A stretch of 64,000 nt of DNA, taken from the NCBI RefSeq assembly GCF_021917145.1, contig NC_061074.1:5155837-5219836 (forward strand), written 5' to 3'. Made by a program: the position numbers and the translations under genes. This document shows positions 1-64,000 of the stretch, one piece after another (positions within the stretch are counted from its first letter, which is position 1; each line of letters starts with the position of its first letter). The stretch is from Hypomesus transpacificus. Its lineage: Eukaryota; Chordata; Actinopteri; Osmeriformes; Osmeridae. A model generated the notes under the pieces. That model had not been told where the DNA came from. It ran no database searches and saw only the letters and a program-made list of their open reading frames with translations.

Positions 1-2997
1 TCAGACACCCGCGTGCATGCCTCCTGCCCGCCCGTCTCCAACGGTCACGGTGAGCTCCGGGGGCGTGTCCGCACTCAGGACCCCGTACTCCCTCACCGGC
101 CCAGGCCTCGGGCGGCCACGGTAGTGCCTGTGGAGAGACGAGACAATGCCTCCCTGAAGGCAACCCTGGCCCTGGTCACCCCTCACCCTCCTCGGGCCCT
201 CCACATCCTGCCCCCCTCCACCCAGACGCCTCCAAGGCTGTCCAGCCCCCCCCCGCCTGAGCACAAGGGCCTCCCCGCGGGCCTGTCCCTGGATCTGCCC
301 GATCCCAGCAGCTCGGAGGAGACGTCCAGCGAAGCGGAGACGCCAGGTAGCTCTCTGTCAGAGCTGGTCAGCGAGAGGCTGGACAGCACTGGGTCTGTCC
401 CCATGGCGGTCAGTCCTCTCAGCTCTACAGCCACGCCCCTCCAGGGCCCCTTCCCCAGCAACGACTACAACAACAACAACCCCATTCAGGCCCAGGCAGA
501 CGGCCTCCTGGACAGCCCCACAGACAGGTCGTCCAGCCCCACAGGCAGGTCCTCCAGCCCCACAGACAGGTCCTCCAGCCCCACAGACAGGTCGTCCAGC
601 CCCACAGGCAGGTCCTCCAGCCCCACAGACAGGTCCTCCAGCCCCACAGACAGGTCCTCCAGCCTCAGCACCGACAGCATCGACTTTGTCAGCGCCAGAG
701 AGAAGTTCCTGGGCCTGTCCCAGGACGACAGGACGCGCTCCCTGTCCGAGGAGGGACCTCAGCGGACCCGGCCGTCCTCGGAGGAGCCCAGTCCACATGA
801 AGACCCTGAGCAGGAGAAGGTGAGGCAGCAACATGTTCCCAACGCTTCCTCCCAAGAGGCCCACTCTAGCCGCTTCATGAGGTTCAGCTAGCTATCCATG
901 ATCTGTTTCCCCATAGCACCGCAACCATGGACACCAGCTAGCAGTGATCGACACTGTGACCTATTAACCATGCTAATAGTTAGTTGATGGCTGCATTTAT
1001 AGATCTGTTGGAGCTGCTTTCATACACAGACGTTGGCTGTTGCTGCTAACAGGGCCCGTCTGTGGGTCCCATCTATCAGGCATTAACTGGATTACAAAGC
1101 TCAGTGAGCCGATCAATAGAGAAGAGTGGATCTGATGTTCTAATCCAATAGAGCAGCAGTGACACCATGTGCTGGGTTTACCAGCTGCACTGCCACCTAC
1201 TGGAACTGCAGGGTACTGATGGTGTTGCACCTCTTCTGGCCTGACCAATAACGCTGTACGTCTTTCTTCCTTTTCCTCTCTCTCTCTGTCTCTCTGTCTC
1301 TCTGTCTCTCTGTCTCTCTCTCTCTCTGTCTCTCTCTCTCTGTCTCTCTCTCTCTCTCTCTCAGATCTCTCCTCATGCTGATGACGGTGTGGACAGACCC
1401 ACCCAGGACAAATCCTCACACCTTCATCACAATCATCCTCATGACAACGGAGTGTCAGTCCGCCACATCGTCACGGAGATCGAGTCCATCACCCACCCGC
1501 CCCCCCCGCAGCCCCCAGCAGCCTCGCCCGGACCCCGGCGAAGAGGACCAGGAGACGGGCGAGGTCACGCGGGGGTCGCTGACCCCTCCCTTCTACCCAC
1601 AGTCCCCCTCCACGCCGCCCCCGGATTGGCCGGTGGGCTCGGTGCGCCGGGTGACCAAGCAGCTGGAGCGAAGGCTGAGGCAGGAACTGGACGCGCCGGC
1701 ACTTCCTGGCCAGCGTTCGCCGGAGCAGCCCCCTCCCCGCTCCCCACTGTGCCCAGCAGGAGCCGACCTGTGCTCTCCCCTGCCCTCCCCCAGTGCTGAG
1801 GCACCCCCGCCTGCCCGCTCGCCCCTGCCCTCCCCCAGCGTCCCCGCTCACACACCCAACACGGACTGCCCGTCCGGGCTCCGTGCCAACTGCCCCGACC
1901 TCCTCCTCCTCCCCTGCCCCTCTCAGCCCACTCTGCCCCTCTCTACCGGAGCCACCCATGGCACCCAGCCGGGCCCCAGCCAGCCGTCTCCACCCAGAGA
2001 TGGAGAGGTGATGAACACAGACTCCAAGAGAGGCCTCAGCGGCTTCTCAGACATGGACACCCTCCCTGATCCCCACCCGGAGCCTTCGCCCATCATCCTC
2101 CAGCCATCCCTGGATCCCCACCCCGAGCCCCTGGCCTCCCCAGGGGCCCTGCTGTGGCTGGAGGGGGTGACGTTCCTGGACTCTGAGACCGACCCGGACC
2201 CCCCCTGTGACCCCCTGGCCAGACTGGCACCAGGCAGCCAAGAGCTGGAGAGGATCCAGGAGACTCTGAGGGAGCTGCAGGCCTTCCTGTACGAGGCTGG
2301 CGGTCCGGCGGGGGCCCCAGAGAGCCTGGAGCAGGACTCGGTGCAGGCCGAAAGGGCCCAGGCGATGGGGCCGGACAGTGAGCGGGAGCTGGGTCGGGGT
2401 CCTGGTCCGAGGCGGCCCCCCAGGGAGCCCCCGGTGTGGCAGAGAGCCATGGAGATTGAGGCTCGGATCCGCCAGGCGGGCCTCACGCCCCCCTCCCTGA
2501 TGAAACGCTCCGCCTCCCTGGCCAAGCTGGACTGCCTGGAGCTCTCCACCAACGACCTGAGCGACTGGGAGCTCTGCCCCACCCCTTACCTCCACGCCGC
2601 CTCCTCCGTAGCCCCTCAGGACCCCCCCTCCGCGGCCCACCCCCACCCCAGCCCCGACGACGTGTGGAAGAAGCAGCGCGTGCTGTCCCAAAGCCCCCCC
2701 TGCAGCCTCAGGGGCCAGACTGTCAGGGCCGGGGGCGGGGTGGGGCAGCACCAGGGGGGGTTCCCTCACCCTCCCTCGTCCCTCCCCGACTCCTCTCAGC
2801 CCTCTCCCCCAGGCCGACCTCCCCAGCAGGGGGGAGGGGGAGAGGAAGGCTCCCCGGACTCCTGGCAGGCCTCCCGTAGCGCCCCGGCCCCCGCCGTGAC
2901 GTCAGGGCGCCAGCAGGGGAAGGGCCACCCGCCTCGGAGGCTCCGCAAGGCCGCCGACAAGAAACGGACTAACACTGTGCTCTACAACACCATGTGA
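1..2997 (+). CDS. ssh2: Slingshot protein phosphatase 2, C-terminal exons (partial, 5' end outside window)
   Basis: Slingshot phosphatases dephosphorylate and activate cofilin/ADF, promoting actin filament turnover. Only the region C-terminal to the phosphatase domain is visible. Exon a (1-819) is open from the window edge and ends at AAG|gtgagg in phase 0. It carries a Ser/Pro-rich tail, a seven-fold 7-residue repeat and the slingshot-type motif DSIDFVSAREKFLGLSQD. Exon b (1365-2997) follows a CT-rich tract and acceptor ctcag. It encodes SVRHIVTEIESI, then DWPVGSVRRVTKQLERRLRQ, then MEIEARIRQAGLTPPSLMKR and SASLAKLDCLELSTNDLSDW, and ends RTNTVLYNTM before TGA at 2995-2997. All of these are slingshot-family segments as I recall them. 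Frame 0 must shift to frame 1 inside the C8 run at 1500-1507, so the gene as given is broken by one base. SSH2 rather than SSH1 is inferred from the ankrd13b-git1-tp53i13 neighbours. Confidence 0.86.
514..660 (+). repeat. Coding minisatellite in ssh2: seven 21-bp units
   Basis: Seven tandem 21-bp units at 514, 535, 556, 577, 598, 619 and 640 each encode Ser-Pro-Thr-Asp/Gly-Arg-Ser-Ser. The fourth residue alternates Asp or Gly in the order D, G, D, D, G, D, D. The unit is a multiple of three, so copy-number change keeps frame. Each unit has an SP site, a possible proline-directed phosphorylation target (inference). Confidence 0.95.
1278..1362 (+). repeat. CT-rich microsatellite forming the polypyrimidine tract before the last ssh2 exon
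   Basis: An interrupted (CT)n/(TCTG)n run leads directly into the acceptor ctcag and the last exon at 1365. The same arrangement precedes several exons of the other genes in this window. Confidence 0.85.
1500..1507 (+). other. C8 homopolymer where the ssh2 reading frame shifts by one base
   Basis: Upstream codons read in frame with 1365 (SVRHIVTEIESITHP). Downstream codons up to the TGA at 2995-2997 are one base later (DPGEEDQETGEVTRGSLTPP and on). Removing one C restores a single frame. An assembly homopolymer error is the simplest explanation; a true frameshift cannot be excluded. Confidence 0.75.
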
Positions 2998-4740
2998 CCT
3001 CACGGGCGCTAGCCTCTCTGCGTGTGTGTGTGTGTGTTTGAGAGCACGTTCCCACGTGCATGTGTTCTATATGCCCTATCATTAGGACTGCCTTGTAGTC
3101 ACCTAGTGTAGTTAGCAGTGTTTGATGGATGGATCTCTGGATGTTTTTATTCCAAGCCAGTGGGTGGGAGTATATATGGGGTCATGTCTGTTAAGATGAA
3201 TGGGTCATACTGGATGCTATGTAAGTATAGTCACATACTGTGTGTGTATGTTTGTGTGTGTTCCATCATTCGCCCTGCCCCCCCCCCCACCCCCACACAC
3301 AACCTGTTTATGGGTTATAAACATTTTTGTAAGGTCAAATGAGAGGGTTGTTTTCTGTAAACATGCACTTTTACTCTCTCATTTCGATTAGGTTTGTTTT
3401 CCGTTTTTAAATTTCTTTTTTATTCATAAAATTAATTTTGTTTGTACCCGGGAGTGTTTTCTTTTGCACTGAATCTTAGTTTGACTGTCTGTGTGTATAT
3501 ACTGTATACATATAGAGATATAGACATATAGAGATATATGTGTGTGTTCTGTTTTGTACAGAACTGTAAAGTTTTATGTCCTTATTCTTGTTCTGAACTG
3601 GACGAACATATAATTTTTTTATTCTTTGTTTTAGCTGTGACTGTTAAAGGAACTAAATGGCATACCTCCTGACTTGTAGGTGTATGTGTTCATTCTAATA
3701 TATTGAAAACACTCATCCGTTACTTAGTTCTGCTTCTTCCTTTATTTGAGATGTAAACACTCCAGTAGAACTGCCTTGCCTTCTCCTTTACTGCCCCTTG
3801 GTGGACAGAGTGGAAACTGCAGGTTGGACACCCCTCCCCCCCATCCCCTGGCTTATTTACACTATCACTATTTCAGAAGGATCCTCAAGCATAGCTTATG
3901 CAGTCAGAAGTAAATCTGAGAAGATTCAACAGATAAAAGTAGGCCAAAACACCCAAAAAGCTCCAGGAGTCAGACACACCAGGCCTCCCCAGTGAGTGAG
4001 ACGTCAGATCTGGGCGTGTGGCGTCGATGGTTCCCTCCCAGGCTCTGAGGCTTCTTTAAAGATGACATCTCACAGTACAGTAATTACCACATGAGATGTA
4101 GGACACCACCGTCGACCACTTCAGACACTTCTACGCTTCAGTCAGATCATGTTGTGTCCTTGGAGAGCTCTCCAAATACATGTCCTCCCCTGCAATAATG
4201 AAAGAATAACTAGAAATACTTCTAATAATAATGGTATGGGACAATAACAACGTGCCCTCATTAAAAAGGCTCAACATTGGTATAAACCACACGGGAACCA
4301 CATGACGGTTTTCTCTTAACAAAACGATTTTGTTGACAGAGAGGAAGTGAGGTGTCTTGGGCGTGGCTGCACCAGTTCATCTTCCTCCTCCTCTGCATAC
4401 TGATGCTGACATGTAGGCCATCTACCTACGGCTCCCTGGAGATTCTACACACACACCACACACACACACACACCACTACACACCCCTCACGCTCTCAATG
4501 TTTTAATGCTGTTCATTGGGGTTGAGTGACTCACCCGGCCCTGCAATAGGAGCGCCAGAGGACTACAGATTCTCTCAGAAACTGGTCCTGGGTGCCGGGC
4601 TGTGCTTACTGTAGCCGAGATGTTCTTAATACTCATTTCTCTTCTTGAATAACAACCAAATAAACTCATTTGAGGAATGAGTTTCAGTTTTATCTGCAGA
4701 AGTGTCAATCATCAGAACATAAGCAGACACATGAGAATGC
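2998..4740 (+). other. ssh2 3'UTR and intergenic sequence
   Basis: This non-coding stretch follows the ssh2 stop. It is AT-rich with GT runs and TATA/GATA-like simple sequence around 3490-3545. I saw no gene. A plus-strand AATAAA at 4659-4664 could be the ssh2 polyadenylation signal. Human CORO6 lies between SSH2 and ANKRD13B, but I saw no coronin-like exon here. Confidence 0.5.
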
Positions 4741-4761
4741 CACAGATGCTCAGTAACTGTT

Positions 4762-4767
4762 TTTATT
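4762..4767 (-). terminator. Candidate polyadenylation signal for ankrd13b (AATAAA on minus strand)
   Basis: TTTATT on the plus strand reads AATAAA on the minus strand, about 1.57 kb past the ankrd13b stop. A second minus-strand AATAAA at 3741-3746 is an alternative. The interval 4768-6337 is then ankrd13b 3'UTR. It holds CA and GACA repeats and no gene. Confidence 0.45.
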
Positions 4768-6337
4768 TACTTTTTTTTTTATATATATGCTGCTGCATCT
4801 GCAGCTCCTGTCCTTTGAGAAAAAACAGCCACTTTCAAAAGTAAAAAACAGAAATGAGTTCAGGCAAGCTAAACAGGAAGGAGGAGGCTGAGGCTAGCTC
4901 CTGACTTGTGCTGATGTGTCCGTCAGTTTCTTTTAAGGTCATAAAAACTCAAGCAGTTTGTGACACTGTGACATCCCCCTACCAAAACATGATTCAAAGT
5001 TTGGCTCAGATCGAAAATTGCTTTGTCAGACAGGTGTAGACTATGGTATACCAGGACCACAGCATACAGCGCATACACCCACCCAGACACACACACACCC
5101 ACCCACACACCCCCCCCAAGCAGACACATGCCCACCCAGACACACACCCCAAACAGAACACTAAAACACGGTTTAACCCTCTTGTTTCTGCAGACTTTTT
5201 CTGAAGGAGCTTTTCAGACAGAACACCAACAGCTCAAGTGTACATCAAATACATTGTACCCTGACTGCAGGGACAGAGAGACCTGCTTCCTCTTTCCTAT
5301 TCACATATGTGCTCAGCAATGTTCTAGTGTTGATAAAGTGGGTGAGTTCCCTGTATATCTGCAGCTCTCTAACCTCTCTCTAAGTACCACAACAGGAAGC
5401 CCTGCAAAGCATTCAGGAAACACACCTGATTTCCATTTGTCCCCATTCAGTTCTGTTGATGCAGGTTAAATCGAATGCTGGAGTGAAAACACTCTGAGAC
5501 CTAAACTTGTCAGCAGGCCTACTCAGACTTGTTAAGAAACAAGCATTAACTAGAACCCTTTAACAGTCAATTACAGCCCACCCACACTCAGTGCAGTACA
5601 TCTTCATTTTTGTGCTAAAACAAACGTAGCAATCTGTTCAGAACAAGACGTTTCCTTGGTTACAATTCCTCCAAATCCGCCCTCCTCTATTAACCCTCTG
5701 TGAAGAGAGGTCATTATCTCCGGTCCTGGACAGTGAACTCGTGTGCGAGCAGATTTCGACCCCAGCCCAGCACGAACACACACCTGCCTCGGCTGATTGG
5801 TTGATCCAGGAGGGTTATGGCTGGGCTGGACTAGTCTGCCTACCCTTGCAGGACTGGAGTCGGTCACTCTGAGACGGCTGAAGACGCAACACAGACATCC
5901 ATCATGCTCCCCTCCTCCAGTATGCTCCCCCCTCCCCCCCCCCCCCACCTACATACATGTGCACACGGAACCTAGCTAGCACAACTGGAGTGGGCAGTTG
6001 GTGAGACATTCATTCCATTATGATGAGATATTTCTTTAGTCTTGTGGTGGGGAGCCTAGCAGGCCAGCACCACAGAGGGGTCTGTCAGACCAGCGATGTA
6101 CGGTCGACAGACAGACAGACAGATGGACAGACAGACAGATGGACACACAGACAGACAGGCTGATCGTCAGTCAAACAGATGGACAGACAGACATACAGAA
6201 CGACAATTTAGGCAGCTGGACATGATTGTAGTCAAGGGAGAGATGTTGTCATAATCTGGGGAGGGTTAGGGTCCTCTGGCTCATTCATCCTCTCCCTGCC
6301 TTCCCCTCCCCTCGACCCCACATGGACCAATAGCCTC

Positions 6338-9280
6338 TCATTTCTCCATGAGTGACAGCTGGATGATACGCTGTAGCTCCTCCTCTTCCTGCCTCCTGCG
6401 CCGATCCGCCTCTTCCTGCTCGCGTGCCGATATCTCCATGGCAATGCGAAGCTGCTCGTCATAGCTGGAGGGAGTCTTCTTGGTGGGGGTGGAGCAGCGG
6501 CTGTGTGGGCGGGGCTTGTGCTGGGGGGTCCTGCATGGGGTTGACATGTTATGTGTAGGAGAGAAATATAGTCACCCAGTTACACACGCACACATTTTAC
6601 AGTAGGAGAAAGAGAGAGAGCGGGGACTAAAACAACAGAGATAGATGGACTAGCTCAGCCAGAGTCAACAGTCACATTGTGTGCTGTGAAAGCAGGAAGC
6701 TCTCTTGTCTCTGATACACTGGAGATTTCTGCCTAAAACCAACACTGGCAAAGAAGTGGATGGTTAGATGGAGAGAGCAGGAGAGGAAAGGAGAGGAGTG
6801 GGTATGGGGGGAAAGAGGGACAATGAGAGAACAAATAAAGAGGTGGAAGGAGGAAATGGAGGGAAAGGACGAACACTAACCGTTCCAGACGACTGGGGTC
6901 ACAGGAAAGGGGTTGTGCTCCTGGCTTGCTATTGGCCAGGGCCTCCCAGATGGTCACCTAGACAGGACAGACAGGAAGTGGAGAGTCACAACAGGAAGTT
7001 GATGAAAACAGACACAGGAACATTCTCTCTAGACTTGCACCTAGCTAGACAGCGATTCATTTCTATAACTAACTTCAGTTTTGAATGAAGCAGAGTGTGT
7101 TCCATGAGCCCATCCTACCTGGTCATACTCTGTCCCCACTTCAAGGAGACTCTGCTGGATGGCAAACTGCAGCAGATCCTCCTCCTCCTCCCGGATGCCC
7201 TCCCTCTGTTTGCCCCCAAGAACACTGTAGCCCTGGGGGGGATCGAACACGCAGGGGGGAATCTCCCCCCCTCGGCATGACGCTGGGGGGCACACATGAA
7301 CACATCAGGGGGAAGTGGGCTCCGTGTCAGGGATACGGACGCTGTAGGGAGCGTGGGGTGTGTGTGCGGTGTGTGTGGGGTGTGTGTGGAGTGTGCGTGT
7401 GGTGGGGGTGTTCTCACTGGTGGAACTGGAGCTGGAGACACTGGAGGCGTCGCTGCCTGGGGAGGGTGTGTCTATCCGGGGGGGGTCCTTCTGCCCCTCC
7501 CCCTCTGAATCGGCTTCCCCCCGCCCCGTCACCGCCCCCTCCTCACAGCCGTTCAGGTTGCCGAAGGTGATCCGGGCGTTTAGGATGTGGTAGATGGGGA
7601 TCTCTGGATGGAGGGATGGAACAGAAAGGGAAAGTGACTCCTGGAAACGTGGCACGGAAGTGGGTGTTGACGAATGTGACCGTTCAAAGCCATTTGAAGT
7701 CTCTCTGTCTGTCCTTCTATAAATATATCTTTCTATCTCCCGTCTCACCTATCTTGACAGGGAAGCCTGGGGGCAAACGCAGGGTGATGAAGTCACGGAG
7801 CTTGGCGAATAGAGCGTTGGATATGGCCATGAGGTCAATGATTGGTGCCACCTGCTCAGCCAATGAGAGCGGATGGGACTCACACAGCCACAGCTTGGCC
7901 TTGAACCTGAAAAGAGACACACACACACAGCGCACACACACACAGCGCCACACACACACACACACACACACACACAGCGCACACACAAACACAGCGCACA
8001 CACACACACAGCGCCACACACACACACAGCACACACACACACAGCGCACACACACACACACACAGCGCACACACACACACAGCGCACACACACATTTATG
8101 TTTCACCCTAAAAGCATTCTTGTTCCATCACCAAAAAATAATGAGACAAGAAGTCCTGGGTGTAAACACCGTTTTTATAGCTCCTGTCCAGAATATATTA
8201 GCTTAACAACTGTCCCTCAAGCACTTAGACCGGGTTTTCTCTCCAGCCAATCAATGTTTGCTATTTGCACTCATAAATAATGACTGGTGATGAGTATGAG
8301 ATAAAGTTGCACTGATGTCCAGCAATTTATCTGTAGAGCAGTGATCAAGATACGTAGATAAAATATATATATTTATCTGTATCAAATGAAGTATATATTT
8401 ATCTGTATCAAATAGCCCCAGCTGTGTCTTTCTGTGTGTCTTTCTGTGTGTGTGTGTGTGTGAATGTCACCTCTGGGTCTTGGTAGTGAGTTGGCAGGGG
8501 TGGCCGATATCTCTGGTGCCCAGGGTCAGACTGGGATTGAAATACTCCTCGGCCGTCAAGGCCGTGGGGTTGGTCACAGCAGGACACGGCATCTGAGTCA
8601 CCAGGGCCTTTGAGGGTTAGAAGAGAGAGAGGTTGATGAGACGAAAAAAAGATGTGGTAGAGAGAGAGATACAATGAGACAGACTGAGAGAGCCAGTGAG
8701 TGAGCCAGTGGGAGAGAGGGAGACAGAGAGTCAATGACGAAGGGAGGGAGGAAGGAAAGAGACGGTTCGCCGGCGGAAGCCAATTAAAATGGTGATCAGC
8801 ATCTTAAAAGACCAGCTCCCAAGCCAGGGAGCCTGCCGCGGCCAGCCTGTAAATATCAGCCGGCAGTAAAGACTTCCAATTTATGCCTTCATCTCAGCTG
8901 CGTGGGGGACAGAGATGAAGAGTAAGGATGGTGATGATGAAGAGGAGGAGGAGAATAATAATAAAAGAATCAGTGGGGTTGTTGGGCCTCCTCACCCCGT
9001 TATTAGGGCCCATATGTTGCTCCGCTATGCCTAAGAAGGACTGCAGAGGAGTCTTACCACCTGTAGGGAGAGAGAGAGAGAGTCAACACCACTGACACTA
9101 CATATTGGTACACGCTTCTAAAATATGCAGGACCCAAAGATGAACAGGTCAGCTGAAGGCAAGAAGGTTGACCCACCTTTAGGCTTGGCCTTATTCTGGT
9201 CCGAGAGGTGGTCAGTCCTGGTCCTGGTGACCAGCTCCACGTTAGACGCTCCGTACACCTGGAGGACAGGGACAGAGCAG

Positions 9281-9342
<62 letters not shown>

Positions 9343-11533
9343 TAGACAGACAGACAGACAGGCAGAAAGACAAACAGAAAGAGTATCAGTCACAATAAGT
9401 GGCATGTCGCTGAGTATAAACTGAGAACAAGGTCATGGCTAGTGGAGAACAGAAGTTCATCCATCACGCCAGAGCGACGCTACGGAAATGACAATGATGT
9501 GCAGCAGCCTGTCCCTCGTGAGCTACCTTGGCTTCATATCCGTTCACCATCTCCGTCTTCTCGCTCCGCCAGCCCAGGATGCCTGTCTTATTCCTGAACA
9601 CACACACCCCCCACCCCCCGCCACACACATCAGATATACACACCAAATCAACAGGCACACACACACACACACACAGCATATTAATATCCCATTGAGCTCA
9701 GGGACAGGCAGAATTGTTGCGTCCAGGTGGAGGCAAGAAGAAAAGGTCCTAACCCCGGGAGCTGTTCCTATCAGATCCGTGTCTATCACAGCCTTGTCTG
9801 TCACTGGTTACTGGGACACAGGCCAGCTCCAGCTCTCTAAGCTGGAGATGAGGGCAGACTCGATTCACTAGAGTATCACTTCTGTATTCATAACTGGATT
9901 ACTGGCATGTCTACAAGCTAGCTGACTGTGCCAAAGCTACAGAGGTGACACTAAATAAGCAGGAAGAGATGATTGTACAACCCCCTCTACAACCCCTCTC
10001 AACATCTCCCTATCTCTCTCTCTCTCTCCCTCTCTCCCTCCCTCCCTCCCTCCCTCTCTCTCTCTCTCTCTCCCTCCCTCCCTCCCTCCCTCCCTCCCTC
10101 CCTCCCTCCCTCCCTCCCTCCCTCCCTCCCTCCCTCCCTCCCTCCCTCCCTCCCTCCCCTCTCTCTCCCTCCCTCCCTCCCTCCCTCCCTCCCTCCCTCC
10201 CTCCCTCCCTCCCTCCCTCCCTCGTTAATGTCTATTTCTACTTCTCCTCCTCTCTCCCCCCTTACTTCTTCCCATGGACACCTTTCTCTCCCTCTTCCTG
10301 TCTGCCCCCCGTCTCTCTCTATTCAGCCCTCTGATCCAGACACCTGAGCTGCTCCAGGTGTGCCCAGCTGCTGTCCTCATCGACACTGCTCTGTCACCCT
10401 CCCTCCCTCCCTCCCTCCCTCCCTCCCTCCCTCCCTCCCTCCCTCCCTCCCTCCCTCCCTCCCTCCTCCCTCGCTGACTCTTTCCTCTTTATCGCTGGCC
10501 ACACTTGCCATGACCTCCTTTCAATTTGACACGCCTTCAACACGGCACACTCTCCTCCCTCCTCTTTCTCTCCTTCCCTTTTCCCACTTGCACCTTGCAT
10601 CTACCAATGACTCCTCTTTTCAAACTCTGGTACCCCCCCCCCCACTCTCCCTTTTCCTTCGCTCCCCTCCCCCAGTCTCTCACCTTTCAAAGGCAATGTT
10701 CTTGGTGTCCAGCTGGGTGGTGACCACGGCAGCAGACAGCCGCCCTGCTACCTGCTCCTCGCTGGGCTGCAGTGCCCCCAGCAGGCCAAGGCTGGTACTG
10801 CAGCCGCCGCTGCCACCGCCACCTCCCCCGCCGCCAGGTGAGGGCGCTGTGAGCGAGGACACACACAGGGTCTCACAAAACACCAGCTGTCTGTCATGGT
10901 CCACCTCCATGACCTCCGCACTGGAATCTGCTGGAGAGAGGAACAAATGGAGAGGAGCCAGTCAAGCTGGCAAGAGGAAGTGACATCACAGCGACGTCGC
11001 GGCACACAGTCACAGAACAGGAAGTTATAGGGAGGCTGAACAATGAGAGGGACGGAAGGAGAGGAGGAAGAAAGGAGGACGGGTAGGAAGGAAAGAAGTC
11101 CTGTGAAAACAGGAGAACAGAGAGGGACGCTGAATCCCCCTCCCCCCAACCTCCCTTTGACCTCTGACCTTGGCCCCGGAAAATGAAGCTGCGGTTTCCT
11201 CTCTGCCAGGTCATCTGTTCGAAGCCCATCAAGGTGGTGTCTATACGCAAGCACTGGCCACTCTTCCACACGCGGTAGGTATCGCTGGGGCAGATACGCG
11301 ACACCAAGGGCACTGTGTTCCGAACACACACACACACACATTACAGTAATATAACAAATGACCGCCACTTCACCCACATATAATTCACGAAGTTAGTAAG
11401 CCTCTGCCATGCAGTTTGACAGGAAGAGAGCAGGGCTTTCAAACACTGTTAATAGGAAGATAATAACATAACAGATGACTTACCCCAGCTAGTAAACTCC
11501 CACTTCATCTCAACATAGAAGTCCTGGGCCTGA

Positions 11534-11629
<96 letters not shown>

Positions 11630-14600
11630 AGGAGAGTAGAGTGGGGGAAGGCACCCCCAGAGGCCGGAAGAAAAGCAAAGGAGGATTGAGTGGGTAGATT
11701 AGTGACGGTACAAACGATGGTGTCCATCTCAGTACCACAGAAACACAGAAGGAGGAGAGGGGTTCATAAAAGAACACTGATGAAGAGACTTTATAAGGCT
11801 AAGGATGCACACACATGTAAATGGTGTGGTTAAGCTTTTCAGCAAAGCCTTCACTGACCTGCCGCAGTCTCTCCAGCAGGACAGGGATCCCTGCCAGCCT
11901 CTTGCCAGTCCGCTGGTAGTCACGGTAATGCAGAACCAGACGCACCAGCTCTGGATCACGTGTGCTGACAGCTTCCTGGAGCACTGAGAGATAGAGACAG
12001 AAAAATAGGGAGTTATATAACGAGACAGCGACAGTGAGTATGAGTGAGTGAAAGCAAAAAAAAGACGGTGGGAGTGAAAAAAGCACATCAACCCCCCCGC
12101 CCTCCCGCCCCCCCCCCCACCAAGAGTATAATAACAACCCCTCCCAAAGACAAACACACATCCACACACACACACATCCACACACACACACATCCACACA
12201 CACACACACATCCACACACACACACATCCACACACACACACTCCCTCCAGCAGGGCTCTCACCGGTCCAGCCGTTGCGGTTCTGCTTGCTGACGTCAGCC
12301 CCGTGCAGGAGAAGCAGACGGGCGCACTCCAGGTGACCCAGGGTCACGGCCAGGTGCAGGGGGGTCCTGCCCCGGGGGTCCAGGGCCTCCAGATCCACCT
12401 GGGGAGGGATGGGAGGGGGGCAGATGGGGGGACAGAGAATCACGACCATTTAACATCTGATGCCCAAAGCACATCTGCTCTTCTGTCATTGTCAGCTTCG
12501 ATGGAGGGCAGAGAGGCAGCGTCGAGGCTGAGGCAGAGAGGCAGTGTCGAGGCTGAGGCAGAAGGAAAGTCTGGGAGGTGTGAAGAGAGTGACAGGTGGG
12601 AGAGAGACAGGTGATAATTGAGCCATCGCACCCTCATATGAATAACAACCGGCCGACAGCGTGCTGAGTGTTTGTGTGTTCTACTGTAACCTGCATGGCA
12701 ACTGCACGTCTGCCTCACAGGTTAATCTGAGATATGTCAGATGATTTTTCTTACGTATTACGGAGTTAGCCGAGTTAGCCGAACCAATTCTATCTCTTTC
12801 CCAGAGACACTGACTGGCTGGCTGACTAACAGGCTGTCTGACTGGCTGGCTGACTAACAGGCTTTCTGACTGGCTAGCTGACTAACAGGCTTTCTGACTG
12901 GCTGGCTGACTAACAGGCTTTCTGAATGGCTGGAGTCCTTGTGATGTAGAACGGGGTACCCTCGGGTCATAAGGCAGACCTGAGGGACATGTATGACGGA
13001 CATACAGTGTACATCTGGCTAGTGAAAGAGTTAGGAAGAGTACCATGGTTAGGATTGTTTTGTTTTGCACTCCGCAGGCTTTCTAGAGACAGGGTGAGAG
13101 GGGAATTGGGGGCAGGGGAGGGGGTAAGTGGAGGGACCGGTAAAAGGAAAATGTTGAGGAGCATTTGTAGGTAGACATGGTGACATGGGCAATCCATCCA
13201 CAGTGTGCTAGGTAACCTTCTGATACAATATACAGCCATCATAGTCATCATCATAGACATTATTGTCATTATCGGTGTCATCCTCATTCATTCCTGTCGT
13301 CTTTCTCGCCATTATCATTATGGCAGTCATCCTCTCCATCATCATCACCATCATCATCCTCATCATCATCAGAGCCCAATAATCGATACCCTGTTAGGCT
13401 GCTTAGTGAAGTTGTTGGTTTTATAATGTCCTGAGTTAGGTTTTGTTCAGATTCGTACAAAGTACAGTCCATGCATAGAGAGTTGTGTTGAGGTGTTGTG
13501 TCCTCTCTCGCTCCCTAGCGGTTTTTCCTCAGCCTCTTCATTGCTATAGCGACGCCTCTGTCCCCTGCTTAGCAACACCTCCGTGGGGAGTGAGGGAGGA
13601 GAGAACAACAAGAGGAAACCACCAAGGAGAACCCCAGCTGAGGGACACAGGGAGAGAGAGATAGAAAGAGAGAGAGAGAAAGAGAGAGATCAGAGGATAA
13701 AAGAGAGAGGGACCAAGGGAGAGGGGTCGAGGGAGTGCACTTCTGCCAGCTGTGTGTAGGAGTGTGGGAGAGGGGAGGGAGGGTGGGGGCTGGGTGAGGG
13801 AGGCTGTGCAGTCAGAGGGAGGGTGGGGGCTGGGTGAGGGAGGCTGTGCAGTCAGAGGGAGGGTGGGGGCTGGGTTAGGGAGGCTGTGCAGTCAGAGGGA
13901 GGGTGGGGTGGGGGCTAGGTGAGGGAGGCTGTGCAGTCAGAGGGAGGGTGGGGTGGGGGCTAGGTGAGGGAGGCTGTGCAGTCAGAGGGAGGGTGGGGTG
14001 GGGGCTAGGTGAGGGAGGCTGTGCAGTCAGAGGGAGGGTGGGGTGGGGGCTAGGTGAGGGAGGCTGTGCAGTCAGAGGGAGGGTGGGGTGGGGGCTGGGT
14101 CACTGAGGCTGTGCAGTCAGAGGGAGGCCAGCGGAGGAGTGGTGGTGTCTCGGTGCAGAAGACACTGAGGAGCTTTGGCAGGGGAGCCACTCTGGACGGT
14201 TACTCACAAACACACAGAGAGAGAGGGACAAAGTAAATATGTGCTCTTTCATGCCAATAGAGTCCACTGAACTAGGAGAAAGTGAGAGAAAGAGAATGGT
14301 GTCAGAAAAGACCCTGTGTTACACACACTTGCAGTTACTCAACAGCTATTCTGCACGTCCAGATGATCTCCCAAACACCTCCCCGAATCTTCTGTTCACA
14401 CTGGCTCACACTACTAACCCCAAGACACAGTGGCACACTTAGTCACTCACATGGAAACATTGTGCGTCAGACAAACACACACAGACACGTAGCAATACAC
14501 ACACATTCTCCATTATAGAGCTCCAACACTGGAACATCCAAAATGGAACCACACAGACACACGCAAAGAGTTCTACTTAGGGACGTCCCCTAGGCCCTGT

Positions 14601-15107
14601 ATCTGTGGGACTGGAGATGCATCATGCCATAAAAGATCGCTACTCTCACCCCTCTCTTTTTCCATCACCCCATCACCACTCCATGTATCTTTCTGGTCCC
14701 TTTATCCTTCCCTCTCTTAGCTCAAGTCCCTTCCTCCCTGTTTTTCACAGCTCCCTCCATTCCGGCCTCTCCTCTCCATCCCACTCTCACCTGCCTCACT
14801 CTGCTCCCTCCATCCCTGCCTCTCCTCTCCTCTCCATCCCACTCTCACCTGCCTCACTCTGCTCCCTCCATCCCTGCCTCTCCTCTGCTCTCCATCCCAT
14901 TCTCACCTGCCTCACTCTGCTCCCTCCCTCCGCTCCACTCGGCTCTCGACTCCTTTGCTCTTCCCAGTCCTCCCCATCCGTCCTTGCTGTTCTAACCTCC
15001 CTCCCTCCCCGTCTCTTCCTGTCTCAGAGGCCTGCTCAGTAGAAGCTGCATTATTGATAGACATCTCTGTCTGTGGCATCTGCTGCTGCACTCTCTCTGC
15101 TGGGGCT

Positions 15108-15140
<33 letters not shown>

Positions 15141-18100
15141 CGAGAGAGAGCGGGAGAGAAGCTCTGTGCCTGTGTGTAGCGTGTGCATGTTTGCACGGCA
15201 TACGTGTACCGCTGTACATGCGAGTGTGCGTGTGTGTGACTTTGCATGTGCGGCTACGCTAACACTACTTGGCAGCTACTTAGGCCAGCATCAATCTTTC
15301 ATAGACACATCCGAAAGGTTTGCACCCCTGCACATGAGCATTCTCTGTCTTCTTTGTCCCCCCCCACACACTCCCCCCAGCCTCACTGACTGGCCAATCT
15401 TCCAAAAGACCTCCATGAATGATGAGGATGGTTTATTGTGTGAGTGAACACAGCATTTGAGGGGACAGCGTGGTTGTCCACACGGCTTCAACATGGCAGT
15501 TTACTAAATAAGGTCAATACAAAATAGTCCACCCGCTTGCAGATCTGATGCCCCAATCGCTGACCTACATCAGCCGATAATGAACACCTCCCTTCCTCGC
15601 TAGTGATCAATGGTGGGAATGGAACAGAGGAGAAGTGGGACTGTAAAATAAAGGAAAGTAGAGAGGCTGGAGATGAGGAGAGTGGACAGAAGAAAAGACA
15701 TATAGACAGTCAGACAGTCAGACAGATATATAGACAGACAGTCAGACAGACAGACAGACATATAGACAGACATATAGACAGTCAGACAGTCAGACAGACA
15801 GATATATAGACAGACGTATAGAAAGTCAGACAGACAGACATATAGACAGTCAGACAGACAGACATAAAGACAGACAGTCAGTCAGACAGATAGATGTCCT
15901 AGAAAGTGAAAAACTGACTCTAGTCCCCAGTGTTCTCTGACTGAGACAGTTCGAGTTCCAGCCCGCACTGGAGATGATGAGGATGTCATGTTGCTTTCAC
16001 TGTTGTTTAAGTTACAGAGTGACAGTGGCACACATTAGCAGACACTGCATACAATTCCATAAACAAATGATGTGAAACAAAGCTGGCCTGTTGAAAAGCA
16101 TCAAAACATTATGGCGGTGTAAATGTAAAACTTTGCATGAACTAGCAGTGAGAGGAAATACAACTGTGGATGAAACCTGCCTGATTGTGTTGCATAGTCG
16201 GAATAGCAAAATATGGATTGATTTCAGTAACGGCTAACAATATTAAGGTTTGACTGTGGTTAACTAACAGGAGCTTTGAAAAGGTTGTTACTGTTTTGCT
16301 GTTTGCGTAATGTACCGGGAAGCATAATGGTTTATGGAACCTTTCATGTGGCGGTGCAACTAGACAGTAATGAAATCAGACAGCACTTCTCCTCCATCTG
16401 TGCTCATTTCATTTCCTTGCTAGGAGGAGGAGGAGGACAGTCTTCCTCTGTTGTTGGGGCAGGGGCGGGAGGGGATCTGTGCCCAGTTTATACTTCTCTG
16501 TGTCTGTCTGTCTCTCTTTTTCGGTCGCTCTCCCTAAGGTATCTCTTTCTACGACTCAAGAGTCCCAGACTCTGTTTCAACAGTATTTTTTCCTCCTATC
16601 TTTCTCTTTCTCCCTCCCTGTAAAAGCTTTCTACAAGTTAAACGAATCTAACCCAACCCTATCCCTTTCCCTGGTGACACTCCCCTGCTGTAATTAGTCT
16701 TTGGTTTCATGGAATGGAGGCGGAGAGAGAACTGAGGGAGGGAAGAAGAGAGGGAGGGGACGAGGGAAAACTCCGACTGGATAGACGAGGCAGGAGTGGA
16801 AGAGACGGGAGTGGAAGCGAGGATAGATTGAGATCTGAGGAACGAGATTGCAGGCAGGGACAGACAGATGGTACAGCACACAGACACAGGGGGCAGAAAC
16901 ACAAGAGAAGACTTAGAATGTGATTAGTGACTCTTGTCTCTTGGCCAGCATGATGTCATACTGTTGGAGCTGCTGAGTTAACATTAACGCAGAGCTGACA
17001 GCAATTCAAAGAGAAGAACGAAGAGAGGAAGAGAGGTCTATCTAGAGACAGGCTATCAGTCTTTAAAAGGGTCTGTTCCTGTTTCAATCAAGTCAGGACT
17101 GTATTTCTGTGTCCTTGCAGTTGTCAAGATATATGGATAGGTTGCCCTGCACTTGGTTTTTATTCCCTTCTTTGTCTCATTCTCTTTCCTTTTCTTTCTA
17201 TACCCCCCTCCCTCGCTTTCTCTCTCTCTCACTGTTGTTCCATTGATAGCCGATACACAATTACACTCTGTGTGTGTGCTGGTGTAGCATTTATCTTTCC
17301 TTAGAACATTGAATAGCTCTGTACCCCATTTCTCCTGTGCTCACACTCATGGCAAACACTCTCTCAGGTTGGTCCAATATCATTGATCATGGCCTCACAC
17401 TCACACACACACACTCACACACACAAACAGACACACCAGAGCACACTTTCAGTCTATAAAGTCCATCCAGTCTATAAAACTCTGTTACAGCTACTTATCA
17501 GTTCTAATAAACATTTTATCTTCTGGAACAATACCTATTTACTATATGTAAATACAGCCCTTCATTGTATTGTGATAGTCAATAAGTGATGTACTGTATA
17601 TAGGAGAGCAGTATCTACCAGCACACTGCTACATCTTATTGGCACACCTGTGTTATTAGTGTTAGACACGGCTGCAAGAACAATGCAACCAATGTATGCG
17701 GCCCAGCCAATCAGGTATCACGGCAGTCCACCTGCGTCTCCCCGAACCAAAGTGTAAACACACCTCTGGAAGCCTCCTGATGAAACCAAGTGAGGGCAGA
17801 ATTTATCTGTCAGCAGTCAGTAAATCACATCCAGTGGAGTGGAGGAGCTTTCTATAGCTCTAATCAGGCAGAGCTGCCCTGTCTGGGGCTGGGTGGAGGG
17901 CTGGAGGGAGGGGTGGAGGGCTGGAGGGAGGGCTGGAAGGAGGGAGGCCAGGACTGAATCAACTTCAGCATTATACAGACTGTATACAGTTGGACACATT
18001 CTGTATATCACAATGCAAGATGGGGCTGGGCAGAACAGGGCGAGGTAGGGCAGGGTAGAGCTGGGTCTGGCCAGGGTGTGGTATGGAGGAACTGGTGAAG

Positions 18101-19740
18101 GGAAGGGTCGGGCGGAGAAGGACTTATTGGGTCTGCCAATAGCCAACTGTTGATTTATTTGGGGCATATTCAAAGCATGATTAAGATTAGGGATGTCAAA
18201 TATGAAGAACTTGCCATTTAAATCAACAATCAATGTAATTGTTAACTATATTTCAATATGTGATTCATTCAGAAATAAAAACAATGTACATATTGTTATA
18301 ACATGGTTTATAATAATTGTTACTTGATCAGTCTAACCAGTCAAATTGTGAATGATTAAGTAATCGATTCATTATTAGCACTTCAAGTAGGGACAGACCA
18401 GACTGTATATAATGGAGAACCAAGGGTATGTGGGTGGAGGATGTGTGCAACTTATTTATTTTCTGGGAGAATGACTTTATGCAAATATGGAATGATATCT
18501 GTTGGATATACAGTGGAAGTATGCAAATTGAATTCAGTCTATTGAACGATCAACTCAAAAACCCAACAGGTAAAAGGGAAATACGAAACAAACAAACGGT
18601 GTAAACACACACACACACACACGATAGAATGTTTATATGACATGGGACTTAGAAGAAGAAATATTTAAATCTAATGTCATTGCCAACTCACCTTTACAAA
18701 ACGTAACACCCCTTTTCTACCCATTCCTAGCCTATAACATTGTAGTCTTTCTACACACAGAGCTGAACACAGACAGATTATAGAGACCTAATCATGGCAA
18801 CCTTACTTTTGTAAGCATGCAAATGCACCTGAAAAACTGTGCTTTTGAATATCACTGGGAGAAGTCTTCAACAGCTGCATGGAGCTATTTGTGGCTGCTA
18901 AACTGCAAGGTTCTCTTATGTAATATGAAGCAACATAGCAAAATGATTTACCCATGTTACACCATCACAAGCAAGCCAAAATCCCATGATTCAACAGAAC
19001 ATTCCTACAAAATAAAGATGCATGTTCTTATTTATTTTTTATGATAAATGTACACACCATTTTTAAAAAAAATATCTACTCATTCCACAGCCTTCTACAT
19101 GCCCAGTGTATTTATCGCCCACATGCTTTATGCATTGTCTCTTTATTCAGGAATGAGGTGGGCTGGAGTGTATAGCCTTTACTGCACGCAATCACAAGGC
19201 ACACCTCATACACTCATTGTAAAAATGCCATCCCTTGATGAATGCTGCCTCTAACTGACTCATTTAGACATCACTGCATCCTGAGAAGTCCTCTCCCAAA
19301 AATCTGCGTTGTAAGTTTTGGGGATGCTCTGTTGCGAATATGACATCATGGAATTATGGCAAAGCCAGTGGGAGAAACATTTTCCGACTCTAACTCAAAG
19401 AAACAGCAGCTAATACTTTGAAAAGGATGCCTCTGTAGACCGTGGAGAAACATCGGTGTTTTACAGTCTCTATTTCATCATCAATCCCATACCTTCATCA
19501 ATATCTCTCCCTTCCACCTTTTAAGTCGAACTGTGACTCATTGCTGGTACCATAACCTCAACCTAGAACACTGGTACACGGCACGACCCACCCTAAAGAC
19601 GTGTGTATGTTGCCGTGTAGGCTAATCCTCACCTGCTCGTCTGCTGAGAGCTCTTTCTCAAGCTGCCGATGCTTGTTGTGCCACACTAAATAGTGGATAA
19701 CATAACGATTCTTTTCCGGAGTTTTCTTTGAAGAAATCAT
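6338..19740 (-). CDS. ankrd13b: Ankyrin repeat domain-containing protein 13B, complete, 15 coding exons
   Basis: ANKRD13 proteins bind ubiquitinated membrane receptors through UIMs and regulate their endocytosis. Minus-strand exons: 19740-19633, 12398-12263, 11983-11859, 11529-11484, 11312-11169, 10927-10684, 9593-9527, 9258-9177, 9060-8996, 8607-8471, 7906-7749, 7603-7418, 7282-7119, 6957-6881, 6530-6338. All phases join to 643 aa (human about 626 as recalled). The start is ATG 19740-19738, beginning [20 protein letters not shown]. Exons 2-3 hold the ankyrin repeats ([20 protein letters not shown]). The middle is the ANKRD13-family conserved domain ([42 protein letters not shown]). UIM-like helices are [31 protein letters not shown] and the C-terminal [13 protein letters not shown]. 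Exon 6 encodes an unusual poly-Gly insert (about 8 Gly). Assignment to B rather than A rests on linkage to git1 and tp53i13. Confidence 0.93.
7910..8095. repeat. CA microsatellite with periodic GCGC (ankrd13b intron)
   Basis: (CA)n is broken every 10-30 bases by CAGCGC, giving a compound repeat directly behind the acceptor of the exon at 7749-7906. Long apparent reading frames across it on both strands are artefacts of the repeat. Confidence 0.9.
9281..9362. repeat. (GACA)n microsatellite (ankrd13b intron)
   Basis: About 20 tandem copies of the 4-bp unit CAGA, with one GATA variant near 9343. It lies just upstream (minus strand) of the exon at 9177-9258. Confidence 0.95.
10017..10223. repeat. 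(CCCT)n tract (ankrd13b intron)
   Basis: A nearly pure CCCT/CTCT tract of about 200 bp. The minus (transcribed RNA) strand reads GGGA/AGGG, a purine-rich sequence. A second block is at 10396-10466. Confidence 0.95.
10396..10466. repeat. Second (CCCT)n block (ankrd13b intron)
   Basis: About 17 copies of CCCT in the same intron as the block at 10017-10223. The blocks are separated by about 170 bp of mixed sequence. Confidence 0.93.
11531..11627. repeat. (AG)n microsatellite abutting the ankrd13b acceptor
   Basis: About 95 bp of nearly pure GA on the plus strand, which is (CT)n in the minus-strand transcript. It runs straight into the acceptor of the exon at 11484-11529 and so supplies its polypyrimidine tract. 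Confidence 0.93.
12146..12242. repeat. (CA)n with CATCC interruptions (ankrd13b intron 2)
   Basis: A tandem array of ACACACACATCC-type units of about 14-18 bp, immediately downstream (in transcript direction) of the exon at 12263-12398. Confidence 0.85.
12812..12930. repeat. Short minisatellite, unit about 32 bp (ankrd13b intron 1)
   Basis: Four imperfect copies of a unit built from CTGACTGGCTGGCTGACTAA followed by CAGGCT and two or three T-rich bases. Nothing else was recognised beside it. Confidence 0.8.
13769..14128. repeat. Minisatellite, 40-bp units that become 45-bp units (ankrd13b intron 1)
   Basis: Eight copies marked by GCTGTGCAGTCAGAGGGA at about 13803, 13843, 13883, 13927, 13972, 14017, 14062 and 14107. 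The first units are 40 bp. From about 13900 each carries an extra GGGGT, giving 45 bp. G-runs recur in each unit. A reading frame across it is a repeat artefact. Confidence 0.93.
15693..15896. repeat. (CAGA)/(CAGT)/(TATAGACA) compound microsatellite
   Basis: Interrupted GACA-type repeats with TATAGA insertions in ankrd13b intron 1. The remainder of intron 1 (12399-19632) shows further CT and CA tracts, and I saw no coding exon. Confidence 0.88.
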
Positions 19741-20987
19741 CCTCGGTTCATAGTTCGCCGCCGTCACTCAGTTATTGTTGTTTGTCTCACTTTCAAATTG
19801 ACTATTTGTTCATGTCGCGTTATCGTGACAAGACGTTTCCTAGGCGCACTATGAAAATTGGATTAACATGTCTCTTACATCCAATAATATATAGGCTATG
19901 TATAAAAAAAAACATTACAGGCATATTGGCAACTCTACAACCGAACTCGGAATGGCACGTTTCATATCTAGCCTACCTATCATGCCTCTGGCTCTCTTCT
20001 CCATTGAATAGACTGTCTCAAATGTACTCTACTCCCATTTCTGCAACGATGAGTGAGAGAGGTGCACTTGCACTGTTGCGATGAGTTAGTGATGACAATC
20101 CGCAATGAAATGTAAGCAAACCTTAGCCAATCAGATGTAGAGGATGGTACTGAGCGCGCTGTGGCTCCTTATGATATTATAAGCCATGGATTTGACCATC
20201 GTCCATTGGACGATGCTTTCTATTTATTTCAAATTGTGCGTCAATTAAAACATCGTATTATTTTTATTACTACTCATTATTAGTAGTAGTATTATCATAG
20301 TGTGCTGTTTTGGGCGATAGTTACACTTCAGTGCAGCGGTGGATAGCCTACACCAATATTAGTATAATCCAAATTGTTTATTCACAGTCTGTTCATTCAA
20401 AATGTTTTTGTACTTTGTGTTTTTGTATCTTTTCTTTCTTATCTCGGGTTTTAGGGCCGCAATTCAGGCTATATGCAATGACTACGTTTTCCCTAAAGCC
20501 ATATAATAAAAGTAAAATGTCATAAAATGCATATGCCACGATGTAGCCTACGTGTGTGGAATGGCAACAAGATCGCAAGCTTGCTCAATGTAATTTTCCT
20601 TGCGCTACCTATTCCCACAGGCATTGCAGAGACCCGAACTGAGCGAAGGAAGGGAGTCAGTGTGCTGCGAATGACAGGTATAGAAGATCTCGTTGTTGGC
20701 AATGCAGTGCACCAAGTGTGTTGTAGACTACTCTAGATATGAGCTTGCTTGAAATATATTCACGGCAGAATTTGTGACAATTCTCATTTTGAGTTTAGGA
20801 ATAAGGATATTAGACCAGGAAAAGGGCTACGGCAGATTGCAAGAGCCGAGGAGCACGTCGCCGGCTTCCGGGGATTCGGGGCGGCATCGGGAGATAGCAG
20901 ACATCGCCTTCGGAAGAGCGAATAGCATCATCATCCGGATCAATACACCACTCCGACACCGCCACGGCTCTAGTGGAACCTTTCAAA
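19741..20987. promoter_or_regulatory. Shared 5' region between divergent ankrd13b and git1
   Basis: About 1.25 kb separates the two start codons, with transcription outward on both sides, so this interval must hold both 5'UTRs and probably a divergent promoter. Its right part (about 20830-20960) is richer in CpG (for example GTCGCCGGCTTCCGGGGATT). The centre is AT-rich. The same head-to-head arrangement is found for the human pair (established knowledge). Confidence 0.6.
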
Positions 20988-35107
<14,120 letters not shown>

Positions 35108-35250
35108 CTGGCCGACGGGAGGAGACCGGGCGGGAGGGAGGGAGGACCGCTGAGCGGCTGACCGAGGGAGAGAGAGAGGGAGAGAGAGAGAGGGAGAGGA
35201 GAAGAGGTGGAGAAGACAACAAGAAGAGAAGGGCGATGTGAGAGAATGCA

Positions 35251-35356
35251 GAGGACAAAAGGAACCGTGCTTGCCGAGAGAGAGAAATGGAGGACGGAGG
35301 TCGGAGGACAAAAGGAACCGTGCTTGCCGAGAGAGAGAAATGGAGGACGGAGGTCG
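35251..35356 (+). repeat. Perfect 53-bp tandem duplication in the git1 3'UTR
   Basis: Copy one (35251-35303) and copy two (35304-35356) are the same sequence, starting GAGGACAAAAGGAACCGTGC and ending GGAGGTC plus one G. Confidence 0.93.
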
Positions 35357-35639
35357 GAGGACGGAAAGAAATGAAAGGGAGAGGGACGACGGGGTAGGGG
35401 ACTGAGGCGGCATGGTAGGCATTGTCTCTACCAACCTCTCTGAATCCCTCTCACTCATCCCCTCACTGCAGTTTGGAGTTCACTGCGTGGAGAGAGAGAA
35501 GAGAGAGAACCCCTCTCTCCACCTTCATCAGTCTCTCTCTCTTTTTTCTCTTTCTCTCTCACACAAGCTTATCACCTCCATCAGACAGACAGGCAGAGGA
35601 CGGATGGCGCTGGGGTTACCCAGTCATGGCTGGCAAAGG

Positions 35640-36152
35640 GACCTTCTCCACTCTCTCTCTGCCCCACCCTCACACTCTCTCTCTCTGCCCCACCCTCACA
35701 CTCTCTCTCTCCCCCTGCCCCCCCTCACACTCTCTCTGCCCCACCCTCACACCCTCTCTCCCTCTGCCCCACCCTCACACCCTCTCTCCCTCTGCCCCCC
35801 CCTCACACACTCTGCCCCCCCCCCTCTCTCCCTCTGCCCCCCCCTCACACACTCTGCCCCCCCCCCCCCTCTCTCCCTCTGCCCCCCCCTCACACACTCT
35901 GCCCCCCCCCCCTCTCTCCCTCTGCCCCCCCCTCACACACTCTGCCCCCCCCCCCCCTCTCTCCCTCTGCCCCCCCCTCACACACTCTGCCCCCCCCCCC
36001 TCTCTCCCTCTGCCCCCCCCTCACACACTCTTTCTCTGCCCCACCCTCACACTCTCTCTCTCTGCCCCACCCTCACACCCTCTCTCCCTCTGCCCCCCCC
36101 TCACACACTCTGCCCCCCCCTCTCTCCCACTGCCCCCCCCTCACACACTCTC
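35640..36152 (+). repeat. Pyrimidine minisatellite (CTCTGCCCCACCCTCACA type) in the git1 3'UTR
   Basis: About 500 bp of tandem units built from CTCTCTCTCTGCCCC(A/C)CC followed by CTCACACA. Units are roughly 24 bp early on and 40-60 bp later, where C8-C11 runs appear. It is almost purine-free on the mRNA strand. Confidence 0.92.
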
Positions 36153-36505
36153 CCACAGTCTCGGCCCTTCAGGCCTTCATGGTACAACATGACTCGTCAT
36201 CGTGGACCGTCCCTCTTGGTGGTTTGTTTTTCTTTCTTTCTTCTCCTTTTTTTGGTTGCTGATCTGTGGGTCTGTACCCCAAAGGCTGAAATTACTGACT
36301 TACAGAAACATTTACACTGGAATTATTTTTTATTCATTATTGTAATGAGTAAGCCTCTGGTTGTTGTATTGTGATTATTTTTATTACTGTCTGTCAGTAT
36401 GATTTACTGTTATTTACCATTTTTTTTTTATTTTTTATGTTTATCTATGTTTCTCAGTCAGTGGGGAGAACTGTGGGAGTGCTCTTAGCCGCCATCTGAT
36501 TTGGT

Positions 36506-36510
<5 letters not shown>

Positions 36511-36562
<52 letters not shown>
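36511..36562 (+). repeat. (CA)n microsatellite in the git1 3'UTR
   Basis: About 26 uninterrupted CA units. Confidence 0.95.
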
Positions 36563-36564
<2 letters not shown>

Positions 36565-38790
36565 GCACACACATCTGTGAAATGGGTCCTTCTGGAACAC
36601 TCCTATTCCGTCAGTGTCCATTTTGAGTTTTCTTAATTGATTTCAGTGTTTTTCTACTTGTCATGTTGTTAGTGGCCAAGAGGCTGAAGTGCTGCCTAAA
36701 GGAAGAGAGGTAGTGATGGGCCATGTCTGGACCTGGGCTCCAAATACCACTTGCAGATCCAGAGGTGCCCTTGATTTAGCTTACCTCGAGGTCCAGGTGA
36801 AACCAATGGAAGCACGTCTTGGGTGCAAACACACTGCCCGGCTGGTGAGTCGTGGAAGCTAAATCAACTTCACCTCATCTGAAAACAGTTTGCGTGAAGC
36901 CCCAGGTGTGGCTCCGCTGGTTAGTGGTCATTGAAAGGCCAGTCTCTGAGACAAGGCGGTTAGCGGGCTGCTTCAGTCACCAAATACATTTTCATCTCAG
37001 TGGCACCCTGGGGGAGCCCCATACACCTACTCCTGTTTCAAGATCAAGAATGATCGAGCTAGATTTGCCCATTTGAGGCTAAACCAGTTTGGGAACAAAA
37101 TGTTTATGAGACGTTGAACTGCACTTACTGTATGTTTGTTTTGAATGGGATAAGAGGCGGAGGGTGTTTTTTATTTTTTATTGTACTGTGCGAACAGTGC
37201 CAGGTTGTAGCCGTGGGATTTGGACCATAAGACCTCGCAGGATGTGGATGTCGGAGTTCCTGCGATGCTATTTGCTCCTGTTGCCAATCACCTGGTCTAT
37301 TTACAAACCTAGGTCCAAGTCATTCCTCACACTTTCAATTAATGTACTTCAGAGGCAGTCGCTTAAACTACACAGAGTACCAGGTGGGCACATTTTGCGG
37401 CCACTGAGACGACTCCATTGGGCAGGCAAGATCCACCTGTCACATCAAGGAAATATGGGACAATACAATTGACCTCAATTGTATTGTAGGAATTTAGAGA
37501 AACCCAGGCCTGAAACTGATACTTGATCTGCTCCCCTGAGTGTGCCCTCATCTGGACATTCATTCTTCCATTTGTGGTTTTCAGAACACTTCTATCAGAG
37601 TTCCTTTCTTAGTGCTCTCTGTGTATGTTGGCCAACAGTCTTGTGGTTCGTTTGTCTGTCTGACAGGCTGTGTGTACCACAAGGTGCTACAGCAGCTTAG
37701 CTTCCTGTCTCAGATCAGGTCCAAAAAGATTGTCGAAAAATGTACTTTTTAATAATAATCATGATAGCCTTTGCACATCTCATGCCGTTCTGGCTCATTC
37801 TGTTTGGTTCCTCTGGCCTGAACTCCCACACCTACACCCGGCCAGTTTTCTCATTTCAACCCCCTGACCTCCCATCGACACGCCATTATAGTATAGAGCC
37901 ATATATATGAACATATATTTTCATGGTATTTTTTCATTAAGCTATGTTAGAACTGTGTTTGGGAGATATTTATATATTTCTTTGTTTGCCAAGGGGGGGG
38001 CTCTGGGTCCCTGGGGAGGCGTGGGAGTCTGAGGTCTTGTTCCATATCGACACCCTACCCCCAGCTATACGAGGACAGGAACAGTCTGAGGTATGAATTT
38101 GGTATTTTACCGTTTTGCTCTTTCCAAAGACCAAGTGGAATTTCCACCGCTGTACACCTGTCTGACCTTTGCAGATGTGTGGGGGACTAGGGCGTAGGGT
38201 TAGATTTGGGACTGGGCCAAGGGTGTATGTTTGGGACTGGGCCGAAGACATCCCTGGGCCTGGAGCCTTCCAGGGGTTAGCACTAAACTCATCTCAGTCT
38301 GAGGGAAGAGGGCTTACTGCACAAAGCCACGCCCTTCCCCTTCTTAGTAGACACTGTGTAGGGTGCCTCTAGTGTGAATGTTAGATGCTTCAGTCTGTTC
38401 ATGTATTCATGTTGTTCACACACACTCACAAGAACATGCATCCCAAATGCAACGCACAGTGAAACACACTTGGGTGTATACACACACACACACACACACA
38501 CACACAGAACTATAACATCCAGTGACATAAGCCTTCCACTTGTACATGCACAATGAACAACATTCAGTGAAACACTACACACACACTGCACACACACACT
38601 CCTGAAGGTGTTTAGCCAATGGCAGTGCACTGTGGCCGTACTGTTCCTGTTACTGTGTACTTCACAGCTCTACACATGGGAGATTGGTGATGGGAGAATA
38701 CCTTTTGACCGAAGTTAAAACTGTAAAAAGTAGAGGAAAAAATACAACTAAAGGTCAATTGTAATTGAAACTCATAAGCTGTACATTTGT

Positions 38791-38796
38791 AATAAA
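38791..38796 (+). terminator. Candidate git1 polyadenylation signal (AATAAA)
   Basis: AATAAAATAAAAAAAC lies 440 bp before the oppositely oriented tp53i13 signal. This matches a tail-to-tail arrangement. Confidence 0.6.
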
Positions 38797-39236
38797 ATAA
38801 AAAAACAAGTTGATTGTCCTGACTGTACATGGTGTGATTGACAGGATATACTGTCTAAGTACTGGACAGAGGATATTGATGAGCTGTGCAGGCCACATCA
38901 GGTTACATGTGGATACTTAGCCTTGCATGCATACAGCACTCTTCCATGTGTACACAGACACACCAACACATTTGGTTCAACCCTTCCCATCTACCCAGTG
39001 CAACTGGTATTCCAGGTTGGTAGGATTGTTTTGATGTGTAAACACAACCCATAACACAATAATGACTTAAGATGCTGTTAAATAAACAACAGTTCCAAAT
39101 TGTCAGGCATTAAGTGCACAGGAATTATAGTTGTTGCAAGCAAAACCCTTTAAAGACGCACTGTCAAATGAATTGGTTGCTACCCAATATTCGGTAAGAT
39201 TGACTGCAACGGGCAACTTTACACTTCAAGAAAGTG

Positions 39237-39242
39237 TTTATT
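39237..39242 (-). terminator. Candidate tp53i13 polyadenylation signal (AATAAA on minus strand)
   Basis: TTTATT on the plus strand lies 556 bp past the tp53i13 stop. The interval 39243-39797 would be its 3'UTR. Confidence 0.55.
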
Positions 39243-39797
39243 TCATCGTTTAGATTATGATCCCAGAACAAAGTTTCTTTGAAATACCCCACCTATTGTC
39301 AAATATTGTACCTTCCATGGTTGTAGTGCACCTGGCAACATGTTGCTTACAACAGCAACTTTAGCTTCAACTGATCGACATAAGAGACCATATGTACCTC
39401 ATTCAAGTTCATATCAGTCTATGTGGCAGTTTCCGAGTATTGACAGTTAAAGTGTAAAAGATAAACTAGCTGTAAAGAAACAAAGATATTCCGTGGATGA
39501 AAATGTGAAGTGGAACATTTTCAGTAAATTGGTCTGTTCTCTGCTCTCCTATGAGCCACATGACTGTATTAGCCCACCGAGCCAAAGTCTCGTGAACCGT
39601 CTCATGACAATAGAATGTCAGCTTCTGAATCCTACTAGAATCGCCAAGTTTCTTATTTGTGAGTGTGAATGTGTTTTGAAAAACATCCAGGAAGTCCTGG
39701 GAACTGTAGGCGAAGAGGGTGGATGTGTAAAACATCCAAAACTCTAGAGTGAGATCAGACTCCCTCCTCCGCGGCGGGGTCACCCAGGGTTCAGCTT

Positions 39798-42700
39798 CTA
39801 GTGGTCCTCGTCAGTGCTTGAGCTGGGTAGGAGTGAACACTCTTGCCTTCTGCTCAGGGACCACCTCCTCTTCCTCCTCCGGTCTGCCACCCTTAGCCTC
39901 CTGCGGATGATGTCTAAAACACACGCACACAAACAGGAACACAGACACACATTCTTGTAATGCGGGCGACGAATAACAGTGATCCACAGTGTGTGTGTAC
40001 TGACATGTCACCAACCTGCCACATTGTCGTAGTCCTGCTGCGGGTTGTGCCAGTACAGACTGGGCGTGGTTCTCCAGTGGCGATACAGGCGCGTATGTAG
40101 AACCGACAGTGCCAACAGAACCAGGAGGAACCCCAGCGCCGCTGCCGCCCACACCGCCTCGTCTGTTCTGGCCGTGGGCATTCTGTCGTTTGGAATGGCT
40201 CCCTCTGGTGGCACAGTGGTCTTACTGTCTGTCCTCTGGCGAGTCACCCCGCGGGGGGGCCCTTGTCTCGGGTGATGGTGCCCCGTCTTCGCCTTCTTCT
40301 TGTGGGTCTGAGGGGCTGTACTGTGGTCGATGTCATCAGGCTCCACCTCTCTCTCCTGCACCTCCACTCTTCCAGCCGCTGTCTCTCTCAGTGCGCCAGG
40401 GCTTGTGAGGTGAGGTGCAGCCGTGGTGAGCTGCTCCTGGTTTCCTGCTCCTGGGTTCCCGCTCGGGTCAGTTCGGTTGATCCAGCTGCTGGTTGGAAAA
40501 GGGAGGATAGACTTGTTCTCTTTCTCCACCACCTTCTCATCTACCTCCTTCTCCTCCCTGTTATTCTCCTTCTGAACGGCGGCTCTACGCACGCGGGCCC
40601 TCTCTCTCCTTTTAAAGAGCATCTTTCCGACCATCCCTCCATTTCGTCGGAGAGAGAGGCTCTCGAGACAACAGTGTCTCAAAGTTCTACTGGAGCGGCC
40701 GTGGTCTTGGTCATGGTGGAGTACTGCAGGACGGGTCAACAGCAGACTGTACCTCTGACTCATGACCACATCACCAGGGCTGACGCCAGACGCCGTTGCC
40801 TCCAGCCAATCACAGACCTCCAAGCCTGTCACGCTAGAAAGCTCCAGAGTGCGACCCCATGATACTACGGCAAACATCTAGAAAGAGAGAGAGAGAGACA
40901 TAGAGAGAAAGAGAGAGAGAATGAAGACAGGGAGGACATTCCTAAACGTTTAATTAGATGTGTAACATAAGTTGGCCATGGAAATGTTATGATATGGCAT
41001 GAAAAACATGTATCCAAAAGAAAGTTCCTAAAACTCAATGATTATGGCATTACGTGCTTAACAGCACATATTTGTACATATCAGATTTTAACAACAAAGA
41101 AACAGCTTTTAACAAAGTTCTCCTATGTTATGTATCCCAAGCTAATCTTTTATTTATAAACTTACATAAAGACAACTCCTTCTTCTACTAAGAAACACTC
41201 ATGTCCAGTTTCAGCTGGCATTCTCTATTTCAGTTTAGGTGTCAACTGTACTGCCATTGCTGGGTGTCTGATTTCCCAGTAATGCTGTAACTGAACCAAA
41301 CAAGCCATGGTTGAGTACTTCAGAAAGTGTGGCTATACACTCTATTCTTCTTCTATTATCTTACTCCCATTGAGATGCTTATGAAACAGGCTTACATCTG
41401 TAAGTAAGTTCTGACCCAAATAGATGATGGGAAAGGCCCTTTCCTCTAACTGTGTATTGAGAGAGAGCGTGTGAGAGGGTTAGGAAGTGGCAGGTGTTCT
41501 CTCACCCTGTGTGTGCTGAGGTCAGGGTGCGGAGTGATGATGTAGCTGGACAGACAGGAGCGGGCCAGGACAGCAAGGCGGACCCGCTCCTGGACGGGGG
41601 CGCAGGGATGGTACAGCAACACAGTGGCTCCATGCTGGACACACACACAACCGTTTGGAAAGTGCTTCCTTTTCAACGTGAAATGAGTCGGCCCATCGTT
41701 TGGCATACCTGCAGGTTGTTGAGCCACCGCTGAGGAGGACAGTAAAGATACTCCCCACTCTCGCCTCCTACTGGTCTGTGTGCGCCACTACAGGAGAACG
41801 CACCACAACATATTTTGGTTTCGTTCATTTAGCAGACACTTTTGCTTCATATGTCATATCACATAACCAAACCCCCCTCCCCCAAAAGTCTTAACAACTC
41901 CATGGTCAGTTGCGGATGTCAGAGAGGTTAGATCTTTAATCTGTGAACTCGTATTAATGTGGATATAACTTTTTTTAACGTCCATATTTACATCTTTGTT
42001 TTTCCGAGGCAATTCCCCACTTCTAAACTGACTCTTAATTGTTCTAAAACATGCACTTGTTCTATTTCCTATATCTGATGCAGTGTCATTGTTTTTTAAT
42101 CTATTTGAACATAAAGCATGGAAAATTGGGACTTCTTACCTGTTGGGAATGGAGTGATTCAAGGTGATGGGTGTGTCTATACACACCTGCCTAGCAGGCT
42201 GGAGGGTTAGAGAAGAATGCCCGACTTTAGTTAGGGGATGTCATCAGAAATCTGTCACATCCTTTGTGCAAATCCTCAGTGTGTTCAAAGCCCTGAGCTG
42301 AACCTTACATGATCTAGAAGCTTAAACTATCTCCCTGTAACAGCAGTCTGTTTCTGAGTCATGTTTACTTACTTGTGGAGGATACTGGGTATCAATACCA
42401 GAAAGATTCTTCTGCTAACAAAAGAAAGTACATGACATGCTCAGACAGACTTACAGGTTTCAGCAATGCGTGTTTACAAGTATTATGTAGAAACCCTAGA
42501 TACTGTAATCTACTGTGTGACACTGCTTGTAAACAGAGCTGGTCACATACAATTTGATTTGAGTACCGTAGTTTGAAGACATCAGCTACAGTATAGGATT
42601 GGTTCAATAGGATGAAGTACAGTCGTATAGTTACCAGGGTGGACTCTGGCCAGACAGGCCCCGGACAGCTCCACACGGCAGATGGGGGCAAGTCTATCTG

Positions 42701-43190
42701 TAGCAAGAGCTATCACACATGTGACACAAATGCACACACAGACAGGCAGATGTCAAACATTCAATCGTTTAATTCAATCAGTGTCCATTACGCATACCAG
42801 ATGCTAGTAAAGATTATGGAGGATGCATGGGCGTATCTATCTTTTTCCTTTTTTCTTTCAGATTTTAAATATACATTTGTTAATTTATCTTCATAAACCC
42901 CACTAGAGGACACTATTTAAAAGGGTATTTTTTTTAAAAAAAATCTGGGGGAACATGCGCCCAGACCCCCCTAGTTTTGCTGGGTCACAGGAAAAATTAT
43001 AGGTTTTATCTAAGGGCTGAGCCCCCCCCAAAAGTGGAAACCTAGATTCGCCCCTGGGAGGATATATCAACACTACTGCAAAACAAAGGCAACCTACCTT
43101 GCCACTGTCACAGCCTTGCCACACAGCGCCGCCTTCCAGTCCCAAATACAAGAATAGAGCGGACAGAAGAGCCACTACGGGCGGTGACAT
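39798..43190 (-). CDS. tp53i13: Tumor protein p53-inducible protein 13-like, type I membrane protein, complete, 7 coding exons
   Basis: Human TP53I13 is a p53-induced single-pass membrane protein whose mechanism is poorly known. Exons on the minus strand: 43190-43098, 42697-42635, 42198-42140, 41787-41709, 41634-41506, 40877-40016, 39913-39798. Joined phases give 466 aa and a TAG stop (human about 393 as recalled; the extra length is in the linker). Residues 1-22 (MSPPVVALLSALFLYLGLEG) form a signal peptide. The ectodomain has the segments AVWSCPGPVWPES, YLYCPPQRWLNNLQ, TVLLYHPCAPVQER and SSYIITPHPDLS. After a basic, low-complexity linker comes the membrane helix AVWAAAALGFLLVLLALSVL, then a cytoplasmic tail with DYDNVADIIRRRLRVADRRR. 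Family recognition rests on the YHPC/TPHP ectodomain and the YDNVAD-IRRRL tail. Orientation relative to git1 also matches human. Confidence 0.88.
42826..43056. mobile_element. hAT-like MITE in tp53i13 intron 1
   Basis: The 231-bp element starts CATGGGCGTATCTA and ends with the reverse complement of CAGGGGCGAATCTA (12 of 14 matching). It is flanked by ggaggatg (42818-42825) and ggaggata (43057-43064), a 7-of-8 target duplication. The CAGGGG-type ends and 8-bp duplication are typical of hAT elements (established knowledge). It has no coding capacity. Confidence 0.6.
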
Positions 43191-45000
43191 CTTTTCTGAG
43201 AACAGGGTATCACTCAGGCGTTCTCTGCGGGGAGGTATGATTACAGCTCATCTCGTTGGTGACAGGCGAACAACGTGTGGAGCATTTGATAGACTGCGCT
43301 GCCATGTTCAATCTGATTTATAAAGAAAAGCTGTCTCCACTCACGGCGTGCACACATTTTAGGTAAGGATGCCTAAAACATAAAGTAGCGGGTTGTCCAT
43401 GTGTTAACATCTCAGGACTCTCTTGGCTTTCCACAACTTTGCATTGTTCCCCGTAAGTTATCTGTTGATGATCATGTTGCTACTATTTTTTGCGAACTCT
43501 TCACCGTTGTTGTGCAACATGACAATAAGAGCTTCTAAATGTGAGCTACGGAAACTCGCGAGGGGAAAAAGTCTGGGGTAGCTGTTAGCAGTGATCTCAG
43601 TTTTCCACACAGTGACGCCAAAGTATCACAAGGGTTCACACAGGTCCATGGTTCACAGACCGCACAATCCTCCTCTCACAGTGGGTCTTTTCTGCACGCA
43701 TGGACAAGTGGAACTTTTGACAAGGGGAAAATAACGGAAAGATAAGAAAAAACATAACCAGCTACTATAAAATTGAGTTTGAATTTATGAGATAGCCTAT
43801 GTATTTGATTTGACTTGACGACCATGATCGTACCAGATCATATCTATAGATATATATCCTACAGACTGTTGATGAATGTAAAGCCCCAAAACATATCCAC
43901 ACAGAGAAAATATATTTTTTCATAGCAATAGTTGGAGGCCTACAAGTCTGGACACTGGCCTAGAGAGTGGATTGAACTCTGTTCATTTTTGTGTAACTGA
44001 AAACCTTAGCTTGTTACGCCCATGGCCCAATGACAGCAGGCCACCCATAATCATAGCGAAAACACCTTGGTCATAAAGGCTACGTTGGGAGGGGTGCACA
44101 ATTACAATTGTATGACAAGCTAAACGGCAGCAAAAATCTGGTTTGCTTAAACCTGGAACTCGATGGAGTCCTGCCGACCCAGAGGTTTGGTGACTTTAAC
44201 TCATTATCTCTGGGGTGCCCGACTCTAATTTAGTAGGCTATTTAAAGTTAATTGTGTATGTGTTTAGTTCAATGCTATGTTAAGCTGAAAAAAATATCAA
44301 TTTAATTAGGCCCATGTATTTCTTTCTTTGGACAAATGGTGGGTTGTTAAACAAAAGGTGCGCAGACAATCAAATCATCGGCATTTTTGTATTTTCGGTT
44401 GTAAAATGCGGGCATCGTTCTTTTGGTTACAGGGGCGTGGTAGTCTATACAGTTATTGGTCCAATATGGACAGTCGTAGATGTCACTCCTTAGTCAGTAG
44501 TGTTAAGTATTCTCTTTCGAAAGACAGGGTTGAATGGGTTATGTAATTTATAGTTATGTTTAATCCTAAAACCGTGTCTTGTGACATGCACATCCACTCT
44601 TCTTTGGTGTAAATTCAGTTAGGCTATAGGAAACCTAGGAGAATAAACATAGAGCCTAGAGGGATAGGGAACACAGTGCTTTAGATATTACATGCACCAC
44701 ATAGAGCCTAGTAAGTAAGGGTTAATAACATAAAAAATTAAGATTCAATAACACTGTGTCTGACCTTCTGGCCCAGATCATATTGGTTATAAGGTAAACA
44801 ATTACTGAAAGATTTATGGTACAATTGTGATTAGCACATGGCAGCAGTGTGTGATACATTGTGGTTGGCAGGCAGATGGTGAACGTTGTGGTATAGCTGC
44901 ATAATCAAAAGTTGTTTTTCAAACATGTGAACGTCTGTTGTGTGTTACTGCAGTTGTGGAGTATGAATCATGTTGCTATTATGTTTGTGTTTGGATCCAG
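43191..45000. other. Upstream region between tp53i13 and the Lys/Ser-rich gene
   Basis: This holds the tp53i13 promoter and 5'UTR and must hold the start of the plus-strand gene unless its first exon is further away. A short plus-strand ORF at 43304-43362 (starting MFNLIYKEKLSP) ends at a strong donor AG|gtaagg, but its phase (2) does not fit the exon at 45001. A weaker candidate at 44163-44184 (MESCRPR then G, donor gtttgg) has the right phase. Neither is convincing. Confidence 0.4.
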
Positions 45001-48000
45001 GTGGGGATCCTGGAGGTGGTGCAGGGACAGGAGCAGTGGTCCTGAGCCCCCTGGAGAAACCTCAGTCTGAGGGAGACCTTGGGCCTGGAGGTGTGGGAGA
45101 ACAGGGCGGTCTGGGTGAAGGAGGCCCAGCCAAGACTGATTCTAAAACTTGCAAAGGAAGAGATGGAATGGTAAAACGGAGATGAGAGAGTCAGAATACA
45201 ACACGTATGACATTTGCAATACATGTCAAATACAACAACATTTGGTTCACACTTTCAACAACATCTTTCTACCATCAGGACCTGTACTCCTTTGATAGCT
45301 CCAAGTCTTCAGACAGTGAGGATGAGGACCAGGACAAGAAGTCCAAGAAGAAGAAGAAGTTGAAGAAGCGAAAGAAGAAGGTAGCTGAACAAACAAATAA
45401 TTTGATTTCTGAATACGCTTCCCTTTCCCAGTAATATAATGAAACAGACAGGTTCTCTTTTTTGTGTGCATTTCACCTACTAGCACACATAGTATCTAAC
45501 AGGTAAGGGGTGTTCGGCATGGTGGAATGAACTGAACATGAAAGGAGTGAAACATGCTTGGTGTCAAGTTACACATTTCAAGTTTTTCAAGTTATAGTTT
45601 CCATATCTCTATTCCAAAGTAAAGTGTATGGTGGTGCTTTCATAGATGACATCCAATGTACAGGGAGGGCGTGAATGCCAACACACATTCATAGTTCAAC
45701 ACTACAGATAATGTAGGCTGAGTCATGTAGTAATGAATTCCAACGCAGAAAGACAAACAGAGTGAGTACTGTAGCAATGACAGGTTCGGACTTGGGTATA
45801 GCATGAATGTTAAGCAAACTGTCCAGATGTCATGTTGAAGTGAGACAGATTACACAAACTCACCTTGGTTGCAAGTCTCTTCTCTGATACTAGTTATCAA
45901 AAGTATTATGCCATATTTCCAGTACTCTCTTAGGCTCATTCAATGCACATTTACATTTGATCCATTTAGCACTTTAACCGATGCAACATAATGCATGCCT
46001 AAAGTACAGCTGAACATCTAGGATCAGAAGTGTATAGTTCTACCAGTATTTTGGTGGTCATTCAGGGAATGATCCGTAAATACCAAAGCACCATGCAAAC
46101 AAGCTACCAGTCACAGTGCAACACAAATTAAATGTTAACTAGGCAACAACAACATCTCCTCTACAGTATTGCATAGCACAGTGGAGCCAAACAAGTTTGT
46201 CTTAAGTGCAAAATCTACCCATGTTGTCTGACCGTGGTAGAATAGGATCTCAAATACAACCTACAGAGAATAAACAAACTTGCAGGTTTCACAAGAAGTA
46301 ATGTCCTGCAAAGTGGTGCTTTCAGTGCCCTTAGGCCAAGCGGAAAGTAGGCAGTCCTGGACCACTGTAATAAACAGTTTTCTAACTGTCACTCCTGAAA
46401 GCAAAGGTATGAGAAACCAACCTATGCTTTTTGTTTCAGGATTCCAGTTCAACATCATCATCATCATCATCTTCCTCCTCCTCCTCTAGCAGCTCCTCAG
46501 ACAGTGAGGACAGTGAGGTAAGCTTTATGTTGCTGAGAATACTCTCAAAACTGCAGTTCACTTGTTCAAAGACCACGCCAACCACTGCAATGCGTCAGTG
46601 TGGAAACGGTTTGCTGAAGAATGATGAATGAAAGAACGATACATGGTTGTATGATGATGATGGATTGCTGGATGAAGAGTCCACCCAAGGACTCTGGGTG
46701 TGGCGGATCAGACCTTCGCTATCGAAGCTTGATCCGACCCCCCCCGGTGTGCCTGGATGTGGAGACAAAGCTTGGAGGTTAGGGAAGAGTGGGTGAGAAG
46801 CGAGAGCGTGAGAGAGCATGAGAGAGCATGAGTGTACAATAACAGGTAGATCAGGCGTGTGCACGGAAATGTACTGGGAAATGGGAAGGAGTTTCTTGGC
46901 TTTCTCTCACGAACCTCTCTCTTTCTTCTCCTCTTGAACTATTTTGTCCCCCTCCAATTTAAGCGAGAGCTCCAGTCTACTGTACCTCTAAACTGCACAG
47001 ACATTCATTTTTGGTCATTACCTGTATAGGCCCCTTTAAGCACACTGGTGGTTTATCTTCTTTGCTAATTGTTTTTCCCATTGTTTTAACCGGTTTGGCA
47101 CTTCACTTTTCTTTTTTAGACAATAATCAAAGATAGCTACAGAGTAAAATATATAAATATTATTGTTTTATTTATATATTCTTTTTGATTTTCTCTTGTT
47201 CAGTTTAGTTTCATACTGGCAGTCCAACTGCTCTGGTAGTCCAAACACTCTGGTGTTTAACCACTTTACATTTTGACCAACCCTTTGCATACCAAAGGCA
47301 TCAGCGTTCCAAAAGCTTTTTCCTGTTTATTTTTCTTTTCTTTGTTGTTTCTTTTTGTTTTCAGGCAGAAGCCAACCGTGGGAGGTTGGCACACATTGCT
47401 TGGGTTATGCTATTTCTCCAAACAAGGTTAAAGGCAACATTTGTATGAACTATATTACACTACCACTCAATGATGATATCCTTCCAAACCAGTCTCTCCA
47501 CCCATTAAACCAATAGCAGCCTCATCCCTGTGTACTTCCAAGTGTACTGCTGAAGTGCTAAACCAGTTAAAACACGTATTTGAACCTACTTTCTTTATTT
47601 GCTGAGTCACTGCTGGACTAGTAAGACGCTTGTTAATGGACATGAATGATTAGGCTTCGGGACAACATCTGATTTAAGCAAAGTCCTACACAAACTACAA
47701 TCCCCAAATGGACCAATTAAGAAGAAAAAACTAATTAGTTTTTTGCAGCACGTATCTTGGCAACATTGGTGAACCAATATCCACACTGAAGCCAAGCTCA
47801 CCTATTGTTTTAAATCATGCAGGATCTCTTAACCAACTGGATGTATGCTATCGTCCTATCTCACCTGCTTATATTGCCAGTCATGGTGAGAATACACTTC
47901 ATAGAGGTAGTCTGTGACATAGTCAGCGATTATTTATCTCCAACATATTTTTTTGCTTTTTTGCAATCACTCCCATCATCCCAGTTCATTAAAAGAGAAG

Positions 48001-51000
48001 AACAAATGTTTTGGATTAAAGGGTTCTGGAAAGCCTGCTTAGTGTGTGTTCAGTCAGCTTCTTGCTAAATATGTCATAACAACATCAAAGAAGTGTGGTA
48101 TCTAAAATAGATCTTATAACGTGTTGATGGATTAAAAGGTCAATGTTGGCTAACATACACACTCATGGAAAAGCGACGATTTGTTTGCATGAATCTAAAC
48201 TACGTATATAGGGAGTATTCATGACAAAGTCCATAATCAAACAGACTGTTCAGTTTGCACAAGTAGTTGTTATGGATTGTATTGTCAGCCACAGTTCATT
48301 TACTGTCAATTGACAATAAACTGTGACAACCAGCAGATAACTTGGATAAGAGAATCATATACTCTCTCTCTCTCTCTGTCTCTGTCTCTGTCTCTGTCTC
48401 TGTCTCTGTCTGGGTGTGTGTGTGGGTGTGTACACATGAACATGAGGAAGTGATAATACACGCTCACTGACTGGTTTCTCCTGTTTCTGCTGAGGGAACC
48501 TTCATATGCCAGAGGACAATTGTTCATAAAAAATTACTTGAAGTACATGAATAACATGAATTCTACATAAATACATAAATGCACAAAAAGCATGCATTCA
48601 GAAATGTGTGCAGGCACGTACAGCCTGGTTCTGCATGTCCTTCATTGATCAAGGAATCAATAAAAGATGGATCTTGTAACTTACTTCACACTTTAAGTAA
48701 CTCCTACTGTTCACTGCAGGATGACAAGAAAAAGAAGAAAAAGAAGAAGGAGGGTGAAAGGAAAGACTCTGTTTGGGACAACAGTGTCATAATAGATACT
48801 GGTATGTGAAACCCCAAACATCCCCAACCTCACTATCTCATCCCAAAGAATATAAATTAAGTCATGTTTATTATCACATCTAGCAAATTACTTTCTATGC
48901 AGGAGTCGAGGGATGCACAGATTCAACATCAATGCAAGGTCTGAAGGATAAGGTGAGCTTCTGACTTCAGCCTGGTCAAAGTGGTTAGAGTACTCAGTCA
49001 GAGTATCGTAACATGCAACTTGACCGGAACAATCATTCTCTACTCTGTCGTCCACAGGAGTCAGATAGTGAAAAAGACAAGAAGAAGAAGAAGAAGAAAA
49101 AGATGAAGAAGAAGAAAATGAAGAAGAGCAAGGTATGTGTACATTCAGACCTTTCGGAGGTGTCATGCTTTACCTAGAAGATGTCCACTTGGTCTAGTAG
49201 GCCCTCTAGTGGCACTGGAGGGCCACTGGCGTTGAAAAGCTGACTGAAATTATTGATTTGCTTTTTTCTCTGCTTCAGGATTCAAGCTCTTCATCTTTAT
49301 CATCTTCATCATCAGACAGCTCAGATAGTGAAGATAAGAAGAAGAAAAAGAAGAAGAAAAAGAAGAAGAAAAAGAAGACAAAGAGGAAGAGGGTAGGACA
49401 TGGTTAGAGAAATAAGGTTATTATTTTAATGTTGAAATGACAAAGCTGACAGTAACATTGTGTAGTGTGCTGTACAGTAAGTTTTCCAAGTCCAACATAT
49501 ACTAATGAAACTTATTAGTATCTGCATTATTTTTTATAAGCGTATTCATTTTCCCTCAGGATTCCAGCTCCTCATCCTCGTCCTCATCAGACAGTGAAGA
49601 TGAGAAGAAGAAAAAGAAGAAAAAGAAGAAGAAGCAGAAGACTAAGAAGGTACATGACAGCTGTGTGAACCTTGCATGATTGAACTCTTTGCAAATCTCA
49701 TGGTGTGTTTTCCCTTTTTTTCATACAGGATTCTAGTTCCTCCTCTTCCTCTTCCTCCTCCTCCTCTTCTTCCTCTTCCTCTGACAGTGACAAGGAAAAG
49801 AAAAAGGACAAGAAGAAGAAGAAAAAGAAGGAGACAAATGTAAGTTTTCCTTAAATCAAACAAATAAAATAAAACTGATGCACTGTAACAAAAATGATTT
49901 ACCCACCACAATAAAGCAGAGAAAGACATGGTAAAATTAGGACAAACCCCACTTTTTTACTTTTTTATAAATTGTATTAATTATATTCCAGTTATATTCC
50001 AATTATATTCTAATTATATTGAATTCCACTCTGTTGGGGAGCAGGGAGACGATGATGGCGGTGGCGAGTTGGACACCATGAGACAGACAGCAGATGGAGA
50101 GAAAAAGAAGAAGAAAGACAAGAAAAAGGAAAAGGTGGGGCCATTGAACTAATGGAAAGGATAGTTATGTTTTTAACAAGCGCTTGTTGTATGACGGCCT
50201 TGTTTCTAAGAAAACCTCCATTTAAAAAGGACAAAGCACCTTATGTTCTGCTTTTTTCTCAGGCCTCTTCCTCCTTGGGTATCTCTGAGGATGAGGATGC
50301 CAAGGTAAAATGTCACACTTATGGCTTATAGTAACATTTAGATCCACCACTTCAACTCGCAATTGCGTACTTCCTCATTTTAGAAAATAAATATGTTGAT
50401 TTGAGTGAGGACTTTTACCATATTATGATATCCTTTATCCGACAACACATCTCCTAATTTGTAATGCTATATCAGTGCAAAGCCAAAGAGGATGTGTCTG
50501 TTCTCGTGACAACGGCGGAAGGAGCTGAGGTCCACCCTGACGGAATCGATGCCGGACACCTGAGTGATGATGAGGCTGAAGGAGGGAAAGCGAAAGAGAA
50601 GAAAAAGAAGAAGTTAAAGAAGATGAAAAAGAAGAAGGTACAAATGTCCGTTCCTATAGGGTCTCAGACCCTGGTGAGTCAACAATGTGTGTGGGCACTG
50701 AAAGAGGGTTTGATGTTTGCGATCTTCATATTCTGCTGTAGGTTTCTGATGGTGATTCCTCAGACAGTGAGGATGACAAAGAGAAGACAAAGAAGAAGAA
50801 CAAGAACAAGAAGAAGAAGAACAAAAAGGTAGAAGTCGACAAATTTTTTTGCTTTAGGTTATAACATTTCCAAACTGGCGTTAGTTCAATCACTCCTTTG
50901 ATTTATTTTACTCCTAGGATTCCAGTTCCTCCTCATCCTCATCCTCTTCCTCATCATCCTCTTCCTCATCATCCTCTTCTTCTTCTTCTTCCTCTTCATC

Positions 51001-53979
51001 ATCCTCTGACAGTGAGGAGGAAAAAAAGAAGAAGAAAAAGAAGAAGGTTAGAAGGATAGACATTGAGTAACCTGACTGAGGTTTATTTCTTGTCCCTTAA
51101 AAGAGTCACATCAGGTTGTGTAGACGTGATTAATTTAGAACTTTCTGAACCCCCTATAGAAGGTCAGTTCCTCTGATGACAGCTCATCATCCTCATCTTC
51201 CTCCTCCTCTTCTTCAGATAGTGTAGATTACCGGGTAACTATCTTCCATCCGTTACGTTAGGTCACTTCTGAATTTGATTGTTAAATCGTTTTTATTTGT
51301 TATTATTTGTTGAAATAAACTTAGTTTCCTGATAGCAATCATAAATCAAATGCTCACTGTAAATAAAATAAATCTGATATCTGTTACTGTCGCAGGACTG
51401 TAATAAGCACAACCAATCATTGCATTCAGACCGAATATAATGATTGAAAGGCATTGTGACCAAATGCATTGATTGGACAGCCTACTTGCCTTTCTTTCTC
51501 CCGGCAGTAGCCAGGCAACACATTCATGTGTTTTGGGGGAGTGGGAGTGAAGGGAGAGGTTAAGATATTTTGGGTTTGATGCTTTCAAACTCAAGCCAAA
51601 ATGGCTAGTTTCGCAAAACCAACCTGCCTTTAATGTTGATTGACTAGTCAGATTGCTTGTAATTTATCTTTGTGCACCATTTGTGACTTATTATGAGAGG
51701 TCTTCCTCAGACAAAGGACAAGAAAAAAGATAAAAAGAAGAAGAAAAAGGAGGACAAGAAGAAAAAGAAGAAAAAGGAAGACAAGAAGAAGAAAAAGAAG
51801 GATAAGAAAAAGAAAAAGGTAAGGATTGGATGGAGGGGAAAGACAGGGCATGTTAACCTCTGGACTGATTCTCATTCTCGATCAGAAATTTCCAGAAGAA
51901 CATAAAAACTGTAGTTCAGCAACTGCGTATTCAACATGACTTGCTTCTTCTCCTCTCTGTCCCTCAGGATGACTCTTCATCAGACAGTGAGGATGACAAA
52001 AAGAAAAAGAAGAAGAAAAAAAAGATGAAGAAGAAAAAAGTTTGTGACCAAAGCAAATCTTGGCCCTAGGTCTTCCACAAGACATACATAGGTTGTGTCA
52101 TGTTGTTTAGTTTTCACTGTATTTCATCAATGTTTATCTGTCTCAGGATTCAGATGACGATTCAGATTGCGAGAAAGAAAAGAAGAAAAAGAAGATGAAG
52201 AAGAAAAAGGTGTGTGACCAAAGCAAACATGGAACCTAGGTCTCCCATAGGACATACATGGGTTGTGATGTTAAACTAGTTTTGTCTGTGTATGCTCATC
52301 ATCATCATCCAAGTTTGTTTGTCTCAGGATTCAGATGACGATTCAGATAGCGAGAAAGAAAAGAAGAAAAAGAAGAAGAAAAAGATGAAGAAAAAAAAGG
52401 TGGGTCCCATTTGCATTTGTTTGGACACCCAGTGTGATAAATCTCAAATAAAATATTAAGAAACCTCTTGAATGTAGGATTCCAGCTCATCTGACAGTGA
52501 AAAAGACAAGAAGAAGAAGAAGAAGAAGAAGAAGAAAAAGAAGGATAAGATGAAAAAAAAGAAGAGAAGCAAGAAGAAGAAAAAGGTGAGCACCACATAA
52601 GTTTGTTAGGGCTGTTTAATGTTGTCCAGAGTGGTCAAACGTGTACAAAATATTTTGATCAATGACCACCTCTTGAATGTAGGATTCCAGCTCATCTGAC
52701 AGTGAAGATGAGAAGAAGAAGAAGAAGAAGAAAAAGAAGAAGGTATATATTTTTTTCTAGTCGTGTCACATGTGAAACTATTATAATTACCATTGAACTC
52801 GTTTGTACAGTAGGCGTGGCTTAGCTAGTCAAAAAGTAAAACCAATGTTCTCTTGTGCCAAGGCATCATCTGATAGCGAGGAGGACAAGAACAAGAAACA
52901 TAAGAAAAAGAACAAGGATAAAAAGAAGAAGGATAAGAAGAAGAAGAAGGACAAGAAGAAGGAAAAGGTGAGAAGCATCTTAAATGAAGGTTTATTACGA
53001 GCAGCGACTAAGCGTAGAGTAGACTGATGTTTGAACGTGAGGGATGTAGAGTGATGCATGTTCTACCTTGGGTCATCAGGGAGGATGGTAGCGTTAAAGG
53101 TTTCACTCTTTTTTCCATTTAGGATTCCTCATCGTCAAGCAGTGAGGATGATAAGAAAAAGAAAAAGGTGAGTGCAAGAGTGGTACATGCATTAACTTGT
53201 CGCTGTACCCAAGTACATGTAAGGGTATTCGATTCTGAGCATACTCTTTGTTTGCCCTAGGATGACTCCTCCTCAGGAAGTGATGAGGTCAAAAAGAACA
53301 AGAAAGTAAGGCTGGGTGCAAGGTTATGTGAATATACATCAATATTTCTACATGAATTGGTAGACACAAATGACACTGTACAGTCTCATTTGGAGTATAA
53401 TTTGCTCTTTTCAGCATTCTAGTGGCTCAGATGGAGAAACAGAGATGAAGAAGACGAAAAAGGTAGCAAGTGAATATCTGTTGGTAGAGGGAGGGGCAAG
53501 TCTGTTTGACTCTCCTCTGAATGTGTCCTAGGATAGGAGACCAAATATATGACAACCACTTGCGTGGGTCAAAAATCCTCTGTCATATGTACATTTATAT
53601 CTTGAATCAACTTGCCTTGTAGGACTTCCCTGATAAGGATGGAGAGGTGAAGAAAGACTGTGACTTGCCAGGCGGTCCTGTTAGCAGCTATTGTGCGTTT
53701 GGCAAATCCAGTGATCGGCCTGAAGTTACCCCCGTGAAGCCCAAACCCACTCTGGACCCACTGCCGATGCCCAAATCCAACTCCCGTTATGAGTCACTGA
53801 TGAGCTCCTCTTCCTCCCTCAATCCCAAAGACGGCAGCCCCTCCACCAGGCCCCGCAGCCCCATGGAGTCACTAATGGGAAATCCCCCCAGGGTCAGAGG
53901 AGCTGGGGGCGTGGCTGGGAGGAGCACAGTGCTCTCGTCCAGCGACCTGCTCAGGGGCCCTAAGCCCTATCAGCCTTAA
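45001..53979 (+). CDS. Uncharacterised Lys/Ser/Asp-rich protein encoded by a tandem exon array (26 exons seen, 5' exon not found)
   Basis: I do not recognise this gene. Exons: 45001-45170, 45279-45380, 46440-46517, 48720-48801, 48903-48952, 49058-49132, 49279-49392, 49560-49649, 49729-49839, 50045-50134, 50263-50304, 50476-50637, 50742-50828, 50918-51046, 51160-51234, 51711-51818, 51968-52039, 52147-52209, 52328-52399, 52478-52585, 52683-52742, 52863-52967, 53123-53167, 53261-53305, 53415-53462, 53623-53979. Each has an AG acceptor and GT donor, and all join in one frame to TAA, giving 845 residues. Except for one phase-1 pair, all internal borders are phase 0. Most exons read Asp-Ser(n)-Asp-Ser-Glu-Asp then Lys(n), up to 29 Ser (50918) or 14 Lys (49279). 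The last exon differs: Pro/Ser-rich, with SRYESLMSSSSSL. There is no signal peptide or membrane helix. Alternating CK2-type acidic Ser and basic blocks resemble nucleolar Nopp140/NOLC1 in style only; a nuclear or nucleolar role is inference. Confidence 0.8.
46704..46736. other. Imperfect palindrome / hairpin in an intron of the Lys/Ser gene
   Basis: Outer arms CGGATCA and TGATCCG and inner arms CTTCG and CGAAG flank a CTAT loop, with a small asymmetric bulge (GAC against CT). Function unknown. Confidence 0.6.
48365..48412. repeat. CTCTGT microsatellite in the intron before the exon at 48720
   Basis: A CT run changes to (CTCTGT)n. This 2.2-kb intron (46518-48719) otherwise shows nothing recognisable. 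Confidence 0.85.
51960..52327 (+). repeat. Exon-plus-intron tandem duplications within the Lys/Ser gene
   Basis: The exons at 51968, 52147 and 52328 and the introns after the first two are related. Both introns start g-t-k-tgtgaccaaagcaaa, then share cctaggtct-cc-a, gacatacat and ggttgtg. The exons at 52147 and 52328 both begin GATTCAGATGACGATTCAGA. The repeat unit is about 180 bp. Conservation of intron sequence indicates recent whole-unit duplication rather than convergence. Confidence 0.85.
52463..52742 (+). repeat. Second exon-plus-acceptor duplication in the Lys/Ser gene
   Basis: The exons at 52478 and 52683 share their 3' intron ends (cctcttgaatgtag) and exon starts (GATTCCAGCTCATCTGACAG). 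The identity crosses the splice site, again showing duplication of intron and exon together. Confidence 0.85.
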
Positions 53980-54382
53980 CACAAACAGATACATCTATAC
54001 AGAGGTATTAGCATGTATTGAGGTATCGAGGTGAAAAGAGATGGCATTCCTGGAACATATGGTTTAGGTTGTTTGTTAAATGTGGTGTTCATTTGTTGAC
54101 CTGAAATCAAATCAGAATGTGTTAAAGTTTGGCCTAGAAATTGAAAGAGATTGGTTTGATGACTGTAAAGTAATTATAACTAAATATAATTACCTGAAAT
54201 ATATTGCTGTAAAACCTGGTTAATCCAATGTATAGATGTCATTGCATACTGGTACAACATTTATGGTTGAAGACCCTTAATGTCTGGGCAGGATCCGTTG
54301 GATTGTGTACTGTAACTAAAGGGAATGTGACCTCGTTATGCAAGATAATCAACAATGTGTCAGAGTTAAAATGTTTGGCTAA

Positions 54383-54396
54383 ATTAAAGAATTAAA
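54383..54396 (+). terminator. Candidate polyadenylation signals (two ATTAAA) of the Lys/Ser gene
   Basis: ATTAAA at 54383-54388 and 54391-54396, about 400 bp after the TAA. This gives a short AT-rich 3'UTR (53980-54410) that ends before the next gene's start at 54769. Confidence 0.5.
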
Positions 54397-54768
54397 CAAG
54401 AAACGAATAGTGTTGTTTCTTATTGGTTTGTAAAGGTTTGTCGGTCATTAGGGTAAAAATTAAGCAACGTGTCAGAGCAGCATATAATAGTAATAGGCTA
54501 AGTTCTAAACTAATTTTCACCTGTCACTGGGCGTTCGCAATTCCAACCGTATCTATTACCTCCCACCTGTCTACCACCCTGTCGCACGTCATCGTTTTGT
54601 TTTCTAGGAACCCACCCATCTAGTTAACGTTCCAACGTAACAGCGAGGTGTGGTCAGCCAGGTGCCATCACGCTTCCTTGATAAACACCTACTTTAATTT
54701 CACCGTGACATTTCTACTGCGTTTTCGCTGAACAACTACACTGAGCAGTTGCTATTCTACTAGACACG

Positions 54769-55665
54769 ATGGATTTTGACCTTGCGTCAGGTACGTTTTC
54801 TTGTCTGTGGACCACGACAAAATGTTTGTGGCTCTTATTGTAGCATTATCAGCTGCAAACTTGAGGCCATGAGGTGTATAGTTTAACAGAATGAGAAGTT
54901 TGGAATACATACATTCTGGTCGAGCTACTTGGTCAACACAAAAGTTTGACCCATGGAGTAATGTTAATTACAACACATCTAGTCAATGTTTAAATGTTAT
55001 TTAAACTTGTAGTTTATTTAACACATTTAAAAATAAATATGTTATGAAACGGTACTGAAAAGCTATTCGTGGATTATTTTCATCAAAGTGGAGAACCTAG
55101 GTAGTAACATCAGTGTCTTCTGTTTTTAGCTGTGGGAAAGGATGAAGTGAAGAAGGAAGACGCCTCTGGCCAGGAGCAGCAGTTCTCCTTTGGCTTTGGG
55201 AAGAAGGACAAAGACAAGAGCAAGGACAAGGTACTGTAGAACTGTGACATGCCTTTTCAGCGTCAATAAAAAACTTGCTCTTGACTGCGTTTTAAATACT
55301 AGAAACTCATAATTCCAGCAGTGGAAAGGTTTTACATGTAGTAGCGGTGATACTTCAAGTTAGGACACTATTCACGCATACAATATTAATAACCATACGC
55401 TACACGCGTAGGCTGCACGTCTTCACTATGTCTGCATCTGTGTTGCATTCAGAGTGACTGCAAAGGCAAGGACAAGGACCACAAGGATAAAGACCACAGC
55501 AAGAAGGACAAGGAGCACAAGGATAAAGACCACAAGAAGGAGCACAAGGATAAAGGCCACAAGAAGGAGCACAAAGACAAGGATCACAAGAAGAAGGACA
55601 AGAAGCACAAACCTGGAGGACACAAGTCAGGCTCAGGCTCCTCTTCTTCTTCTGACAGTGATTAG
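54769..55665 (+). CDS. Small Lys/His/Asp-rich hydrophilic protein, complete, 111 aa, 3 coding exons
   Basis: I do not recognise this gene. Exons 54769-54790, 55130-55230 and 55453-55665 join in frame. The protein starts MDFDLASAVGKDEVKKEDAS, then QFSFGFGKKDKDKSKDK. A repeat region follows of KDKDH, KDKEH, KKEH and KDKGH units (about residues 45-95), and the end is GSGSSSSSDSD. It has no signal peptide or membrane segment and is predicted disordered and strongly basic with about 15 His. The charged K/H/D repeats recall dehydrin-like or metal-binding low-complexity proteins only in composition. The TAG is the last codon of its exon, with a donor (TAG|gtaatt) right after it. A likely non-coding last exon starts near 56466 (tttcag) and reaches AATAAA at 56602-56607. 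The Ser-Asp tail and Lys richness resemble the gene just upstream. Confidence 0.78.
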
Positions 55666-56465
55666 GTAATTGGGGGCTCTGTGGAAACGTCTGTCATTTT
55701 AAAATTGTGAATTGAAAGGAGAAGGGTGGTTGAATGAGATGGAGACTTGACTAACATGCTGAACACAGGTCACTCATTAGGTAAACAAATCCATGGGGAA
55801 CATGCAACTCCATCACCAGTCGTAAACTGACTTCTTGCACTGATCCAGTGTGCCAGTGATGTGGTAATGAGTGCTCACACACATTCTGGAAGTAGATCTT
55901 AATCCAATGGTTTAAAAATAAGATATCAGTTAAGTGTAGAATGTAACCTAACCAGTCCCAAGCACAAAGCTTTGTGGTACAAAGGTTGCCCCCTCACCTT
56001 TGGGCGTAGGGGCAGATTGTGAGGTGGGGTGAAAGGAACAGGTCTGACTCGTTTTATAAGGGTGAAGGCTCCCTCCAGTCTGATGGGTGTGGCACTATCA
56101 GCTGCTAGATAAACATACCTGTCCACGTGAACACTTGTAAATACCTTTTGACTATGGTTACATGAGATGTGACGAAATGGGAGAGCATTCGTAATGGCGA
56201 CTCAAACCCTCATTCATTGGGTGTGTATAAGTCAGATAGCAGCGATGGGATGGTAATGCAGGGGTGTTGACTGCTGTAAGCACACAGCCTTCTCTGGTGT
56301 GGCCATCATGCTCCTGTACTTTGTATTATCATGGTCATGGCAGAAAAAAAATGGGCAACATTTCAACAGTTCATGGACCAGCTCATTTGCATTTGATGTG
56401 CAACGCACAAAAGGCTTTATATATGCTTGAATTTGTACCTAACTCACTGTTCCTTGTCATTTCAG
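55666..56465 (+). other. Intron in the 3'UTR of the small Lys/His/Asp gene
   Basis: The donor gtaatt lies directly after the stop and the acceptor tttcag at 56460-56465. No coding region was seen. If this intron is not spliced, the whole interval is 3'UTR. Confidence 0.5.
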
Positions 56466-56601
56466 AAGACTGAATTCATCACAGTTGAGCATCTGCAGTT
56501 TGAAAGCTCAGATGTTCCACAATGACGCCGTTCTTGCTTCACTATTTTCTTGTTGTTTATGCTGATTTATATATGCTGATATAATGTGAATACTAATGCC
56601 A

Positions 56602-56607
56602 AATAAA
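56602..56607 (+). terminator. Polyadenylation signal (AATAAA) of the small Lys/His/Asp gene
   Basis: AATAAA follows a short AT-rich final exon. Confidence 0.6.
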
Positions 56608-56941
56608 CAAGGATTACACATGGGCTGGTGTGGGTTTTTCACTCTCACAATAACACTGCTGAGTGAAGGGTCTCATGTCAATGTCGAAGGGTAATGTACC
56701 ATAGGGTCTAATAAGACTTAGGATGGAGTAGAACAAATAATAAAAAAGTGCTATTGAAGACTGCAGCCCTGTAGACAAGGAGGCAAAACGGTACAAAAAC
56801 TGAACTGATGTCAGCAAAACTGATAAACAACCCTGGTGTCTCACTCATGCCCCCTCCCCAACTGAACCCCCGTGATACAGGCTCCAGCCAAGGTAAACCA
56901 CTCCCCAGGACTGAACTACAAGTAATTTTAACATGTATGCA

Positions 56942-57133
56942 GAGGGGTCAGATGGCTGAGCGGTTAGGGAGTCGGACTATTAGAAGGTTGTTGGTTCGAT
57001 TCCCGGCTGTGCAAAATGACGTTGTGTCCTTGGGCAAGGCACTTCACCCTACTTGCCTCAGGGAGAATGTCCCTGTACTTACTGTTAGTCGCTCTGGATA
57101 AGAGCGTCTGCTAAATGACTAAATGTAAATGTA
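56942..57133 (+). mobile_element. tRNA-derived SINE (V-SINE-like) with target duplication
   Basis: The head is tRNA-like, with A box TGGCTGAGCGGTTAGGGAG and B box GGTTCGATTCC. The central conserved block is TGTCCTTGGGCAAGGCACTT, and the tail GCTCTGGATAAGAGCGTCTG plus CTAAATG is widespread in fish genomes. The 9-bp direct repeat ATGTATGCA flanks it exactly (56933-56941 and 57134-57142). Confidence 0.92.
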
Positions 57134-57959
57134 ATGTATGCACAGCTCAAGCAGGCATTAAATAATCACAAGTTACATAACAAAAATGTTCACATGTAAT
57201 CGTTACAAAAAAAACAATACAGTTCCGTAAACATTTTTGAATGCTGTACCAAAGAATATCCACAAAAAAATAAATACAACTCAGTGAACCTGGCCACCCT
57301 TGGCCCCCCTACGTCACAAAAGGTCCGGAAATAAGCGACAGTTAGACGCCGGTAAGCTCAACAACACCAAAGAACACAGTACTTAAAATAGATAACTGCA
57401 CACTCGTGGACTGACCTTATATGCTTATTAATCAACCGATAATCAATGTGTATTGAGCTGATTACATTTATGGGTTTTGTTTTGTGTATATTTAGCTTCG
57501 ACAATGTAACGTTAGCATCCATTTCCCAGTGACGAATCGGGTGGAAATTTCTCCTTTCTATCGAGTACGTCACAGTCATCCACAAGAGGGCAATGTTTGC
57601 CAATTAAATGCTAAATTATGATGTTGAAACATTGTTACAGTTATATCTGGAAAATAGTGGAGATATGAAGACGGATGTAAACACTTTAAAGCGTTACCTC
57701 GATTCCATCTCATATAGCCTCCTAAAAAGGTCTGTCACTGCACCGTGAGATCTGTGCTTCCTTCTGAATCTTTTGTATTTTGAGGAGAATGCGTGGGATA
57801 AAAGATGAGGCATGGAAAGTTGTCCATATACCGAACTAACCTGAGCTGCTGAGTCACGGTTGAGTTTATTCATACTAGCCAGCCTACATCTAAAGCACTC
57901 AGGAAACAACAGAGCAATCCAGATTCCCCATGTTCGATTTCCAACGTTCCCCACGTTCG

Positions 57960-58262
57960 AATTTAATTAGATAAAAATGATTTTACGCAGCCCCGTTTGA
58001 TTGGAATTCTCTGGCTGAAACTACAAAACGTGGTGTCTGTGGAACATTTTAAATGCATTATTCACCATCTAAAAGATGAATTGATGATTTGTAATAGTTT
58101 TAGTACTGTAAATGTTTCTGTTTTCTGTTTTTTGTTTATTCAAACTAGGCTGTGTATATATTTCTGACTTCTGACAATCTTCGCCAGGACACACCTGTAA
58201 AATAGATTTTCTAATCTCAGAGAGGTCTTTCTGGTTAAATAAAGGTTATAATAATGAATATG
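57960..58262 (+). mobile_element. Probable LINE 3' end (decayed)
   Basis: The region ends with GCCAGGACACACCTGTAAAA, a TAATCTCAGAG block, and TGGTTAAATAAAGGTTATAA. This is the type of tail found at the 3' ends of fish non-LTR elements. Upstream, two overlapping frames read WNSLAETTKRG and FKCIIHHLKDELM, like the C-terminus of a reverse transcriptase ORF with a frameshift. The 5' limit is uncertain. Confidence 0.5.
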
Positions 58263-60169
58263 GTGAGGTCCAAAACTCATGACACAGCAAAGGACACATT
58301 TCCTTCTGTCATCAATATTATAGTCAGAGTGAACTCTAACTAGGCATGTCAGGAAAGGGGGAATTAAAACATTTAACAAAGCAGATCTTGTTCACATCTT
58401 CTGAATCTTTTATAGGGGTGGAAAAATAAAAATAAAGAATTTACAAAAGGAATCAATAATAAATCAAGTGTCTTTGGATGTTTCCGTGGCTGCGTAGTGG
58501 TCTGCCTCATTTGTCACACTCTGCCCGTCCCCAATGGTAGACCAGAGAAAGGAGGAGAGAGAATTTACACAATATATCTAGGTTACTGTGATTGTGCCCA
58601 CTTTGAAACAGATTGTTTTCCGTCTGTCTGTGGACATGTGAGGTTGTAAGTGTATGGGATTTTATCCCTTTATTCTGCTCTTATTTTACTACTCCATATG
58701 CTTCTGTATAGGTTAAGAAATAGTGTTTGGGTAATGGGTGAAGCTAAATTATTTATGGGAGTTTAATCCATAGTTCATTGACCATTGTTGTTTGCAGACA
58801 AAGTGTGCTTGTGTATTTGAGTTGAAGGGATGTGTTGCGACTGGTCCCTGATATCATTGGCAGTATTGTTAGGATACCTTGGTTTGAAGGACTAACAGAC
58901 ACATTCTTCAGAATGTCTGCCAAACGCCACAGGCTGCCCATAGTAGGCCCCAGGGACAGGTCCAGATAGCATCACCCCCCTCATTCCCTCTCATCCATGT
59001 CTCATGGCTTTAGAAATCAAAACTGTCGAATAAGGAAGAAAAAAAGTCATTGTGTTAATGTTTGTCTTTAAAGTGTTGGATTGGAATTGTATTCAATGTT
59101 TTTGCCAGGGAGAGCTTTCAGGCTAAATGCCCAGGGAAATAGGGAAGAAACAAGCAGGATTTTGTGCTGAGCTAAGTAGTGAGATCAGAATGCTTCAAGT
59201 GGACACATTGACAGTTGAAGCCTTCAGTTGAAGCGCTGTTTGTTGTGTTGTAAGGCTCACTCTATGGTGACTACCAAAGAACAACTAACTCATACGATTA
59301 AGGAATAACTAAACTGCACCTCTGACCTCATGCATAGCTTAAACTTTGATCAAAAACATGTATGACATTATCAACTATTCAGTCAAAACCAACAGAGGGA
59401 TGCTAGTGTTACTAGGTTTTAGGTTGAGTGGATATAAAAACCGCAATTAAGATGGAGTGAGTCCAGTACATCTGTTCTAAACCAACCTTGCTTCTCTAGA
59501 ACGATAAAACCTGTGTACTGACTTTAAACGGAACTGTAATTCACATGGAGTGATATGCCAGTGCCAAGGACCGCGGTTGCTTTTTATAGTCACCAGAGGG
59601 GGGCATTCGTACTTCTAGTCTAGACTGGCGTCAGCGGTCTCCTGGCAACAGTCCGGGCGAGTTCTCAATCAATGTTTCAAATAAAATGCTGAAGCGAAAA
59701 GGAGTGCATGTTCGAGACTCAAGCCATGGACCAGCGACCACATATACGAATATTTCACCTACCGAGAAATGGTTTTGTCTAAGGTGTTCTCTGACTTTGT
59801 TTCCATCGCTGGCAAGTGTAGCGGATAGATTTTGAAGCGGTGCGTAAATTGCTGGGAGGGGAAAATACCGAATGCTGTCCGCGGACATAGGCGCGACAAA
59901 CAACAGTAAAACAAACTGCTTTTCTGAATAAAACTATCAAGAAACGGATGTTTTGGGTTTTACGTTAATGCAAACGTTTTTTATTTTGTACTCGGACAGA
60001 TTTTTAAATTAGTTTTGTCTAAGAAGCACAGCTGTTTGAGTAACACATTTCAGGCAGATTTAATGTTTGCTGTTTCGAGAGACAGTTATTTCCCTTCAAA
60101 TAAACTGTGAAAGAAGATTTTATTTCGCACAGAAGATATACTAAACGACTTGCTAAATAGTTACGCACC
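58263..60169. other. Intergenic region and 5' flank of the next gene
   Basis: AT-rich, with no convincing coding region. The last few hundred bases must contain the promoter and 5'UTR of the gene starting at 60170. Confidence 0.5.
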
Positions 60170-60230
60170 ATGCTGAAGTTCCATAATTCGGACCTATGGA
60201 TTGCTTGGCTGGTGATATTTTGTATGGAAG
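60170..60230 (+). CDS. First coding exon of a secreted or membrane protein (signal peptide), rest beyond window
   Basis: ATG in a good context (caccATGC) begins MLKFHNSDLWIAWLVIFCME, with a hydrophobic core typical of a signal peptide. The exon then ends at a strong donor G|gtaagt in phase 1. A phase-1 intron right after the signal peptide is common in genes for extracellular domain proteins (established knowledge). I could not name the gene; SEZ6 is nearby in the human region but was not recognised. Confidence 0.5.
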
Positions 60231-63200
60231 GTAAGTTAATCATGACTTGGTCAAAGTTATCCCATGGTCTACAACTTTATGCATTTATTCTTTTTCGCAA
60301 AAGACAAGTTGATGAGTTTATAGGGCGAAGGATACTTTAACTCGTTATAGTAAAAGTAGGTGGCAAAAAGTGTTAGTTAGTGTTAAAGTATTGCAAGACT
60401 ATTCAACGAATTTGTATTTTAAATGGTTTTGTGGATTTAGCCTTATGAACGAATATGCCCATTTTAGTATGTTATCTGATCCACCCTTGGATCTTATACT
60501 GAGTTCTCACAATTTCAACAGAAAACTCAGATCGTGCAGTGTGACCTTTATTAAAGCTGTGGGCTTTCAATCGCACGAAAATCACCCTCAATTGCTTGCA
60601 CATCGTTGAATAAGTGTTTTGAGTTTGTCTAGTCTGTCATGTCATTGTTTAAAGGTTTTATTCATTAAAATAAGGATACGCATACGATTTTCTTGCAAGT
60701 TCAACAGAGAGCCCGTAGGCTAAATTTGAAATAGAGAAGAAGCCAGACGGGAAAGGTTTCTGACTGATAATCCAGCGATTAGGTGCACTAGTTCCATGTG
60801 ACGAGCCGTCAGCCGTGTCAAACCGTGTCATCTTTGTGGAACTCAACCACTGTGGAAGTTTTCAGAATACAGTGTGCATTGAGTGAAATCGTGATCGAAC
60901 TGGATCAGTTTCATGTCTGCAACGCCATCATGGATCCTAAGATTCACAACACAGTACGTTGACCTTTGTCGCACACAACGGACTATTCAATTTGGTTTTC
61001 CTGATTGCAAAAAGGGTTCACCTGAGTAGTTATTCGGCGGAGGCGACTTTGACATGGGTGTCTGTTATCCACTGCCACCTTTACTCAAAGCTTGAAGGAG
61101 AGATGGACACCGGAGCTTAGTGCTCCTATTCCAAGCCCTTTAAAATCAACTCTAGTAATCAGTGTCTCTCACTGTCTCCCTGTATCTCTTCAGCATTAGC
61201 GAAATTTTGTAGGACGGTCGGAGGTTAACGTTTTATCTTGCTCAGATACCTTACATTAGGTCTATTGAAATATATTAGCTAGTTCACCTTAAATTGAAAT
61301 TAGTTTTCATTCTCTGTACGCAGCACATATAAATATCTCTGTACAGGCAGTATATTGCATTTTGAAACCGGCAGTGGTCAATGTTAAGGCAACACTGCAG
61401 GACCCAGAAACACAATCACAAGTTACTGGAAGTAGTAACTGCTTGGTGGAAAAGTTAGCTAACTGGTGACTCATTGAGTAGAGATGATATTCTCAACTGG
61501 CTTGTATCCATTTGTCTTATCTAGCTTAGTATAAGTCTGTTGGAGTTTCAGACAAGTTCTCTCCCATGTGTACTTGTCTGTTTGTGCCTGTTTGCGCACA
61601 CATGCACGTGTGTGTGTTTGTGTGTGTGAGAGAGAAAAAACTAAAAGAGACACAGAGGGGGTCTCAACATGAGGAAAACTTCCAAAAAGTGAATCTACAG
61701 TGGACAAATCATTACTTACTGTAGGTTCACTGCAGGTCCCTGTCTAACTTATGCTGTCAGTCTTTGAGACCGGAGACTTAGGTCAGGACTCGTGCACATT
61801 CCCCTTGATAAAAAGAAGACTTGTCTAAAGACAAGAGTCAAAGTCATAATGAGAACAAAGTTTGAAGTTGGATCAAACGTTCCGGAGACGGGACAGTAAA
61901 ATGATGAATTATTGGTTGTGCTTGTGAGAATGAGGCCCCCGGGTCATAACAACAGTGCAGTTTTCCATAGCCTTCTTTAACGATTTACCCACAATGCCCC
62001 AGGGCATGACGACCAATCCGGTACGCCAGTCAATTTTCACCATTCAATTCTTTGGAGGTGGTGGTTTGCTGGCCCTGAATTTTTCAAGCAGTTGTTGCTG
62101 AATGTAGTGTCTGAGGAATTGGGCAGGGCTAGTACCCCAGTTGTTATTCTCCCAATGATGTGTGTTTTCATTTAAAATTCCACTCAAACTCTTTGATTTG
62201 TAGGCTGAATTTGGTAGATAAGGCGTATACAATGCAGCAATGCAAATCATTCTCTTGGTCTCATACATACTGTATGTGGATCCCTGTAGAAAAGCTGCAG
62301 TGCATTTGAGTGTCTTGAATTTGGAAGGAATACAAAAAATCCTATGACATTTCACATTGGATAAAATACATATTAACCTTAATGGCCTAGCATTCATAAC
62401 TGGCGTCATGCCTGCTTGTACCTCCTATCACTCAAAACAAAGACTGACCCTGTTGACCCCGTCCCCTCTACTGCAGTTCCTGGTCAGGCTGTAGATGTAC
62501 AGTTAGTAAATACAACCGACAAGTGACACAGCAGGGAAATCTCTGAAAAGAGATGGTCAGAGGAGAGTAGTGAAAGAGCAGTACCGTTCAGTCATGCGTT
62601 CAAACCCTCTTAGTCTCCACACCCTCCACTGCTCCTCAGAGTGGATCTCTCCAACTAAACATACCTAGATATTTACTTAAAGTTCAGACCAAAGAAAACT
62701 GAAAAACAACAAAAACCTAAATCCCTAACTGAAAAAAAATTACATTCATATGAGATTCAAACATTAATAATGCAAACATACTGCTTTATCAGTCAAAATG
62801 TATGTGGAAGCTCACATTTTTGTCCTAGCCCAAAAGGAGCAGCTGGAAAGAGTGTTGGTTGGACAGATGGAACTTTCCACCTCAATTATTTTTCATGATA
62901 AAAATAGATGCTCAAAAATTAAAAGACCTTTGGGACTGCTCACTAAAGTGCATGAGCTTTGAGCGACGGAGAGAGAGAGGAGGCTGTAGACAGCGAGCCT
63001 TCAGACGACGCCAGCCAGCGATGGTTCTGGGGACGAGTATGAATAAATGATGGCAGATATTTGAGAGAAAGAGAGAAAAACGAACGAATGAGAGTAGTAC
63101 ATCGTTACTCTGTTGAGAACACTCTGTGAGACCCCTTAAGAGCCGTTGGTAGTGCGCCCAGATGAGAGTGAACTATCTCCTGCCAAGGTGTGGGAAGAAG

Positions 63201-64000
63201 GCTAGTTTGCCGTAAGGGTTGGTAACATCTTCACAGATAACTTTGATTCAAGATGCTCACTTGGGCAAAGAAAGAGCAGAAACGTGTAAGAAGCTCTTAG
63301 TTCTAAGATAACCCTTGACTTACTGATCTAAAGTCAGTTTCAAATTCCTGCACTTAATGTTTAAGGTCAGTGTCTGGGGTACCTGGATCATAGATTGAGA
63401 GAGAGAACCCTCCTCTCCGGTGCTGAGTTCCTGAAGGGAAGAGCTTCATGGTGTGACTTCTCTGAGGTTGAGGAGAGGGACTTTTGTGTTACACGTCCGC
63501 GTGCTAACCTGTCTTTAAGGAGTGTCTCTTCCGTCTGGGTCTGAGGGACACTTTGCTTATAAATGTTTTAAAAGGATGTCCGCCTCCTGTTCCATCGCAC
63601 AGAACTCTCCCCCTTCCTGCATTTGTGATGACGTCCCTTAGCGACTCAGATTTGTCTGTGTGGCGTGGTGTGAGACAGGGAGAAACATGATAGATGTCCC
63701 CAATCAGCGAGACTGAGACACTTAAGTGTTTCTTTCAGATTGACTTTTGGAATGAAATATGATGTCCTCTCAGGCACATACAAATATTCTGGTAAAAAAA
63801 GGTTAATATTATACTATTATCCTTAGATATTAGATCCTGAGATGGTGGCTTCTAAATAGATCCTACCCTTAAAGCTTCATTTTGCTGATATTTTGGCAGG
63901 CTTTGTTTAAGGCCAAAACATCTATTGCACATTTTTTCCCCTGGTGTGTAGCTAATTACAGCTCTCGATCATATCCTGACTGATATTTATGATGTGTCAT
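60231..64000 (+). other. Presumed long first intron of the signal-peptide gene
   Basis: I found no exon with matching phase (1) and plausible splice sites up to the window edge. A short GT microsatellite is at 61607-61629. Nothing else was recognised. Confidence 0.4.

Follow-up and report, generated by a model that had tools for sequence, protein, structure and literature searches.

Charged or repetitive disordered segments assembled from many small symmetric exons are found in the PEVK region of titin, in elastin and in triadin, which differ from the gene described here in composition, compartment and, partly, phase class. Acidic-Ser-Lys clusters ("PASK") bind polyphosphate. The central domain of treacle, in the available text of PMC7957619, is encoded by exons 6A-16 and comprises 11 motifs phosphorylated by CK2 and PKC, with linkers of alanine, lysine, proline and glutamate and with NLS regions in the C-terminus. 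Pyrophosphosites, according to PMC11427299, fall for the most part within acidic stretches rich in serine, with CK2 as their usual priming kinase in vitro; NOLC1 and TCOF1 have the largest numbers of them.

The window, which is the whole stretch of 64,000 nucleotides of Hypomesus transpacificus DNA that was analysed (C15:5155837-5219836 of a genome searched as 437 Mb in 376 contigs), contains a 26-exon gene at 45001-53979 on the + strand, here called the Ser-Lys gene. Its features and those of its neighbours are as follows.

Near 12 kb, - strand: ankyrin-repeat gene found with Pfam, presumably ANKRD13-like
20988-35104, + strand: GIT1, placed with the human protein and ending REKKQ; Pfam match of the ArfGap exon 1.2e-12
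About 43.2-40.0 kb, - strand: gene which we take to be TP53I13-like, its name and the gene order being those of human
43519-43540, + strand: candidate first coding exon, MTIRASK, with a phase-1 end and donor T/gtgagc
45001-45170, + strand: exon 1, Gly/Glu-rich, entering in phase 1 and leaving in phase 0
45279-45380, + strand: exon 2, the first acidic-Ser/Lys module
46440-46517, + strand: exon 3, acidic-Ser only, 26 aa, net charge -5
48720-48801, + strand: exon 4, a Lys run and then ordinary sequence, ending in phase 1
48903-48952, + strand: exon 5, entering in phase 1, coupled to exon 4
49058-49132, 49279-49392, 49560-49649, 49729-49839, + strand: exons 6-9, each phase 0-0
50045-50134, 50263-50304, 50476-50637, 50742-50828, + strand: exons 10-13, each phase 0-0
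50918-51046, + strand: exon 14, holding a run of 29 Ser
51160-51234, + strand: exon 15
51711-51818, + strand: exon 16, net charge +21
51968-52039, 52147-52209, 52328-52399, + strand: exons 17, 18 and 19, tandem duplicates
52478-52585, 52683-52742, + strand: exons 20 and 21, tandem duplicates with an acceptor region in common
52863-52967, 53123-53167, 53261-53305, 53415-53462, + strand: exons 22-25
53623-53979, + strand: exon 26, the last, 118 aa and stop, Pro/Ser-rich, no known domain
54383-54396, + strand: two ATTAAA hexamers resembling poly(A) signals, 3' of the stop codon

The 26 exons keep a single frame, as an earlier note on this DNA had read them, giving 845 open codons and a stop. All 25 introns are GT-AG, with a median length of 118 bases. 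The same note had nearly all exon borders in phase 0, and this agrees with 24 of the 25 introns, the exception being intron 4 (phase 1). Exon length is a multiple of three in 23 of 26 cases, and 17 of exons 1-25 end in AAG. The statement that about half of the exons begin GAT TCC or GAT GAC was too generous: exact GATTCC or GATGAC is found in 9 of 26, rising to 13 of 26 once GATTCN is allowed. Of the 24 internal exons (2-25), the phases of exons and introns would let 22 be skipped singly. Exons 4 and 5 can be skipped solely as a pair because of the phase-1 intron between them, so the exons are mostly symmetric, as had been claimed, but the skipping of any exon at will is not possible. The 26-exon reading is sound and, to judge by its anatomy, this looks like a real protein-coding gene.

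Use of the acceptor at 45000 has exon 1 enter in phase 1, and a coding exon or start upstream of 45001 would therefore be expected. Of the ATG exons whose phase-1 donor scores above 1, that at 43519-43540 has the highest summed start and donor score in 43200-45000, while across the wider 36200-44990 it is slightly outscored by an ATG exon at 42118. It is tentatively suggested as the first coding exon; it lies about 330 bases from the start codon of the TP53I13-like gene, in divergent orientation. An alternative start is the ATG at 44970, which reads straight into exon 1. Around exon 1 the observed/expected CpG ratio is 0.17 (45000-45300) and GC is 0.565 (45000-45199); with low CpG and raised GC, the region looks coding rather than like a CpG-island promoter. 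Between GIT1 and the TP53I13-like gene, about 37990-38093 (+ strand), is an exon-like stretch with splice-like borders, one frame of which reads SGSLGRRGSLRSCSISTPYPQLYEDRNSLR. It was rejected as a 5' exon since its open frames, by eye, end in phase 0 or 2 and not in phase 1.

Directly 3' of the Ser-Lys gene, at 54769-55665 (+ strand), is a small three-exon gene rich in Lys, Asp and His (MDFDLAS...KDKDHKDKDH...SSSSSDSD). It matches no Pfam family, its end presumably recalls PRR13, and its intron phases (1 and 0, by eye) equal the 5' pattern of the Ser-Lys gene. As a tandem duplicate of the Ser-Lys gene it was rejected, with matches of only 13-18 bases (E 0.92). A UnaL2 LINE 3' element is present at 57071-57124 (+ strand; Rfam RF00436, 57 bits against a gathering score of 55), and a frame about 28 kb beyond the window end (L004 8283-8741, - strand) is taken to be BCAS3-like.

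When all 25 introns are compared by blastn (E <=0.01), intron 17 matches intron 18 at 81.5% over 65 bases, and introns 19 and 20 share a 15-base identity at their ends; two further matches of 17-18 bases look like chance. Repeats spaced 170-205 bases start-to-start span exons 17-19 and exons 20-21. Differences are found at 4 of 56 sites between exons 17 and 18 (23 gap positions uncounted), 2 of 63 aligned sites between exons 18 and 19 (9 uncounted) and 1 of 60 between exons 20 and 21 (48 uncounted). Recent exon duplication has therefore occurred in these two groups. Tandem multiplication had been proposed for the gene as a whole; it holds at the DNA level for exons 17/18/19 and 20/21, while in the other exons only the coding pattern speaks for it, and their descent from a common ancestor by duplication is plausible. 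As the bounding introns are in phase 0, the number of modules can rise or fall with the frame intact, gain being seen in the two groups. Introns 17 and 18 differ at 14 of 104 aligned sites (17 gap positions uncounted), so that exons 18 and 19 are less diverged than their introns (Fisher P 0.03, for one short pair), which is a modest sign that the gene may be translated.

The product, 845 aa from position 45003, is 31.8% K, 22.5% S, 12.4% D and 6.5% E, with 285 K+R against 160 D+E (net +125). Its longest Ser run is 29 residues and its longest Lys run 14, with 21 Lys runs of at least 5. The windowed charge variance is 0.214 against 0.100 +/- 0.008 in 1000 shuffles. This charge blockiness exceeds what composition gives, and the description of the product as a long polyampholyte is thus upheld, with strong charge blocks. 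A strict module of acidic-Ser head and Lys tail is present in 13 of the 26 exons (2, 6-9, 13, 14, 17-21 and 23). Exons 22, 24 and 25 are near-modules failing the strict head-tail rule, exons 10 and 12 have Lys tails behind ordinary heads, exons 3, 11 and 15 are mainly acidic-Ser, exons 4 and 16 are Lys almost from the first residues, and exons 1, 5 and 26 are ordinary sequence. CK2-type [ST]xx[DE] sites number 59, with 212 S/T, where 39.7 +/- 5.0 are expected from 2000 whole-protein shuffles, an excess that is in part a product of the blocks themselves because such shuffling breaks them. The feature of CK2/PP-InsP substrates is present in that CK2-type sites lie in acidic Ser stretches.

The gene anatomy and the block pattern are observed directly; from them we infer expression of the product, its localisation, its modification and a scaffold role. 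The preferred reading, with a probability of about 0.5, is that this protein-coding gene specifies a disordered block polyampholyte serving as a treacle/Nopp140-like nuclear scaffold. Half of the exons each contribute an acidic serine head and a lysine tail between phase-0 introns. CK2 would phosphorylate the DSSS..DSED heads, and the phosphorylated heads would be primed sites that are perhaps pyrophosphorylated by inositol pyrophosphates. The Lys runs would direct the protein to the nucleus or nucleolus and offer a surface binding RNA, rDNA or polyphosphate. Alternating heads and tails would then give a nuclear condensate its charge-patterned scaffold, as in treacle and Nopp140, with the number of modules setting the strength of the scaffold. 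A nuclear product is the best reading and a nucleolar one is probable.

The likeness to treacle, as far as the available text of PMC7957619 describes it, is in acidic-Ser repeats encoded by a run of exons, matched here by the modules in half of the exons; the Ser-Lys gene differs in having near-pure Lys runs as linkers. In exon plan, treacle is a nearer published parallel than NOLC1. The principle of the Ser-Lys gene, repeats in an exon run with acidic-Ser and basic blocks, is already known from treacle. There is no Pfam row for Treacle (PF03546) in the product, and a genome search for Treacle gave 0 matches, its 14 controls being silent as well, so that the empty result carries no weight on whether such a gene is absent.

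The main rival to a nucleolar role is one in nuclear speckles, the product being a splicing-associated Ser-Lys protein like SR-25/ARL6IP4, NKAP or PNN, in which polyserine would bring the protein into speckles and JMJD6 would hydroxylate the Lys runs. This is a real but lesser possibility. In Pfam the whole product gives a single row, SR-25 (E 8.4e-5), a protein in which a Lys-rich stretch likewise comes after a Ser run. The match sits in low-complexity sequence at 22.7 bits against a cut-off of 40, and by eye the product has no RS-dipeptide array. SR-25 is not known to have a 26-exon array. PMC9934293 links the polyserine proteins SRRM2 and PNN to condensates related to speckles, and PMC9371714 has JMJD6 hydroxylating unstructured Lys-rich stretches, one of them in NKAP. 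Because other nuclear proteins have similar heads and tails, as the SR-25 row below its cut-off illustrates, nucleolus and speckle cannot be told apart here.

It is improbable that there is no working gene, and that AAG/TCN simple repeats merely lie between chance splice-like sites or a gene is decaying. Consistent with this view, simple sequence abounds in the coding parts and some splice sites are unremarkable. By matrix score, 18 of 26 acceptors lie above the 95th percentile of every AG in the window and 8 below, and 18 of 25 donors lie above that of every GT and 7 below, the poorest being the donor of exon 17 (-1.5). Against this, one frame is held open through all 25 GT-AG introns, and the density of GAA-type hexamers, 129 per kb in exons 2-25, drops to 1.7 per kb in introns, which means that the simple repeats end at exon borders. 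Further evidence against it comes from a deficit of AAA-AAA codon pairs, of which there are 5, where gene-wide shuffling of Lys codons gives 12.6 +/- 3.0 (P 0.005) and shuffling within exons, with the last codon of each exon fixed, gives 11.6 +/- 2.7 (P 0.008). Under the latter shuffle, runs of A7 or longer number 4 against 9.0 +/- 2.1 (P 0.012); the longest A run, 8 against 11.7 +/- 2.3 in Lys-codon shuffles, is not significantly short (P 0.07). The deficit is a modest sign of translation, and could come partly from the growth of AAG repeats. Iterated AAA cuts protein output more than AAG in the available text of a 2015 eLife paper (PMC4363877). Polybasic stretches arrest ribosomes and set off quality control, according to the available text of PMC5534433, and the output of the Ser-Lys protein might therefore be low.

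The idea of GAA-type enhancers in the Lys blocks compensating for weak splice sites found no support, as GAA-hexamer density simply follows the coding sequence. Splice scores of the Ser-Lys gene do not differ significantly from those of GIT1 (18 acceptors, P 0.29; 18 donors, P 0.64), a rough control in which each border is the site with the highest score no more than 15 bases from an approximate tblastn limit, and at least two acceptors (-10.8 and -15.8) look wrong, which would make GIT1 seem too weak. Hexamer count shows no significant correlation with splice score (rho -0.29, P 0.18, n 24).

A membrane scaffold like triadin or junctin, with a charged tail from many short K-rich exons, would account for exons that resemble those of triadin. 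This is very unlikely, since the Ser-acidic heads are unlike triadin, and no such family is among the Pfam rows for exons 1+2, the last exon or the whole product; a membrane anchor encoded 5' of exon 1 would be compatible with these results. The last exon matches 0 Pfam families (E <=1), 0 NCBIfam families and 0 PDB sequences (E <=10), as anticipated from its lack of a recognisable domain, and in viral contigs it gave 16 pattern matches, none confirmed. Its AlphaFold model, from a single-sequence alignment, predicts no confident fold (mean pLDDT 56.3, pTM 0.12, one 6-residue helix). In its own genome it finds itself and one row at E 0.13 (C15:11804368, 33% over 60 aa), which was read as chance; the surrounding 3.2 kb show no acidic-Ser/Lys exon. 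Exons 1+2 give one chance-level Pfam row, TMEM208 (E 0.88, under its cut-off), and in the genome find themselves and two rows (E 0.53 and 0.54). Exon 1 and the last exon thus have one significant genomic place each. The earlier note had named NOLC1 and triadin among the well-known genes that these two exons might match, and neither exon matches such a gene in Pfam or in the genome search. A genome search for further Ser-Lys exons, in which simple-repeat queries were largely skipped, found only the Ser-Lys gene itself (2 matches, 9 candidates scored). A literature search found no paper on the locus, for which an automatic gene name may exist in vertebrate catalogues.

NOLC1/Nopp140 shares with the Ser-Lys product the alternation of acidic-Ser and basic blocks. 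It differs in its A/K/P linkers, in having by eye no long Lys run and in its SRP40_C end, while the Ser-Lys gene has near-pure Lys tails and an unrelated C-terminal end. A single genomic match to SRP40_C, from 3 scored candidates, lies at C11:3327616-3327807 (E 1.5e-18); neither the last exon nor the whole Ser-Lys product gives an SRP40_C row in Pfam. The NOLC1 locus there has, by eye, what we take to be a LisH-like N-terminus; exons 1-26 of the Ser-Lys gene have no Pfam row for LisH, in a search starting at 45001. Of ten Ser-rich frames surveyed in 10 kb of the NOLC1 locus, which are frames and not mapped exons, eight hold one acidic-Ser module each and two hold five or more. One-module exons are thus probably shared in part with NOLC1, and this weakens the claim of a new plan. 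It is hardly tenable that the Ser-Lys gene is this genome's own NOLC1 or TCOF1 in a diverged form, despite the similar alternation and the one-module stretches, since the C11 locus has the SRP40_C end, the linker modules and the LisH-like start, and the Ser-Lys product has neither an SRP40_C nor a Treacle row. The C11 locus (C11:3327301-3337300) also contains long minisatellite-like repeats between Ser-rich frames, and near-identical acidic-Ser modules repeated inside one frame.

A bolder and rather doubtful proposal is that this is an undescribed fish gene and a splice-tunable charge ladder, in which every module exon would add one acidic-Ser/poly-Lys step, and exon duplication and skipping would shift the number of modules inside a species or a cell. 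The undescribed protein family and the rapid variation by splicing or evolution that the earlier note had suggested would be conjectures, a single copy of the gene being seen here. The product would be an extreme CK2/PP-InsP substrate and a polyphosphate-binding scaffold, with Lys runs that test the limit of translation without quality-control arrest. If it is transcribed, the Ser-Lys gene offers a set of naturally occurring, similar exons that each encode one defined charge block, and with these the effect of block number on condensate behaviour and inositol-pyrophosphate modification could be tested. With its many Lys runs and scarce AAA-AAA pairs, it would likewise be a natural test of poly-lysine translation.
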